NCBI GenBank assembly: GCA_034190085.1
Contig: JAXHTS010000058.1
Span: 1-64,000, forward strand
DNA length: 64,000 bases
Source of the DNA: Spirochaetota bacterium
GTDB taxonomy: Bacteria; Spirochaetota; UBA4802; JAFGDQ01
Direction: 5' to 3'
The notes under the pieces are model-generated. The model did no database searches and was not told where the DNA came from. It worked only from the letters and a program-made list of their open reading frames with translations. The position numbers and the translations under genes are program-made. Shown here piece by piece: positions 1-64,000 of the stretch; the stretch's first letter is position 1; the number at the start of each line of letters is the position of its first letter.

Positions 1-531
1 ACATCATTATCCATTGCTTTGGAGAATAAATTAGCTGAAACTCAGATTAAAAGCCTACTATTTGCCATTGCTGTAATATCCATTATTATGTTTTTCATTT
101 GTAGAACTTTTGGATTAACAGTCATAGCGATGATCGCTAATGTGTTCCCAATACTCGTTGTTCTTGGAATTATGGGATGCTTGAATATCCCTTTGGATAT
201 CACTAAGGTTATGATAGCAAGCGTGACGATTGGAATAGGTGTGGATGACACTATTTATTTTATAATAGGATTCAGAAGGAATGTTGAAGCTGGAAATAAT
301 TATAAGTATGCGATTATTAAAACTTTTCGGAATGTTGGAAAGCCAATCATCATAACATCATTGGTCTTGTTCATGGGATTTTCTATTCTTATGATGGGCA
401 ACATTAAGCCAACTCAAACCTTTGGCCTTTTTACAGCCTTTGCGATGTTTCTTGCAGTTATTGGAGATCTAATTTTTTTGCCAGCTCTTTTGCTGTTTTT
501 TAAACCTAGGTTATCTAAAGTAAGTTATTAA
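1..531 (+). CDS. RND/MMPL-family exporter, C-terminal part
   Basis: This is the 3' end of a gene whose start lies outside the window; the frame is open from base 1. The visible ~176 residues contain about five hydrophobic segments and the conserved RND/MMPL core: a stretch ending in IGIGVDDTIYF, followed by a Pro-rich turn (VGKPIIITS), then a GF-containing helix and a final LPALLL helix. These are hallmarks of the second transmembrane half of hydrophobe/amphiphile exporters of the patched/MMPL type, which use the proton gradient in the inner membrane to move lipids or other hydrophobic cargo. The aspartates after GIGV are the usual proton-relay residues. The cargo cannot be read from this fragment. 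A lipoprotein gene follows 155 bases downstream on the same strand and might share the transcript. Confidence 0.85.
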   Translation, partial: TSLSIALENKLAETQIKSLLFAIAVISIIMFFICRTFGLTVIAMIANVFPILVVLGIMGCLNIPLDITKVMIASVTIGIGVDDTIYFIIGFRRNVEAGNNYKYAIIKTFRNVGKPIIITSLVLFMGFSILMMGNIKPTQTFGLFTAFAMFLAVIGDLIFLPALLLFFKPRLSKVSY

Positions 532-686
532 TAATTTTATATATTATATCGTTATATGAAATTTTATGATTTTATTAATCGAATATTTTACAGTATTATT
601 TGACTGCTCATAGGACTTTTATTAATGTTAAATAGTAGGGCACTTGCCTTACAATTTACTTAATGTTAAAAAATGGAGGTAATCAA

Positions 687-1829
687 ATGAGATCAAAACT
701 GTTTAATTTTGTTTTACTGCTTTGTACAGCAGTTTTTCTCACTTCCTGCTTTAATGAGGGTGGAGACGTTCCTGTCAACAATATTGGCCCAGCAGTTGAT
801 ATGAATAGCTCTAAAGCGACACCTGAGCATGGAAAGATGATAATCGATGAGTCTATCTATGGCGTTTTAGGTAATGATCGGAGTATTAAGGGTATGGAGG
901 AGGTGCAGGATTATTTATTAAGTATGGTGGATGAGACAAGAGAGATTATGGATGGATTGACGGCTGTGGTTACTGTTGTCAATGATGATCCTTATCGTTT
1001 CATGATAACCTTTGAGTTTGATGAATGCCCTGGGATATTTACAGATTCTGTTGTAAATGGAGTCATGACAGTGCTTGTCACAAATAGCATTTCAGATAAT
1101 GCGATGATGGTTGTTGTAAATACTGAAGATGGAGATCTGCTAACTCTAACAGGCGGTGAACTGGATAACTCAATAATCCAGTTTAAAGATCTTACTGTTA
1201 TATATGAATTTGACAGCTATACTCATAGCTATAGCGGAGTAATTGTAGTCAATGGTGAGGAGCATTCTATGAATGATTTTTTATCACCAAAAGATATTAT
1301 GGACTTCTTAGCGGACGCGATGAATCGAGTTAATTGGGATGAGATTAAAAATCAATTAGTTGAGATAGAAGAATTTATTGCAGATTCATTCATGAAAAAA
1401 TCTATAGATAAATTTTCGTTATTCGATAATCTATTTTCGCCATTGACAATTTACATAACGGAAGGGCTTCGGATTGACATGAGTTTCAATTTCGACTTTT
1501 CGAATCCTGCTATCATTTTAGAATTGACATTTGATGAATTCCCTCTGTCAATAGAAAATGTAATAAATGAGACAATTTCTGGTAGCATGAATATTGTGGT
1601 TAGAATTGAAGACATATCCGAATTGAAAATGAAATTGTCAATAAATACTGATGAGAATAATCCATTGATTTTGTCTGGTTCCTTAGGTGAACAGACTATA
1701 GGATTGGAAGATATAATATTGCATATTCAACCTGAACTTAGTGGAAAAATTATACTCAATGGTATTGAGCTTCCATTGGATTCAGAATGGATATCCTATC
1801 TTCTCTCTCTTCTCTCTTCAATTTTTTAA
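687..1829 (+). CDS. Secreted lipoprotein of unknown function
   Basis: A 380-residue protein starting at the ATG that follows a good Shine-Dalgarno (TGGAGG, 8 bases upstream). An in-frame ATG at 663 lies before this site and is less likely. Residues 1-22 form a signal peptide ending in the lipobox LTSC, so the mature protein should be lipidated at Cys and anchored in the envelope. The rest is acidic and rich in alternating hydrophobic/polar strands, with two repeated-looking halves: each has a ...ITFEFDE/LTFDE... strand followed by a VNGVM or INETISG turn, suggesting a duplicated beta domain. I do not recognise a family. It lies between an MMPL exporter tail and a strong terminator, so it could be an accessory lipoprotein of that exporter (inference from position only). 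Confidence 0.8.
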   Translation: MRSKLFNFVLLLCTAVFLTSCFNEGGDVPVNNIGPAVDMNSSKATPEHGKMIIDESIYGVLGNDRSIKGMEEVQDYLLSMVDETREIMDGLTAVVTVVNDDPYRFMITFEFDECPGIFTDSVVNGVMTVLVTNSISDNAMMVVVNTEDGDLLTLTGGELDNSIIQFKDLTVIYEFDSYTHSYSGVIVVNGEEHSMNDFLSPKDIMDFLADAMNRVNWDEIKNQLVEIEEFIADSFMKKSIDKFSLFDNLFSPLTIYITEGLRIDMSFNFDFSNPAIILELTFDEFPLSIENVINETISGSMNIVVRIEDISELKMKLSINTDENNPLILSGSLGEQTIGLEDIILHIQPELSGKIILNGIELPLDSEWISYLLSLLSSIF

Positions 1830-1857
1830 TTCTTTAATATTGGTCTACTAATATGCT

Positions 1858-1907
1858 AGAATAGAGACCTTTTTCGTCAATGACAAAGAAAGGTCTCTAT
1901 TCTTTTA
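1858..1907 (+). terminator. Strong intrinsic terminator
   Basis: A perfect 15-bp stem (1858-1872 with 1889-1903) closes a 16-base loop and is followed by TTTT. It ends the lipoprotein transcript. The left arm is preceded by few A residues, so it mainly serves the plus strand. Confidence 0.85.
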
Positions 1908-2301
1908 CTAATGATATTAAGCTAAATGCAACTTAAATATCTTCGAAACTCTGAAAAATATCCTCACTCCTATTTTTTTCATTAATATATTTTAGTGAAA
2001 ATGCCTTGATTGCCTGTCATTTTTATAGATTAAGTATAATGCTAAGTTAATCTTCTTCATCATTGTAAGCTTAGAATGTATTATTTGTAACTCTATAAAA
2101 TGTCTTATAATCCACGCTAGCTGAATGGTATAGTAGCGCTATCTCATCAAATATTGAGATTATTAAAATATATATAAATTATCAATAAATTATAAATTAA
2201 TAATTGTTGACTAAACTTGAGAAATAGTAAATTATGAGACATAATTTAATGCTATCTTTTTTATAACTTGTAACATTTATCAAAATTCCAGGGGAGGGAA
2301 T
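1908..2301. other. AT-rich intergenic region
   Basis: About 390 bases without a supportable gene. It is very AT-rich and carries no convincing RNA gene. It presumably contains the promoter of the downstream ATP-grasp/FMN gene, but I could not single out one -35/-10 pair. A GGGGAGGG ribosome-binding site sits just before the next start codon. Confidence 0.5.
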
Positions 2302-4584
2302 ATGAAAGAGACTATTATGGTCATTGGCGGTGGGCTTCTTCAGGTGCCACTTATCCAGACAGCCAAGAAAATGGACTTTCAGGTGATCGTTACAGACTAT
2401 AATCCAGATGCCGTTGGAATGAGGTATGCAGATATAGCTATTGTGATGAGTACGAGGGATATTGAGGGATCAGTCCGTGTTGCAAGAGCGCAAAACGAAA
2501 TAACTCCTATTAATGCTGTTTTAACAGTTGGCACTGATGCCTCAATGACTGTCGCAGCTGTAGCGAATGCCCTTAATCTGCGAGGCATTAAATTTGAGGA
2601 TGCTGAAGCCTCTACAAACAAGATAAAGATGAGATCGAGATTTAAGGAGCATGGCATACCTTGTCCAAACTTTTTCCCAGTATGGTCTTTATCTGACGCT
2701 AAGAATTCGTGCAATGAGCTTGGATTTCCAGTTGTGATTAAACCTTCCAATAATATGGGTGCTCGGGGTGTAATGAGAGTGGATAATAAACGAGAATTAC
2801 CTGATGCATTCAAATTTGCAAAAAATGCCTCTCCAAGTGGAGAGCTTATTATTGAAGAATACATGGATGGTGATGAATTATCCATTGATGCAGTTATCTT
2901 TAATGGAGAGATTAGCATTACCGGTATTGCTGATAGAATAATAGAATATCCTCCCTATTTCGTTGAGACAGGACACACTATGCCATCGCAACAACCGGAA
3001 GAGGTTTTGGAGACTGCAGTAGCTGTTATGAAAAGAGGGATTAAGGCACTTGGAATAAATCACGGCTGCGCGAAGGGGGATATCAAGCTAACAAGCAAGG
3101 GGCCAATGATTGGCGAACTTGCGGCTAGACTATCGGGTGGATTCATGTCTGCTTATACATATCCATTATCCACAGGTGTAGATTTAATGAAGGCAGCTAT
3201 TGAAATTGCCTTAGGACATGAGCCTGGGAATCTTGATCCTTTAATTAACCGAGTGGCAATAGAAAGGTCAATAGTGACAAAGCCTGGGATTGTAAAAAAG
3301 ATCAATGGTTTAGCTGGTGCTATGAGAATTCCAGGAATTGAGGAAATATTTTTCAATGTTGAGCAGGGGGATAGGGTTGTAGTTCCGCGATCGAATGTAG
3401 AGAAGGCAGGGCATATTATTGCTGTTGGGGAAAGTCTTAATGAGGTTGAGGAGGTTGTTCGAAAATGTATGGATACATTACAGATTGAGATATCAGAAGA
3501 AACTGAGCTTTCCATGGAAGTAATCAGAATTGCAGCTAGGGATAAATTTAAGAAAGTATGCTATGTCTGTAAAACCTGCGATGGCACGAATTGCCCAACG
3601 GGCATTCCTGGAATGGGAGGCGTTGGCACAGGGGCTTCTTTTCGGCGCAACATAGAAGCCCTTAGAGCTTATAAGATAAACACACAACTTATACATGATG
3701 TAACTAATCCTGATATTTCCGCTAAATTTTTTGGAATTGATTTAGATATTCCAATCATGGCAGCTCCTATTACAGGAACTGTAACAAATATGAGGGGCGC
3801 TATTGATGAATTCGAATACAACCAAGCAGTAACGAGGGGGTGTCTGGATGGAGGCACAATCGCCTTTGTTGGGGATGGCGCAACCCCCGATAAGTATAAG
3901 ATCGGTCTTCGAGCTATCTCTGAGGTTGAGGGTATGGGGATTCCAATATTTAAACCTCGCAGCGATAATGAAGAGATTATTAAAAGAATACGGGCTGCGG
4001 AAAAGGTGAATTCAGTCGCAGTGGGCATGGACATTGATGCTATAGTATTAAAGACCATGGAAATGAAAAATCAAACTGTAGGGCCAAAGAGTCCGGAAGA
4101 CCTTAGCTATCTCGTATCTTCAACAGATCTTCCCTTTATCCTTAAGGGTATTATGAATGTTAAGGACGCCATTCTTGCAGTGGAAGCAGGGGCTCATGCA
4201 ATCATTGTGTCAAATCACGGTGGCCGTGTGCTTGACGAGATGCCAGGCTCAATGGATGTTTTGGAAGATATTGTGAAAGAGGTTAAACCGTACATTAAGA
4301 TTCTGATTGATGGCGGATTTAGAACAGGAGTGGATGTCCTGAAGGCGCTAGCGATTGGGGCTGAGTTTGTGTTAATCGGAAGACCTATCGCAACTTCAGT
4401 TGTTGGAATGCAAAGGGAGGGCGTATCCTTCTACTTAAATATCTTGAAACGAGAGCTAAAAAATGCCATGATACTAACTGGATGTGATAACCTTGCGGAT
4501 ATAGGAAGGGATTTGATTACGAGAATTGACAAGAAGGTATGTGTTAATAATGATAGAATTTTAACAAACCTCCTGCATGAATAA
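2302..4584 (+). CDS. ATP-grasp ligase fused to FMN-dependent alpha-hydroxy-acid oxidase-like domain
   Basis: A 760-residue two-enzyme fusion. Residues ~1-395 form an ATP-grasp ligase of the carbamoyl-phosphate-synthase/PurT type: an N-terminal GGGLLQVPLI nucleotide-like loop, VVIKPSNNMGARGV for ATP binding, and a metal-binding GELAARLSGG. Residues ~411-760 match the FMN-dependent TIM-barrel alpha-hydroxy-acid dehydrogenase family of anaerobes. This half has a Cys-rich entry (CYVCKTCDGTNC), a glycine-rich IPGMGGVGTG, the active-site SNHGGR near residue 637, and a phosphate-binding IDGGFRTG/GAEFVLIGRP end. ATP-grasp enzymes join a carboxylate to an amine or similar nucleophile; the FMN part should oxidise or reduce a hydroxy or amino acid. 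Together they suggest a two-step small-molecule pathway in the cytoplasm. Substrate unknown. The reading frame is unbroken, with a strong SD at the start, so the fusion looks genuine. Confidence 0.88.
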   Translation: MKETIMVIGGGLLQVPLIQTAKKMDFQVIVTDYNPDAVGMRYADIAIVMSTRDIEGSVRVARAQNEITPINAVLTVGTDASMTVAAVANALNLRGIKFEDAEASTNKIKMRSRFKEHGIPCPNFFPVWSLSDAKNSCNELGFPVVIKPSNNMGARGVMRVDNKRELPDAFKFAKNASPSGELIIEEYMDGDELSIDAVIFNGEISITGIADRIIEYPPYFVETGHTMPSQQPEEVLETAVAVMKRGIKALGINHGCAKGDIKLTSKGPMIGELAARLSGGFMSAYTYPLSTGVDLMKAAIEIALGHEPGNLDPLINRVAIERSIVTKPGIVKKINGLAGAMRIPGIEEIFFNVEQGDRVVVPRSNVEKAGHIIAVGESLNEVEEVVRKCMDTLQIEISEETELSMEVIRIAARDKFKKVCYVCKTCDGTNCPTGIPGMGGVGTGASFRRNIEALRAYKINTQLIHDVTNPDISAKFFGIDLDIPIMAAPITGTVTNMRGAIDEFEYNQAVTRGCLDGGTIAFVGDGATPDKYKIGLRAISEVEGMGIPIFKPRSDNEEIIKRIRAAEKVNSVAVGMDIDAIVLKTMEMKNQTVGPKSPEDLSYLVSSTDLPFILKGIMNVKDAILAVEAGAHAIIVSNHGGRVLDEMPGSMDVLEDIVKEVKPYIKILIDGGFRTGVDVLKALAIGAEFVLIGRPIATSVVGMQREGVSFYLNILKRELKNAMILTGCDNLADIGRDLITRIDKKVCVNNDRILTNLLHE

Positions 4585-5025
4585 ATATTTAAATGCCTTT
4601 GATCCTTTCTGTTACTGTACAATTCTCCTCAATATTATTCTCACCTAATATCGTGATTCAAATTGGTAAATAATGCATATTTAATATAGCACTATGCATG
4701 TTATGATTCCCGCAAAAGCATGAATAGATATGTATATGTTAATTTGAATATACTTCTGCTGTCATCAAGATAAGATTATATTATTATAATCATCCTAGCC
4801 TAAGCTCAGTTTGAGCATGAAAAGTATGAAAAGCCTATACCCAACTGCATTATTACACTGTGTAATGATACATAATGAACAAATTGTTATATATTAAATA
4901 TAATATAAGTTTTAATAATTTTATGTATCTACATGACTGGTGAAAATACCTTTACTTTTGTTTATAATGATGTATAATGAAAGGAAATATGGTAAATAAA
5001 TTTAAAAAAACCGGAGGTAAACAGA
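4585..5025. other. AT-rich intergenic region with lipoprotein-operon promoter
   Basis: No gene is supportable here. The stretch is AT-rich, with a small hairpin GCTCAGTTTGAGC near 4804. Its last 75 bases contain the promoter-like sequence listed separately. Confidence 0.5.
4951..4978 (+). promoter_or_regulatory. Putative sigma-70 promoter of the lipoprotein pair
   Basis: TTTACT, 16 bases, then a perfect TATAAT (4973-4978). A second TATAAT lies 10 bases upstream (4963-4968), within a near-repeat ATAATGATGTATAATGA. Start of transcription would be near 4985, giving a ~40-base leader with a CGGAGG ribosome-binding site before the ATG at 5026. Confidence 0.45.
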
Positions 5026-5283
5026 ATGATTTTAAACAAAAAGATGCGCGAGAGGTTTAAGGTAGTTACAGTAATTTTACTATGCCTCTCGTTTGGCGGT
5101 TGCGGGGTCTGCGATGACGATAGTGACAGCGCGCCTACGCTCATTCCCGACGCGGATGGGGATGTTTTATCCGGCAGGACCACAGGCATTGACCTTCCGC
5201 AGAGTATTCAGACTGTACCAGCGGAGAGCACTGAATCACGTGCTAGAAAAATTCGTATAACGCAGGAGGATCTAAGGAAATGA
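5026..5283 (+). CDS. Small lipoprotein, first of a coupled pair
   Basis: An 85-residue protein with a clear SD (GGAGG) before its ATG. The N-terminus is basic (MILNKKMRERFK), followed by a hydrophobic stretch ending in the lipobox FGGC, so it is predicted to be a lipoprotein. The short mature part (~60 residues) begins with acidic repeats (DDDSDSAPTLIPDADGD) and ends basic. No family is recognised. Its stop overlaps the start of the next gene in an ATGA (5280-5283), implying translational coupling. The segment just after the lipobox resembles that of the downstream protein (DDDSxSA..xIPxAD), suggesting that the two N-termini arose by duplication or that both are sorted by the same signal. Confidence 0.75.
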   Translation: MILNKKMRERFKVVTVILLCLSFGGCGVCDDDSDSAPTLIPDADGDVLSGRTTGIDLPQSIQTVPAESTESRARKIRITQEDLRK

Positions 5284-7517
5284 GATTAATATCAAAGATG
5301 CTGTCGATTTTTGCAGTTTTTTCAATAGCTGTTTTTCTATTGGGGTGCTCTGACGATGATTCCAGCAGCGCATTTCCCATAATACCCAGGGCAGATGAAC
5401 TGACAGATTTTGAGAAAGACGGCGAAATGGAGTTGAAGGTTTCCATAAGGGCGTTGGAAGCTTTTAGCATGATTGAACAAATACTAGAAATGTTCCAGCA
5501 GACTGGATATGCAGATTCGCATGCCATAAACCAGGGACCCTACGCTGCGATGGTGGCTGACGAGATGGAGCATGGCAAGCAGATGAGCAAGTGGATTATC
5601 AATTCAAAGATGGTTCTTGAGGGCTATACTGAAGTTAACAAGGTTTATGTGTGGATAGATGATCCGGGTGTTCTCAGAAAGGGTGTGTGTAAAATATACA
5701 GCGCTCCTACTGAGGGTGATATCTATGGAGTATGGACAATGAATCTTGGGTTTTTTGATAAGGATGATGGAACCCGAACAGGTTTTATCGCGGCAAGCAG
5801 CACAAAGAACGCCAGCGGAAATACTGAGGTTATGCTAAACCTGCAGGAGGAGAATGAATGGCTGCCTGAAGGAGAAATGTGGACTGTGCAGGGAAAGCTC
5901 ACCCTGACTAATGATGAAGGAAGCGGGATAGTCTATTATACTTCTGAAAACTGGACTGGAGAAGAACCGGAAATTACATATCCAACTGCAATATATGCCT
6001 ATAATGATGCCGAAGTGGCTCTTCAAGTTGATGATGCGGATCCGATATACTTGGATAGAGAATCCTACGCCGATATCTTCATGGAGTATAATGTCTATAG
6101 CGCTGAAGGGGAGAACATCAGAAAATCGAAAAATTTTGGCAAACCCGTAATGTATGAGGATGATGAGGGCGACAAGCATCATATGTACTATGGCGGTTGG
6201 CAGGGACGACACCAGCTTTGGGGTCCTCAGAATGTCACTGTTCCGGTTGGAGCTGAATTAGAAAGCGTTGAATACGGAGAAGAGGAAACAACATACACCC
6301 TTGGCGCAAGATATATGGGTTATCTTGTTGAAAAGACACTGGTGACAACATCAATGAATGACATCAAAGGCGAGGTTCTCGAAACCTGGGTGAATGAAGG
6401 GTTTAAACTGTACTGGAATGGAAGTGAATGGCGCAAATGTGATGGTAGCGAAGGACCATGGGACTGCTCATCGCAAGAGAGCGCAGCTTATGATCAGTTA
6501 AGCAGCCTTGTGTCAGATGAACAGGAACACAAGATGGTGTGGATTTGGTCTGATGAAGGTGAATTGACCTATAATGCTTCAAGCCCAAGTAGTTTTGTTA
6601 AAAGTGATAGTACTAATTATACACCCAGTGCAACAGATGAAGTATGGGTTAATATCAATATGCCAATATTTGTAACATATACCGGTTCAGGATGGAAACG
6701 ATATATGGATGTTCAATATAGTGAAAATAGCTGGGAGCCTACATTAAGCGATCTCCAAGACTATACATTCGAATTTGACGGCGAATTCTACATGCATTCA
6801 AAAGGGCTAAATTATATCCTCACAGTAGCAGGTTTGTCTGCAACTGGTTTGAAAAAGGAGCTTGAGAACGTAATTCAACCCGGCACAGAGGCTAATGCGC
6901 TAGAAAATGTTACATTTACGAGCAATGGAACCGATTACTACTGGGATACAACAGCCCTGATGCTATGCTCGGATTCGGGCTTGAACAATGTCCATACTCA
7001 GAGTGAGTGGTATATGGAAGGGGATAATAGCAAAGTTTATACATGGCAGTATGCTATGAATGAAAATGAGACATGGAACATCATGACTTATCTCAAGGAT
7101 GCGGATGGTGAGTTTGTGTATTTGGATGATCCCATATTCTTTGCTACGATTAATGGGGTTGATATGAATGGCGATATTGTGGAGATAAATGGCGCAGCAT
7201 ACGACGGCCATCTTTTTGGAGTCGCGGATGTATGGATGATGATGAATGAAAATGATGGCGTACTCTCAGGTGATATGAAGGATAAGATAATCAATATTCC
7301 AGAGGGAGATATTACAGGAAGAGACGGCAATACCTATAAGATCAAACCCATATTCGGCGTGCGTTTGCTTGATATTGTATCTCAGAGCGACACAAGCCCT
7401 ACAATTGATAGCAGTTTAACGCTTGATGATCTTCCGGAATATGAAGATATAAGTGTAGGTGATATGCCGGAGATTGAGACTATATCCTTTGTAGAAGGCG
7501 AGTATGTAGGAGAATAG
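5280..7517 (+). CDS. Large acidic lipoprotein, unknown function
   Basis: A 745-residue predicted lipoprotein: MRLISKMLSIF, a hydrophobic core and lipobox LLGC, then DDDSSSAF. SD AGGAGG lies nine bases upstream, and the start overlaps the previous gene by four bases. The mature protein is acidic and rich in Trp, Tyr, Asp and Glu. It has many short W-containing beta strands (for example EVLETWVNEGFKLYWNG, YTSENWTGEEP), consistent with an extended beta-rich surface protein. I see no catalytic motif and do not recognise the family. G+C content looks somewhat higher than in the surrounding genes. A strong terminator follows 40 bases after the stop, closing a two-gene operon. Confidence 0.78.
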   Translation: MRLISKMLSIFAVFSIAVFLLGCSDDDSSSAFPIIPRADELTDFEKDGEMELKVSIRALEAFSMIEQILEMFQQTGYADSHAINQGPYAAMVADEMEHGKQMSKWIINSKMVLEGYTEVNKVYVWIDDPGVLRKGVCKIYSAPTEGDIYGVWTMNLGFFDKDDGTRTGFIAASSTKNASGNTEVMLNLQEENEWLPEGEMWTVQGKLTLTNDEGSGIVYYTSENWTGEEPEITYPTAIYAYNDAEVALQVDDADPIYLDRESYADIFMEYNVYSAEGENIRKSKNFGKPVMYEDDEGDKHHMYYGGWQGRHQLWGPQNVTVPVGAELESVEYGEEETTYTLGARYMGYLVEKTLVTTSMNDIKGEVLETWVNEGFKLYWNGSEWRKCDGSEGPWDCSSQESAAYDQLSSLVSDEQEHKMVWIWSDEGELTYNASSPSSFVKSDSTNYTPSATDEVWVNINMPIFVTYTGSGWKRYMDVQYSENSWEPTLSDLQDYTFEFDGEFYMHSKGLNYILTVAGLSATGLKKELENVIQPGTEANALENVTFTSNGTDYYWDTTALMLCSDSGLNNVHTQSEWYMEGDNSKVYTWQYAMNENETWNIMTYLKDADGEFVYLDDPIFFATINGVDMNGDIVEINGAAYDGHLFGVADVWMMMNENDGVLSGDMKDKIINIPEGDITGRDGNTYKIKPIFGVRLLDIVSQSDTSPTIDSSLTLDDLPEYEDISVGDMPEIETISFVEGEYVGE

Positions 7518-7556
7518 AGTCTAAAATTTGAGATTTCAATACTTCCTTTTTTTCAT

Positions 7557-7590
7557 AAACCGCACTTTAATTATAAGTGCGGTTTATTTA
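7557..7590 (+). terminator. Intrinsic terminator of the lipoprotein pair
   Basis: An 11-bp perfect stem (AAACCGCACTT with AAGTGCGGTTT, 7557-7567/7575-7585), a seven-base loop and a short AT-rich tail. The upstream T-run suggests it could also act on the minus strand. Confidence 0.8.
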
Positions 7591-8262
7591 TTCCCAAGTG
7601 TTTGTATAAATTTTTAATCTATCTTTGCTTTTTAATATTATGAAGGATAATCTATGCCATTAGATGAGGATTATAGTATAATAAGTGATCAGTAATTTTA
7701 CGGAAATGCAAGACATCATCGTAAAGTAAAAGTCAAACTAATCCTATAATGTTCATCAACAAAGGAAGCGAGAAGATTACATTTGTGTATATTTTTGCGC
7801 ATTAGATCGGTTTTGCGGGTTTGAGATCGTTTATTTTGTCATAGGATCAGCCGGGTCCGTACCGTAAGATCGCGGGGCCATACTGTAAACATGAGTAGCA
7901 ATTTGTTAGAATTATTTTTTCACAAAGATCATAAAGATTTATTTGAGCGCAACGGAATTTCAATAAATAAATGGAAAATTAATTTGATGCTTACGATTTT
8001 TGTTAAAGAGATTATAATTCTGGATGAAGATTTTTAAATAAATCTTATGATTATAACTTCCTTTGCACTGATCCATTCAGTAAGCGTTAAATCCAATGAT
8101 CAGAATGTATATTAGCAGAATAATAGCATAATTTCAGAAGAAGATATGCTTTCACACACTATTAACGGTGGGGTTAGTTTAAGGCTTACACTTCATCTAC
8201 TAAAAGAATAGTGAGTTGATGAATGCTCTTTTATCATCTCTATTCATTCCTCTTATTCATAA
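7591..8262. other. Intergenic region with an out-of-character GC-rich patch
   Basis: About 670 bases with no firm gene. Between ~7795 and 7890 there is a GC-rich stretch with spaced GATC-containing phrases, unlike its AT-rich surroundings; it may be a remnant of the tail of an insertion element. A 48-codon open frame at 7891-8037 (starts MSSNLLELFF, ends ILDEDF) follows directly. It lacks a ribosome-binding site and I cannot support it as a gene. Confidence 0.4.
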
Positions 8263-8814
8263 TCAAAGCTGATATTGGTTAACAATTTTTTTCAGCTCTT
8301 CTATCTTCTTAGAAATTTTTTCCTTTTCTGCACCTGCTTTATTCATGGCGCATATTTCATCTGTTTTTGCCTTTATATCCTGGAAGTCTTCAGCTATTAT
8401 TTCAGACATGTTCTTCAATGTTATAGAACATTCGTATAATTGGTCTCCTTCCCGTAATGATGTTACTGGTCTCAGATTCTTATTGCAGATCGCCTTAACA
8501 ACCTCATTGAAGCGGTATAGTGGTCCAGCTATCCTAAAAGAGGCAAAGAGGACAAAGAGTGAAATAATTACTGATGAAACAAAGATATTTATAATCGATA
8601 GGGTAACGATTATTGGGAATAGCATTTCCTTAATATTCTTGTAGGTAACATGCGCTGATTTGAGGTTAGATTCAATTTCGCTGTTTAGAAAGAGATAAAG
8701 CAACCCCCCAAAGAGAATCATTATCATAATATTTAGCACTATAAACTTTAATATCATTCTATATTGGAAACCTCTGTTGATCAATACTGTTTTTCTTCTA
8801 TTATCTTTTTTCAT
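8263..8814 (-). CDS. Two-TM membrane protein with HAMP-like domain
   Basis: 183 residues from the second of two adjacent ATGs (8814), which sits at better spacing from the AAGGAGG site than the first (8817). There are two membrane helices, at about 20-42 and 65-92. They are followed by a HAMP-like P..RFNEVV segment (FRIAGPLYRFNEVV) and a C-terminal coiled coil rich in Lys/Glu. The short loop between helices faces the periplasm. The layout is that of a chemoreceptor or sensor kinase without any output domain, so it may transmit or scaffold rather than signal by itself. It is the last gene of a minus-strand set with a cytochrome and a porin-like protein; spacing to the cytochrome gene is nine bases, implying co-transcription. 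Confidence 0.72.
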   Translation of the reverse strand: MKKDNRRKTVLINRGFQYRMILKFIVLNIMIMILFGGLLYLFLNSEIESNLKSAHVTYKNIKEMLFPIIVTLSIINIFVSSVIISLFVLFASFRIAGPLYRFNEVVKAICNKNLRPVTSLREGDQLYECSITLKNMSEIIAEDFQDIKAKTDEICAMNKAGAEKEKISKKIEELKKIVNQYQL

Positions 8815-8823
8815 CATCCCTCC

Positions 8824-9273
8824 TTAATGGCATTTTTTACAAAGCTGCCCCTTGTCATTTTTTATTGCCAGATAATAGGTTTTATATCTCGATTTTCTTT
8901 TGAACATGCTTTCAAAGAGACTCTCGGCTTTCCAAGATGAACTGTCAAATCTCTTGATACCGAGGTTGTGACAGGTGAAACAGGCTATCCTATTCTTTTC
9001 TGTTAAATGCAACTTTTGGTGTAACTGATCTTCTATCTTTAATCCAATTTCATGATGACTAGTTATATCCTTATGACATTTAAGACAGAGATTGTCACAG
9101 GTTTGAATAACATTGTATTGGTTATTCTTCAATTCACCCTTCCTATGGCATTCTGTACAATAGTCTCTTGATGCAACGAATGGCATAATTTTTTCTGTTT
9201 CCTTATCATAGGCTACTGCAAAAGCATATAATGAGATTATTGATATTATATACAAAAGGTATAATCTTAGCAT
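8824..9273 (-). CDS. Tetrahaem periplasmic cytochrome c
   Basis: 149 residues from the ATG at 9273. This start gives a good signal peptide (MLRLYLLYIISIISLYAFAVA), whereas the longer frame would overlap the porin gene. Four CxxCH haem-binding motifs are visible: CTECH, CLKCH, CFTCH and CKKCH, the last forming the final residues of the protein. Additional His residues (SHHE, HQKLH) can serve as distal ligands. It should be exported and loaded with covalent haem in the periplasm and carry electrons. Neighbours are a beta-barrel protein upstream and a HAMP-like membrane protein downstream, an arrangement that recalls porin-cytochrome electron conduits, though four haems is few for that role. Haem count and export are read directly; the electron partner is unknown. 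Confidence 0.85.
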   Translation of the reverse strand: MLRLYLLYIISIISLYAFAVAYDKETEKIMPFVASRDYCTECHRKGELKNNQYNVIQTCDNLCLKCHKDITSHHEIGLKIEDQLHQKLHLTEKNRIACFTCHNLGIKRFDSSSWKAESLFESMFKRKSRYKTYYLAIKNDKGQLCKKCH

Positions 9274-9385
9274 TTTTCCCCAGCATAGAAGAGATATTTT
9301 TATAAGTATAAGCCAGGGCGCCAATCGCTTCGAATTCCGATGTGAAAAATCAGATTTCATTTTTTGAAACATTGCCATATCTCCG

Positions 9386-10624
9386 TTAAAAGGATATAAC
9401 CAGTTGTGTGTAGAATAGATTCCTGCTAAAATATTCATCGTTTCTGTATTCAGAATAAGTCCTGAGAAATCTTTGATATTCTAGCTTTAAATATGATATA
9501 TCAGCTATATTTATATTGAAGCCATTTGTAATTCTGCTTAAATTATTGTCCTTACCCGCTCCCTGTGTAGCTGCATCAAGATAACTCGATATAACATAAT
9601 TTTTCATTCGGAAATAATCATATCGACTATATAGGACTATGGGAAATGTGAATAGAGTGCCTAATTCTAAAGCGCACGTGATATGAAAACCATCAAATAC
9701 GACACCTGCATTTTTGTCCCTATTGTAGTATTCTGTACGAAAAATTAAGGGAGAGATTTTACTCTCTAGGTCGAATGCATAGAGTTGTTCAGCCACGTAT
9801 CCATTATTATCTATATCATGAATATATGAGAAACCCAGCTCAAAGGCTGGTATCCCTTTTTCCTTCAATATATAGGGATTATTAAAAGGGGTGATACCGA
9901 TTCTTCCGCCAAATGAGTTCCCACCATAGGAGTATTTTTCTTCTATTCCGTCCACCATGAAGAGTGTGGCATTCCACGAAACAAAACTAGCCAGCATTCG
10001 TATACCCTCATCATTATAACCTCCCTCCATGACCATTTCAGTTGTGAGTGGCGGAGTTACGGATATCCTATCAATAGCCAAAAAATTTTGCCAGTCATTG
10101 CCAAAGGGAACGTCGAATTTGCCGATCTGTATATGGATGCCTTCTGTGCTAAACAGCCTGCCTCTGGGAGATACTGAACTGCCAAATAGATGATAGTCAA
10201 TAAAACCCACAGCAAGCTCCGCGCCATTATTAAAGACAAGGGCAGCGGCAACCTGAAAATGGTCTTTATAATTGTGTTCTATATTAAGCTCGAAATCGCC
10301 GATTGAATATACATTGGGCTTATTCTTGTAGTTTGATATACTAACATCGAAAAAACCGCTTATCTCCAATGCGCTAAGCTTTTCAACTTGTCTGCTTAGC
10401 TTGTCCACCCTGCTTTGAAGTTCCTTGATCTTATCATTCAAATCCTCAATCTCTTCTTCTAATTCCTCTTCGTCTTGTTTATTATTCTTTGTGAGGTTAG
10501 CTTGATTAGTATCTTTCTTTAAATTAGTTGCCGGTCTTGGTTTTGTCTCTTCTGTATTACCAGAGTGAATAAATACTATTAAAATTAAAATAATTATTAT
10601 ATAACCAAATTTATTCAAATACAT
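9386..10624 (-). CDS. Porin-like outer-membrane beta-barrel with coiled-coil N-terminus
   Basis: 412 residues. Signal peptide 1-24, then a charged segment and a coiled coil (~55-88, EEIEDLNDKIKELQSRVDKL and following), then a C-terminal region of alternating hydrophobic strands with aromatic girdles (ISGFFDVSISNY, FELNIEHNY, AALVFNNG, LGFSYIHDID) ending in LFYTQLVISF. The terminal Phe and strand pattern are typical of outer-membrane barrels inserted by BAM. A coiled-coil 'stalk' followed by a barrel is seen in trimeric or OprP/OmpP-like porins and in porins of metal-reducing bacteria. It is first in a minus-strand group with the tetrahaem cytochrome (112 bases downstream) and the HAMP-like protein, so a joint role in electron or substrate passage across the outer membrane is plausible. 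Confidence 0.75.
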   Translation of the reverse strand: MYLNKFGYIIIILILIVFIHSGNTEETKPRPATNLKKDTNQANLTKNNKQDEEELEEEIEDLNDKIKELQSRVDKLSRQVEKLSALEISGFFDVSISNYKNKPNVYSIGDFELNIEHNYKDHFQVAAALVFNNGAELAVGFIDYHLFGSSVSPRGRLFSTEGIHIQIGKFDVPFGNDWQNFLAIDRISVTPPLTTEMVMEGGYNDEGIRMLASFVSWNATLFMVDGIEEKYSYGGNSFGGRIGITPFNNPYILKEKGIPAFELGFSYIHDIDNNGYVAEQLYAFDLESKISPLIFRTEYYNRDKNAGVVFDGFHITCALELGTLFTFPIVLYSRYDYFRMKNYVISSYLDAATQGAGKDNNLSRITNGFNINIADISYLKLEYQRFLRTYSEYRNDEYFSRNLFYTQLVISF

Positions 10625-10777
10625 TATAATTGCCGTTCACGAATTCTTTTGATGATTACTATACATGTTTTTTTATAAAAAGTCAACATATAAGCAGATA
10701 ATAAAACGCTTGATTGAAAAAGACCGTTTAGATTCGATCTATATTCTTTTTCATTTATTAATATATTTTTTATTAAA

Positions 10778-11437
10778 TTACTCCTCAAGGGGAGGCCCAT
10801 AAATCGCCTGCGCTTTTTGAACATCTATTTCGGTTATTCCGCTAGTTTGACATAGTGTAGTTCCGTCTCTTGCTACAATAGTCTCTGATCCATCAATGCT
10901 AAAACTTATTGAAGGGTAATGCATAATAGAGTCATAATCATATTCAAAGTGTTGTTCTTCATAGAGGGGATTGTCCATAATATCAAAATCATAATCATGT
11001 GATGGCATCACCTTGTCCCATACAATAGTGACATAGGCGTCTCTATCTGGTCTTTGATGTTCATGTAAAAGTCCTAAACAATGGCCTAATTCATGGGTTA
11101 TGGCTTCTAACTTATTGTATTCTTCATTGTTATAATATCCATTATAGTGCATATAACAAAAACTGTTGTTTTCTCCAATTGTTGAAAACCATTTATTTTG
11201 GGAAACACGTATGATCCCATAGGCTCCGGATCTAGGCGTTACCTTCTCAAACTTGACTCCGCAGGCGCTCTCCCAAGTTTCCATAGCCATGGCTATATCC
11301 TCTAAATCACTCTCTGAAAATTCTCCAGATAGATAGTATGGTATTATGCCTTCTTCCCATTGACCAATAGTAAAATCGTAGGTACAATTAAATAGACATA
11401 GTAAAATCAAAAGGATAATTCGAAGTATTTTTTTCAT
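10778..11437 (-). CDS. Astacin-type (M12A) zinc metalloprotease lipoprotein
   Basis: 219 residues from the ATG at 11437 (AAGGT seven bases upstream). An upstream in-frame ATG at 11482 would add 15 polar residues before the signal peptide and is less likely. The N-terminus MKKILRIILLILLCLFNC is a lipoprotein signal with lipobox LFNC. The catalytic domain carries the full astacin zinc motif HELGHCLGLLHEHQRPDRD: three His ligands, the general-base Glu, and the RPDRD extension diagnostic of astacins. It also has the Met-turn SIMHY, whose Tyr is the fifth ligand. It ends in a typical DVQKAQAIYG. The mature enzyme would sit on the envelope and cleave peptide bonds in an extracellular or periplasmic protein. 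There is no clear propeptide, only ~35 residues before the domain. Confidence 0.88.
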   Translation of the reverse strand: MKKILRIILLILLCLFNCTYDFTIGQWEEGIIPYYLSGEFSESDLEDIAMAMETWESACGVKFEKVTPRSGAYGIIRVSQNKWFSTIGENNSFCYMHYNGYYNNEEYNKLEAITHELGHCLGLLHEHQRPDRDAYVTIVWDKVMPSHDYDFDIMDNPLYEEQHFEYDYDSIMHYPSISFSIDGSETIVARDGTTLCQTSGITEIDVQKAQAIYGPPLEE

Positions 11438-11698
11438 TTGATACCTTGATGACCTTTCTATCAGTGATAAGGGTGTATTCATATGCTATCATAAAAATTA
11501 TAACATATGATAAAAATATCTTACATAAAAAAATAAAAATTTTGGAAAACTTATAGTTCATATTATCTAAGCCTATCTACTCATAGTAATATGCAAAATT
11601 ATTGAATAAAGTGTTTGATTGTCATATAATTTTAATTTATATAGAATCCCTGTAGTTGGGTTGGTAGTGTATCTCATAATTATTGATGGTATTTATAG

Positions 11699-12730
11699 AT
11701 GAATATTGAAGATGAAAATATAATTGTATTTCCTGAATTGGATGAATCCTCTGAGAAGGACAATCAGCATAAAACAGCAGAGAGGCTTGGACGATTAGAC
11801 TCAGATATCAGCTTAAGAGAACGAGTATCTTCCTTTTGCAGATTGGATTATGGAGAAATATGGGAAGATTCTATTTCTGGCCATCGGGTGGGTGTTCTTG
11901 ATGCCAGCAAGTCAGTTGATGTAAACCGGATCGCTGATGATGAGAGGGCCGCGCTAATAATTAATGATCCGCCTTATAATGTCGCAGTTGGGAATGCAAA
12001 TACAGATAATCTGTTTAAGATTGACCAGGATGATTATGTCGCTTTTTCAAGGAAATGGGTAGCAAATGCCGAGGGAATTATGGATGAGAATTCCCATATG
12101 TATGTATGGCTGGGGGCAGATTATAAAGATAATTTTCAACCCCTGCCTGATTTTATGATAATGATGAGAGATTTTAAAGATTTGAAGCCCAGAAACTATA
12201 TTACCCTAAGGAATCAGAGGGGATATGGAACTCAAAAAAACTGGATGTGGATTAGGCAGGAACTCATTCATTATGTAAAGGGTGATCCTAAATTCCAGGT
12301 AGTCTATACTGATATACCCAAGGTGCTGAAGGGATATTATAAGGTGGTCAATAATAGAATGCAAGAGAATATAGAGAGAAGTCGATCAGATACAATTAGG
12401 CCCGGTAATGTATGGATAGACGTGCAGCAGGTCTTTTATAGGTTAGAAGAGAATGTTCCTGGATGCTATGCGCAGAAACCCTTGAAGGCAATTGAGAGAA
12501 TATTATTAACCAGCAGCGAAACAGCTGACGTGGTAATGGATTTCTTTTCCCATTCAGGAACAACACTTATTGCGGGAGAAAGGCATCATCGGAGGGTATT
12601 CACCTTCGATATTGATCCAATATTCGCTGAGATTAGCATTCGAAGATTAGAACGCTACAGGAAGTATGGCAAGACTGGATGGCAATGGCAGAACCCATTT
12701 CCAGAGATAGAGGATACATGTAATGAATGA
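11699..12730 (+). CDS. Orphan DNA methyltransferase (N6-adenine or N4-cytosine, beta class)
   Basis: 343 residues. Catalytic motif IV, DPPYNV, is near residue 96, and the AdoMet-binding motif I comes last (MDFFSHSGTTLIAGE near 280), followed by VFTFDID. The order IV...I defines the beta class (DpnA/Dam-like modification enzymes). Motif I is normally D-P-F-x-G-S-G-T; here Pro is Phe and the first Gly is His, still compatible with binding. The central part (~110-235) should hold target recognition and contains KNWMWIRQEL. No restriction gene lies nearby, so it is probably a solitary epigenetic enzyme. DPPY supports amino-methylation of A or C, not C5. The start lacks a strong SD. It nearly abuts the convergent gene downstream (three bases between stops). 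Confidence 0.85.
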   Translation: MNIEDENIIVFPELDESSEKDNQHKTAERLGRLDSDISLRERVSSFCRLDYGEIWEDSISGHRVGVLDASKSVDVNRIADDERAALIINDPPYNVAVGNANTDNLFKIDQDDYVAFSRKWVANAEGIMDENSHMYVWLGADYKDNFQPLPDFMIMMRDFKDLKPRNYITLRNQRGYGTQKNWMWIRQELIHYVKGDPKFQVVYTDIPKVLKGYYKVVNNRMQENIERSRSDTIRPGNVWIDVQQVFYRLEENVPGCYAQKPLKAIERILLTSSETADVVMDFFSHSGTTLIAGERHHRRVFTFDIDPIFAEISIRRLERYRKYGKTGWQWQNPFPEIEDTCNE

Positions 12731-12733
12731 TAT

Positions 12734-13642
12734 CTATTTAGGTATAATTAGCGTCTTCCCTGCAAGGGTATTATCCAGAGCATCGGGATTATAGGCAACA
12801 GGAGGATGATAATACTTCAGGAAAGAGGAGAAGGCTCTTCTCCACCCCCCTTTGGGAAAAACACTCTCAGATAGTCTACTGAAATTCATGGCAAATCCAA
12901 TATAGGTGTGTCTGGTTTTGTATTTATCTACAGATGGATTATACCAGTATCCCTTGGTGTAATACCCAAAATCGATTTGGAAATATTTTAAGAAAGTATC
13001 TTTGATATATGGCACACCGCTCAGTTTTAATGCCAGTATATATTTTTGTCCTGAGACATCACTGGTGACCTCAAGCCATTTTTCCTTTTTTTGGTTTCTG
13101 TGATCTTCCGATGGCCAATATTCCATCTGAAAGCCTAGTAGATTATCAATTGGGGGATATAGGTCTAGCAATAAAGCAAATAAACCTCCACCCAGATTCC
13201 AGACCATATCACCCCATGCAAAACCATATGTATCACCAAAACCATCTCCAACCTCTATGCCTAAACCCACAAACTGACCATAAATAAATCCCTTAATCGC
13301 TGCTCGGGTGCGAGAATCTCCGCTCCATTCAAAGGTGTATGTTCCGATCCTTGAGATCAGGTATATCCCCCAGGTGTGGCCCCATTTGTCCGCCCCCCCT
13401 GTATATGAGTCCTGCTCAAGTCCCCATCCATCTCCCTCAAAGTGCCATTTCGTGGCTGTACCCCATCCCCATGTGCCAATTCCCCATGCTATTACTAAAG
13501 CTGGCACACTTCCAAATAACCAATATTCAGCAGTATAATCCTTTTTTTGCTTTTCCTCTATCTGAACAGTAATCTCTTCCTGTGCAAAGAGATTACTGAA
13601 TAGGAATACAAAAAGGATAATGAATGCATGGATCCACTTCAT
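12734..13642 (-). CDS. DUF2279-like envelope protein
   Basis: 302 residues with a signal peptide (MKWIHAFIILFVFLFSNLFA). The central region contains GGADKWGHTWGIYLISR, then SRTRAAIKGFIYGQFVGLGIE and DxFGDxYGFAWGDMVWNLGG. The D-K-x-x-H start and the later GD..x..G..ND/GD phrases are typical of the DUF2279 (YfiM-like) family of predicted periplasmic proteins. These often have several amphipathic helices embedded in the outer envelope. The C-terminal third has barrel-like aromatic strands (YILALKLSG, FLKYFQIDFGYYTKGYW). Function of the family is unknown. It is the only gene of its transcript that I can see. Confidence 0.75.
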   Translation of the reverse strand: MKWIHAFIILFVFLFSNLFAQEEITVQIEEKQKKDYTAEYWLFGSVPALVIAWGIGTWGWGTATKWHFEGDGWGLEQDSYTGGADKWGHTWGIYLISRIGTYTFEWSGDSRTRAAIKGFIYGQFVGLGIEVGDGFGDTYGFAWGDMVWNLGGGLFALLLDLYPPIDNLLGFQMEYWPSEDHRNQKKEKWLEVTSDVSGQKYILALKLSGVPYIKDTFLKYFQIDFGYYTKGYWYNPSVDKYKTRHTYIGFAMNFSRLSESVFPKGGWRRAFSSFLKYYHPPVAYNPDALDNTLAGKTLIIPK

Positions 13643-13787
13643 ATAACTAATAGCCTCATATTTTATTTATAGTGATTATCCTTTTATTAATTTTGTTGGG
13701 AGTAGATTCATTCCTAAAATGGTGAATGGGTATAGAAGTTCACTATTCTATTAGCGCAAGATATGCATTAGAATAAAGGTCTAATAG

Positions 13788-14843
13788 CTAATTAATCGGC
13801 GGTTTTTCCTCATCAAGATTATTAAAATCTATGATATTAAGATTAATTTTTCCAAAAAATCTAAAGTCTATTCCAGGGGGATCAACTCCATAGACATTCA
13901 TTGTATAGAATAGATCAAAGATTTTATTATAGGTATATATATTATAGTCAAACCTCAATCTATTTAGCGCATTCTTTTTCTTAAGATAAAAGATATGCGC
14001 ATCCTGATGATAGTAATCATTGTTATACCAGAATTGATAAGAGAGGTTGATCTTTTTGGTAAAGCTATACCCCAGGAGAAGGCTTGCAGCGCTTCCATAG
14101 GATGAGGCTCTAAAGTTTTGTGAGAAAGTGCTTAGATAGTATTCCATCTCCACGAAGACGCCACTAAATCTAAAGCCAATCAGAGGTGAAGTGACTATAT
14201 CCTGTTCTATTCTTAATGGATGGGAATCCTTGTGTAACTGTCCGCCCCTGTGGTGATAATGATTGTAAAATTTATAATAGATGTTTTTGAATAAATAGTG
14301 CTCAAATAATACTCCTGTAATGAATTCCTCGGGATGTTCCTCTGTATCAAACTCGAGCCAATCAAGATATGAAATTAGATTAAATGTTTTTCTATGTAAG
14401 GTAAACTCTATTCCAGATGACACAGGTCTCTCAGTAAAGAATAGAAACTCATTATAGATTGAATTTGGAAATTTGAAGAGATTTTCATAATTCCCTATCC
14501 CGAACTCTGAGCCTTCCCATGGACGGAGGAGGGCGCCCATGTATGGGTAGATTTTTTTTGGAGCGCTATCCTCATCAAACTGTACATAGATATGTTTATA
14601 CCATCCACCTATTATCAAATCTATATAAATTGTTTTTATTAAAAGATTTGGGATGAAGATATGCCCAATATTTGATTGACCTGGATATGGCGAATCATCA
14701 TACTCAAGATTAGATAAATCAAAATATTGCTTCAGATTTAATGATAAAGATTCAATATTTTCAGGCACACCTATTTCAGAATATAGGCTATTGTGTATAA
14801 TAAGAGATGAGAGAAAAAAAAACATAGTAATGACACGCTTCAA
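13788..14843 (-). CDS. Predicted outer-membrane beta-barrel protein
   Basis: I place the start at a TTG (14843) because GAGAGG lies seven bases upstream and the product then begins MKRVITMFFFLSSLIIHNSLYSE, a textbook signal peptide. The longer frame adds six residues containing that ribosome site. The mature ~330 residues are rich in Tyr, Phe and His and show repeated amphipathic strands (YMGALLRPWEGSEFGIG, FTLHRKTFNLISYLDWLEF, SAASLLLGYSF, NLSYQFWYNNDYY), consistent with a barrel. No specific family is recognised. It is followed by a DUF2279-like gene on the same strand about 150 bases away. Confidence 0.68.
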   Translation of the reverse strand: MKRVITMFFFLSSLIIHNSLYSEIGVPENIESLSLNLKQYFDLSNLEYDDSPYPGQSNIGHIFIPNLLIKTIYIDLIIGGWYKHIYVQFDEDSAPKKIYPYMGALLRPWEGSEFGIGNYENLFKFPNSIYNEFLFFTERPVSSGIEFTLHRKTFNLISYLDWLEFDTEEHPEEFITGVLFEHYLFKNIYYKFYNHYHHRGGQLHKDSHPLRIEQDIVTSPLIGFRFSGVFVEMEYYLSTFSQNFRASSYGSAASLLLGYSFTKKINLSYQFWYNNDYYHQDAHIFYLKKKNALNRLRFDYNIYTYNKIFDLFYTMNVYGVDPPGIDFRFFGKINLNIIDFNNLDEEKPPIN

Positions 14844-15132
14844 GCTTGTACCTCTCAACAACTGATTTTGTTTTGGGAAAATTGATTATTTAGCTCTTTT
14901 CAAATTAGATTAACCTACATATTTGGCATGATAAGTCAAGTATGGTTTCAAGAATTCTGTAAAATATTGATTGCAAACAATGATTACAATATTAGATCTT
15001 ATCATTTGGCAGAATAAACTGTTTGACAAAACTGGGGCATGAAAATACAAATGATTGAATTATAGTATATACTATTATGCCAAATGAGTTTTTTTGTTTG
15101 AAGAGTATAAGTAAATAGAATTTGGAGGATCA

Positions 15133-16086
15133 ATGGAGAGGAATCTCGCACTTGAGGTTGTAAGAGTAACTGAGGCAGCGGCTCTACTTGCAGGCAGATA
15201 CATGGGTAGGGGAGATGCATCCTTGGCTAGTCGATCAGCCTTAGATGCCATGAAGAAGATCATATCCTCAGTAGCGATAAAGGGGACCATCATTTGCGGA
15301 AAAGTCGATTCTGATGAAGATTCCATGATAAAGGAGATATGTATAGATAATGAGAACGGAATAGAGGTGGATGTTTTGATTGATCCTGTAGATGGCAGAA
15401 CTACCTGTGCAAGTGGTGGGCGTAACGCAATATCAGCGATTTCTATTGCAGAGAAAGGCTCCTTCTTTGATGCTCCGCGAATATATATGGAAAAGATTGC
15501 TGTTGGAGCAGAAGCCAAGGGAGCCATTGATATTACCGAATCACCAGCCATTAATATTAAGAGGGTGGCTCGCGCAATGAATAAGTATATTGATGATGTG
15601 ACTGTCTGCATATTGGAACGGCCACGACATAAAGAACTCATTGAAGCTGTAAGAGGCGTAGGAGCCAGAATAATGCTTATCAGGGATGGAGATGTATCTG
15701 GGGCAGTGGCTGCTGCGATGAGTGAAAAACAGATTGATATTCTAATGGGTGTGGGCGGTGCGATGGAGGGGATTATGGCTGCTGCTGCCATTAAATGCCT
15801 TGGGGGAGATATTCAGGCAAGATTTGTATATAGAGATGATGAAGATAGAAAAAGGGTTCAACAAATGGGCGAAGAGGATCTTGATAGAATATATTTTCTA
15901 AGCGATCTTGTAAAGGGGGATAATATCATGTTTTCAGCCACAGGCGTTACAGACGGAGAATTGCTATTTGGTGTTCGTTTCTATGCGGGCGGGGCTGAAA
16001 CTAACTCAATTGTCATGAGATCAAAGACACATACTCTTAGATTTATTACTGCCAGGCACCAATTTGATTATAAACCAATGTATTGA
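15133..16086 (+). CDS. glpX: Divergent GlpX-like protein (class II FBPase fold, active site altered)
   Basis: 317 residues, full length for GlpX, with SD GGAGG before the ATG. Clear homology to E. coli class II fructose-1,6-bisphosphatase is visible throughout: N-terminal LALEVVRVTEAAALLAGRYMGRGD, MYMEKIAVG near 118, RPRHKELI, GVGGAMEGI and FSATGVTDG. However, key positions differ. Lys29 is Ala, Asp33 is Ser, the GEGE loop (Glu57) reads GKVDSDED, and DPxEGT (Asp85/Glu88/Thr90) reads DPVDGR. Asp85 and the later Glu213 equivalent remain. Most metal and phosphate ligands are therefore lost or conservatively changed. Either it is a non-catalytic or re-purposed paralogue, or it acts on a different phosphate ester. 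A small membrane protein gene follows. Confidence 0.85.
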   Translation: MERNLALEVVRVTEAAALLAGRYMGRGDASLASRSALDAMKKIISSVAIKGTIICGKVDSDEDSMIKEICIDNENGIEVDVLIDPVDGRTTCASGGRNAISAISIAEKGSFFDAPRIYMEKIAVGAEAKGAIDITESPAINIKRVARAMNKYIDDVTVCILERPRHKELIEAVRGVGARIMLIRDGDVSGAVAAAMSEKQIDILMGVGGAMEGIMAAAAIKCLGGDIQARFVYRDDEDRKRVQQMGEEDLDRIYFLSDLVKGDNIMFSATGVTDGELLFGVRFYAGGAETNSIVMRSKTHTLRFITARHQFDYKPMY

Positions 16087-16159
16087 TAGAGGAGTGTTCC
16101 CTCGATTATAGCGATTTTTATTATAGGTGTGAATTTACACCTCAGATTAGGAGAATAAT

Positions 16160-16402
16160 ATGGAAGTGATTAAGGATATTATTCAGCAGAATCCTTATAC
16201 TGCAATTGGCGTGGCTATTGTTGCTACATTTATTGGCGGCATGCTATTCCGCAAGTTAAAACTATTTGCAATCATATTGGTATTAATTGCATCGGTAATA
16301 TTATATTTCACATTTTATTTTAGAATTATAGAGAAAGAAAACATCGATAACATTAAAAGAAAAGTAAAAAATAGATTGGCTGAAGATCTAATGGAGAAGT
16401 GA
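16160..16402 (+). CDS. Small two-helix membrane protein
   Basis: 80 residues with SD TTAGGAG six bases before the ATG. Two predicted membrane helices (~14-27 and ~33-52) are separated by a short basic turn FRKLKL, and the C-terminal tail is strongly charged (ENIDNIKRKVKNRLAEDLMEK) and probably cytoplasmic. No family is recognised. It lies between the GlpX-like gene and an aminotransferase, all on the same strand with short gaps, so it is likely co-transcribed. Confidence 0.65.
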   Translation: MEVIKDIIQQNPYTAIGVAIVATFIGGMLFRKLKLFAIILVLIASVILYFTFYFRIIEKENIDNIKRKVKNRLAEDLMEK

Positions 16403-16425
16403 CAGATATTTTATAATAACCTTCA

Positions 16426-17661
16426 ATGTATGAGAGACCGAGTTTGAAGCTAAGTTTAGTAAAAGAGAATAACATTGAATTTCAGGTATCAGAAACAGCG
16501 AGTTCAATCCCTCCGTCAGGAATACGAGAATTTTTTGATTTAGTCTATTCCACACCTGATTGTATCTCGCTGGGTGTGGGAGAGCCGGATTTTGTCACAC
16601 CTTGGAGGATATCCGAGGCTGGCATACATGCCATCAAGGATGGATATACGCATTATACCCCAAATAGGGGATTGCCGGAGCTGATCTCTCTTATATCCGA
16701 TCATCTCCAGAAAATGCTCGATGTGAAATATGATTCCTGTAGTGAAATAATTGTGACAAATGGCGTTAGTCAGGGATTGGATCTCGCTCTGCGCAGCATT
16801 TTAAATCCGGGAGATGAGGTTATTATATTTGACCCTTGCTATGTCTCCTATCCCGCAAATGTAAGCCTATTATACGGCAAACCCGTGATTGTCCCAACCT
16901 ACTTTAATGAGAAATTCAGAATAAATTTGCAGAGATTGGAAAAAGCCATAACCCCGCGAACCAAGGCAATCCTATTAAATTATCCAGCCAATCCCACAGG
17001 AGCGACTATTGATAGAGATACCCTTGAGATGATATCAACCCTTGCCTGCAGCAATAATCTCTTAATAATCTCTGATGAGGTATATTCTGAATTAACATTT
17101 GAGAAAGAGCACGATTCCATAATATCAATTCCCGGGATGAGGGATAGGGTGATATATCTTAACGGATTCTCCAAATCTTTAGCAATGACAGGATGGAGGC
17201 TGGGTTATGTAGCAGGCCCTGGATCGCTTATAGATGTAATGTTAAAGATTCATCAATATACAGCCCTATGCGCACCTTCCATATCTCAGTATGCTGCTAT
17301 TGAGGCAATGCACAATTCCGAAAAGGATATTAGTAGAATGAGGTCAGAATATCTACTACGAAGGAATTTTATTGTTAACAGATTCAACGAGCTGGGGCTT
17401 CCATGTCATTCCCCGGATGGAGCAATTTACGTTTTCCCTGATTTGAGTAAGACAGGTATGACTTCTAGTGACTTTGCTCTCGCATTATTCAAATCTGAAA
17501 AGGTTGCTGTTGTGCCTGGGATTGCATTTGGAGAATCAGGTGAAAACCATATTAGATGTTCCTTTGCTACCTCATTGGATAACATAAAGGAAGCAATGAG
17601 AAGAATTGAAAGATTCCTGAAGAGAAAGTCTCCCCATGTCCATACTAATAGACGGATTTAA
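16426..17661 (+). CDS. Class I/II PLP aminotransferase
   Basis: 411 residues, fold type I. Recognisable features are the substrate/N-terminal region IPPSGIREFFDL, LGVGEPDF, HYTPNRGLPEL, cofactor contacts NGVSQGLDLALRS and NYPANPTGA, SDEVYSEL, and the Schiff-base lysine in NGFSKSLAMTGWRLGY. A C-terminal Arg in ENHIRCSFA should bind the substrate carboxylate. It most resembles aspartate/aromatic-type transaminases of the I-gamma group, which transfer amino groups between an amino acid and 2-oxoglutarate in the cytoplasm. The exact amino acid cannot be assigned from sequence alone. The last 26 bases overlap the NYN-domain gene in another frame, suggesting coupled translation. No clear SD precedes the ATG. 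Confidence 0.88.
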   Translation: MYERPSLKLSLVKENNIEFQVSETASSIPPSGIREFFDLVYSTPDCISLGVGEPDFVTPWRISEAGIHAIKDGYTHYTPNRGLPELISLISDHLQKMLDVKYDSCSEIIVTNGVSQGLDLALRSILNPGDEVIIFDPCYVSYPANVSLLYGKPVIVPTYFNEKFRINLQRLEKAITPRTKAILLNYPANPTGATIDRDTLEMISTLACSNNLLIISDEVYSELTFEKEHDSIISIPGMRDRVIYLNGFSKSLAMTGWRLGYVAGPGSLIDVMLKIHQYTALCAPSISQYAAIEAMHNSEKDISRMRSEYLLRRNFIVNRFNELGLPCHSPDGAIYVFPDLSKTGMTSSDFALALFKSEKVAVVPGIAFGESGENHIRCSFATSLDNIKEAMRRIERFLKRKSPHVHTNRRI

Positions 17662-18151
17662 CCTGATCTATAAATTCCCTGAACTAGAAGAGTTGATGTA
17701 TAATGACAGGCTTGTGGATGCAAGAAAGGGATTGCTCCAAAAGCTTAAAGAGTATGTAAAAATCACTGGATCCCATATTCGGGTTGTATTTGATGGGAAA
17801 AAGGAGATGGGCCTTGATATTAGAAGCGAAAGATTTGGAACAATCGATGTCTATTACTCCCTTGATTATTCCGCGGATTTTCTCATTAAGGAGTTTGTTA
17901 AAAAGGATATAAATCCCAGGATGGTTACTGTTGTAACATCAGATAAAGATATCATATCCTTTGTTACACGATATAGGGCAAAAGTACAGACCAGCGATAA
18001 ATTTGCTGAGTATATCAATACAAAAATTGAGAAACACCTTGAAGCACAGATACCTGAGAAGGAGGAGAATCCCATATTGAGTGAGGAGGAGTTATTGTTT
18101 TGGGAAGGGCTATTCCAGAAGGGAAATAGTAAGGATCTTCAGGAAAGATGA
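17636..18151 (+). CDS. NYN-domain (YacP-like) ribonuclease
   Basis: 171 residues. N-terminal ILIDGFNLIYK supplies the first acidic residue of the NYN/PIN-like fold; RVVFDGKK gives the second acidic strand, and VVTSDKDIISFV the third. This matches the YacP/Rae1 family of small endoribonucleases, which cut mRNA, in some species on the ribosome. Length agrees with the family (~170). The start overlaps the preceding aminotransferase by 26 bases. The C-terminal acidic tail (EKEENPILSEEELLFWEGLF) is typical of the family. Confidence 0.8.
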   Translation: MSILIDGFNLIYKFPELEELMYNDRLVDARKGLLQKLKEYVKITGSHIRVVFDGKKEMGLDIRSERFGTIDVYYSLDYSADFLIKEFVKKDINPRMVTVVTSDKDIISFVTRYRAKVQTSDKFAEYINTKIEKHLEAQIPEKEENPILSEEELLFWEGLFQKGNSKDLQER

Positions 18152-18262
18152 TTTGAGGTGTCTGCATATAGGCTGTTAGAATTTTTTGGTTTTCATTATG
18201 AGGAAGATATTCAGTATCATTGTAATTCTATCTGTGTTGCCTTAATATAAGATTAGAAATAA

Positions 18263-19165
18263 TTATTCCTCACTATTTAAATTCTCATCAAAGAAGCGCA
18301 TCATCTCCGGTAGCATCCCTTTCCAAAATTTCCAATCATGTAGTTTATATTTTTTTTCATGATATTCAAATTTGTATCCTTCATCGTTTTTTTTCTGTAG
18401 CTGTTTTAACCTGATTGCGAAAAGCCTTGATTGCTCATAATTTGTCCTCCAATCCTTTGTCCCATGGGCAATAAAAATTGAGGTCTCTTTCAGATTTACA
18501 GCCATGTCGAGAATATTGTCATCCTTTTTCCAACGTTCACTGTATTCATCATAAGCGCCATATAGGGATGTGAGCAATTCATCATTAGTCATGGATAGAT
18601 TGTCGTAAGAACCGGATAAACCTGCTGCAGCGCCAAAAATTTCTGGATAATTGCATGCGATCAGTATTGATCCACGTCCTCCTCTGGAATATCCTAATAT
18701 GCCGGTTTTGTTTTTATCCAGTGCAATCAGAAATTGATCCCTTAAAAAGGGGATGAGTTTTTCGGCTATCCATGCTCCCCCTGGAATACCGTTCCACCTG
18801 TTGGTTGTCTCTGGATAGTATCTTAGCTCATAGAGGGTGGTTTTCATATCCGGACATACGAGAATAAAATTGTAAGTATCGGCATAGTTCTCTATATCGG
18901 TATTCGTCTCCCAGTCATGCATATTCTTATTATATCCATGCAGACAGATGAGTACCCTGTATTCCTTCCCCTTTGAATAGCTCTTGGGAAAATATATTTG
19001 AATTGGTACATCTTTTTTTTCACCAAAATAAACATATTCTATTTTCAGATCCTGCAACCAGTTCCCGGATATAATTTTCGCCTTATATTGAAATTGCTGT
19101 GAAGCGCAGGCCTGAAGGGCTATTAATAGCATTATACAAAAAATATATTTTGTGAACATCCTCAT
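18263..19165 (-). CDS. Alpha/beta-hydrolase esterase lipoprotein
   Basis: 300 residues. Signal peptide with lipobox LQAC (MRMFTKYIFCIMLLIALQAC), so it is envelope-anchored. The hydrolase domain shows the oxyanion strand VLICLHGYNKN, the nucleophile elbow GYSRGG (Ser), and a late His near the C-terminus (KLHDWKFW). Asp in GTKDWRTNY is a candidate acid. The set fits putative esterases of the esterase D/feruloyl-esterase type that act on small acyl or carbohydrate esters. It stands alone on the minus strand, convergent with the NYN gene. Confidence 0.83.
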   Translation of the reverse strand: MRMFTKYIFCIMLLIALQACASQQFQYKAKIISGNWLQDLKIEYVYFGEKKDVPIQIYFPKSYSKGKEYRVLICLHGYNKNMHDWETNTDIENYADTYNFILVCPDMKTTLYELRYYPETTNRWNGIPGGAWIAEKLIPFLRDQFLIALDKNKTGILGYSRGGRGSILIACNYPEIFGAAAGLSGSYDNLSMTNDELLTSLYGAYDEYSERWKKDDNILDMAVNLKETSIFIAHGTKDWRTNYEQSRLFAIRLKQLQKKNDEGYKFEYHEKKYKLHDWKFWKGMLPEMMRFFDENLNSEE

Positions 19166-19507
19166 AATTATATCTCGTTTTAGAACAATATTATTGTATT
19201 ATAAAATCCTGAATAGATTGTCAGATTATTACCATTTTTAGCAATAAGTCAAATCATTTTATATATTAAATATAAAATGATGGATTATGTCGTAATAAAT
19301 TTTTCGGATATGCCTGCATTTTATATGAAAAATGCTGGGAAATAGTAATGTGTAATGCAAACTAACAAGATGATGAACTGATCATATTCATCATTTGAAT
19401 TTTAATCATTATAAATAATTCTTGATTTTCTCTTCTTATCTTGTTACCCAATAATGGTTGTTATATCAACTCGATTGAAATAGAAGTGTTTTATTGGTTA
19501 TTCTTGA
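19166..19507. other. AT-rich divergent intergenic region
   Basis: About 340 bases between divergent esterase and M48 protease genes. It must hold promoters for both. I see AT-rich sequence and no gene or strong repeat. Confidence 0.45.
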
Positions 19508-19510
19508 TTG

Positions 19511-20740
19511 ATGATGAAGATAGTAAAAATAAAATATCTGATTTATATATATATTTTATCTCTTCTTATTATTGGAGTATTTGGTTTTTTCGGGAATAAT
19601 AATAATGTTGAGATTAGTTATGCCTTAAAGTATTTCAGCAGAAATGATCTTGATGTTGGGAGGTCTTATTTTTTATTTGGCATGATCCCATCTACAGTTT
19701 CTAACATTATCGGGGTATTACTGTTGTTATACATTGCTGCCAATGGACACCATTCCCGGTTCTCTGCCTATCTGTCCACAAGGTATAAGTCTGACCTATT
19801 ACAGGTTAGTATTTCCTTTGCATATATTCTATCAATTTTAGCTTGCATCAATTTCCCCTTTGCTCTCTTAACAGGTTTTATTAGAAAGGATATATTCGGC
19901 CTAATGAATACAGACCTATTCACATGGTTAGCAAGATATTTTTCAGCAACTCTAATCTATTTATTACTGATATGTGTATCTTTGTCAATCCTTGCAATTG
20001 TAATAATTAAAACTAAACGGTTTATTATACATATCCCTATAGCCTTTTTCATATTAAGCCTAATATTTACAATAATTTATCCTCGTCTCATAACACCGAT
20101 ATTCTACAATTCCACAAAACTGCCTGACAATGAATTGAGGATCAAGATAAATAGACTAATAAATAGATCTGACATTGATATTGAGGATATTTATGTATTA
20201 AATAAAAGTAGATACAGCTCAGCAATTAATGCATACATGACTGGAATCGGCGCTGATCGAAGAATATACTTATACGATACGCTTGTAAATAATTTTGAGG
20301 CTGAGGAGATATTGTCAGTAATCGGACATGAACTCTGCCATTATATAGAAGAGCATATGTTATTAGGCATAGCCCTTGGTACTGTCGGTATCATAATCGC
20401 ATTGCCGCTCTTAAATATATTATCCACCTACTTTACTGGTAAAGACCTTAAATGCATTATGCGGCCGGAAGGCCATCCTTTCTTATTGATATTGTTGATA
20501 TTTATCATTTTTATAAGCAAGCCAATAGGGAATAACGTATCCAGGGAAATGGAGAGACGGGCTGATGAATATACGATCAATATTACCGAAAATCCGGATA
20601 CCTTTATAAGGATGAAGACGCGTATGACGAGAATTAATAGATCCTATATTTTGCCAAATCCATTATTTGTATGGTTTTATTATACCCATCCTCCCATATT
20701 GGAGAGAATAAGGATTGCTGAAAAATATAAGCAATTGTAA
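19511..20740 (+). CDS. M48-family membrane zinc metalloprotease (Ste24/HtpX-like)
   Basis: 409 residues, with about six membrane helices: one at the N-terminus, several between ~50 and 190, and two after the catalytic motif. The zinc motif is GHELCHYIEEH near residue 271 (HExxH), and the third ligand is the Glu of SREMERRADEYT, the usual ExxxD helix of M48. The C-terminus LPNPLFVWFYYTHPPILERI is typical of Ste24-type proteases (HPPxxxRI). It should degrade or process membrane proteins with the active site facing the cytoplasm. The start is uncertain: TTG-ATG-ATG at 19508-19516, with no clear SD. It is followed by copper-handling genes, but there is no evidence that it is functionally linked. 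Confidence 0.85.
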   Translation: MMKIVKIKYLIYIYILSLLIIGVFGFFGNNNNVEISYALKYFSRNDLDVGRSYFLFGMIPSTVSNIIGVLLLLYIAANGHHSRFSAYLSTRYKSDLLQVSISFAYILSILACINFPFALLTGFIRKDIFGLMNTDLFTWLARYFSATLIYLLLICVSLSILAIVIIKTKRFIIHIPIAFFILSLIFTIIYPRLITPIFYNSTKLPDNELRIKINRLINRSDIDIEDIYVLNKSRYSSAINAYMTGIGADRRIYLYDTLVNNFEAEEILSVIGHELCHYIEEHMLLGIALGTVGIIIALPLLNILSTYFTGKDLKCIMRPEGHPFLLILLIFIIFISKPIGNNVSREMERRADEYTINITENPDTFIRMKTRMTRINRSYILPNPLFVWFYYTHPPILERIRIAEKYKQL

Positions 20741-20798
20741 TCTGTCAATAAATGGTATGCTTGGATTATAAGTTAAATCAAATAAGCGGGAGGTTTTT

Positions 20799-21017
20799 AT
20801 GTCAACTCATACACAGGAAAAGACATTTGTGATACCCAATATCTCATGTGAGCATTGTGTGAAGGCTATTGAGGATGAACTGAGCCGAATTGATGGAGTC
20901 TCAAGGGTAGTGGGAGATTCTGAAAAGAAATCGATAGCAGTTGAATGGGGTATGCCTGCCAACCTGGATCAGATTAAGGAAACACTAAGGGAAATAAACT
21001 ATCCGGCTGAAGACTAA
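20799..21017 (+). CDS. copZ: CopZ-like copper chaperone (HMA domain)
   Basis: 72 residues, one heavy-metal-associated domain. The metal site is ISCEHC (CxxC) on the first loop, followed by [17 protein letters not shown] and the usual beta-alpha-beta fold. An excellent SD (GGGAGG) precedes the ATG. It lies 12 bases upstream of the copper ATPase gene, so the two are almost certainly co-transcribed; it would deliver Cu(I) to the pump. Confidence 0.9.
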
Positions 21018-21028
21018 GGGAAGAGCAA

Positions 21029-23479
21029 ATGTCAGAGATGCGAGTAAACCTGCCCATTATAGGAATGACTTGTGCGAATTGTGCGATGAATATTGAGAGA
21101 GCAGTAAGAAAGCTTTCTGGGATTAAGGAGGTGAATGTTAATTTTGCCACAGAGCAGGCATCTATTGCTTATGATTCGCAACAGATTGGAATAGATGGTA
21201 TCATTGCCAAGATTGCTGATGCTGGTTTTGGTGTGGTGACATCCAGCGTGGAATTGATAGTAACTGGGATGACATGTGTGAATTGTGCTGTGACCATTGA
21301 GAGGACCTTAATGAAAAGGGTTATGGGGGTGATAAAGGCATCTGTAAACTTTGCTACTGAGACTGTATTTATTCAATATATTCCATCCATTACAACAGTT
21401 AATGAGATTATCGCTGCTATTGAAAAGGCTGGTTATGGAGCTATTCCCCTAAATGAAGGGATTGAAGGGGAGGATGCAGAATCCCTAGCGCGTAAGGGTG
21501 AAATAAAAAGTCAAACCCGCAAATTTTTCCTTGGGATTCTTTTTACAATTCCACTTTTCATCTTGAGCATGGGAAGAGATTTTGGAATATTGGGGGCATG
21601 GTCCTATTCTGAATGGGTAAACTGGCTATTCCTGTTTTTAGCAACTCCTGTTCAATTTTACACAGGATGGGATTTTTACACAGGTGGATGGAAGAGCATC
21701 AGGAATGGTAGCGCTAATATGGATGTGTTGGTGGCTATGGGATCATCAGTTGCATATATATACTCTTTTGCATTGATGCTCTATCCCTTGCTCGGAGAAC
21801 ATGTATATTTTGAGACTTCGGCTGTCATTATTACATTGATTAAGTTGGGAAAGATGCTGGAATCGAGAACCAAGGGCAGAACCGGTGGCGCTATCCGAAG
21901 GTTGATGGAATTGCGTCCCAAAACAGCTTCAATCCTGAAGGAAGGGGAGGAGGAGGAGGTCCCAATCTCTCAAGTAGGAGTAGGCGATATTGTCGTTGTT
22001 CGTCCCGGTGACAGCCTGCCTGTGGATGGTGTGATCATTGAGGGAGATTCGGCCATTGATGAATCCATGATGACCGGAGAGCCGATTCCAGTGGATAAGG
22101 GGGTAGGTGATAGGGTTTCTGGTGGAACCATTAACCAGTATGGGTTTCTAAGGATCGAATCTGTCAGGGTGGGACGGGATACGGCCCTGTCACAGATCAT
22201 TCGGATGGTACAAGAGGCTCAGGGGAGCAAGGCTCCCATTCAGGCAATAACGGATCGGATTGCCGCTATATTTGTGCCTTTAGTAATTATTATTGCATTA
22301 TTGACATTTTTGCTGTGGTGGGTGATTGGTGGAGAATTTGTGCCAGCAATGATAAGACTCGTTGCCGTGCTCGTTATCGCCTGCCCGTGCGCTCTTGGAT
22401 TGGCAACGCCAACGGCTGTTATGAGCGGTACTGGGAAGGGTGCAGAGAGGGGTCTGCTTTTCAAGAACAGCGAGGCTCTGGAGATGGCCGCAAAGCTGGA
22501 AACGGTTGTGCTCGATAAGACCGGTACCATTACTGTCGGCAAACCTGCTGTCGTGGATATTATTCCGCTTGATCCTGGTATAAGCGATGAAGGGTATCTT
22601 CTAAAACTAGCGGCATCGGTGGAGAGGGGTTCCGAGCATCCATTGGGGCGGGCAATTGTATCAGAGGCAGAGAATCGGGGAATTTCTCTCTATGATCCAG
22701 AGGGATTCCAGGCATCCAGTGGTCTTGGAGTTCAGGCAAAAGTAAACGGGAGGGTTGTCATTGCTGGAAAGCCGGACTGGTTTAATGAGTTGGATGTAAA
22801 TATTAGTGTGGCTGAGAAGGTTATTCATGCTCTTCAGGATGAGGGGAAGACTGTAATCATTGTGGTCATTGAGAGAGACCCTGCGGGACTAATAGCGGTT
22901 GCTGATAGGCTGAAGCCTGATTCCAGGGAGGCTGTTTCTGATCTTCAGAGGCACGGATTAAAGGTGGTTATGCTGACGGGTGATAATATCAAGACTGCGG
23001 ATTCCATGGCTGTGCAAGTTAACATAAATGAGGTTATCTCAGATGTTCGTCCAGAAGATAAATCCTCAATAATAAAGGACCTTCAAGACAGGGGACAAAG
23101 GGTGGGGATGGTAGGCGATGGCATCAATGATTCCCCTGCACTGGCACAGGCAGATGTGGGCATGGCAATAGGCACCGGCACTGATGTCGCTATAGAGACT
23201 GCTGATATCGTACTTGCAAGCGGCAGCCTTAAGGGCGTGTCATGGGCAATCCAACTAAGCAGGGCTACTATGAGGATCATTAAACAGAATCTGTTTTGGG
23301 CATTTTTTTATAATTTAGCGCTGATACCCGTCGCAGCGGGCGCTTTGTATCCCTTTGAGATGCTTCCTGGATTTCTGAGACATCTACATCCGATGCTGGC
23401 CGCCTTTGCCATGTCAATGAGCAGCATAACGGTCGTTACCAACAGCCTCAGATTGTACAGGGTAAGGTTCGATAGCTGA
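21029..23479 (+). CDS. copA: Cu(I)-exporting P1B-type ATPase
   Basis: 816 residues. Two N-terminal HMA domains (MTCANC near 13 and MTCVNC near 80) are followed by eight membrane helices. Motifs: GDSLPVDG and TGEP (actuator), the transmembrane CPC metal site (IACPCALG), the phosphorylated Asp in DKTGTIT, the HP locus SEHPLG, and the hinge [10 protein letters not shown]. The CPC motif and the tail YN...[13 protein letters not shown] identify a Cu(I) exporter. It hydrolyses ATP to push copper from cytoplasm to periplasm. It is preceded by copZ. No operator for a copper regulator is obvious in the short leader. Confidence 0.95.
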
Positions 23480-23639
23480 TGACTGTGAGAAAGTATGATT
23501 ATAGATTAAAAGAGACAACCGGTACGTTGTGCAGAAGCATCAAGATGATGCAGTCAGATAATGTAATTTAATTTAAAATTTATCATTAATTCCAAGTGGC
23601 AGAATTTGTAAACGAGTTAAACAAAGTGAGATATGAATT

Positions 23640-24620
23640 ATGATTAATATTGAAGAAGAAATATTGCGCCTCATTATGGATGCTGATGACTATATCTCTG
23701 GCGAGTCGGTCGCTGATAGACTAAGCATATCTAGATCGGCAGTATGGAAGCATATCCGAAAGATGAGGAGGGAAGGATTCCGAATCGATGCTAATCCAAG
23801 ATCGGGTTATCGTTTAGTTTCATGTCCTGATATTCTAAAGCCGGTGTTGATCAAGAATAATCTAAACACAAACCTTTTTGGCAATGACATCGTTTATTAT
23901 ATTAAGACTGAATCTACAAACACTATCGCCAATAATCTGGCAATAGATGGAGCAGAGGAGGGTACGGTTGTTATAGCTGAGGAGCAGACAAAGGGGAGGG
24001 GCAGGCTGGATAGGAGCTGGCTATCCCCAGCATATAAGAATATTTTAATGTCTGTAATCTTTCGGCCAAATATTGAGCCTTTAAAGGTATTTAATCTGAC
24101 CATGCTTTCTTCACTTTCAGTTGTCAAGGCTATCGAAAGCACTACTAATATAAAGGCGCAGATTAAGTGGCCAAACGATGTATATATAGAAAACAAAAAG
24201 GTAGGAGGAATACTTACAGAATTGAATGCGGAGCAGGATAGGATTAACTTCGCGATTGTTGGAATAGGGCTTAACGTCAATTTTGATTCTTCCAGGTATT
24301 CTGAGATCAAGGATATTGCCACAAGCATATCCAATGTAGCAGGTCGGCCGGTTTCAAGAATTAGCCTGCTTCAATCCGTCCTTCAGGAACTTGAGGAGAG
24401 TTATAAGTTGCTAAAGGCTGGCAAGGTTGATCTGATTCGGAGGGATTGGAATAAGCACTCATTAGTGATAGGCAAACCCGTGCGGATTATATCCTTTGAT
24501 AAAATTGAAGAGGGTATTGCTGAATCAGTGGACGGTGATGGATGCCTTATCCTTAGAGACAATATGGGTAAGAGGAAGAAGATATTGAGCGGTGACGTGT
24601 CCTTAAGGCTGAAGGAATAG
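23640..24620 (+). CDS. birA: BirA: biotin protein ligase and biotin-operon repressor
   Basis: 326 residues. Residues 1-60 are a winged helix-turn-helix (SGESVADRLSISRSAVWKHIRKM), so this is the bifunctional group II enzyme. The catalytic domain shows the biotin/ATP loop EQTKGRGRLDRSW, then MSVIFRPN, IKWPNDVY with the catalytic Lys region KKVGGILTE, and GIGLNVNF. A C-terminal SH3-like domain follows (GKPVRIISFDKIEEGIAES). It attaches biotin to carboxylases; with biotinyl-AMP bound, it represses transcription. A BirA-type operator sits 90 bases downstream, before bioB, so it is predicted to control the adjacent biotin operon. Confidence 0.95.
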   Translation: MINIEEEILRLIMDADDYISGESVADRLSISRSAVWKHIRKMRREGFRIDANPRSGYRLVSCPDILKPVLIKNNLNTNLFGNDIVYYIKTESTNTIANNLAIDGAEEGTVVIAEEQTKGRGRLDRSWLSPAYKNILMSVIFRPNIEPLKVFNLTMLSSLSVVKAIESTTNIKAQIKWPNDVYIENKKVGGILTELNAEQDRINFAIVGIGLNVNFDSSRYSEIKDIATSISNVAGRPVSRISLLQSVLQELEESYKLLKAGKVDLIRRDWNKHSLVIGKPVRIISFDKIEEGIAESVDGDGCLILRDNMGKRKKILSGDVSLRLKE

Positions 24621-24710
24621 TTATTATGATATATCTTATTGATAGAGGAGTCTGTGTCAATGATCAAGGGCTGAAATGAATTTCGTTGTACTCATATTTT
24701 TTTCGTTCTT

Positions 24711-24764
24711 TTGTAAACCTCATATGCTTAAATGGTTGACAATAAGCCGCGCTCTTCACATATT
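24711..24764 (+). promoter_or_regulatory. BirA operator overlapping the bio operon promoter
   Basis: TTGTAAACC (24711-24719) and GGTTGACAA (24734-24742) form a dyad with a 14-base spacer. This closely matches the BirA box (TTGTAAACC-N14-16-GGTTTACAA), with only one base different. The right half contains the -35 hexamer TTGACA (24736-24741), followed at 17 bases by CATATT (24759-24764) as -10. Repressor binding would therefore directly block RNA polymerase. The bioB start is at 24799. Confidence 0.82.
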
Positions 24765-24798
24765 GTTATGAAATTTTAGCTTTAGGTAGGATTTTGAT

Positions 24799-25803
24799 AT
24801 GCTAAGTGTTCTCTCGAAACTAACAGAAAAAGTATTGAAGGGTGATGATCTCTCATTTGAAGAGGTGGCGCCATTAGTTGAGATTACAAAACAGTGTGAC
24901 ATCGTAACCCTAATCAATTTTGCAAACATCATCCGTGATGAATTTAAGGGCGCTAATATTGAGACCTGCGCCATAATGAATGCAAAATCAGGAAGGTGCA
25001 GTGAAGACTGTGTATTCTGCTCTCAATCTGCTCACCATCACACACAGATCGATAGGTATCCTTTGTCAAACATTGAAGACATTATAGAGAAGGCAAAGGA
25101 GGCCAAAGCATTTGGGGCAGACAGATTTAGCGTTGTTACCAGCGGAAGGGATATTCATGGCAAAACTGATTTAGAATCTATATGCAAAGCTATTGAAGAC
25201 ATCTCCCAGACGATAGAGATTGGAAGGTGCGCATCCTTGGGAACACTAACAAAAGATAGTGCAAGGAGCCTGCGGATGGCAGGACTGGAACGATATCATC
25301 ACAATCTTGAAACATCAAGGAGTTTTTTCCCAAAGATATGCTCAACCCATTCTTTTGAAGATAGGGTGGATACGATAGGAATAGCAAAAGAGGCTGGATT
25401 TTCAGTTTGTGCTGGCGGGATATTTGGACTTGGTGAGAGCCCTCTCCAGAGGATCGAAATGGCCTTTGATCTAAAGGAGTTGGATGTTGATTCTATCCCA
25501 TTAAATTTTTTAAATCCTATTCCAGGTACTCCCTTGGAGGATAGTATACCTATCCCGCCAATGGAAATATTAAAGACCCTGGCAATTTATAGATTTATTC
25601 ATCCACAAATGGATATAAGGGTATGTGGAGGAAGATATAAGAACCTGAGAGGCATTCAGGCTCTTATGTATCTTGCTGGTATAAATGCAGTGATGATTGG
25701 CAATTATCTTACAACACCAGGTTGTGATCCAGCAGAAGATCTACAATTGATCAAGGATTTAATGCTGACTCCCCGTAAGAGCGGAAAGCATCTGACTGAA
25801 TAA
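24799..25803 (+). CDS. bioB: Biotin synthase
   Basis: 334 residues, radical-SAM enzyme that inserts sulfur into dethiobiotin. The [4Fe-4S] cysteines are in CSEDCVFC (CxxxCxxC), preceded by MNAKSGR. Other family motifs are YHHNLETS, a GGIFGLGE SAM-binding turn, the LNFLNPIPGTP stretch and RVCGGRYKNLR. These include the second-cluster Arg and the conserved Cys residues. Length is normal (~320-345). It is first gene of the bio operon, immediately after the BirA box/promoter. Confidence 0.96.
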   Translation: MLSVLSKLTEKVLKGDDLSFEEVAPLVEITKQCDIVTLINFANIIRDEFKGANIETCAIMNAKSGRCSEDCVFCSQSAHHHTQIDRYPLSNIEDIIEKAKEAKAFGADRFSVVTSGRDIHGKTDLESICKAIEDISQTIEIGRCASLGTLTKDSARSLRMAGLERYHHNLETSRSFFPKICSTHSFEDRVDTIGIAKEAGFSVCAGGIFGLGESPLQRIEMAFDLKELDVDSIPLNFLNPIPGTPLEDSIPIPPMEILKTLAIYRFIHPQMDIRVCGGRYKNLRGIQALMYLAGINAVMIGNYLTTPGCDPAEDLQLIKDLMLTPRKSGKHLTE

Positions 25804-25880
25804 TAAGATAGGCTAACAGTCATTTATGTTTGTTATAAGAATGAGAGTGATTGTATCAAAATTTAATAACGGAGAAGAGT

Positions 25881-27248
25881 ATGTTGGATGAGAGTAGAAA
25901 TTTACAATTGGAAAGGGATGATAAGCAATATGTATGGCACCCCTTTACCCAGATGAAGGATTATCTTAAGGAAAAACCACTGATCATTGAAAAAGGGGAG
26001 GGCTCATACCTTTGGGATATATATGGGAATAGATATTTGGATGGCATATCCTCTCTCTGGGTAACCATTCATGGACATTGCCGTAAGGAGATAGATGAAG
26101 CAATAATAGATCAGGTTAAAAGGGTATCCCATTCTACGCTTCTTGGATTATCTCACCCCTCTGTCATAGAGCTATCGAGACGGCTGGTGGAGATTACACC
26201 TGAGAGATTAAATAAGGTTTTTTATTCAGATGCTGGTGCCACTGCAGTTGAGATTGCCTTGAAAATGGCATTTCAATATTGGATGCAGAGACCAGGTGGA
26301 TCACATGTTAGGAAGAAGTATATTATACTTCGAAATGCCTATCATGGAGATACCATAGGCGCGGTTAGCGTTGGAGGGATTGATCTCTTTCACAGGATTT
26401 ATGAACCACTGCTTTTTGAAGTAATCAAGGTTGAATCTCCATATTGTTATCGTTGTAGTCTGGGGAAGGAGTTTTCTTCCTGTAATATAGCATGTCTTGC
26501 CCATTTAGAGGATACTATTAAAAAACATCATCATGAGACATCGGCTCTAATCATTGAACCTATTGTGCAGGGCGCGGCTGGCATGCTTGTATTTCCACAG
26601 GGTTATCTGAGAAGGGCAAGAGAACTCTGTACAAGATATGGAATCTTAATGATAGCTGATGAGGTCGCAGTGGGATTTGGAAGGACTGGACGGATGTTCG
26701 CATGTGAACATGAGGATGTAAGACCGGACATTATGACATTAGGGAAGGGTATCACAGGCGGTTATCTTCCATTAGCAGCTACAGTTACAACTGATGAAAT
26801 ATATGATGCATTTTTGGGGGAATTCGATGAGTTCAAAACCTTTTATCATGGGCACACCTATACCGGGAATCCATTAGCGTGCAGAGCAGCCTTGGCTAGT
26901 CTGGATATTTTTACAAATGATGACATCCTTAATAAGCTCAAGGTGAAGATTGATTTTCTTAAATGTGCCTTAAAGAGATTTAATGAGTTGAAGCATGTGG
27001 GGGATATACGACAATTTGGCTTTATGGTAGGGATAGAACTCGTCTTTGACAAAAATTCAAAAGAATCATACCATCCAGGGGATAAGATGGGCATTAGGGT
27101 TATTATGGAGGCTAGGAAGAGAGGGGTTATAATTAGACCTCTTGGCGATGTGATTATACTTATGCCCCCCTTAAGCATTGAAATGGATGAATTGGAAGAA
27201 TTGATTTATGTTGTATTTGATTCAATTAGGGTTGCGACAGAAAACTAA
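25881..27248 (+). CDS. bioA: Adenosylmethionine-8-amino-7-oxononanoate aminotransferase
   Basis: 455 residues from the ATG at 25881, eight bases after CGGAG. A TTG at 25851 extends the frame but has no SD. Class III PLP aminotransferase with WHPFTQMKDY at the N-terminus, a diagnostic of BioA that reads the SAM substrate. Also seen are YSDAGATAVEIALKMA, AYHGDTIGAVSVGG, IADEVAVGFGRTG and the Schiff-base Lys in TLGKGITGGYLPLA. It converts KAPA to DAPA using SAM as amino donor. Second gene of the bio operon, 77 bases after bioB. Confidence 0.95.
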   Translation: MLDESRNLQLERDDKQYVWHPFTQMKDYLKEKPLIIEKGEGSYLWDIYGNRYLDGISSLWVTIHGHCRKEIDEAIIDQVKRVSHSTLLGLSHPSVIELSRRLVEITPERLNKVFYSDAGATAVEIALKMAFQYWMQRPGGSHVRKKYIILRNAYHGDTIGAVSVGGIDLFHRIYEPLLFEVIKVESPYCYRCSLGKEFSSCNIACLAHLEDTIKKHHHETSALIIEPIVQGAAGMLVFPQGYLRRARELCTRYGILMIADEVAVGFGRTGRMFACEHEDVRPDIMTLGKGITGGYLPLAATVTTDEIYDAFLGEFDEFKTFYHGHTYTGNPLACRAALASLDIFTNDDILNKLKVKIDFLKCALKRFNELKHVGDIRQFGFMVGIELVFDKNSKESYHPGDKMGIRVIMEARKRGVIIRPLGDVIILMPPLSIEMDELEELIYVVFDSIRVATEN

Positions 27249-27362
27249 TCATATTATTGTATTTGTTCATGGTTTTTGGAAGGACGTGTTTTTATTTATT
27301 GATATAATCCTTACCTATAGGTTAACGAATGTGATAATAGAAAATAGCTGGAGCGATTGTAT

Positions 27363-28565
27363 ATGAATTCGAGATTGGATCAGCTTTTGCGCAAAGAGAT
27401 TGAAAAGCTAAAAGGAGCGGAGCTTTATAGAATCCTCAAAAGGATTGAAAGCCCTATGAATCCAACAGTAGTAATAGAAGGCAGGGAACTAATCCTTTTT
27501 TCATCCAACAATTACTTGGGATTGGCTACTCATCCGAAATTGAAGGAGGCTAGCCTTCATGCCCTGAATCGATATGGCACAGGATCAGGTGCATCCCGTC
27601 TAATCTCTGGTAATATGGATATCCACGAAGAGCTTGAGAGGAGGATAGCACAATTTAAAAATTGTGAAGCGGCAATTGTATTCCCTACTGGATATATGGC
27701 TAATATAGGCTTAATCACTTCTCTTGCAGGCAAGGGGGATCTTATCCTGAGCGATGAGTTGAATCACGCCAGCATCATTGATGGATGCAGGTTGAGCGGG
27801 GCTGATATACAAATCTATCCCCATAAGGATGCTAAGGCCTTATGGCATATGTTATCAGAGGATGATGAAGCATTTGTGGATGAAGTAAATAGGAAGAGAA
27901 TTATTATTACTGACGGTGTTTTCAGCATGGATGGAGATATCGCCTCCCTTCCTGATATATTAAGGGTTGCCGAAGAGTATGACGCGTTTGTAATCGTGGA
28001 TGATGCTCATTCAACTGGAGTGTTAGGCGAAGGCGGAAGGGGAACAGCGGAGCACTATAATATAAGTAATAGCGAGAATCTGATACAGATGGGGACTTTC
28101 AGCAAGGCCTTGGGTGGTATGGGTGGATTTGTCGCGGGTAGTGAAGTGCTGATAGATTATCTGAAAAACAGGGCTAGATGCTTTGTCTATTCCACAGCTT
28201 TACCTCCATCGGTTTGCGCATCCTCTATTGCGGCTATCGATCTAATAGACTCTGAACCAGGGATAAGGCAATCCCTATGGAGAAATGTTGGCATGCTGAT
28301 TAGGGGATTGCATGACTTAGGATATGATACAATGGGGAGCCAAACCCACATTGTGCCTATTCTTATCAGGGATACAGGTCAAACTATGAAATTTGCTCAA
28401 GCCTTGATTGACGCTGGGATCTATGCTCCGGGAATACGCCCGCCTACAGTTCCTGAAAAAATGAGCAGAATAAGGGTAAGCTTGATGGCCTCACACAATG
28501 ATGAACACATAAACAGGGCCTTAACTGTTTTTCAAGACGTTGGTCGAAGACTATCTATAATTTAG
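27363..28565 (+). CDS. bioF: 8-amino-7-oxononanoate synthase (BioF)
   Basis: 400 residues. I chose the ATG at 27363, nine bases after a GGAG; a TTG at 27357 is an in-frame alternative. Alpha-oxoamine synthase family: SSNNYLGLATHPKL, GTGSGASRLISGN, DELNHASIIDG, DDAHSTGVLGEGGRG and the PLP lysine in TFSKALGGMGG. The enzyme condenses pimeloyl thioester with alanine. The 2-amino-3-ketobutyrate ligase paralogue is similar, but location in the bio operon decides for BioF. Third gene of the operon. Confidence 0.92.
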   Translation: MNSRLDQLLRKEIEKLKGAELYRILKRIESPMNPTVVIEGRELILFSSNNYLGLATHPKLKEASLHALNRYGTGSGASRLISGNMDIHEELERRIAQFKNCEAAIVFPTGYMANIGLITSLAGKGDLILSDELNHASIIDGCRLSGADIQIYPHKDAKALWHMLSEDDEAFVDEVNRKRIIITDGVFSMDGDIASLPDILRVAEEYDAFVIVDDAHSTGVLGEGGRGTAEHYNISNSENLIQMGTFSKALGGMGGFVAGSEVLIDYLKNRARCFVYSTALPPSVCASSIAAIDLIDSEPGIRQSLWRNVGMLIRGLHDLGYDTMGSQTHIVPILIRDTGQTMKFAQALIDAGIYAPGIRPPTVPEKMSRIRVSLMASHNDEHINRALTVFQDVGRRLSII

Positions 28566-28578
28566 AGGGAGATGTAAA

Positions 28579-29292
28579 ATGAGTAATGGTATGTTTATTA
28601 CTGGCACTGACACTGATGTTGGCAAAACCATTGTTGCTGCTGGGTTTGCATGCGCGATTAAAGCAAGAGGCATGGATGTAGGTGTGATGAAGCCTGTTGC
28701 TACAGGAGCGGCTAGGATCAGGGATGAACTCATATCCGATGATGTTAGGTTTCTTGTTGAGTCAATAAAGTGTGTTGATGAAATTACTAATATTAATCCC
28801 ATTACTCTGGAATTACCCCTATCGCCTCTCGTTGCATCAAGGCTGGAGAAGAGAGAAATTGATATAGGTAAAATAAGGGAAGCCTATGGTATGCTTTGCG
28901 CTAGACATGACTATGTGGTGGTTGAAGGTATTGGGGGCATTTTAGTTCCCATACTCGAGGACTACTATGTGACGGATTTGATTAGGGAGCTGGATTTGCC
29001 AGTCATCATAGTAACAAGACCATCTCTTGGTACGATTAATCAAACGCTTTTAACAGTTAGAGAGGCAATGAGGAATGGCATTGAGGTTAGGGGGGTTATT
29101 ATCAGCGGGTATGATGAAATAAATGCTGGTATAGCGGAGAGGACTAATCCAGAGATATTGAAGGAAATATCCGATATTCCCCTCTTGGGAATTTTGCCTT
29201 ATGATCATGAGGTGGATGTCTCTGCATGTAAGACTGGAAATATAGAAGAGCTATTCATAAAGAATATAGATTTAGACATAATACTGGAATAA
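28579..29292 (+). CDS. bioD: Dethiobiotin synthetase
   Basis: 237 residues. The P-loop GTDTDVGKTIVAAGFA is at the N-terminus, followed by MKPVATGA, VEGIGGILVPI and a GxLPY end (LLGILPYDHEV). It carboxylates DAPA with ATP to dethiobiotin. SD GAGGGAG eight bases before the ATG. It closes the four-gene B-A-F-D operon; pimeloyl-supplying genes (bioC/H or bioW) are not in the window. Confidence 0.95.
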   Translation: MSNGMFITGTDTDVGKTIVAAGFACAIKARGMDVGVMKPVATGAARIRDELISDDVRFLVESIKCVDEITNINPITLELPLSPLVASRLEKREIDIGKIREAYGMLCARHDYVVVEGIGGILVPILEDYYVTDLIRELDLPVIIVTRPSLGTINQTLLTVREAMRNGIEVRGVIISGYDEINAGIAERTNPEILKEISDIPLLGILPYDHEVDVSACKTGNIEELFIKNIDLDIILE

Positions 29293-29782
29293 AAGAGGGC
29301 AAAAATCACAACCCTAATGTGAATACTTTTCTGCTTGACCAGCGTTTTTGTATGATATATATTTAAATAGTGAAATGGAGGGTATGGCGGTATTATTAAG
29401 CTGATATCCAGTCTTGAAAGGGCTCCATCACGATTTTAAGTTAATAGTAATATTATTACAAGTGAACATTTAATTCTTACTCGTTTTAAATATACTACTA
29501 AATACTGAATAATTAGTTCTGTATTTTGCACAATGATAATGAAAGAGATTGATGTATAGTTACTAATGGATATGCTATGAAATAGGTATATCATATATAA
29601 GTCTTAGAAATAAATAGAAGTTCTTACCTTAATCAATATGGTAAGTATAATCTGCCTCTTCCATTTCAACTTCCCTTTTGTCTAACTTTTGCGTGAATTA
29701 ATAGTATTGTTAGTGTCCATGCTAGACAATGGTATGCTATTATGTATTTTACATACATATAGTTAATGAATAGGAAATCGCT
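29293..29782. other. Intergenic region, AT-rich
   Basis: 490 bases after the bio operon. I find no gene, no clear intrinsic terminator after bioD, and no strong repeat. It should contain the promoter of the HD-GYP gene. Confidence 0.4.
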
Positions 29783-30967
29783 ATGTTACTCAAAATGACA
29801 CAGTTGGATATCAACTATATTAGACCGGACAGTTTTTTCATTTACAATATATATTCTGAGAATGGCGAAAAGCTGCATGATGCTAGAACCCCACTTTCAT
29901 CAAGTAAGATCAAATCTATTAGGGAGGCATATGGGAATTATGTATATATTGACAAAAATGAGGTAAATGTTAACGAAATGGAGCCTGCTATTCCTGAAGA
30001 GAAGCTGTGTCTCATTCGTGACAAAACAAAGAGTATTTTGGAAGAAGTTGAGTCAATAGGGGTGTTAAGCAAAGCCACGTATAGAGAGGCGGTTGAGACG
30101 GTAGAGACGATTTTAGATGAGCTTAATAAAACAAAATATAATGTGATTAATCTTCTAAAAGACCTAAAATCATATGAAGAGTATACCTATAGCCATTCTG
30201 TTAATGTGGGAATATTAGTCGCTGTCTTTGCGCAAAAGCACGGTCTTTTTTCTCAGGATGAACTGAAAAATTTAACGCTTGGAGCATATCTGCACGATAT
30301 TGGTAAAATGAAGATAGACCTGAATATTATCAACAAAAAAGGCAAGTTGAGTAAAAGAGAGATGTTAGAGATGAAGAGACATCCTCAACTTGGATATGAG
30401 ATTATAAAGAGGAATGGGGAACGAAATCCGATTGTCCAGCAATCAATTCTGTTTCATCATGAAAAATTCCAAGAGGATGGATATTATGGATTACCTTATA
30501 ATAATCTGCCTGTATTTTCAAAGATAATTTCAATTTGTGATATATTTGATGCATTAACATCAAAAAGACCTTATAGGGATGCCTTATCCACCTCTGATGC
30601 GCTAAAGTCGATTGTAAATTCCATAAATTTTCATTTTGATTATAATTTTGTGAGCAATTTTATCAATAAAATGGAATCACTCTTGAGTAATAACCTGTCA
30701 ACCTACGCGGTAGGTGACATCTGTGAATTGAATTCTCAGGAACTCGCTTTGATTAAAGAACTTGGTACTAAGGACCTCTTAAAACCAAAGGTTTTGGTTT
30801 TTTGCAGGTTTTCAAAAGATAAAAGAGGGATGGTTGCTAAGTTTTATGAAGAACCATTTGAACTGGATATATTTGAAGATCCTGTTAGAATAATAACAAA
30901 GTTAATATGTAATGGTCATCATTTGAATATAATAAAGGAGAGGCTTAAGGAGAGAAAAATTATATAA
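29783..30967 (+). CDS. HD-GYP-like phosphodiesterase, variant GYP
   Basis: 394 residues. An N-terminal ~110-residue PilZ-like/DUF3391-type segment (TQLDINYIRPDSFFIYNIYSENGEKL) precedes an HD-GYP domain. HD box YLHDIGK is at ~170-176, and further metal-site positions RHPQLGYEI, HHEKF and ISICDIFDALTSKRPYR are all present. The signature loop reads DGYYGLP where active cyclic-di-GMP phosphodiesterases have DGxGYP: the GYP is GLP and one residue is inserted. It could still bind metals and hydrolyse c-di-GMP, or serve as a receptor. Cytoplasmic, no membrane segment. SD AGGAAA before the ATG. Confidence 0.83.
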   Translation: MLLKMTQLDINYIRPDSFFIYNIYSENGEKLHDARTPLSSSKIKSIREAYGNYVYIDKNEVNVNEMEPAIPEEKLCLIRDKTKSILEEVESIGVLSKATYREAVETVETILDELNKTKYNVINLLKDLKSYEEYTYSHSVNVGILVAVFAQKHGLFSQDELKNLTLGAYLHDIGKMKIDLNIINKKGKLSKREMLEMKRHPQLGYEIIKRNGERNPIVQQSILFHHEKFQEDGYYGLPYNNLPVFSKIISICDIFDALTSKRPYRDALSTSDALKSIVNSINFHFDYNFVSNFINKMESLLSNNLSTYAVGDICELNSQELALIKELGTKDLLKPKVLVFCRFSKDKRGMVAKFYEEPFELDIFEDPVRIITKLICNGHHLNIIKERLKERKII

Positions 30968-31135
30968 AACAGCAATTTTATCTTTCTAAAGTTCCTCTCA
31001 CTTTCTACAATTTCAGTACACACCCAACGTATCACCATATCAGAATTTCTCCATTTTTTTACACATTGAAGTTTCTTGGAAGTTACGATTAATTTTCATC
31101 GCGCTTTAAAAAAACCGATTAAAATCTATCATAAG

Positions 31136-31744
31136 TTATAATATCATAACTTCAATACCAAATATTATGCCACTACTGTCTATTTCAAAATCACCGTCCT
31201 TAGCATATGCATAATCATATAGAATAAAAGCTTTTAATCCTTTTATGACAGTAATTTGATCATTAATATCATAGGCCATACCAGAAATTTTCAGCCTAAA
31301 ACCATGGTCATTAGCAGAATAAACATCAAATTGCATTTTGTGGTACATAATTCCAAAATTTAGAATAAAAGCCATTTCTTTATTCAACCAGAATGCAAAA
31401 CCAGGTAGTATTCCGTATGAATATCTAATTAATGCAGAAGTATTTGTAGGGTTATCAAAACCCGAGAAATGATTAATTTCACCGACTATATTAGTGTTGA
31501 TCCATTATAATGGAAAGATATCCATAAATAAATGACATCCCAAATTGCAATATAAAGTAGCTTCATATTGTCCCGAGCTTTTTTCTAGGTTGTATTGTTT
31601 CATATCATCAGAGCAAATATTATAGCCTGTTTCAATTCCAAATCCTAAAGAAAATATGTCTATTTCATTCTCATTCATTTCTTGAGCATTAGAGATTTTT
31701 GAAAGCGTTGTTAAAATAAATATTATGAAAATTATGTATCTCAT
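31136..31744 (-). pseudogene. Outer-membrane beta-barrel gene with an in-frame stop
   Basis: A signal peptide (MRYIIFIIFILTTLSKISNAQ) begins at an ATG with AGGAGGAG at good distance. The frame stays open apart from one TAA at 31505-31507, and continues in the same frame to 31136. The combined product would be ~202 residues with strand-like repeats (FSLGFGIETGY, YEATLYCNLGCHLFMDIF, then RYSYGILPGFAFWL, GFRLKISGMAYD, SGIIFGIEVMIL), typical of small barrels. A single C-to-T change in a CAA would explain the stop. It is either a recent pseudogene, a sequencing error or a recoded codon. Confidence 0.65.
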
Positions 31745-31813
31745 ATTTACTCCTCCTATGATAATTTGTAATAGTAAGATAATATCTGACACTCCTCATA
31801 ATTTTGTTTTGCG

Positions 31814-31857
31814 AAAACTGACACTTATTCCCCCCGGGGGGAATAAGTGTCAGTTTT
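31814..31857. repeat. Perfect 44-bp palindrome with no loop
   Basis: Two 22-base arms, starting AAAACTGACAC and meeting at CCCCCC/GGGGGG, are exact reverse complements with zero spacer. It lies 70 bases upstream of the broken barrel gene. The sequence is not followed by a T-run in the usual way, so a simple terminator is unlikely. Candidates are a mobile element end, a recombination or cruciform site, or an assembly fold-back. Confidence 0.8.
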
Positions 31858-31888
31858 ATTATCGAAATGTTAGATATTATCTAAACTA

Positions 31889-32052
31889 TTACATATATTC
31901 ATTAGTGTAGAATGAAACCACACCATTAGCTTCAAACACGACTCTGCGAGATTCACCGGTTGAATTAGGTGTCTCTAACCATCCACCAATCCCACCGCTG
32001 CTTTCAATCCATATCCAATATCCAACAATGCTTTCAACCTTTCCTCGTCTGA
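31889..32052 (-). pseudogene. C-terminal remnant of a small secreted lipocalin-like protein
   Basis: The reverse frame reads ...VESIVGYWIWIESSGGIG, then GWLETPNSTGESRRVVF, then EANGVVSFYTNEYM and stop. The pattern W-x-W-x-x-S-x-G-G-x-x-G-x-x-x-T-P-x-x-T-G followed by a F-x-x-x-G-x-V strand is common in small secreted lipoproteins of environmental bacteria that look lipocalin-like. No start codon or signal peptide remains; a stop lies just upstream. Confidence 0.4.
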
Positions 32053-32443
32053 TTCAGTGGATGTTGTAATGCGTTATGACGATAAATAAAAATACAATAG
32101 CAATTCTTAATTTATTAACTTATTCATAGATGAGCTTCCATAGGAAGCTGTATCACTATATATATGCATAGTGGTTTTTCAAATCAAGAAATGCAATAAC
32201 AAATTATGTTTTCAAGAATCATTTCAGCACTTAGTCCTTCTATACTAAAGTTAGTCATGTTGAGAATTATACTTATTCAATTAAAATCATTTATTTCTGG
32301 ATAGACTCAATTCCCCCTCTCTTAGAGAATCCATAATAATATGGATTTACTCATAAACGTAACTTATCAATAATTTTTTTATTGTCTCGTTTATATATTA
32401 TTTTATAATCTGACACAAATAATATTGGTTTGAGTTACTTAGA
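32053..32443. other. AT-rich intergenic region
   Basis: About 390 bases with no supportable gene. A small hairpin ATCCAT..ATGGAT lies near 32330-32347. It should include the ABC transporter promoter. Confidence 0.4.
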
Positions 32444-33355
32444 TTGAACGCTATTACAATTAGAAATCTATCCAAGGTTTATGCTAACGGAACTGTTGCC
32501 CTGAAGAATATAGATTTAGATGTGGCTGCCGGCGATTTTTTTGCCTTATTAGGCGCTAATGGCGCTGGCAAGACAACTATGATTGGCATTCTAATTGGGC
32601 TTGTGAACAAAACATCAGGCAAAGTTGAAATTTTTGGCAATGATCTGGATAATAGACATCGTAGAGCAAAAATTAGAAAGAGTATTGGTGTTGTCCCTCA
32701 AGAGATTAATTTTAGTATCTTTGAAAAGGTGAATGATATTTTGGTCATCCAGGCTGGATATTTTGGCATCAGCAGGAGGATGGCGATTGCTGAATCAGAG
32801 ATTATTCTTAAAAAACTCGGGTTATGGGAAATGCGCCATATGCAATCCAGAACCTTATCAGGAGGTATGAAGCGCCGTTTGTTGATTGCCAGAGCCCTGA
32901 TCCATAGACCAAAACTACTTATACTAGATGAGCCGACTGCGGGTGTTGATGTTGAACTTAGACACAGCATGTGGGATTATTTACGCGAACTGAACCAAAA
33001 TGGCACTACAATCCTGCTGACAACGCATTATCTGGAAGAGGTTGAGCAGATGTGCCGTAATGCAGCAATCATTAAAAGTGGAGAAATCATCCATCATGAT
33101 AGTGTTGGTCATCTCATACAATCGCTGGATAAAGTTACTTATGTGATCACAGTAAAACAGATGAAACCGCTGGATAATGTCCAGAATCTAAATTTTGTAA
33201 TTGTTGATGATAACTCTATTGAGATTGAATTGGATAGGAATGAGTCTATAAATGATTATATTATTCAACTATCCAATTTGGGGATTTATGTTACTGATAT
33301 ACGACCTAAAGAGAATCGATTGGAGAAGATGTTTTTAAATACACTTAAAGATTAG
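32444..33355 (+). CDS. ABC transporter ATP-binding protein (YadG-like)
   Basis: 303 residues, starting at a TTG without a strong SD (start uncertain). Walker A GANGAGKTT near 38-46, Q-loop VVPQE, signature LSGGMKRRL, Walker B LLILDEPTAG and the H-loop TTHYLEE are complete. The C-terminal ~80 residues form an extra domain common in ABC-2 type exporters. It powers the membrane protein encoded 135 bases downstream; the pair resembles E. coli YadG/YadH. Substrate unknown: drug, lipid or polysaccharide export is typical for the family. Confidence 0.9.
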   Translation: MNAITIRNLSKVYANGTVALKNIDLDVAAGDFFALLGANGAGKTTMIGILIGLVNKTSGKVEIFGNDLDNRHRRAKIRKSIGVVPQEINFSIFEKVNDILVIQAGYFGISRRMAIAESEIILKKLGLWEMRHMQSRTLSGGMKRRLLIARALIHRPKLLILDEPTAGVDVELRHSMWDYLRELNQNGTTILLTTHYLEEVEQMCRNAAIIKSGEIIHHDSVGHLIQSLDKVTYVITVKQMKPLDNVQNLNFVIVDDNSIEIELDRNESINDYIIQLSNLGIYVTDIRPKENRLEKMFLNTLKD

Positions 33356-33490
33356 CATTTATTAGAGATAATAGTGAAGAGGACAACTCCTAAAGCTTGA
33401 GACCCTAATATTATTATTGATTAAGATCAGCACATTGGATTGTAATGGCTATTTATAATCGGATTTCATAGATTAAGAGGTTAACTCTGA

Positions 33491-34264
33491 ATGAGTTTAG
33501 GTGAACAGATTATCGCCCTTGTGACTATATTAAGAAGGGAAGTAATTCGTCTAATACGGATATGGATGCAGACATTATTGCCGCCTGTGATAACACAAAC
33601 CCTGTATTTTATAATCTTTGGAAAATTTATTGGCTCTCGAATTGGAGATATACATGGTATAAGCTATATGTCATTTATTGTACCAGGGCTTGTCATGATG
33701 GCGGTTATCAATGGGTCATATGTGAATGTGGTCAGCTCATTCTTCAGCTCAAAATTTCAGAGAAGTATTGAGGAGTTGTTGGTGTCACCCACACCCAATT
33801 GGGTCATCATAGGGGGATTTGTCTTTGGCGGGGTGTTGCGCGGATTATTTGTCGGAGCCATTGTTTTTGCTATATCAGTATTTTTCACTCAACCGAGTAT
33901 CTATAATATTAATATCATAGCCCTCTTTATCTTACTAACCTCAATCGTCTTTGCCTTAGGCGGATTGTTAAATGGAATACTTGCCATGAAGTTTGATGAT
34001 GTGTCTATTTTCCCAACCTTTGTTCTGACTCCATTGATTTATCTGGGAGGGATATTCTATTCTATTCACAGTCTTCCGGAATTTTGGCAGAGGTTATCTC
34101 GGCTAAATCCGATTTTGTATATGGTTAATGGATTTAGATATGGATTTCATGGGTTTTCTGATGTGAATGTTATAACAAGCGTTGTGATTTTACTTCTTTT
34201 TGCGGTAATTTTTACGAGCATTAATCTGTTTTTATTATCAAAGGGAATAAGATTAAGGTCTTGA
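33491..34264 (+). CDS. ABC-2 type permease (YadH-like)
   Basis: 257 residues with six membrane helices. The ABC-2 pattern is clear: an N-terminal cytoplasmic helix with Arg (LRREVIRLIRIWMQTLLPPVITQ), SYMSFIVPGLVMMAVINGSY, the coupling-helix region FSSKFQRSIEELLVSPTPNW, and the C-terminal LTPLIYLGGIFYSIHSLP. These are characteristic of YadH and O-antigen/drug ABC-2 permeases. It pairs with the ATPase just upstream. Confidence 0.9.
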   Translation: MSLGEQIIALVTILRREVIRLIRIWMQTLLPPVITQTLYFIIFGKFIGSRIGDIHGISYMSFIVPGLVMMAVINGSYVNVVSSFFSSKFQRSIEELLVSPTPNWVIIGGFVFGGVLRGLFVGAIVFAISVFFTQPSIYNINIIALFILLTSIVFALGGLLNGILAMKFDDVSIFPTFVLTPLIYLGGIFYSIHSLPEFWQRLSRLNPILYMVNGFRYGFHGFSDVNVITSVVILLLFAVIFTSINLFLLSKGIRLRS

Positions 34265-34425
34265 GTAATGACAGATATGAACATGAATGGCAAATCACTG
34301 TAACGAAATAATTGTTTATGTATATATATGTCTATAAAAATATATCTTTAATTGGTAAGTTAGGATGTTACCTCATTTTTTTGAGCAGGATTTAGAAATT
34401 CAATCAAATATAACAGGGAGTTATT

Positions 34426-35166
34426 ATGGTTGTCATTGGAGGAAGGGCTCATAACATTGAAGAGATACATGAGGTGGGAAATCTTGAGTATCCCTATGCT
34501 GAGATATCTTTGGATGATCCGGAGGAGGTCTCTCGGCAATTGGATGAGTTATTGGAATTAAAGAAGAAGTACCATATCTATTATCTTGCCCACTATCCCA
34601 ATGAGGGTAATCCTGTTGATACAAAGGCTTTAGAAGAGAGGTTTATACCGAAGATGAAAAGGCTTATTGAGCTTTCCAGGGAGCTATATATTCATAAGGG
34701 CACAATTCACTTCTGGATGGATAAGAGATGGGCAGAACCATCGCTCATATCAGCAAAGATTAAACTCTTATCGGGGTTGGTAGAATATGCGAAGCAGAAC
34801 AAGGTGGTGCTATGCATTGAAAATCTAACTGAAGGTTATGAGAGCTTTTCTACAGCCTTTGACGCAATCCCAGACCTCAGAATGACCATGGATATAGGTC
34901 ATGGAGAATTGCTATCAAAAGAAAACACCTCCTTCGGCTTCATGCAAAACGTATTTCATAAGATTGATCACATACATGTTAATGACAATCATGGCGGCAC
35001 AAGCGTAAAGGATGATCTTCATCTTGCTCTGGGCGATGGGATAGTCGATTATCCTAGTATATTATCCATGCTGAAGGGGAAAAACTATAATTCTACTATT
35101 ACTATGGAAGTTAAGCCATCCGATATGCCTCGAACCATGTCACTTCTTGAGAAGCATATCTATTAA
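34426..35166 (+). CDS. TIM-barrel sugar-phosphate isomerase/epimerase-like protein
   Basis: 246 residues, SD GGGAG before the ATG. Belongs to the AP endonuclease 2/xylose-isomerase-like superfamily. Metal-ligand candidates at strand ends are visible: ENLTEGYESF (Glu), TMDIGHGELL (Asp, His), HVNDNHGG (His, Asp) and TMEVKPSDMP (Glu). These fit a divalent-metal TIM barrel that isomerises or epimerises a sugar or cyclitol, or cleaves DNA in the distant EndoIV relatives; the short length favours the small-molecule enzymes. Cytoplasmic. Substrate not determinable. Confidence 0.8.
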   Translation: MVVIGGRAHNIEEIHEVGNLEYPYAEISLDDPEEVSRQLDELLELKKKYHIYYLAHYPNEGNPVDTKALEERFIPKMKRLIELSRELYIHKGTIHFWMDKRWAEPSLISAKIKLLSGLVEYAKQNKVVLCIENLTEGYESFSTAFDAIPDLRMTMDIGHGELLSKENTSFGFMQNVFHKIDHIHVNDNHGGTSVKDDLHLALGDGIVDYPSILSMLKGKNYNSTITMEVKPSDMPRTMSLLEKHIY

Positions 35167-35361
35167 GAATTGCTTATACTCCATTTCGAATATTCAATTT
35201 AGGGAATAAAGCTTTCACCTTAAGGCCAAGTAGCATCGTTATTGATTATGACTATTGCTTATTGTTGTCACAAATAATTATACAATTCATGGGTTCAACT
35301 TGACTTTTTTAATATCTTTGATAATCTCATCCCTATCAATAATGATTGTGGAGGAAGAGTT

Positions 35362-36003
35362 ATGATATTGTTAAATAGATTATGTTTGCTAACATCTCTT
35401 TTGTGCTTTGTGGCCTTGGATATCTCTCTTTATGCCGAGAGTAAGGAAATGAAATTGAGTCAACATAAAAATGAGGACAAAGCGACAGCAAGCGAAACAA
35501 CTATTAAGCCGGATACTAAAATTATAATCGAAGATTTAAAAAATGATGAAGGCATAAAGGGTATCAGGTCGACATTTTTAGTAAAAGCTAGGCTTAAGGA
35601 TGTGTGGAAATGGATTCGGGACGTTGACTACTTGCCTGAGTTGTTCCCTGCTGTAAAGAAAGTGACATTGGTTCAGCAGGTCAGTGCAAATACTATTATA
35701 TGGGAATACCAATTTGAATCTGCCATGGGCAAAAAGGTGCTTAATGTTAAGCGTTCAATAGATGATGATAATTATCAGGTAAAATGGAAACGCACTAAGG
35801 GAGACATGAAGTATTATGCAGGTGGATGGAATATTAAATCATCCCAAAAGTATTCCGGTTGGGTTGAGGTGCAATATTCAAATTTCATAAATGCCGGTAC
35901 TTTTATTCCATATTTCCTCGTTAAGAGAAATAGCAAAAAGAATGCGGAAGTGATGGTGCATAGACTGCGTGAATTTGTAGGTGAAGGTGTCCCGCTTCAA
36001 TGA
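35362..36003 (+). CDS. Secreted SRPBCC/START-like protein
   Basis: 213 residues. N-terminal hydrophobic segment (MILLNRLCLLTSLLCFVALDISLYA) is a signal peptide; the next 40 residues are polar and probably disordered. The C-terminal ~150 residues look like a polyketide-cyclase/START fold: FLVKARLKDVWKWIRDVDYL, LFPAVKKVTLVQQ, WEYQFESAMG and GGWNIKSS with a final helix. Such domains bind hydrophobic ligands in a deep cavity. Here it would act in the periplasm. SD GGAGGAAG is strong. No obvious partner gene is adjacent. Confidence 0.72.
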   Translation: MILLNRLCLLTSLLCFVALDISLYAESKEMKLSQHKNEDKATASETTIKPDTKIIIEDLKNDEGIKGIRSTFLVKARLKDVWKWIRDVDYLPELFPAVKKVTLVQQVSANTIIWEYQFESAMGKKVLNVKRSIDDDNYQVKWKRTKGDMKYYAGGWNIKSSQKYSGWVEVQYSNFINAGTFIPYFLVKRNSKKNAEVMVHRLREFVGEGVPLQ

Positions 36004-36324
36004 AATGGGACTTTTATAATAAAAATTAAGATAGTAATTTATTTCGATTTTTTCATTGAATCTTCATATCCGTTTTATATCATAGTTGTTACGAGAAAAA
36101 CTTATAATCATTAAATATAACAATTTTTTTATCAAACATCCATAAACGATCAGACTTTTTTAAATATTTTAACTTTAAGTTTTTGAATATATTATTCTCC
36201 ATTTAAGGGATTTATTTCATCAGATATAGATATGATTGTTTCAAATAACATATGTTATTTTTTTATATTGAGAATTATAACCTAATTTTGAATTAACACG
36301 CTTTGTAACCTTTTATAAATTGAA
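36004..36324. other. AT-rich intergenic region
   Basis: About 320 bases; nothing beyond very AT-rich sequence and poly-T runs. Confidence 0.4.
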
Positions 36325-37494
36325 ATGTATAAAATAACACCAATAATAATATTATTTTTACTACCTCTCTTTATTTTCATTTTATTATCACCTACATTAT
36401 CTGCCTCAACAAGAATCAGACCTGAAAAAATCGATTATAAATGCCTTAAGGTCAAATTTAATAATGAACCATTAGATATTTTTTATATTGTTATTGACAC
36501 AAGAACAGATGAGGAAAAGCAAGCTGATAGAAAGAGAGGTCATCTCTCAGGTTCGGTCATAGTATTTTTCCATGGCCATGCCCAAAGGCCGAATAACGGA
36601 TTTAACCTGCTTGCTGAAATGGCTATGAAAACCAAATCAGGGATAATAATTATTCCTGTATGTGACACACCATACGGAAGCAACGAAAAATGGCGGGGTG
36701 ATTCTGGCAAGATGGTTATATTGATGGAGCTTGTACGATATCTGTTGCATGAAAAAAAAATCTCAATTGAAGGCTATCAACCATTAACAGATTTAAAGCT
36801 TGTAATAAATAATACAGATTTATCAGTTTTATCAATGGATACTATCATTAATGCAAAGATATTAGCAGTTGGCTATTCACATGGAGGTATTATATCAAGA
36901 CAATTCGCAAATGCATATCCTGATGCTGTTGTTAGTCTAGTTCATTTTTGTGCTGCTGGTTATATTGAATGGGGTGGAAAGAATTGTATTGGTCCTGTAT
37001 GCATAACAGGGAATTTTATGTGTGAGAGTTGTAATATTGGCCTTAGGTTCTTTTCTCATCCTGGAGATACAATTGATTCAAGTTGGGGTTTAACTAAAGG
37101 GATTGTTGGTGACTCACTTCGCTCATATTCTTCATGTCTATTTGGTAACTTCAATTGCCTGAAACCTTTTAGGAATTTTAGAGACGCGAAAGATGCATCC
37201 ATATACATCGATGACAGCAATTATCCGGTTAGTCATCTGAAGAATATTGTGGTTGTCTTCGCGCAAGACGATACTCTTTTTGATCCTGCTGAAATCATTG
37301 GAGTTGATGATTATAAAAATATTACCAGGAAGGTGATTGAAGAATTCTGGACAAAATTTTATCCACAGGAAGTCGCAGGTGGCACACGGCTTACCTTGAG
37401 AATTCTACCTGGTACTCATTTAGGTCCTATTGTATACCATGATCAATATATTGAAATAGCGCTTAAAGGAACCGATGAATTTCGATTAGACTGA
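36325..37494 (+). CDS. Secreted alpha/beta-hydrolase of unknown specificity
   Basis: 389 residues. A signal peptide or N-terminal anchor (MYKITPIIILFLLPLFIFIL) is followed by a hydrolase domain: oxyanion segment VIVFFHGHAQRP, nucleophile elbow AVGYSHGGI (Ser), an acid candidate in VVFAQDDTLF, and a late His in ILPGTHLGP. Cys-rich stretch CIGPVCITGNFMCESCNIG (four Cys in a short loop) could form disulfides, consistent with export. PGAP1-like/lipase-like arrangement; the substrate is not evident. Confidence 0.75.
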   Translation: MYKITPIIILFLLPLFIFILLSPTLSASTRIRPEKIDYKCLKVKFNNEPLDIFYIVIDTRTDEEKQADRKRGHLSGSVIVFFHGHAQRPNNGFNLLAEMAMKTKSGIIIIPVCDTPYGSNEKWRGDSGKMVILMELVRYLLHEKKISIEGYQPLTDLKLVINNTDLSVLSMDTIINAKILAVGYSHGGIISRQFANAYPDAVVSLVHFCAAGYIEWGGKNCIGPVCITGNFMCESCNIGLRFFSHPGDTIDSSWGLTKGIVGDSLRSYSSCLFGNFNCLKPFRNFRDAKDASIYIDDSNYPVSHLKNIVVVFAQDDTLFDPAEIIGVDDYKNITRKVIEEFWTKFYPQEVAGGTRLTLRILPGTHLGPIVYHDQYIEIALKGTDEFRLD

Positions 37495-38211
37495 TGCTAA
37501 AATATCACTTATACTTATTTCTGCTGGAGAATCCGGCATGATGATTTTAATGGCTTTCGTTTACCGTTGATTTATTATAGGATAGTATTTCAATGGGTCT
37601 TTTAAAAACATGTGCTTCGCCACTTATGAAGAAAATACTTTTCAAAAGATCATTAACATAACATACTCCAAGTAATTTAATCCATAAAATCATCCTTTGC
37701 TTGTTTTCCCTCTCTCAGCTATGCCTATGGCTACAATATGTGATAAAAATTATAATTATTACAGACTGATATGTCTGTGAAATTAGCAAATTTTAGATTT
37801 TCATTGATATACATGTTAATACTAAGCAAATTTTTTACAAAGAGCATTATAAAAAACATTGAATTGTTTGTCTCTATCAAAAAATTACGGCTCATGGGGC
37901 GAATAATGTGACTTCATGCATGATTGAAACCTTTAATAAAGGGAAACAATTAGGCTAATCGTATATTATTCTACTATTAGATGGTTACAATTATGATAAA
38001 CTTATCAGGGTTTTCGCTAGGGGTTGTAGCATAAAACGCTACATGAACCGAAAACTACTGTGCAGGCCCTCAATAATATTTTTTAATTGACATGTAGTAT
38101 AATTTCACTTTATGAGTTAATCAATAACAGTATATTCATAGCAAATAATTTGGTTTTAGATAACATATTTGAATATTGTATTTTTAAGTATAATAAATAG
38201 GTGGAGTGATT
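37495..38211. other. Long AT-rich intergenic region
   Basis: Over 700 bases with no gene I can support. Two small hairpins are visible (CAGACTGATATGTCTG near 37765 and TGTAGC/GCTACA at 38025-38043). No T-run follows them. The region is otherwise unstructured AT-rich DNA. Confidence 0.4.
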
Positions 38212-39021
38212 ATGGGAAAAAGGATTAAATTGATAGCTTTGATTTTTAGCTTATTAATATTCAGTTGTGGAAAAGGAGAGAAGATGGACGAGAAAATAAT
38301 TCCTAATAGATCCATTGGAGAGGTTCCCAATACTTTATTGAAGAAGCTTACTGAAAAAAGGATATATTTTGGACACCAGTCAGTGGGATTCAACATTATT
38401 GATGGAATAAATGACATAATTAAGGAGAATTCATCAATCAAATTGAATATAGTTAAAACAGATAATATTGAAGATTTCAAACGCCCAATCTTTGCTCATT
38501 CACAAAATGGCATTAACAAGGATCCAAAATCCAAAGTTGACGCTTTTACTAATCTAATGGAGAAGGGTTTGGGCGATAAGGTTGATATTGCATTTTTCAA
38601 ATTCTGTTATGTAGATATATTAAATGATACCAATGTTAATGAAGTGTTCAATTATTATAAATCCGCAATGATGCGTTTAAAGAACAGGTATCCTAAAACA
38701 CTATTTATTCATGTTACAGTACCTTTGATGAGAGAAGCTAAAGGGCCTAAGGCGTTTATTAAGAGCATTATTGGTCGTGATCATAATATTGTTAGAAACC
38801 AGTTCAATGATTTGTTGAGAGAAGAATATGATAAAAATAGAATATTTGATTTGGCGCGTTTCGAATCCACCTATCCGAAGGGACAGAGAGAAGCGCGAAA
38901 AAAAGGAGGGAAATACTCATATTCTCTAATACCCGAGTATACTGATGATGGCGGTCATTTAAACGAAAAGGGACGTAAAATTATCGCTGAGCAGTTTTTG
39001 ATCTTTCTATCTGAATTGTAA
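38212..39021 (+). CDS. SGNH-hydrolase-like lipoprotein
   Basis: 269 residues from the ATG five bases after GGTGGAG; a GTG at 38206 would lie inside the SD. Lipobox IFSC after a short hydrophobic segment (KLIALIFSLLIFSC). The domain begins with YFGHQSVGFNIIDGI and ends with DDGGHLNEKGRKIIAEQFL. The D-x-x-H near the end matches the SGNH acid/base pair, and the family often carries GHQSVG in place of the classical GDS block. It would act in the envelope as an esterase or acyltransferase-like enzyme, perhaps on glycan O-acyl groups, given the polysaccharide genes next door. That last point is inference. Confidence 0.72.
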   Translation: MGKRIKLIALIFSLLIFSCGKGEKMDEKIIPNRSIGEVPNTLLKKLTEKRIYFGHQSVGFNIIDGINDIIKENSSIKLNIVKTDNIEDFKRPIFAHSQNGINKDPKSKVDAFTNLMEKGLGDKVDIAFFKFCYVDILNDTNVNEVFNYYKSAMMRLKNRYPKTLFIHVTVPLMREAKGPKAFIKSIIGRDHNIVRNQFNDLLREEYDKNRIFDLARFESTYPKGQREARKKGGKYSYSLIPEYTDDGGHLNEKGRKIIAEQFLIFLSEL

Positions 39022-39049
39022 TTATTTGGAAGATCAGATAATATATCCA

Positions 39050-39532
39050 TCAAGCCTGAATCAAGGAATTTAGGTGATTTACTAACTTTGTATTGTCCTT
39101 AGTAAATTGTGTCACTGATGAACTATAAGCATTTAGATTTTCAATACAATCTCTTAAATCACCTACCTCATAAGCTACAATCACGTAATTCAACTTTTGC
39201 ATCATCCGCGCAAATGGCACTTGATGATCATCCAGATGCTCTCCATACTTTTTCAGTCTAGTAACAATAATTGGTGTTTTCCCTAATTCTAAACATAATA
39301 GGGTTGTTCCAGCGCCTGCATGAGCAATTACTGTTTCTGCTTTCTGGATATTATTTCTCATTTCATTAAAAGTAATATATCGATCCCATGCACAGTGGAT
39401 AGGTTCATACTTGCATGATCCTAATTGTACATAGACATCATCCTTAAGTATATTATCTGACTTTAATGAATCAACCTCTTGAATGAGACGATCAAAAGGA
39501 AACTTTTCTGTTCCTGTAATTACAAAAATCAT
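39050..39532 (-). CDS. Alg13/PssE-like glycosyltransferase catalytic subunit
   Basis: 160 residues. The GT28 C-terminal nucleotide-sugar domain is clear: FVITGTEKFPFDRLI at the start, AHAGAGTTLLCLELGKTPIIV for the donor phosphate and uridine, and a GEHLDDHQ loop (Glu-His-x-Asp-Asp-His-Gln). This half-size enzyme needs the membrane-tethering Alg14-like subunit encoded just upstream (four-base overlap, ATGA). Together they add the second sugar onto a lipid-linked sugar. Confidence 0.88.
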   Translation of the reverse strand: MIFVITGTEKFPFDRLIQEVDSLKSDNILKDDVYVQLGSCKYEPIHCAWDRYITFNEMRNNIQKAETVIAHAGAGTTLLCLELGKTPIIVTRLKKYGEHLDDHQVPFARMMQKLNYVIVAYEVGDLRDCIENLNAYSSSVTQFTKDNTKLVNHLNSLIQA

Positions 39533-39981
39533 ATTACACGTCCATGGTATTGAGCTTTTTTATACTTGTCCGCCAATTCTTGCCATTGAACCAATAGATT
39601 ATCAACATATGGATAGACTAAATACGCTGACATTGAAAACTCTTGATTTCTCGTAATAGATTCGATGTAAATGGTTTTGATCCCTAATATTTTCCCAATG
39701 AAAATAAATGGAACAGCGACGCCTGCTCCAGTTGAAATGATAGCATTTGGTCGTTCTTTTCTTAATAATTTAAGAGCAAGGAATATATTACGAATCAGAT
39801 TTATAACATTTCTGTTTGTTGGATAATATGCCCAATAAACACGTTCATCCTTTAAGAGATATTCTGCATCCTGGGTAGGAAAACTTACCCAGAAATGCTC
39901 TTTATCACTCCAAAATTCTTTTAAACTATATAATTGAAAAAGATGACCACCTGATGAGGCTATTAAAGCTAATTTTGTCAA
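39529..39981 (-). CDS. Alg14/PssD-like membrane-anchoring glycosyltransferase subunit
   Basis: 150 residues. N-terminal LIASSGGHLFQL and the signature STGAGVAVPFIFIGKILGIKTIYIES are diagnostic for the Alg14/PssD family. It binds the lipid acceptor at the membrane and recruits the Alg13-like partner. The stop overlaps the partner's start by four bases. Bacterial split pairs of this kind (PssD/PssE, EpsF/EpsE-like) act in polysaccharide repeat-unit assembly. Confidence 0.88.
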   Translation of the reverse strand: MTKLALIASSGGHLFQLYSLKEFWSDKEHFWVSFPTQDAEYLLKDERVYWAYYPTNRNVINLIRNIFLALKLLRKERPNAIISTGAGVAVPFIFIGKILGIKTIYIESITRNQEFSMSAYLVYPYVDNLLVQWQELADKYKKAQYHGRVI

Positions 39982-40086
39982 TTATTTCTCCTTTTTTATT
40001 ATGCCTATCCTTGAAAGGTATTCGGCTCTATATTGAATTAGAGTTTATATTTTTATATATACATCAGTGAAGAATTATTAATGATT

Positions 40087-40992
40087 TCATGTTTTAAATA
40101 AATATTTTAAATAAAATAAGTAGTAACTATATTTTTTATTGCCTTTTAACCATAGAGTAATTATCCTTATCATAGTGCCAATAAAAAAAAGTAACATAGC
40201 AATAAAATAGACGGAATTATTGTAATTTTTTTTGAAATAGTATTTAAATGATATTATATAATCCCTTGTGGATCTTACCCAATTAGATTCAGCAATTAAA
40301 CCACCTTTGTGGATTATTCTACTATAGGGATAATAAAGCAATCGATAACCATTTTTTATTGCTTGTAGGCAATAGTCAGACTCTTCAAAATACATAAAAT
40401 AATTTTCGTCTAGTAATCCAATTTTATCAATAACATCTCGTTTAAACATAAAGGCTGCGCCATTAATCTGCTCTACATATTTTGGTTTTTTATAATCCAT
40501 GTATGTCATAAAATATGAGTTAAAGAGTTTTGAGTTACTCAGCATTCTATGCAAAAATAATCTTTCACAGAATAATCTCCATAGCGTTAAATTGGATTTG
40601 GGATGGTAATAGGATTGATTACTTTTATCAGGATACAATAGCTGTGGGCCAATAAAATTTATATCATGATTCTGTTTTAAATGATTGTATAATTTCTCAA
40701 TGCTATTATTCTCAATAATATATGTATCCGGATTTAGCAATAATATGCAATCACCAGAAGAAGCTTTAATGCCAATATTATTGCCGTACGCAAATCCCCC
40801 ATTCTTAGGTGCATAAATTATGTTGACAAAGTTATAATTTTCACTTATGTTCTTTAGTCCCGAATCGTCTGAATTGTTATCCACAATTATGAATTCATAG
40901 TTTGAATAATTTCTCTCATTCTCTACTATTGATTCTAAGCAGATGCTAATATCTCTTGAGGTTTTGTAGTTGACTATTATTATACTAAGCAT
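40087..40992 (-). CDS. GT2 glycosyltransferase (rhamnosyltransferase-like)
   Basis: 301 residues, GT-A fold: VNYKTSRDISICLESI, VDNNSDDSG (donor-binding Asp), LLNPDTYI (DxD-like NPD), NGAAFMFKRDVIDKIG and FEESDYCLQAIKNG with catalytic Asp. The C-terminal ~60 residues are hydrophobic/basic and may associate with the membrane. It resembles transferases that add deoxysugars to O-antigen or capsule. It sits upstream of the Alg14/Alg13 pair on the same strand. Confidence 0.88.
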   Translation of the reverse strand: MLSIIIVNYKTSRDISICLESIVENERNYSNYEFIIVDNNSDDSGLKNISENYNFVNIIYAPKNGGFAYGNNIGIKASSGDCILLLNPDTYIIENNSIEKLYNHLKQNHDINFIGPQLLYPDKSNQSYYHPKSNLTLWRLFCERLFLHRMLSNSKLFNSYFMTYMDYKKPKYVEQINGAAFMFKRDVIDKIGLLDENYFMYFEESDYCLQAIKNGYRLLYYPYSRIIHKGGLIAESNWVRSTRDYIISFKYYFKKNYNNSVYFIAMLLFFIGTMIRIITLWLKGNKKYSYYLFYLKYLFKT

Positions 40993-41331
40993 TCTTTTTT
41001 TATTCTATTATTCATAAATAAGGATCAATATATAGGAGTTTTTATAAAAATAGTATAGGAACTATTTAAAATTTGTAGTTTAAACAAAAGACTATACCTG
41101 CATACTTAAAATTTGAATACCATCCATTTATTGATCTCACAAATAAATATTAACACTTTATTTATGGGAAAGCAAGTATGATATTGAGATAATTCTGAAA
41201 TATTTATGAATTAGTAAAGAAGGTACTAATGAAAGTATAGGGTATAAAAAGAAGGCTTATCCTCTAGCTTAATGTAGCATAAATTATTCAATATTTGCTC
41301 ATGATGTTATTATTATCTAAGGAGGTAAACA
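40993..41331. other. AT-rich divergent intergenic region
   Basis: About 340 bases between the minus-strand glycosyltransferase and the plus-strand remnant/LhgO genes. No gene; AT-rich. Confidence 0.4.
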
Positions 41332-41333
41332 AA

Positions 41334-41460
41334 ATGAGATAGAATAATTATAGAGAATAAGCCTATTTTGCCTTTATTAAATGGATTAAAATTAAATGTC
41401 AATAAATATTTAAGTACATTGGGATTTCAAGATAACTTAATAAATAACATGAAGCTATAG
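41334..41460 (+). pseudogene. Aborted short gene before lhgO
   Basis: A near-perfect ribosome site (AAGGAGG, 41319-41325) leads to ATG at 41334, but the frame stops after two codons (ATG AGA TAG). In the next frame an open stretch (DRIIIENKPILPLLNGLKLN and onward, ending INNMKL) continues to a stop one base before the lhgO ATG. A single-base deletion near 41337 would explain this. No family is recognised. Confidence 0.4.
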
Positions 41461-41461
41461 T

Positions 41462-42664
41462 ATGAAAAGAATAGCTACAGCAGATATTTTAATATGTGGA
41501 GGGGGTATAATCGGCCTTACTATTACAAGGGAATTATTGAAAAAAGGGTATGAGAATATTGTATTGATAGATAAAGAAGAAGAAATTGGATTGCATGCCT
41601 CTGGGAGAAATAGTGGGGTATTGCATGCTGGTATATATTACACTCCTGATAGCTTGAGAGCGAGGTCGTGTTTAAGGGGCAACCTTTTAATGAAGGAGTA
41701 TTGTAGAGGGAAGGATTTACCATTGTTAGAGTCAGGGAAGGTTATCGTTGCCAAGAATGAGAGTGAGATAGCTGTATTAAATGAACTCTTTTATAGAGCT
41801 CAGGAGAATGGAGCAAGGGTTAAACTAATTGATGAGAGGGAGCTTAAGGAGATAGAACCATATGCTAGGACATGTGGAATAGCCCTTTTCTCAGAATATA
41901 CTGCTGTAGTGGATCCAAAAAAAATATTGACCAGCCTTTATAATGATCTCACCTCTTCATCAATAGTAAAGATATTATTGGGAATCCAATTCAAACATGT
42001 TAAAGGTGATGATATCGCTGTAACAAATAAAGGGGAGATAAAATTTAATATGTTTATTAATGCTGGAGGAGCCTATAGTGATATAATTTCTTATGATTTT
42101 GGGGTCGGATTAAATTATAAGTTGATACCCTTTAAGGGAATTTATAAAAAATTGAGTAATAAAAAGGCAAGTTCAATCAAAGGGAACATATACCCTGTGC
42201 CAGATATTAGGAATCCTTTTTTGGGAGTTCATTATACTAAAAATGTCAGTGGTGATGTTTATATTGGACCTACGGCCATTCCAGCCTTCGGAAGAGAAAA
42301 TTATGGAATAGTGAAGGGTATAGACATTGAGGCCTTTGAAATATCACTTCGGGAGGCTTGTCTCTTTTTTACGAATCCGAAGTTCAGGAAGATCGCCTTA
42401 ATAGAACCAAAAAAGTATTACCCGCCATTTTTCTATCGCGATGCTCGAAGTCTTGTAAAGGGGATTGAGCCAGAAGATATAGAATCAACGAAGAAGAGAG
42501 GTATAAGGCCTCAACTTGTTGACTGGAGCCAAAAAGAGCTTATTACGGATTTTATGGTATTAAAAGATGGCAACAGCGTGCATATTTTGAATGCAATCTC
42601 TCCAGCATTCACAAGTTCCCTCGATTTTGCCAAGTTTGTAATAGAAGAGTATGTACAGAATTGA
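41462..42664 (+). CDS. lhgO: L-2-hydroxyglutarate oxidase/dehydrogenase-like FAD enzyme
   Basis: 400 residues. FAD-binding N-terminus DILICGGGIIGLTITREL, then ASGRNSGVLHAGIYYTPDSLRA, a signature of LhgO/L2HGDH in which the His contacts the flavin and substrate. Further positions include LLESGKVIVA and VDWSQKELITDFMVLKDG. The family oxidises L-2-hydroxyglutarate to 2-oxoglutarate, passing electrons to quinone or oxygen; the protein is membrane-associated. The next gene is glnA, so 2-oxoglutarate/nitrogen metabolism is a natural context. The start follows the stop of the broken ORF by one base, with no SD of its own. Confidence 0.88.
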   Translation: MKRIATADILICGGGIIGLTITRELLKKGYENIVLIDKEEEIGLHASGRNSGVLHAGIYYTPDSLRARSCLRGNLLMKEYCRGKDLPLLESGKVIVAKNESEIAVLNELFYRAQENGARVKLIDERELKEIEPYARTCGIALFSEYTAVVDPKKILTSLYNDLTSSSIVKILLGIQFKHVKGDDIAVTNKGEIKFNMFINAGGAYSDIISYDFGVGLNYKLIPFKGIYKKLSNKKASSIKGNIYPVPDIRNPFLGVHYTKNVSGDVYIGPTAIPAFGRENYGIVKGIDIEAFEISLREACLFFTNPKFRKIALIEPKKYYPPFFYRDARSLVKGIEPEDIESTKKRGIRPQLVDWSQKELITDFMVLKDGNSVHILNAISPAFTSSLDFAKFVIEEYVQN

Positions 42665-42891
42665 TTATTGATCATTATTGTAATTGCATTTACTTATTGT
42701 GAATATTTTTTCTCTGTATTATTTAAGCTTATCGATCTTGGTGGTCTGAAAGGGGTGAAGAATTGATATTATTTCTATAATGTAAAATTGTTAAGCAATA
42801 TTGTTTTTTATTTTTGTATATGTTGACTCCTAACATGAAAATGAAATTATGTACATAAATAGTAATAATAGTATAACCCAGGAGTTACGAT

Positions 42892-44307
42892 ATGAGTAGT
42901 GTAGCTGAAGTACTTAGTATAATTAAGAAGGAAGATATAAAGGTAATCGATCTTAGATTTATGGATTTCCCTGGCCTCTGGCAGCATTTTGCTATTCCAG
43001 CGCGGGAAGTAGATGAAGGTATGTTTGAGGATGGCCTTGGATTTGATGGTTCCAGTATAAGGGGTTGGCAGGCAATAAATGAGTCGGATATGCTTGTCAT
43101 GCCTGTTGCAGAATCTGCCTTTATTGATCCATTCCTCGAGCATAAAACCCTTGTGATGATATGCAACATTGCAGACCCAGTCACAGGGGAGGATTACACT
43201 AGAGATCCTAGAAATATTGCTAAAAAGGCTGAAAACTATTTGACAGGTCAGGGTATTGGAGATGTCGCCTATTTTGGCCCTGAGGCTGAATTCTTTATAT
43301 TCGATGATATCAGATTTGATCAGAACGAGCATGAAGGATATTATTTCATCGATTCAGTTGAAGGGAGATGGAATACCGGTCGTGTAGAAAATCCGAATCT
43401 TGGTTATAAACCAAGATATAAGGAGGGATATTTCCCGGTACCTCCAACGGATAGTCTTCAGGATATTCGAAGCGAAATGATGCTCATATTAGAAAGTCTT
43501 GGCATTGAGATAGAGGCTCAGCATCATGAGGTTGCCACAGGCGGTCAGGGTGAGATCGATATGAGATTCTCGCCACTTGTGGAGATGGGCGATAAACTAC
43601 TGAAATATAAGTATGTTATCAAAAATGTGGCAAGAAAATATAATATGACTGTCACATTTATGCCTAAACCACTCTTTAATGATAATGGAACCGGAATGCA
43701 TACACATATGTCGATCTGGAAGGATGGCAAGAATTTATTCGCTGGGAACGGATATGCAGGGATGTCAGAAGTTGCGATGTATGCCATAGGCGGCATATTA
43801 AAGCATGCTCCAGCATTGCTAGCATTTACTAATCCCACGACCAATAGCTATAAAAGGCTTGTGCCAGGTTTTGAGGCGCCTGTAAAGCTGGCATACTCCA
43901 GCAGAAACAGAAGCGCTGCTGTGAGGATACCTATGTATTCACAATCAGAGAAGGCAAAGCGATTTGAGTTCAGGTGCCCTGACCCAAGTTGTAATCCATA
44001 TCTTGCATTTTCAGCAATGCTGATGGCTTCTATTGACGGCATTCTGAATAAGATTGAACCAGGATCGCCTTTAGATAAGAACATTTATGATATGCCTCCT
44101 GAAGAATTGGCAGAGGTGCCAACTACTCCCGGATCTTTAAGAGAATCATTGGCAGCACTTGAGAATGATCATGAATTTCTTTTAAAGGGGGATGTTTTTA
44201 CAAGAGATGTAATAGAGACCTGGATCTCATATAAAATGGAGAATGAAGTACAGGCGCTTGATCTTCGTCCTCATCCATGGGAATTTGCGATGTATTACGA
44301 TATCTAA
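42892..44307 (+). CDS. glnA: Glutamine synthetase type I (adenylylatable)
   Basis: 471 residues, GSI-beta length. Metal and substrate motifs: [30 protein letters not shown], the [10 protein letters not shown] ammonium/glutamate region, NRSAAVRIP and [16 protein letters not shown]. The adenylylation tyrosine is in [10 protein letters not shown], matching E. coli Tyr397, and glnE is the next gene. It makes glutamine from glutamate, ammonia and ATP. SD AGGAG before the ATG. A hairpin with T6 follows the stop, so expression of glnE may be partly uncoupled. Confidence 0.97.
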
Positions 44308-44334
44308 TATTTGGATAAATCTGATATGACTAAT

Positions 44335-44379
44335 AGGGGGCATTATTATGAGTCGTGTTGACTTTAAAGCCCCTTTTTT
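44335..44379 (+). terminator. Composite hairpin with T-run between glnA and glnE
   Basis: The outer stem AGGGGGC (44335-44341) pairs with GCCCCTT (44369-44375, one G-T), closing over an inner AGTC/GACT hairpin, and is followed by TTTTTG. It fits a terminator or attenuator after glnA, 40 bases before the glnE start. Confidence 0.7.
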
Positions 44380-44421
44380 GTTTTACTTGATTTTAATAGT
44401 AAATTGAGTGAAATAATCATT

Positions 44422-47400
44422 ATGAAAAGAATAATTACTTATGAAACAATTAAATCCGCATGTCCGGATATTGATGACAATATAATAAATGATCACCTGG
44501 CAAGGCTCGAAAGCGATTATTTTTATTATTTTTCAAGGAATAATATATTTGATCACCTTAGGGCAGTATCTGAACTCTCTTATAAAAATCCTGTAAAGGT
44601 AATAACCAATTTATCATCTGATGAATGTATAACATGTACAGTGATAGCTAGAGATTATCCTGCTGTATTTTCGCTTATTACTGGTATACTCTCAAGTTTG
44701 GATTATAGGATTATTTCTGGTAAAATATTTACCTACAAAAAGGATTCTGTTTCTCCCCACACTCCAAAACCAGGATTTAAGAAAAATCCTTCAGCAGCCC
44801 TTAAAAAGACTACTAATAAAAGAATTATTATTGATCACTTTTATGGCAGACTCTCTACAGGGATTTTTTCTCATATCTGGGTCAATGAGTTGACCGACTG
44901 TCTCAATTCAGTCTTTAAATTGATTGAAAAGGATGATAGCGGGTTATCTGCTGCAAGGAGGAGTGTAAATGAACTGGCAGCCAGAAAGCTGGAAAATATT
45001 ACAGAATGCCAATCGATATTATACCCAGTAAAAATTGAAATAGATAACAAAAATGAATTTTACACAGAGATGAGGGTCGTCTCTGAGGATACCCCCTTTT
45101 TCCTCTATGCATTATCAACAGCACTCAGCATGCAGAATGTCCAGATTGAGCATGTTAATATAGATACAATCCAGATGCAGGTTATTGATGAGTTCAGAAT
45201 TGTAAATTCCTTGGGCAGCAAGATAGAAAACGAAGATACAATCAATAGAATTAAATTATCCGTATTGCTGACAAAACAATTTACCTCTTTTATAGGGACT
45301 GCCCCGGATCCCTATGTGGCCCTATCACGTTTTGAGTATCTTACAAGTGAGATATTGTCCCTTCCTGAGAAGAGCAACTGGCTGGAGATACTTTCAAATC
45401 CACATTTGATGAAAGATCTTGCAAGACTCTTAGGCGCAAGCGATTTTCTATGGGAGGATTTTATTCGACTTCAATATGAGACCATCCTTCCGCTTTTAGA
45501 AGCTAAAGGTGAGAAAAAAGGATTTACAGAAACCGCTTCATCCATTTCGGATAGATTGTCCAAGGCCATGAAGGGGGTTGAGGATAGGGGGGAACAACGG
45601 AGGATACTGAATGAATTCAAGGATATAGAAATTTTTCATATTGATCTTGATCATATACTCAACCCTGAAACAGACTTTCGTATCCTTTCCGAACGTTTAA
45701 CTATGCTTGCGGAAGTTGTTATTGATACTGTGGCAGGATATTCATATAAGCATCTAAGTGATATCTATGGATACCCAACAACTGTAGCAGGTTTGTATGA
45801 TAAATTTTGTATATTTGGATTGGGGAAATTCGGGGGCGCAGCATTGGGCTATGCCTCAGATATTGAAATTCTTCTTGTCTATAGCGACAATGGCCAAACT
45901 GATGGAACAGATTCAATAAAGAATTCGGATTTTTTTAATCGCCTTGTTAAAGAGATAATCGGTTTTATTAAAGCAAAAAAAGAGGGAATTTTTCGTCTCG
46001 ATTTACGTCTTCGTCCCTATGGGATTGACGGGCCTCTCGCGTGTAGTCTAGATTCTTTCTGCAAATACTATGGAGCTGGAGGAGACGCTCATTCTTATGA
46101 GAGATTAGCGCTGGTGCGCATGCGTCCTGTGGGGGGTGACGTTGACTTTGGAGAGCAGCTTATTCGTTTAAGAAATGAATTTATTTATTCAACAAATAGT
46201 ATTGATATAAAGGAGCTTCATAATCTCAGGCGTAAGCAATTTATAGAGAAGACGCAGGAGGGAAGAATAAACGCAAAATACTCACCTGGCGCGTTAGTGG
46301 ATATTGAATATACTGTACAGATTTTGCAGATAATGTTCGGCAGAGAGAATTTATCTCTGAGGACGCCGCGCATTCATGATGCCTTGAATGCTTTAGCCGA
46401 GCATGGAATCCTGGAATGGGTTGAGGTGGTCGATGTTATCGGAGCATACGATTTTTTCAGAGAGTTAATAAATGGTCTCAGGATGCTCAGGGGTTCCGTA
46501 GAAGATCTCTTTCTACCTTCAATTGATTCAATCGAATATGGCCATCTCGCTCGGCGTATGGGGTATAAAGTTGAAGGAGACCTGAGCCAGGTAAAGCAGC
46601 TTCATATAGAATTTGAAACCAGATCTGCCATGGTTCGAACATTTATTGAACGACATTTCGGTGGGACTATACTTCTTGGAGACGATGTGCGAAATATTGC
46701 AGATTTGATATTGTCGAAGGATCTTTCTGATTCGATATCCAGAAAAATCTTATCAGATTATGGTTTTAAAAATCCTGAAAGGGCGATTGTCAATCTTAAG
46801 AATCTAGCTAGTGGCAACAAACAGGAACTTTTTGTAAGGATTGCTGTTCTGGCTACAGATATACTGCTGCATAAACCTGATCCTGATATGGCACTGAACA
46901 ATTGGGAACGTTTTATAGATGTAATATCTGATCCGGTCAGGCATTTTCAGGAAATGTTGTCTCAACCTAAGAAATTGGATATCCTTTTAAGCATATTTTC
47001 AACGAGTCAATATCTGTCAGATACCCTCATAAAAAATCCTGATTTTCTTGAATGGCTTATCCTACCAAAAAATCTATACAAATCATTAAATAAAACAGAG
47101 ATTGAAGATGAATTAAAAAAGCTTTACCAGTCCTCTGAGTCACATGGAGACTGGCTGAATAGTATTCGTCTAATAAAGAAGAGGGAAATCCTGAGGATAG
47201 GAACAAGGGATATATGCCTGAATATGCCGCTTCCAGATATAACAGAGGACCTTTCTGTTCTGGCAGAGGCTTTTATTGATGTGGTTTCCGGAATTAACCT
47301 ATCTTTATTGAATACTGAGGATGCATCTGTTCACTGGGATAATATTTTAAATAATTTTTCGATCATGGCATTTGGAAAACTCGGTGGTAATGAGCTCAAT

Positions 47401-48246
47401 TATAGTTCTGATATTGATATAATGCTTATCTATGATGCAGGTGACAATTCTACGGGTATGCAGTCTGATGAAGCTTTTTATGGAAATATATACTCAACGA
47501 TTATAGAAAAATTATTATCTGATTTATCCTCACATACAGAGGAGGGGCATGCCTACAGGGTTGACCTGAGATTAAGACCTTATGGTAGTTCAGGGGCTCT
47601 GGCATATTCTATAGAAAATCTTGTTGATTATTATAACAACATAGCGGATCTTTGGGAGATTCAGGCGCTGCTTAAACTGCGCCCGGTGGCCGGGAATCTC
47701 CCAGTGGGATATAAATTTATTGATAAAGTCAAAGAGATTTATAATAACAGGATTACCCATAAAAGCGTGATCGAATCAATCAGGAGGCTTCGTTCATTAG
47801 CGGTTAAGGAAAATTCATCAAGAATTCTATCAGGAATTGATATAAAAAACGGTATAGGTGGCATACGGGATATCGAATTCCTGGTTCAGGGTCTTCAGCT
47901 AATCAATCTTCCATCCAATTCAGGGTTGTTAGAGGCAAATACCCTCAAAGCATTGACTGTTCTTAAAAAAATCAATATTTTAAATCAGGATGTTGTTAAA
48001 AGTCTAAGGGAGGAATATATTTTTTTGAGAAAGGTTGAGCATTATCTGCAGTTGTATGAAGACAGGCAGGTTCATTCATTGCCTGCTGATCCAGTAAAAT
48101 TGGAGGCTTTGGCAAAAAGTATGCTTGGTATTGATGCAAAAGCCCCTCAATTTATGAGTAAACTAAAGGATTATCAGCATAGAATTAGAGAGGCATACGA
48201 CAGATATTTAATTCCGCATAACGATAACGAGGTTTCCCATCAATAG
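44422..48246 (+). CDS. glnE: GlnE adenylyltransferase/adenylyl-removing enzyme with N-terminal ACT-like domains
   Basis: 1274 residues from the ATG at 44422 (a TTG at 44404 is an in-frame alternative; neither has a strong SD). The C-terminal ~950 residues are a complete GlnE: two nucleotidyltransferase domains, each with G-K-x-G-G and S-D-I (FGLGKFGGAALGYASDIEIL near 470 and MAFGKLGGNELNYSSDIDIM near 985) and DLRLRPYG after each, plus linker helical domains. Upstream, ~320 extra residues contain two ACT-like units: CTVIARDYPAVFSLITGILS near 80, and DTPFFLYALSTALSMQNVQI near 230. Classical E. coli GlnE (946 residues) lacks these. It modifies and de-modifies GlnA at Tyr; the ACT pair may sense an amino acid directly instead of relying only on PII. 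Confidence 0.92.
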   Translation: MKRIITYETIKSACPDIDDNIINDHLARLESDYFYYFSRNNIFDHLRAVSELSYKNPVKVITNLSSDECITCTVIARDYPAVFSLITGILSSLDYRIISGKIFTYKKDSVSPHTPKPGFKKNPSAALKKTTNKRIIIDHFYGRLSTGIFSHIWVNELTDCLNSVFKLIEKDDSGLSAARRSVNELAARKLENITECQSILYPVKIEIDNKNEFYTEMRVVSEDTPFFLYALSTALSMQNVQIEHVNIDTIQMQVIDEFRIVNSLGSKIENEDTINRIKLSVLLTKQFTSFIGTAPDPYVALSRFEYLTSEILSLPEKSNWLEILSNPHLMKDLARLLGASDFLWEDFIRLQYETILPLLEAKGEKKGFTETASSISDRLSKAMKGVEDRGEQRRILNEFKDIEIFHIDLDHILNPETDFRILSERLTMLAEVVIDTVAGYSYKHLSDIYGYPTTVAGLYDKFCIFGLGKFGGAALGYASDIEILLVYSDNGQTDGTDSIKNSDFFNRLVKEIIGFIKAKKEGIFRLDLRLRPYGIDGPLACSLDSFCKYYGAGGDAHSYERLALVRMRPVGGDVDFGEQLIRLRNEFIYSTNSIDIKELHNLRRKQFIEKTQEGRINAKYSPGALVDIEYTVQILQIMFGRENLSLRTPRIHDALNALAEHGILEWVEVVDVIGAYDFFRELINGLRMLRGSVEDLFLPSIDSIEYGHLARRMGYKVEGDLSQVKQLHIEFETRSAMVRTFIERHFGGTILLGDDVRNIADLILSKDLSDSISRKILSDYGFKNPERAIVNLKNLASGNKQELFVRIAVLATDILLHKPDPDMALNNWERFIDVISDPVRHFQEMLSQPKKLDILLSIFSTSQYLSDTLIKNPDFLEWLILPKNLYKSLNKTEIEDELKKLYQSSESHGDWLNSIRLIKKREILRIGTRDICLNMPLPDITEDLSVLAEAFIDVVSGINLSLLNTEDASVHWDNILNNFSIMAFGKLGGNELNYSSDIDIMLIYDAGDNSTGMQSDEAFYGNIYSTIIEKLLSDLSSHTEEGHAYRVDLRLRPYGSSGALAYSIENLVDYYNNIADLWEIQALLKLRPVAGNLPVGYKFIDKVKEIYNNRITHKSVIESIRRLRSLAVKENSSRILSGIDIKNGIGGIRDIEFLVQGLQLINLPSNSGLLEANTLKALTVLKKINILNQDVVKSLREEYIFLRKVEHYLQLYEDRQVHSLPADPVKLEALAKSMLGIDAKAPQFMSKLKDYQHRIREAYDRYLIPHNDNEVSHQ

Positions 48247-48285
48247 ATGATGATGCTGGCTGTCCATATTTGTGAATTTTTGCTG

Positions 48286-50061
48286 TTAACTGAGCTTTTC
48301 CCTTAATATCTCATTTGCCATCCCTGGATTGGCCTTCCCATTAGTGGCTTTCATCACCTCCCCAACAAAGAAGCCCATTATTTTGGTCTTACCGCTTCTA
48401 TACAAATCAACCTGGGATGGATTCTTCTCAAGAATCTCATCAACTATCTTCTCAATAGCATCTGGATCAATGATCTGTTTAATCCCTTCCTGGTCAATAA
48501 TCTCAATCAATCCCTTATTCGTGGCAAAGGCCCTTTTTATCACGTCCTTGCCAATCTTGCCGCTTATTTCTCCGCTATTAATCTTCTTGAGAAACTCTGA
48601 TAAATCTGCTGGTTGAATATGCATATTCTGAATATCGTTATCAATGTAGGATAATATCTCACTAAAAAACCAGTTTGCCAGTATTCTGGGCTTATCATAG
48701 ATCTTCAGTACCTCCTCAAAGAAATCAGCATAGTCCGGATTGATCATGAATAAACGGGCCTCGTCATTGTTAAAGCCGTATTCCTCTTTGTATGTCTTCT
48801 TCCTTTCCAGAGGCAAAAGGGGTAATCTATCTTTAAGGCCATTGATCCATTCATCAGTTAATTCAAGGGGCAACAGATCAGGATCGGGGAAATATCTATA
48901 ATCATGGGATTCCTCTTTACTTCTCATCAGATATGTCTTCTGAGCGCTATCATCCCATAATCTTGTTTCCTGTTCAATAGGAATGCCTGCTTTTTTCATC
49001 TTCCTCTGGCGGTCAATCTCATAATCCAGGGCTTTTTCAATTGCCTTAAAGGAGTTCATATTCTTAATTTCAGTTTTAACCCCCAGTTCAGCGCTTCCCA
49101 CAGGTCTTATAGACACATTGGCATCACAGCGCAGGCTGCCCTCTTCCATATTGCCGTCGCATATGCCCAGGGAAACCAGTATGGCCCGTATCATCATAAC
49201 ATACTCCCTGGCCTCCTTTGGACTTGATATATCCGGCTCAGTGACAATTTCGAGAAGAGGAACGCTGCATCTGTTAAAGTCTATAGCGCTCGCCTTTGAT
49301 CCCCAGATGCCTGGCGCTCCCACATGAACCATCTTTCCAGCGTCCTCTTCCATGTGGATGCGGTTTAATCTGATCCTTTTAACAGGCCCATCGACCTCCA
49401 CATCAACATATCCGCCGCTGCAGATAGGCTCCTCAAATTGGGAAATCTGGTAACCCTTGGGCAAATCAGGATAAAAATAATTTTTCCTGGCAAAGATGGA
49501 GCGATTATTTACTGTTGATTTTGCAGCCAGCCCGGCAAGTATTGCCATATTAACAGCCTCTTTATTTAGAACAGGCAATACACCGGGGTGTCCGGAGCAT
49601 ACAGGACAGGTATTGCTGTTTGATTCCCTGCCGAATTCAGTAGAGCATTTACAGAACAATTTTGTCTTCGTATTCAACTGGGCATGCACCTCTAATCCAA
49701 TTACCGCCTCATACTCAATGCCCTTCTCTGTAATTACATTCCGTTCCAGGGACTTTTCATCAATTCCTGTCCTCCCTTTTTGGGGAGGGGCAATATAATT
49801 TGTACCAAGAACGGATGGACCATTTTTAATGAGCATATCCAGATCAGCCCATGTCTCAGATTCATCCTCTCGCAGATAGGGATCTTTGTAAACAGCATGA
49901 CTGACCGGTTTCATGTCCTGGCAGGGGGCATTATTGATTACCCTGGCATATTCCAAAAAATCCTCTAACTCCTTTTCGAGCTGACCCTTTTCTTCTTCGC
50001 TTACATCAAAAGTTGCAAGTCCAATCAGTTTCTCAATATTTATTGTTCCTTTTTCTTTCAT
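48286..50061 (-). CDS. gatC-gatB: GatC-GatB fusion: Asp-tRNA(Asn)/Glu-tRNA(Gln) amidotransferase
   Basis: 591 residues in one frame. Residues ~1-97 are GatC: NIEKLIGLATFDVSEEEKGQ, LEDFLEYARVIN, DMKPVSHAVYKDPYLREDE. Residues ~115-591 are a complete GatB: YEAVIGLEVHAQL, zinc cysteines in CKCSTEF...CPVC, HPGVLPVLNKEAV, RNYFYPDLPKGYQISQ-like region, HMEEDAGK, and the tail ISGKIGKDVI...VIDQEGIK. GatC and GatB are separate genes in nearly all bacteria. The transamidase converts misacylated Asp-tRNA(Asn) (or Glu-tRNA(Gln)) to Asn/Gln-tRNA, using ammonia from GatA. It is the second gene after the GatA-AspRS fusion, 17 bases apart, so all subunits are made as two chains from one transcript. Confidence 0.95.
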   Translation of the reverse strand: MKEKGTINIEKLIGLATFDVSEEEKGQLEKELEDFLEYARVINNAPCQDMKPVSHAVYKDPYLREDESETWADLDMLIKNGPSVLGTNYIAPPQKGRTGIDEKSLERNVITEKGIEYEAVIGLEVHAQLNTKTKLFCKCSTEFGRESNSNTCPVCSGHPGVLPVLNKEAVNMAILAGLAAKSTVNNRSIFARKNYFYPDLPKGYQISQFEEPICSGGYVDVEVDGPVKRIRLNRIHMEEDAGKMVHVGAPGIWGSKASAIDFNRCSVPLLEIVTEPDISSPKEAREYVMMIRAILVSLGICDGNMEEGSLRCDANVSIRPVGSAELGVKTEIKNMNSFKAIEKALDYEIDRQRKMKKAGIPIEQETRLWDDSAQKTYLMRSKEESHDYRYFPDPDLLPLELTDEWINGLKDRLPLLPLERKKTYKEEYGFNNDEARLFMINPDYADFFEEVLKIYDKPRILANWFFSEILSYIDNDIQNMHIQPADLSEFLKKINSGEISGKIGKDVIKRAFATNKGLIEIIDQEGIKQIIDPDAIEKIVDEILEKNPSQVDLYRSGKTKIMGFFVGEVMKATNGKANPGMANEILREKLS

Positions 50062-50078
50062 TATTAACTTCCATCTAT

Positions 50079-52973
50079 CTATGGGGATAGCCGATTTATA
50101 TCCCTCGGGAAGAGGGAGGCCTCTCGAATATTTTTCAGATTTAGAATTTTCATTGTCAGCCTTTCCAATCCCATACCCAGTCCGCCATGCGGCGGCATGC
50201 CAAACCTGAAGATATCCATGTAATGACTAAAATCACGTGGATTGCAGCCAAAACTTAAAACATTCTCCCTGAGCATATCATAATCATGAATCCGCTGTCC
50301 CCCTGTAGTAATTTCAATTCCATTGTAGAGCAAATCAAAGCTTCTGGTGTAACCAGGCAATCGCTCATCGGGCATTGTGTACATAGGTCTCTTTTTTACA
50401 GGATAACCGATTATATAAACAAGGGATGAGTTTTTCTCCCTTTCAAAATATTCACATATAACCCTTTCACCCTCAGGTGAAATGTCACCCTCTTCCATAT
50501 CCCTTATACCGAATGACTCTACAATTTCCAGGGCCTCCAGAAAGTGAATTCTGGGAATGATTTCAGGCAAATCAATTGGGGAACCAGCCTCTTCTAATTC
50601 ATATGCAAACTTTTCTTTCAATTTTTTGAAAATGTATTTTATAAGCCCTTCCTGCATATCAATAATATCCTGCTCATCCTTTATAAATCCCATTTCATAA
50701 TCCAGGCTCACATACTCATTTAAATGTCTCACTGTGTTATGAAGCTCTGCCCTGAATACCGGACCGATCTCAAATACCCGTTCAAATCCGCTCCCTACCA
50801 TGGTCTGTTTATAAAACTGTGGCGATTGGGCTAGAAATGCTGAGTTTCCAAAATATTTTATCTCAAATATATTACTGCCCCCCTCAGTTCCGGAAGAAAT
50901 GATCTTGGGTGTTTTTATTTCAATAAATTTATGTTCTGAAAGGTATTCTCCAAAGAGCTTAACTATCTCTGACTGGATTCTGAATGTATTTAGAATTTTC
51001 GGATTCCTTACTGAAATAGTTCTATTATCAAGTATTGTCGGGAGATTTATGTTGCCTGAGTTATTATTAATGCTGATAGGCAGATCATTAGCAGCCCTGC
51101 CAATAATATTTATTGTCTTTACCTTTATTTCAATATTGTTATATGGACTACGCTCTTCCTTTGTCACTTGCCCATAGATTTCAACAACCGTTTCGAGATT
51201 TAAACGTTCCTTAAGTCCATCCCCCTCAATAACAAGCTGTGTGAAACCACTCCTGTCCCTTAAATCGTAAAACTCAATGCCGCCAAGGTTCTTCTTTCTA
51301 TGAATCCATCCTGCGATTTTAATATCTTTATTCACATAGTCTTCAAGATCATTACAATATACCCTGTCAGAATAATTTTTATCTCTTTGCATATATGTTT
51401 TGGATATTTTGTTAATATCTTCCTGTGTATATATTGAGGTTGCTTCCTCTCTCCCGCCTTCTTCCCTGGCGCCTGTCTTGCAGACGATTCTATCCTTATC
51501 AGCAAACACCTCTTCGAGAGGGGGTATGAACTCATCTCTGAGCTGCTTTTCAAAGGCAAAAGCAATTTTCAGCAGATTTTCTTCTTCTAGCGCCCTGCCC
51601 ATCAACTGAAGACCTACAGGCATATCATTAACCATACCTGAAGGCACTGAAATCGCCGGCAGTCCCGCCAGATTGGGCAGTACTGTGGTAACGTCTGACA
51701 AATATATTTTCATAGGATCTTTCAGGCTCTCGCCAATGGGAAAGGCTATCTCAGGGGTGGTGGGCATGGCAATAGCATCAAATGTCTCAAATATTTTTTT
51801 TAATTCCTCTCTGAGGTAAGCCCTCACCCTCTGGGCCTTTCTATAGTATTCATCGTAATACCCTGAAGAAAGCACAAAATTACCCAGAAGAATTCGTTTT
51901 TTAACCTCTTTTCCAAAACCGACTGAACGCGTCATGCGAAGCATCTCCTGATAATCACTCTGCCTGCTGTTTCGATAGCCGTATTTTACTCCATCATATC
52001 TGGAAAGGTTTGAAGAGGCTTCGGCTGTTGCAATAAAATAGTATGCAGAGGTTGCGTATTGAAGGGCGCTAAATGAAACATCTTCAATTTGAGCGCCCAG
52101 CCCTTTTAACATCCCTATGGATTTCTTAAATTGCTCCCGAATTTGCGGAGACACTCCCTCCTGGAAGAGTTCCGGCAATACTGCTATGCGCATTCCAGCT
52201 ATATCCTGATCCAATTTAGCTGTATAATCCTTTGAGGGTATGTCCAGGGATGTGGAATCATTTTTATCATACCCGCTTATTGCATTCAACAGAATAGCAA
52301 TCCCATATACATCTCTGGATAAAGGACCAATCTGATCTAATGAGGAGGCATAGGCTGTCAATCCATACCGTGAAACAAGGCCGTATGTTGGCTTTAAACC
52401 GAAAATCCCGCAAAACGCTGCTGGCTGCCGTATAGAACCCCCGGTATCGCTTCCTATGGCCAGGGGAACCATGCCTGATGACACAGCCGCTGCAGATCCG
52501 CCTGATGAACCTCCAGGTACCCTGTTTAAATCCCAGGGATTTCTTGTATGCTTGAGGCTTGAGTTTTCGCAGGTTGATCCCATTGCGAATTCGTCCAGAT
52601 TGGTCTTACCTATGATAATCCCACCTTTTCCCTTGATCATTTTGATTGTTGTTGCGTCATATGGGGGATAATAGTTCTCTAAAATTTTAGAAGCGCAGGT
52701 GGTTGCAATACCCATAGAATGGATGTTGTCTTTTATAGCTATGGGTAAGCCGTCAATCAGGCTTTTTTGAGCCTTGTTCTGCCACCGCGCATCGCTCTCC
52801 TCTGCCTGTTTAATAAGAGTCTCCCTGCTATATAGTGAGATGAAGCACTCCAGAACAGGATCATATTTAACTATCTGTTCCAGGTAAGCCTTTATCAATT
52901 CCACACAGGTTATCTCTCTCTTTTTTATAAGAGAGGTTATCTCTTTAATATTTTTACTTACTATTCTGTCCAT
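50079..52973 (-). CDS. gatA-aspS: GatA-AspRS fusion: amidase subunit joined to archaeal-type aspartyl-tRNA synthetase
   Basis: 964 residues without a break. Residues 1-~485 are GatA: catalytic triad Lys81 (PIAIKDNI), cis-Ser156 (GGSSGGSAAAV) and nucleophile Ser180 (DTGGSIRQPA), plus the EYYRKAQRVR region. A ~45-residue polar linker follows, then ~530-964 is an archaeal/eukaryal-type AspRS: OB-fold anticodon domain (KIAGWIHRKKNLGGIEF), motif 2 FRAELHNTVRHLNE and motif 3 GLGMGLERL, ending SLFPRD. His558 occupies the position where discriminating enzymes have Trp, and Pro610 lies near the second determinant; both suggest a non-discriminating AspRS that also charges tRNA(Asn). Fusing it to the amidase would channel Asp-tRNA(Asn) directly to amidation. 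It is the first gene of the operon. Confidence 0.95.
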   Translation of the reverse strand: MDRIVSKNIKEITSLIKKREITCVELIKAYLEQIVKYDPVLECFISLYSRETLIKQAEESDARWQNKAQKSLIDGLPIAIKDNIHSMGIATTCASKILENYYPPYDATTIKMIKGKGGIIIGKTNLDEFAMGSTCENSSLKHTRNPWDLNRVPGGSSGGSAAAVSSGMVPLAIGSDTGGSIRQPAAFCGIFGLKPTYGLVSRYGLTAYASSLDQIGPLSRDVYGIAILLNAISGYDKNDSTSLDIPSKDYTAKLDQDIAGMRIAVLPELFQEGVSPQIREQFKKSIGMLKGLGAQIEDVSFSALQYATSAYYFIATAEASSNLSRYDGVKYGYRNSRQSDYQEMLRMTRSVGFGKEVKKRILLGNFVLSSGYYDEYYRKAQRVRAYLREELKKIFETFDAIAMPTTPEIAFPIGESLKDPMKIYLSDVTTVLPNLAGLPAISVPSGMVNDMPVGLQLMGRALEEENLLKIAFAFEKQLRDEFIPPLEEVFADKDRIVCKTGAREEGGREEATSIYTQEDINKISKTYMQRDKNYSDRVYCNDLEDYVNKDIKIAGWIHRKKNLGGIEFYDLRDRSGFTQLVIEGDGLKERLNLETVVEIYGQVTKEERSPYNNIEIKVKTINIIGRAANDLPISINNNSGNINLPTILDNRTISVRNPKILNTFRIQSEIVKLFGEYLSEHKFIEIKTPKIISSGTEGGSNIFEIKYFGNSAFLAQSPQFYKQTMVGSGFERVFEIGPVFRAELHNTVRHLNEYVSLDYEMGFIKDEQDIIDMQEGLIKYIFKKLKEKFAYELEEAGSPIDLPEIIPRIHFLEALEIVESFGIRDMEEGDISPEGERVICEYFEREKNSSLVYIIGYPVKKRPMYTMPDERLPGYTRSFDLLYNGIEITTGGQRIHDYDMLRENVLSFGCNPRDFSHYMDIFRFGMPPHGGLGMGLERLTMKILNLKNIREASLFPRDINRLSP

Positions 52974-53567
52974 GTACTTAGTGTATCCTAAAGAAAAAAA
53001 TAAACAAACTCTTGAGTTCTTATATAGTCATTGTGCTGACAGGGTTGGCAAATGTTTTACCAGCCGTCGAGCATATGGGCGGGTATAGGCATTCACTCCT
53101 TTGCTTATGAGTGCAGCCCTTGAAAGGGGCACTGATTTTACAACATTATTTTAATGTGGATAATTGGCAAAGCATTAAAGGGATATTTTGTTACATAGAA
53201 GTAAAATTAACTGAGTATTATAGAGATTGTCAAATGACTTTCTGCAAATGCAGGAGTCCATTTGTTTTGAATAGAATTATTATAAGATTCCTGCATTTGC
53301 TGAACCTACACCTATGCATAAAGGTGAATGACAACTGTCAAAGGTAGCGAATACATCCATTATTTGTACTATTATCCCTTTTTTATCATCTATAAAAAAA
53401 ATGATTGAAATTTATACTTCATCTTGATGAGGGTAAGTAATATTTCTTTTCACCTCAGGATGCATTCAGTAAGAGAATGAATTTAAGAATCAAGAAGTCG
53501 ATATGGAATTGAAAATCATTGAAGGGACTTCGTATTAAATTATTCCTTTTGAATAGGGCATGTAAAA
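52974..53567. other. Divergent control region between gatA-aspS and asparagine synthetase genes
   Basis: 594 bases with no gene. It must hold both divergent promoters. It contains the long inverted repeat listed separately and, at ~53315-53335, a small hairpin CACCTATGCATAAAGGTG. No T-box consensus or other known riboswitch is recognisable. Confidence 0.6.
53241..53303. repeat. Inverted repeat in the asparagine intergenic region
   Basis: GCAAATGCAGGA (53244-53255) pairs exactly with TCCTGCATTTGC (53289-53300). The stem extends inward by three more pairs including one G-T. The enclosed loop is about 27 bases. There is no T-run, so a terminator is unlikely; an operator, structured leader or mobile remnant are possible. 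Confidence 0.7.
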
Positions 53568-54803
53568 ATGGAAGATAAAATTAAGACTATTGGTGAAGAT
53601 CTTTACAGATTTCAATCCGCAATAAACGAGGAAGGTTCTACCCTTGGGGATTATATTAAGGAAAATTACACGAGCAAATGGATATCCGATAATCTGTTCA
53701 ATGTGATGGCAATTCGAACTACATTTGTGAATGCCATGAATCAATTCCTTGTTAATGAGGGGCTCTTTAATCTTGAAAAGGTTATGCTGAGTATTATTAC
53801 AGATCCATTGGCGCATGATATTGAACATACACCTGCTATCGACTACAAGGGGCATACGTACCTAACAACACATAGCATGATTTACAGTAAGTTCCTAGCA
53901 TGTTCAAATCCTGACATTAAAGGCATATTTGTTGATTCACCGAATATCCGTCTTGAGATCGAGAGTCCTATTGGAGAACAGAGGGGAAGATATCTTGCTG
54001 ATTTTTCTCAGATGGATGTTGAATTTAGACGCAATAGGGGAATAACCATTGATGATTATTATAATCAGGTGTCAATGGTGTTCGATGCCCTTGATGAAGA
54101 TATGGGAAAGGCAAAGAATTTTTTTGAAAGGATGATGGTTCATGTATGCGAGGAATTGAATAAAAGAAATAGCGATAATCTAAAAGATCTTGGCGTGATA
54201 TTGGAGGTGCCAAGGATTCCATTCCCTAGCTTCCATAAAGACGAATGTGTAGCAAAATTTGGAGCAAGAGGACTTGAAGAAGAGGTTGGGAAGATGACAG
54301 ATGCCCAGTTCTTCTGGATAACAGGTTTATTGAGGGAGAACTATGATCTAATCTATCCGTATCTATCTCAGAATGGATCTAAGGTCAATCTACGAGATGC
54401 TAAATCTCGTAATATCTTTAATTATGATATTTTGGCAAAGAGTATAGACGCGAAGTCAGGCAAGCAAGCGCCGGCAAAGGAGATCATGTCAGGAGCGATC
54501 AGGGAATGGCTTTTTGAACCGATTATCGAAAGAATAATTGATAATAGGGTTCTGCCATCTCGCCCGAATATTGTTGATGGGAATATTGAAAATATTGATG
54601 AACTTGGTGGGTATGGGCCATTTCTATATTTTGCCTCAATGAAGGATTCAACGGGTAAACCGATTTTCCCTGACACTGCTGGAGGCGGGATCGGTATTGA
54701 GCGCACCCTCTATTCAATTCTACGTGGCGAAAAGATTAAAATCATAGATGATGTAACCTATTTTGGGAAAAATCCAGATTCACATCCTATTTTTTTATAC
54801 TAA
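53568..54803 (+). CDS. Archaeal-type asparagine synthetase A (class II aaRS-like)
   Basis: 411 residues. The catalytic core is that of a class II aminoacyl-tRNA synthetase without an anticodon-binding domain: HTPAIDYKGHTYLTTHSMIY, SPNIRLE (motif 2 Arg), LADFSQMDVEF and motif 3 GGGIGIERTLYSIL. This matches the archaeal asparagine synthetase AS-AR, an AspRS/AsnRS paralogue that makes free Asn from Asp, ATP and ammonia. It is not the E. coli AsnA sequence type. At 411 residues it is longer than the ~300-residue archaeal enzyme, with an insertion around 165-265. It lies divergently from gatA-aspS; its 3' end overlaps asnB by 17 bases. Confidence 0.82.
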   Translation: MEDKIKTIGEDLYRFQSAINEEGSTLGDYIKENYTSKWISDNLFNVMAIRTTFVNAMNQFLVNEGLFNLEKVMLSIITDPLAHDIEHTPAIDYKGHTYLTTHSMIYSKFLACSNPDIKGIFVDSPNIRLEIESPIGEQRGRYLADFSQMDVEFRRNRGITIDDYYNQVSMVFDALDEDMGKAKNFFERMMVHVCEELNKRNSDNLKDLGVILEVPRIPFPSFHKDECVAKFGARGLEEEVGKMTDAQFFWITGLLRENYDLIYPYLSQNGSKVNLRDAKSRNIFNYDILAKSIDAKSGKQAPAKEIMSGAIREWLFEPIIERIIDNRVLPSRPNIVDGNIENIDELGGYGPFLYFASMKDSTGKPIFPDTAGGGIGIERTLYSILRGEKIKIIDDVTYFGKNPDSHPIFLY

Positions 54804-56742
54804 GGGTAGAAAAATTATCTTGATACCTCTCAATAAAATGATAATGCAACAATTGCAGAGAAACAATACCCACCAAAGCCATGTCATCGCGTGCGCTGAT
54901 ATTTTTCCCACCCTTTTGTGAAAATTTTTTCAATAAATTTTTTACGCTCTCTGGTACAAAGTACCCGAATTTATCGATATTTTTCTCAGATATCATTGAT
55001 GAGGATATATTGTTGTTTTCTGTAAAACATTGACTTATTGGCGCGCGATAGGGTTGTTTTGGTCTGTTAATAATTGAACTGGGTAAGATCTGTTCAAAGG
55101 TTTTTTTCAATATGAATTTTTCATTCAGCACCTTTATTTTATATTTTGGCGGTATGGTGTTTGCAAATTCTATAACATTATGATCCAGAAATGGGAATCT
55201 CCCCTCTACAGAATTACCCATCATCATTCGATCGCCTTGAGATGAGAGCAGGTATCCTGCCATAAATAGGGATGACTCCAGATATTGAGCCCTGCAGAGC
55301 GGGTGCCATCTTCTTATCTCCGGATTTATATAATCTTCTAATTCCTGAAATATCAGATTATCATCAAAGGACTCTCTAAATTGGTTGTTGAAGAGCTGTT
55401 TTATCTGTGAGGTATTATTCCAACGGATGTTATGGGAATAATATTTATTATCTGTATCAGTGAGTCCCTTCTTAAAGAATAATTGCCAGAATCTTTCCGC
55501 CCTTTGATCCTTAGCGATATAGGGATATAATGACGAGAGGAGTTTGGGACGCCATCTGGAATTCGGATATTTTGCCCAGAAACGACGGATTTTATCCTCC
55601 TTAAAAATATTATAACCACCAAACATTTCATCAGCCCCTTCTCCGGTTAGCACTACCTTGATGTTATTATCCCGCACTAAACCTGATAACAAATAAAGCG
55701 GGGCAGGCGCAGTTCGAATCATCGGTTTTTCAGCATACCATACCACGTCAGAATATGCATTTCCAATATTATTGTAATCAGCTTCAATAATTCGATGGTC
55801 AGTATTTAAGAAATCTACCATCTCCATCTGGTAGGGGCGTTCATCATAGTCCGCATCATGAAATGCGACTGAGAAAGTAATAAGATCATTATTATGATAT
55901 TTTTTTACAAGCGATGTGATGATTGAGGAGTCGATGCCACCGCTTAGATAGGCTGCAACAGGCACATCCGCACGAAGGCGAATGGTTACCGCATCATATA
56001 GTTTTTCATTCAATCTTTCAACATAGTAGGATAGGGGTTTATCTTCGAAATCTCTTTCGTCTGGATATTGATAATCCCAGAATTTGTAACTCTTAATTCC
56101 ACCTTGCGAAACAGTAAGAAAGTGGCCCGGAGCAAGTTCATTTATGTCTTTAAATACTGTCCTTGGTGGAATGTTAACCCAGAAGCTGAATATTTGATCA
56201 ATGCCATGAGGATCAAGTTCTGGTTTTATCCCAGGATGACAGAAAATGGCCTTCATCTCAGAGGCGTATAACAAGCTGCCATCATTCAAAATAGAATAAA
56301 AGAGTGGACGTATTCCAACGCGGTCTCTCGCTAATATTAACTCTTTATTCGTTTCATCCCATAGCGCAATGCCAAACTGACCATTGAGATGTTGAAGGAA
56401 GTCCTTGCCATAATCTTCATAAAGATGAACAAGAACCTCTGTATCGCTATGGGTGGAAAATACATGACCCTTTTTAATCAATTGTTCTCTTAACTCAATA
56501 TAATTGAATATCTCTCCGTTCAGAGTCACGCAAATTGTTTTATCCTCATTGTAAATCGGCTGTTTCCCGCCTGATAGATCAATTATACTAAGCCTGCTTT
56601 GCCCAAGTGCGATATCATTGTTTATGTGGAAACCTGTTTCATCTGGCCCCCTATGCCTGAGCGATTCAATCATCTTTTCTAGTACTGATGAATCGACTGG
56701 ATTTCGAGCTCTTGTGTTATAGATACCTGCTATTCCGCACAT
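54787..56742 (-). CDS. asnB: Glutamine-hydrolysing asparagine synthetase
   Basis: 651 residues. Class II glutaminase domain begins MCGIAGIYN with the catalytic Cys2; HRGPDETG, SIIDLSGGKQPI and NGEIFNYIEL follow. The synthetase domain carries the ATP pyrophosphatase loop LSGGIDSSIITSLVKK, with ...FSVAFHDADYDERPY and VVLTGEGADEMFGGYNIF. It makes free asparagine from aspartate using glutamine amide nitrogen. Polysaccharide-linked AsnB-like paralogues exist, and glycan genes begin 600 bases on, so a modification role is possible; the full motif set favours real Asn synthesis. Convergent overlap of 17 bases with the AS-AR-like gene. Confidence 0.93.
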   Translation of the reverse strand: MCGIAGIYNTRARNPVDSSVLEKMIESLRHRGPDETGFHINNDIALGQSRLSIIDLSGGKQPIYNEDKTICVTLNGEIFNYIELREQLIKKGHVFSTHSDTEVLVHLYEDYGKDFLQHLNGQFGIALWDETNKELILARDRVGIRPLFYSILNDGSLLYASEMKAIFCHPGIKPELDPHGIDQIFSFWVNIPPRTVFKDINELAPGHFLTVSQGGIKSYKFWDYQYPDERDFEDKPLSYYVERLNEKLYDAVTIRLRADVPVAAYLSGGIDSSIITSLVKKYHNNDLITFSVAFHDADYDERPYQMEMVDFLNTDHRIIEADYNNIGNAYSDVVWYAEKPMIRTAPAPLYLLSGLVRDNNIKVVLTGEGADEMFGGYNIFKEDKIRRFWAKYPNSRWRPKLLSSLYPYIAKDQRAERFWQLFFKKGLTDTDNKYYSHNIRWNNTSQIKQLFNNQFRESFDDNLIFQELEDYINPEIRRWHPLCRAQYLESSLFMAGYLLSSQGDRMMMGNSVEGRFPFLDHNVIEFANTIPPKYKIKVLNEKFILKKTFEQILPSSIINRPKQPYRAPISQCFTENNNISSSMISEKNIDKFGYFVPESVKNLLKKFSQKGGKNISARDDMALVGIVSLQLLHYHFIERYQDNFSTLSIKK

Positions 56743-56921
56743 GATTTATTTCTATTCAAATATTAGTAAAAATCAATGAGTAATATTATTCCTTTTGGGG
56801 GGAGTGATGATTTGAGTTTATTATATGATAATTATTGAATAATAAGCAATCATTATTTACAGTTTTTTCGTGGTAAGCATTTTATTATGAAAACATGACA
56901 AATAAATTATATTCTAATATG
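56743..56921. other. AT-rich region upstream of asnB
   Basis: About 180 bases, containing the asnB promoter on the minus strand. It continues into the orphan terminator below. No gene seen on the plus strand. Confidence 0.4.
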
Positions 56922-56954
56922 AATAACCTTGCCCGCTGAGCAAGGTTATTTTTT
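56922..56954 (+). terminator. Orphan intrinsic terminator
   Basis: An 11-bp stem (AATAACCTTGC with GCAAGGTTATT, 56922-56932/56940-56950), a seven-base loop and TTTT. It points along the plus strand, where no upstream gene is visible. It may end a small RNA or a deleted gene. Confidence 0.75.
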
Positions 56955-56990
56955 GAAGAAGAATATTACAGATGCTTATGTTTATCTTGA

Positions 56991-57158
56991 TCGGATACTA
57001 TTTCATTATTCGAAAATAATAAAGAACGAATGAAATATAGTGAGTATATTGAAAAGGAGCATCCTATTGGAAGCGGGAATGTAGAAAGTGCGTGTCGTCC
57101 TTTGATAAAGGATAGGATGGGAAAAACTGGCATGAGATGGAAATATCAGGGAGCATAG
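56991..57158 (+). pseudogene. ISKra4-like transposase C-terminal remnant
   Basis: A 55-codon open stretch reads ...SEYIEKEHPIGSGNVESAC, then RPLIKDRMGKTGMRWKYQG and stop. The phrase PIGSGxVESAC..L...RM...GMRW is the conserved C-terminal end of ISKra4-family transposases. The remaining ~300 residues and both inverted repeats are gone, so this is a dead fragment. Confidence 0.72.
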
Positions 57159-57357
57159 GTTATATGATAATCTGACAAAATATGCATGAGTGTAAACATT
57201 AAAATGATTAAACCCAATATGAATTTACCAAAACTACCTTGACAATTGAACAGATATGTTTTGTACTCTAATTATTGATTTGCTGTTGTTTTATAATTCA
57301 CTAGACATATAATATGATATCAGAAAATAATAATAACATATTTCCAGGTAATAAATA
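57159..57357. other. Intergenic region after the transposase remnant
   Basis: About 200 bases before the GT39 gene. AT-rich; a promoter for the membrane transferase is expected here. No further transposon sequence is recognisable. Confidence 0.35.
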
Positions 57358-58896
57358 ATGACAACTTACAGAGCGTTAACCAATTTTCAATGGTCTGTAT
57401 CTCTATTCATAGGAGCGCTATGCCTTCGATTGTTTCATCTTGATAGCATGAGTCTTTGGCAAGATGAGGGTGCAACGGCTTTTCAGATTAATCATACTAC
57501 TCTACAAGATGCTTATCGTTCAGTAATGAGTGAAGGATTTATGGCTCCCTTGAGTCATCTTTCCATATATCTTTTTAGCAAAATTGCTGGATTAAGTGAA
57601 TGGGCGCTTAGATTCCCTTCTGCTTTATATGGTTCTCTATCTGTTGTTGTGCTTTATTATATAGGGATGTTGCTATTTAAAAAACGAAGCGCTGTTATTG
57701 GCGCTATACTGTTCCTTTTATCACCCCTTCATATCTGGTATTCTCAAGAAGCAAGGATGTATTCATTGTGGGTGCTGCTAACACTTCTCTTATTATTTCT
57801 ATTTCTCAAGATATTAAAACTTAGTACTCTACGAACGTGGATCCTCTTTACACTCATTGCAGTATCTATGTTATGGACACATCTAAATTCAATATATATA
57901 TTTGCTGCAATTGGTATCTATTTTCTACTTTATATAAAGAGATATACAAAAGAATTTATAAGTTTTATCGGTTGTATGTTTGTAATTACTATAAGCTATA
58001 TTCCTGGTATATTAGCCTTCTTTAATGCAGAGTTTTCTAATATTGGCGGTATGCATAAAACTGGTATTCTTGATTTAATATATGCAATTTTTACTTTTAA
58101 TGTTGGAACTAGTTTCGGGCCTCCTATCACGGAAATCAGGTCACTTCATGCTCTATATGGAGCAGAATCCTTGAAAATAATTTTTCAAGAATATGGTATT
58201 ATTCTTATTCCTTCAGCACTTTTTCTTTTATATCTTATACTTTGTACTTTTATATATTATATTAAGGATCAAGATATTGAGAACAGGCTAGGCTATTTGA
58301 TACCTTTCTTTATACCTTCACTTTTTATTTTCTTAACTGCCTTTTTCTCTAATAGTGTACCATTTAATGTTAGATATATCCTATACGCTCTACCCTTATA
58401 CCTGCTTCTTATAGGACATGGAATTGAAAAGATGAATATCTATACTAGATTTATCTCAATTTTAATATTATTATTGATAACAGGATTCTCACTATACAAT
58501 CATTATTATAATCCCATATATAGCAAGGTCGATTTGAGGGGGGCTATTAGATATCTTGATGTGAATATTAAAGACAAAGATGCAGCTCTCATCTTTCATG
58601 AGAGTGTTCTGAGAGTAGCTCAATATTATGCCCCTTCAGGTAGATTAAATGACTTCTGTATGCCCTTTGATATTACAGTTGATAAGGCTATTGGAAATAC
58701 ATCTTTTCATAGTAGAATGTTTTTTGTGAAATCCATAAGAATTCAGAAGTATAGAGATGGGGTTGTGGATAAAACCTATAAATATTATTTTAATAATTTT
58801 AAATTAGAAAAGAAAGTCAATTTTAACAAGATTGAAATAACTATTTTTAGAAATCATAATCTTAATCCTGTTGTCCTTTCTCGGGAAAGTATATAA
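57358..58896 (+). CDS. GT39/PMT-type membrane glycosyltransferase
   Basis: 512 residues with about ten membrane helices. The first periplasmic loop carries SLWQDEGATAFQ, the Asp/Glu motif of GT-C enzymes that use polyprenyl-phosphate sugars. HIWYSQEARMYSLW follows in the usual place (the 'SQEARMY' block is typical for ArnT/PMT-like proteins of bacteria). A ~110-residue soluble C-terminal domain faces the periplasm. It would transfer a sugar from a lipid carrier onto a protein, lipid A or glycan outside the membrane. The DPM1-like GT2 encoded 420 bases downstream on the opposite strand could supply the polyprenyl-phosphate sugar. SD AGGTAA before the ATG. Confidence 0.87.
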   Translation: MTTYRALTNFQWSVSLFIGALCLRLFHLDSMSLWQDEGATAFQINHTTLQDAYRSVMSEGFMAPLSHLSIYLFSKIAGLSEWALRFPSALYGSLSVVVLYYIGMLLFKKRSAVIGAILFLLSPLHIWYSQEARMYSLWVLLTLLLLFLFLKILKLSTLRTWILFTLIAVSMLWTHLNSIYIFAAIGIYFLLYIKRYTKEFISFIGCMFVITISYIPGILAFFNAEFSNIGGMHKTGILDLIYAIFTFNVGTSFGPPITEIRSLHALYGAESLKIIFQEYGIILIPSALFLLYLILCTFIYYIKDQDIENRLGYLIPFFIPSLFIFLTAFFSNSVPFNVRYILYALPLYLLLIGHGIEKMNIYTRFISILILLLITGFSLYNHYYNPIYSKVDLRGAIRYLDVNIKDKDAALIFHESVLRVAQYYAPSGRLNDFCMPFDITVDKAIGNTSFHSRMFFVKSIRIQKYRDGVVDKTYKYYFNNFKLEKKVNFNKIEITIFRNHNLNPVVLSRESI

Positions 58897-59316
58897 GACA
58901 TAGATGTAGTGACCATAATTTTCTGAAAAGCTTGATTTTTTATGTTTATGGTTTAGCATATCGAAATTTTAATCATTTTTCAAATGAGCGTTTTTTGTAA
59001 AATGTCGGTTTTATAACCATGTAAGGATTCATAGAGGCTGGGTTTCGAGACCTATCCTAAGCGAAGCCGAAGGGATTTAGGTGAGGGTAAGGATAAAAAG
59101 AGGGAAGTAGAGGGCGAAAAAGCTATTTTATACCTATATCGGTTCTTGGATTTTACATACATCACAGATTCTTCTAATCCTACCATACAGGGATGTATCT
59201 AGTGCAAGCGAGCACAAGAGTTACAAGCGCCTGTCTTTGACAGGCAAAGGAGTAAATCTTATTTTAAATATTATCTCAATTATATTATTTCCTTATAATT
59301 ATTACTATTTATAATT
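58897..59316. other. Intergenic region with dispersed-repeat-like segment
   Basis: 420 bases with no gene. The part 59048-59090 (CCTAAGCGAAGCCGAAGGGA core) resembles the 'TCCTGAGCGAAGTCGAAGGA' type of dispersed repeat common in bacterial genomes. A compact hairpin GCCTGTC-TTT-GACAGGC lies at 59229-59245. Neither has a confirmed second copy within this window. Confidence 0.45.
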
Positions 59317-60258
59317 CTATTCAAATGATTTTTTTATGGTATATTGAGGTTTTTTATTTTGAGAAAGAAATATTCTACCCACATATTCACCAATCATTCC
59401 TAAGGCTATGAGTTGAATTCCTGCAAAGATAGAAATAAAGATGGTTATTGTTGCCCATCCGACTGGCAATTCTGGATTTAATATTTTTTCCACAAAGGTG
59501 ATTATAGCAAACACGAGCCCAAATAATGAAAACAAAAATCCAATAATTGTTGCTATTCGTAACGGTAGGATAGAAAAATTAACAAACATATTTAACCATA
59601 AAGAGACAAGTTTTTTAAGTGTATAGCCGGATTCACCTATCTCTCTCTTCTGATGTTTGACATTTATTACTCCCACCTTATCTGTCGTTCGTAAAATTAA
59701 ACCATCAATATATGGATAAGGAAGATCATATTTTATTATTTCATCAACGATGAATCGGTTCAGAATTTTAAAGCTTGAAAGATACAAATTGCGTGGTTTG
59801 TTAAGCATGATATTAGCAACTTTATCATTAAACCAACTCCCAAAATTTCTAAAACGTGAATGTTCCTTTTTCTCGTAATAAGTATAAATAACATCATTTT
59901 TATTATTGATTGCGGCGTTGATTAATGTTTTCACTTCAGTTATTGGATTTTGGAAATCATCATCCATGATAACCACAAAATCACCTCGAGATTTATTAAG
60001 CCCAGCCATAACTGCATTATGTTCACCTACATTCTTTGATAGTGAAAAAAATCGAACGATGCCTTGAAATTGATGATAAAGTCTTATACACTCATGCTCT
60101 GAATCATCAGGTGAGTTATCATTTACAAGAATTATTTCGATTGTAAACAACTCAGTTATTGTATTAATCAATTCATTAACAACTCTCCCAATAGTTGCCT
60201 CTCCTTTATAGACAGGAATTACAACTGAGATAAACGAATTAGTGCTAATTGAATTCAT
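59317..60258 (-). CDS. DPM1/GtrB-like polyprenyl-phosphate glycosyltransferase
   Basis: 313 residues. GT2 domain: VVIPVYKGEATIGRVV, LVNDNSPDDS, the acidic metal site IMDDDFQNP, and a LYLSSFKILNRF acceptor loop. Two C-terminal membrane helices (~225-285) are separated by a short loop with GWATI. This is the layout of GtrB/ArnC enzymes, which load a sugar onto undecaprenyl phosphate on the cytoplasmic face. The start overlaps the aminotransferase gene by 14 bases, implying co-translation. A GT39-type transferase nearby could use the product. Confidence 0.88.
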   Translation of the reverse strand: MNSISTNSFISVVIPVYKGEATIGRVVNELINTITELFTIEIILVNDNSPDDSEHECIRLYHQFQGIVRFFSLSKNVGEHNAVMAGLNKSRGDFVVIMDDDFQNPITEVKTLINAAINNKNDVIYTYYEKKEHSRFRNFGSWFNDKVANIMLNKPRNLYLSSFKILNRFIVDEIIKYDLPYPYIDGLILRTTDKVGVINVKHQKREIGESGYTLKKLVSLWLNMFVNFSILPLRIATIIGFLFSLFGLVFAIITFVEKILNPELPVGWATITIFISIFAGIQLIALGMIGEYVGRIFLSQNKKPQYTIKKSFE

Positions 60259-61327
60259 TAATAACCTTCACAATTGTCTTTAATTCATCTGTATTTAATT
60301 CTGGGAAAATTGGAAGACTTAAAATAGTGTCCGCAAATAATTCTGTATTTTCAAAACATTCGTTTTGTTGATATGGATATGCTTTTTGCTTGTTTATCGG
60401 AATTGGATAATGAATCAATGATTGAATTTTTGCTCTCTTTAAGTGCATGAGTAAATCATCCCTTTTATGAGTTCTAACTACAAATAGATGATAAACGCAT
60501 TGACCATAAGAATGTTCAACTAAGCATTCAACAGTATTTAGGTATTGCTGGTAAAAATAAGCAATTTGGCGACGTTTCTCATTCCATTGTTTGAGGTATT
60601 TGAGTTTCACTCTTAATATTGCAGCCTGAAGTTCGTCTAATCTGCTATTTACACCATTTAATGTATGCTCATAACCAGTTTTTTTCCCATAATTCCGAAG
60701 CAGCAGCAATTTATTATAAATATTTTCATCATTTGTGGTAATAGCGCCACCATCACCATAAGCTCCAAGATTTTTTGTCGGATAGAATGAAAAGGCGGAA
60801 CATGTTCCATTTGAACCTACATATTTATTTTTATAAGTTGCCCCAGCTGCTTGAGCGCAATCTTCAATTATACTTAGATGATTTTGATCAGCCAGTTGTA
60901 AAATTGGATCCATATTACAACTCTGTCCGTATAAATGAACAGGGATTATTGCTTTTGTCTTGTGATTTATTTTTTTCTCGATTTTCTGCCAATCAATAAG
61001 TCCATCTTTTACAGAAATATCAACCACAACTGGAATTGCTCCAGCCCTCATAATCCCTGTGATAGTGGGATAAGCTGTCATATTTGATGTAATGACTTCA
61101 TCACCATTTCCAATATCCAGAGCCATTAATGACAAAGTAATTGCATCAGTTCCTGAAGCTACTCCAACACAATATGATACTCCAATATAATTAGCAAATT
61201 CATTTTCAAACTGGCATCCCTCATCACCGAGTATAAACCATCCCTTATTTAGCACGTTTTGAACTGCATTATCAATTTCATTTTTAATTGATTCGTATTG
61301 ACGAGTAAAATTATTGAATACAATCAT
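60245..61327 (-). CDS. DegT/DnrJ/EryC1-family sugar aminotransferase
   Basis: 360 residues, PLP fold type I. Motifs: YCVGVASGTDAITLSLMAL, PVHLYGQSCNMDPI, EDCAQAAGA, the Schiff-base Lys in FYPTKNLGAYGDGGAI, and NSRLDELQAAILRVK. The family transaminates UDP/dTDP-keto-sugars, or acts as a dehydratase when Lys is His; here Lys is present. It should make an amino-deoxysugar for the surface glycan. It lies between the epimerase and the DPM1-like gene in one minus-strand operon (31 bases after the epimerase). Confidence 0.9.
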   Translation of the reverse strand: MIVFNNFTRQYESIKNEIDNAVQNVLNKGWFILGDEGCQFENEFANYIGVSYCVGVASGTDAITLSLMALDIGNGDEVITSNMTAYPTITGIMRAGAIPVVVDISVKDGLIDWQKIEKKINHKTKAIIPVHLYGQSCNMDPILQLADQNHLSIIEDCAQAAGATYKNKYVGSNGTCSAFSFYPTKNLGAYGDGGAITTNDENIYNKLLLLRNYGKKTGYEHTLNGVNSRLDELQAAILRVKLKYLKQWNEKRRQIAYFYQQYLNTVECLVEHSYGQCVYHLFVVRTHKRDDLLMHLKRAKIQSLIHYPIPINKQKAYPYQQNECFENTELFADTILSLPIFPELNTDELKTIVKVINEFN

Positions 61328-61358
61328 GTGTCTTTTCTAAGTGGTAACTTTATGAATT

Positions 61359-62372
61359 TTAATTTGAGTCCCAATAAAATTCAGAATTATTTATATAATA
61401 GTCGATTGTCTTTCGAAGTCCTTCTTTTAGTGGTGTCTGTGGGGTCCAACCTAGTTTTGAGCGAATTTTACGATAGTCGCCATAATAATCCCCAATATCA
61501 ATGCTTTTTCGATCTGCTGGAAAGGGGATTATTTCATAATTTCCGCTACCGTTCAACTCAATAAGCATTTGAGCTGTATCCTTTAGGGTAATCGGATCTT
61601 CTGCTCCAAGATTGAAAATTTCTCCATTCGCATCTTCTGATATACCCGCTAGTAATAATGCGATTACTACATCATCTACATAATTAAAATCTCGAATTTG
61701 CTTTCCGTCACCATAAATATGGATTGGCTTCCCTTCGATCAACCGTTGGATCCATATTCCTAAAAAAGTTTGACGTGCATCTTTAACTCTCATTCGAGGG
61801 CCGTATGTGTTTGTTAATCGTAAAACCGTTGAACAGATATTATACACATTGTTATACACTAGATGATACCATTCACCTCCCATTTTATTGATGCCGTTTA
61901 CATCAACTGGACATAGAGGATGTCGTTCATCAACTGGAAGGTATTGAGGCTTTCCATACATTTGACGAGTGCTGGCAAAAATAATCTTTATATTGGGATT
62001 GTAATTTCTACAAGCCTCTAATATAAACAATTGAGAGCGTACATTAATATCTAAATCAGTATACGGATTGTTCATCGAATCAATATGACTCGTTTGTCCT
62101 GCAAGATTAAACAGATAATCCTGATCTTTTATCAAATATTTCATCGAGTGTTCATCACGCACATCTGAGATATTTATATGAACTTTATCTTTTATTGGTT
62201 CGATATTCCACAAATTGCCACCATATTCTGGGATTATACTATCAATCAACGTGACCTTTGCCCCAAGATGCACAAGTTTAAGAGCCAGATTTGAGCCGAT
62301 AAATCCGAGCCCTCCTGTAATAAGCACATTTTTCAAATTATAATTGGAAAATATATATTCTGAATTTGTCAT
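61359..62372 (-). CDS. NAD-dependent sugar-nucleotide epimerase/dehydratase
   Basis: 337 residues, extended SDR. Rossmann motif ITGGLGFIGSNLALKL, DSIIPEYGG, LFNLAGQTSH, the STRQMYG active-site Ser/Thr region and the late LGWTPQTPLKEGLRKTI. The usual catalytic Tyr-x-x-x-Lys reads NGINKMGGE, keeping Lys but with Asn in place of Tyr, a substitution I associate with one sub-branch of this family. It would prepare the nucleotide sugar for the aminotransferase downstream. First gene of the minus-strand sugar operon. Confidence 0.85.
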   Translation of the reverse strand: MTNSEYIFSNYNLKNVLITGGLGFIGSNLALKLVHLGAKVTLIDSIIPEYGGNLWNIEPIKDKVHINISDVRDEHSMKYLIKDQDYLFNLAGQTSHIDSMNNPYTDLDINVRSQLFILEACRNYNPNIKIIFASTRQMYGKPQYLPVDERHPLCPVDVNGINKMGGEWYHLVYNNVYNICSTVLRLTNTYGPRMRVKDARQTFLGIWIQRLIEGKPIHIYGDGKQIRDFNYVDDVVIALLLAGISEDANGEIFNLGAEDPITLKDTAQMLIELNGSGNYEIIPFPADRKSIDIGDYYGDYRKIRSKLGWTPQTPLKEGLRKTIDYYINNSEFYWDSN

Positions 62373-62881
62373 AACTATATGGTGGTAGAAATGCTTGTCA
62401 TTGATATAATTGTATTAAGTGAAATAGAAATCTATAGAAAATCACTATTATTATAAACAAATGATATATGAATCATTAAAATAAATCAAGTTATTAATTT
62501 TACAGCAGGCGATTCTTCGGTAAAAACTCCAAAGGTCTCTTCTATCGCATTTTGAATCCAATTATTTTGAAATTAAAATTACGTCAAATGACGTAAATAT
62601 ATTGATTTAAATGTGTCATATAGCGCCTTCGGAAATAATATTGTTGAATTTTATATTCATTCTAAATAGGTTTGCGAAAAATCTTTATCCAAAATTAGTC
62701 AACTTTTAACCGTAACTCCTCGTAATCAGAAGAATTACAGAAGTTAAGCTATAATAAAAATTTTATACTTTCGTAATCTCAAGTCGACTGAGTATAATTT
62801 ATGAAAGATACCAGATGATAAAGAGTTACCAAACGAACTGTAGAGACAGCTTTAATAGATTAAAATAAAAAAGCGAAGAAA
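62373..62881. other. Intergenic region with a short palindrome
   Basis: About 500 AT-rich bases upstream of the sugar operon. It contains TTACGTCA-AA-TGACGTAA (62579-62596), an 8-bp perfect dyad ~207 bases before the epimerase start, a possible regulator site. No gene. Confidence 0.45.
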
Positions 62882-63390
62882 GCTTTTTACGAGTTTCATT
62901 TTCAAGAATACTAATTTATCAAGAATTGAAACTCAAGTAGTATTTGTAGAATTTTCAAAGAAGTATTTATTTGATAATGATCGGTCAGGATTGCGACATT
63001 TCCAAACGATAATTTTAGCAGCAAAGATTGAAGCGACACATGGTCGGGAAATTTCAGAGACTGATTTAAAAGAGATAATAATTACATTACATAATGCTGA
63101 AGATGATAAGATAAAGAGAAAATCCTTCGAGTTTTTGCAAAGAACATAATTTTGCCGAGATAGCTTCAACAACAGCAGCAAGATGTAATAAGATATTAAG
63201 GATAACAAGAGAAGCTTATACTCAGGGAGCGGTGTTAACAGAAGAGGACCTTTCATACAGGGTATGTGCTTGCGGACTCAGGTCTATACAAAGAGATATA
63301 AAAGCGATCAAGTCTGGATAACAATTTCCTTAAGAGGAGTAGTCTGTGAAATTGGGAGATCCATAATTTCTATTTACCGAAGGAGTACTT
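62882..63390 (+). pseudogene. DUF1670-like gene, broken by two frameshifts
   Basis: Three consecutive segments in different frames look like one protein. The first (VEFSKKYLFDNDRSGLRHFQ and following) stops at 63147-63149. The second, from ~63142, reads RITREAYTQGAVLTEEDLSY and SIQRDIKAIKSG, stopping at 63319-63321. The third, from ~63321, reads SLRGVVCEIGRSI. The 'REAYxQGxxLTxEDL...S.xRDIKxL' and 'xLRGxxxxIGxx' blocks match DUF1670 proteins, which contain a helix-turn-helix-like part and spread like mobile genes. At least two indels are needed. It is not functional as read. Confidence 0.6.
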
Positions 63391-64000
63391 TATTTATATT
63401 ACTTAGGGAGCGTCATATTTTTACTCATATCTCTTACAAGCAAATTAACATATTTCGGAGTTGTAATATCAGCATTCATAATTAACAAATGATCATTACA
63501 ATTTAAAACAAACAATAACAGATCTTCAAGTCCCCCTTCGTGGGATTTAGGGGGGTCTTCTTGTGCATAGTCGTAATATTTCAGCAAAAATTAGCATGAG
63601 GCAGCTCTACCTTCGGGGGGGGGAGAGAAGGTTGCCATTTACATTGGGATGTAAGATCTTGATAAGAGAATCATAAGATTTTTCTGAATCCAACAAATCT
63701 GAAAGGGGAAAATCCCTCATGATTGTAAACCTCTAACAATAGGATTAGGTTAAACTCGTTTCCTAAATTATTATCGGGCACAATCTTTCAGAGCTACACT
63801 TTATTACATCATTCTCTGTATGAGCCAAAATATCCTGCTATATTCTCCGCTTATAGTAGTTCATTTTTAAAAGTCCATAATCTGTTACCAATAAAATTAG
63901 TGCTAGTATAAAAAACCATTCCTATGAGTTGGCTTATATTTTTGTTAATCAATAGAATCTCAACGCAAAAGACTACAGCTCCTAAGTTAATAATATAGCT
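63391..64000. other. Non-coding right end with GC-rich hairpin-like repeat
   Basis: No gene is supported. Around 63524-63563 a C5...G6 imperfect inverted repeat (CAAGTCCCCC...GGGGGGTCTTCTTG) resembles the short 'CCCCC/GGGGG' intergenic repeats often scattered in genomes. A second G9 run follows at ~63618. Confidence 0.4.

Follow-up and report, generated by a model that had tools for sequence, protein, structure and literature searches.

The asparagine transamidosome, whose own tRNA serves as its scaffold, is a classic textbook example of substrate channelling. A locus in the window analysed here (the whole stretch of 64,000 nucleotides of spirochaete DNA) raises the question of whether such a machine can also exist in nature with its synthetase and its ammonia-producing subunit on a single chain. 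A sequence-only reading had proposed that all of the subunits for tRNA-dependent asparagine formation are carried by two double proteins, encoded on the minus strand by genes 17 bases apart. Both reading frames were confirmed, with the 17-base gap lying at 50062–50078, and the assignment of the subunits was borne out by curated models and by conservation across families. Taken as a whole, the locus very probably encodes an Asn transamidosome in which four subunits have been covalently merged into two chains and which is dedicated to asparagine; the fused pair would represent a new form of the known particle. The genes and their parts are as follows.

50079–52973, minus strand: gatA-aspS2 fusion gene, a single open frame of 964 amino acids encoding a GatA amidase and an archaeal-type AspRS assigned as non-discriminating
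51540–52973, minus strand: GatA part, residues 1–478, TIGR00132, with the amidase triad
51369–51539, minus strand: linker, residues 479–535, a variable part and then a conserved helix-like stretch at ~514–532
50079–51368, minus strand: AspRS part, residues 536–964, OB-fold H558 and P610, class II motifs R741 and R938
48286–50061, minus strand: gatC-gatB fusion gene, a single open frame of 591 amino acids
49717–50061, minus strand: GatC part and linker, residues 1–115, PF02686, aligned to Staphylococcus aureus GatC (2df4_C)
48286–49716, minus strand: GatB part, residues 116–591, kinase/cradle, zinc-type site and YqeY tail

In a profile search of the 964-residue protein, residues 14–478 matched the GatA model TIGR00132 with 599.8 bits (cut-off 481), and the stretch from residue 536 or 539 to residue 964 matched the aspartate–tRNA(Asn) ligase models NF003483 (538 bits) and TIGR00458 (430 bits), both above their cut-offs. 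This half is archaeal-type and lacks a GAD domain. Residues 115–590 of the 591-residue protein matched the GatB model TIGR00133 with 575 bits, again above the cut-off, and the zinc-type site of GatB has the form Cys-X-Cys...CPVC. The GatC match is genuine but weak: PF02686 reaches 27.6 bits against a Pfam cut-off of 23 over residues 20–83, the window GatC falls below the cut-off of TIGR00135 (32 versus 47) and the GatC parts of two relatives (L038 and L127) lie slightly below the Pfam cut-off. GatA, GatB and GatC are thus all encoded by the fused pair, which makes the GatCAB set complete.

The window comes from a draft genome of 86 contigs, where an assembly or frame error might have joined separate genes. 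Fusions were searched for first in 148 relatives and then in 393 Spirochaetota, and 14 of the 393 genomes, that of the window included, proved to carry GatA-AspRS at full length and with no stop. Because the 13 other genomes were assembled independently and encode the same uninterrupted fusion (L009–L021, 58–67% identical to the window protein), the possibility of an undetected stop or frameshift, raised by the sequence-only reading, is dispelled, and the chance of such an artefact is negligible. In a fifteenth fusion genome (G105), GatA runs into the linker up to the end of one contig, and AspRS and GatC-GatB lie on another. The 15 genomes are spread over five families (f1, f7, f8, f21 and f33) and include Spirochaetes bacterium RBG_16_49_21 and RA.bin95. 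GatC-GatB forms one frame of 588–595 residues in all 14 fusion genomes in which it is readable; an apparent frame problem at the gene junction in G033 was dismissed, as the GatC part lies there in a run of N. In three genomes (G070, G080 and G099) GatC-GatB and GatA-AspRS are found on different contigs with other neighbouring genes, and GatC-GatB is fused there too, so that the two fusions are kept together without adjacency.

In quick trees calculated without bootstraps, the fused GatA parts form one clade (SH-aLRT 99), which also includes the Spirochaetales sequence L041, truncated by a contig end, and the decayed sequence L023. The fused AspRS parts in these trees likewise form one clade (SH-aLRT 99), separate from the AspRS2 of Lachnospiraceae, from the other archaeal-type AspRSs of f8, f21 and f33 and from unfused spirochaete AspRS2, and the subclades agree between the two halves. 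Since each half forms a single clade, the trees indicate that the GatA-AspRS fusion arose once; it is of single origin and conserved. A mixed alignment of GatA and AspRS (A2), in which the AspRS-only rows are probably misaligned, was left aside. Outside Spirochaetota, a scan of genome contigs gave no such fusion among the best 80 loci listed, and the full-length Lachnospiraceae matches among these are adjacent separate genes. The decayed copy (L023 1495–3196, genome G046) has stops in the linker and its contig ends soon after; G046 yielded no GatB.

The catalytic residues, described earlier as visible in the window, proved to be conserved in the fused proteins. The GatA triad K81, S156 and S180, assigned by offset from K79, S154 and S178 of S. 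aureus GatA, is invariant across 13 fused proteins, and the class II motif arginines of AspRS (R741 and R938) are invariant among the fused proteins as well. An OB-fold His and Pro, as opposed to the Trp and Lys of a discriminating enzyme, mark a non-discriminating AspRS. H558 and P610 align with the His and the Pro, respectively, of 1N9W, the non-discriminating AspRS2 of Thermus thermophilus, whereas 1B8A/3NEL, the discriminating archaeal enzyme, has Trp and Lys at these positions. Both residues are invariant in alignment A4; in one fused protein (L021), P610 is replaced by Glu. Judged from these signatures, the AspRS half is predicted to be an archaeal-type, tRNA(Asn)-charging AspRS2.

A U1–A72 pair, which is required by GatCAB (PMC9976931; PMC4206432), is present in tRNA(Asn) in each of the seven fusion genomes in which this tRNA was found. 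In the window's own assembly (G000), which is rated 96% complete, no tRNA(Asn) was detected by family search, pattern search or BLAST, and a pattern match on contig C42 was rejected because it is not a tRNA. The tRNA(Asp) of this assembly has G1–C72 and its tRNA(Gln) has U1–A72; U1–A72 alone therefore does not exclude glutamine as a second duty.

The host gene set bears on what the fused complex serves. In G000 the fused GatA is the only amidase-family gene, and the genome also encodes AsnRS, GlnRS, LysRS, GluRS and a bacterial AspRS of 596 residues (AspRS, LysRS and GluRS being identified by family and sequence inspection). With GlnRS present, GatCAB is not needed in this genome for Gln-tRNA(Gln). 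Ten fusion genomes combine GlnRS with a single, fused GatB (G000, G002, G012, G021, G026, G033, G034, G038, G093 and G111), and four have no GlnRS but a second, unfused GatB (G059, G070, G080 and G099); G105, a broken assembly, has no detectable GlnRS and a fragment of a second GatB. GlnRS or a second GatB thus accompanies the fusion in 14 of 14 testable genomes, a small count of related genomes, and the contrast recurs within one family, f21 (G111 versus G059, G080 and G099). From this gene content, asparagine seems to be the sole task for which the fused pair is retained.

AsnRS scores above its cut-off in all 15 fusion genomes, which rules out the fusion as the sole route to Asn-tRNA(Asn). 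Given the AsnRS, GlnRS, bacterial AspRS and asnB-like gene of the host, which the sequence-only reading had not taken into account, the fusion would be an additional, dedicated route, by analogy probably one for making asparagine on tRNA as in Deinococcus and Thermus. The asnB-like gene (TIGR01536, a model that also matches relatives with other jobs) exceeds the cut-off in 11 of the 15 genomes and does not in G033, G038, G059 and G105. The supply of asparagine is consequently often redundant, and some of the latter four genomes may depend on the fused route alone for asparagine synthesis. In f8, f21 and f33 the fused AspRS is accompanied by another, stand-alone archaeal-type enzyme of ~445 residues (L177–L184), probably the housekeeping AspRS of these families.

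The linker between GatA and AspRS had been put at ~45 residues; measured from the end of GatA to the OB-fold of AspRS it comprises ~57 (residues 479–535). It is the least conserved part of the protein (amino-acid identity 0.38–0.77) and is variable up to residue ~512, after which the alignment of fused proteins displays a conserved helix-like stretch, Y(T/S)xxxIxxISxSYxxR (~514–532), with Y515 and Y527 invariant and I520 and S524 almost so. Its substitution rates (dN 0.22 and dS 0.64 in one close pair, dN 0.13 and dS 2.5 in another) give dN/dS below 1 and indicate purifying selection on the linker in both pairs. In AlphaFold2 models built on shallow alignments, the GatA part has pLDDT values mostly above 90 to residue ~300 and resembles GatA of 2df4/4wj3 (TM-score over target 0.95–0.96), the AspRS catalytic domain is poorly folded with low confidence, and a linker helix appears at ~517–534 in both models, also with low confidence; the models are uninformative as to how the domains are arranged. 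An internal start yielding free AspRS was ruled out: Met528, the sole in-frame ATG of the linker, is not conserved among the fused proteins, and no Shine–Dalgarno-like sequence precedes in-frame start codons within the linker.

Among characterized systems, the closest parallel is found in Deinococcus and Thermus, which use GatCAB with a second, archaeal-type AspRS to form asparagine on tRNA; the T. thermophilus host resembles ours in its AsnRS, GlnRS and bacterial AspRS as well (PMC4206432). The T. thermophilus transamidosome (3KFU) shares the combination of archaeal-type non-discriminating AspRS2 with GatCAB, but keeps AspRS2, GatA, GatB and GatC on separate chains, four in all compared with two in the spirochaete fusions, and PDB chain counts suggest 2 GatA to 4 AspRS, whereas the fusion would force a ratio of 1:1. 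The Pseudomonas aeruginosa transamidosome (4WJ3) also joins AspRS and GatCAB for Asn; it differs in its bacterial-type AspRS and separate subunits, and PDB chain counts suggest 4 GatA to 4 AspRS. As the fusion fixes a 1:1 ratio, the stoichiometry should resemble that of the Pseudomonas particle, although the AspRS is of the Thermus type. Among PDB chains, none joins GatA and AspRS. The nearest is chain C of 3AL0, from the Thermotoga Gln transamidosome, in which a synthetase is likewise covalently joined to a GatCAB subunit (GatC-linker-GluRS2); this chain, however, is engineered, uses GatC rather than GatA and belongs to the Gln system. A natural AspRS-GatC fusion in one frame, followed by gatA and gatB, was found in two metagenome-assembled genomes (MAGs).

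L063 5995–8166, Caldithrix sp. MAG: AspRS-GatC fusion, 723 amino acids
L082 8–1381, Clostridia MAG: AspRS-GatC fusion

These differ from the spirochaete proteins in their bacterial-type AspRS with a GAD domain, in having GatC as the partner, with GatA and GatB separate, and in their independent origin; fusion of AspRS to an amidotransferase has therefore arisen at least two times, with different subunits. The aspS2-gatC-gatA-gatB operons of Lachnospiraceae (for example Acetitomaculum, L047) hold the same four parts in one operon, including an archaeal-type AspRS2 with the non-discriminating His and Pro, but the genes are unfused and in another order. Unfused gatA-gatB-aspS2 genes also occur in two other spirochaete families (L173 2858–7100 and L174 1656–5719), with no recognizable gatC in these operons. 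No description of GatA-AspRS or GatC-GatB fusions was found in open-access papers, and the earlier statement that no well-studied example of this pair was known holds for the papers and solved structures searched.

A working scheme for the complex can be proposed. The AspRS part would charge tRNA(Asn) with aspartate, and the GatA part of the same chain would hydrolyse glutamine to yield ammonia. GatC-GatB would bind the acceptor end through U1–A72, and this end would swing from AspRS to GatB, which would activate the aspartyl side chain by phosphorylation and amidate it with ammonia from GatA. The ammonia would travel through the GatA–GatB channel, a known feature of GatCAB. The product Asn-tRNA(Asn) would then pass to the ribosome or release free asparagine on hydrolysis. 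Owing to the presence of AsnRS, and of GlnRS or else a second GatCAB, the complex would be spared glutamine and, relieved of this duty, be free to be fixed 1:1 with AspRS. The linkage of AspRS to GatA is covalent by sequence; the association of GatA-AspRS with GatC-GatB is predicted, as are the enzymatic activity, the hand-over within one particle and the use in asparagine supply. By analogy with known transamidosomes, the hand-over may proceed without release of misacylated Asp-tRNA(Asn).

It is also conceivable that the covalent linkage brought no gain, neighbouring genes having fused near-neutrally into proteins that work as an ordinary transamidosome. Operon neighbours often fuse, the remaining anatomy is ordinary and no part of the chain is less conserved than the linker; set against this, five families with 15 genomes keep the fusion along with a conserved linker motif, both fusions persist where the genes are not neighbours, and AspRS has been joined to an amidotransferase again in Caldithrix and in a Clostridia MAG, there through GatC and with an AspRS of bacterial type. 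On balance we regard near-neutral joining as a reading of some weight but somewhat doubtful. Cleavage of the fused chains at their linkers into ordinary subunits would suit a linker that is long, variable and modelled with low confidence, yet the conserved motif and the purifying selection in two pairs argue for an intact chain and a protease site is not known, which makes this outcome improbable. A general-purpose GatCAB that makes Gln-tRNA(Gln) as well as Asn-tRNA(Asn), and to which AspRS is simply joined, is very improbable: both duties are common for GatCAB and the tRNA(Gln) of G000 carries U1–A72, but the regular company of GlnRS or a second, unfused GatB disfavours a dual Asn/Gln enzyme.

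The reading of a merged transamidosome dedicated to asparagine can be extended to a stronger form, in which GatA-AspRS and GatC-GatB would make up a stable 1:1 particle free of tRNA, with EF-Tu-shielded hand-over of Asp-tRNA(Asn), and would act mainly as an asparagine factory, since AsnRS already serves translation. We consider this extension tentative and rather unlikely; if true, the covalent linkage would replace tRNA(Asn) as the scaffold. A natural single chain of synthetase and ammonia subunit offers a test of the purpose of the tRNA scaffold, its covalent bond sets the stoichiometry, and the two proteins provide a tractable system for structural and kinetic work. That the fusion goes with relief from glutamine duty yields a concrete rule, open to checking, on when a machine of this sort can be locked to one task.

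The fused genes lie among genes of nitrogen and asparagine metabolism.

42892–44307, plus strand: glutamine synthetase GlnA, type I, PF00120/PF03951, a source of the amide donor, given as context
44404–48246, plus strand: GlnE, glutamine synthetase adenylyltransferase, 1280 amino acids, PF03710/PF08335, convergent with gatC-gatB
53568–54803, plus strand: class II synthetase paralogue with distant similarity to archaeal asparagine synthetase A (AS-AR), in divergent orientation to gatA-aspS2
54787–56742, minus strand: asnB-like glutamine-dependent asparagine synthase, TIGR01536, 516 bits, above the cut-off

The AS-AR-like protein matches 3P8T (E value 4.6e-11) and PRK06462 (122 bits, far below the cut-off) and is a possible third asparagine-making enzyme; its gene adjoins the fusion in G000, G002 and G038. 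Glutamine synthetase is a neighbour in G000, G093, G105 and L041, the last with a cluster of GlnK-like and glutamine synthetase genes beside the fusion. A glutamine synthetase of ~700 residues, assigned to type III from its length and from inspection of the sequence, lies directly upstream in G093, G105 and the decayed G046. AsnRS adjoins the fusion in G038 and G059. Neighbours of this kind are missing at the loci of genus g12 and of G111, G070, G080 and G099. The neighbouring genes, where present, point to assimilation of nitrogen into asparagine. A T-box or other RNA regulator near the operon was looked for, and the window gave no Rfam match. Further along the window, at 57358–62372, lie sugar and polysaccharide genes, namely those for a PMT-like glycosyltransferase, a family 2 glycosyltransferase, a DegT aminotransferase and an NAD epimerase. 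Elsewhere in the assembly, besides an ordinary tRNA(Val, UAC), another sequence (L172, C30:143194–143266) resembles tRNA(Val, UAC) but has an unusual T-loop, GTATCGA, and is not called by ARAGORN.
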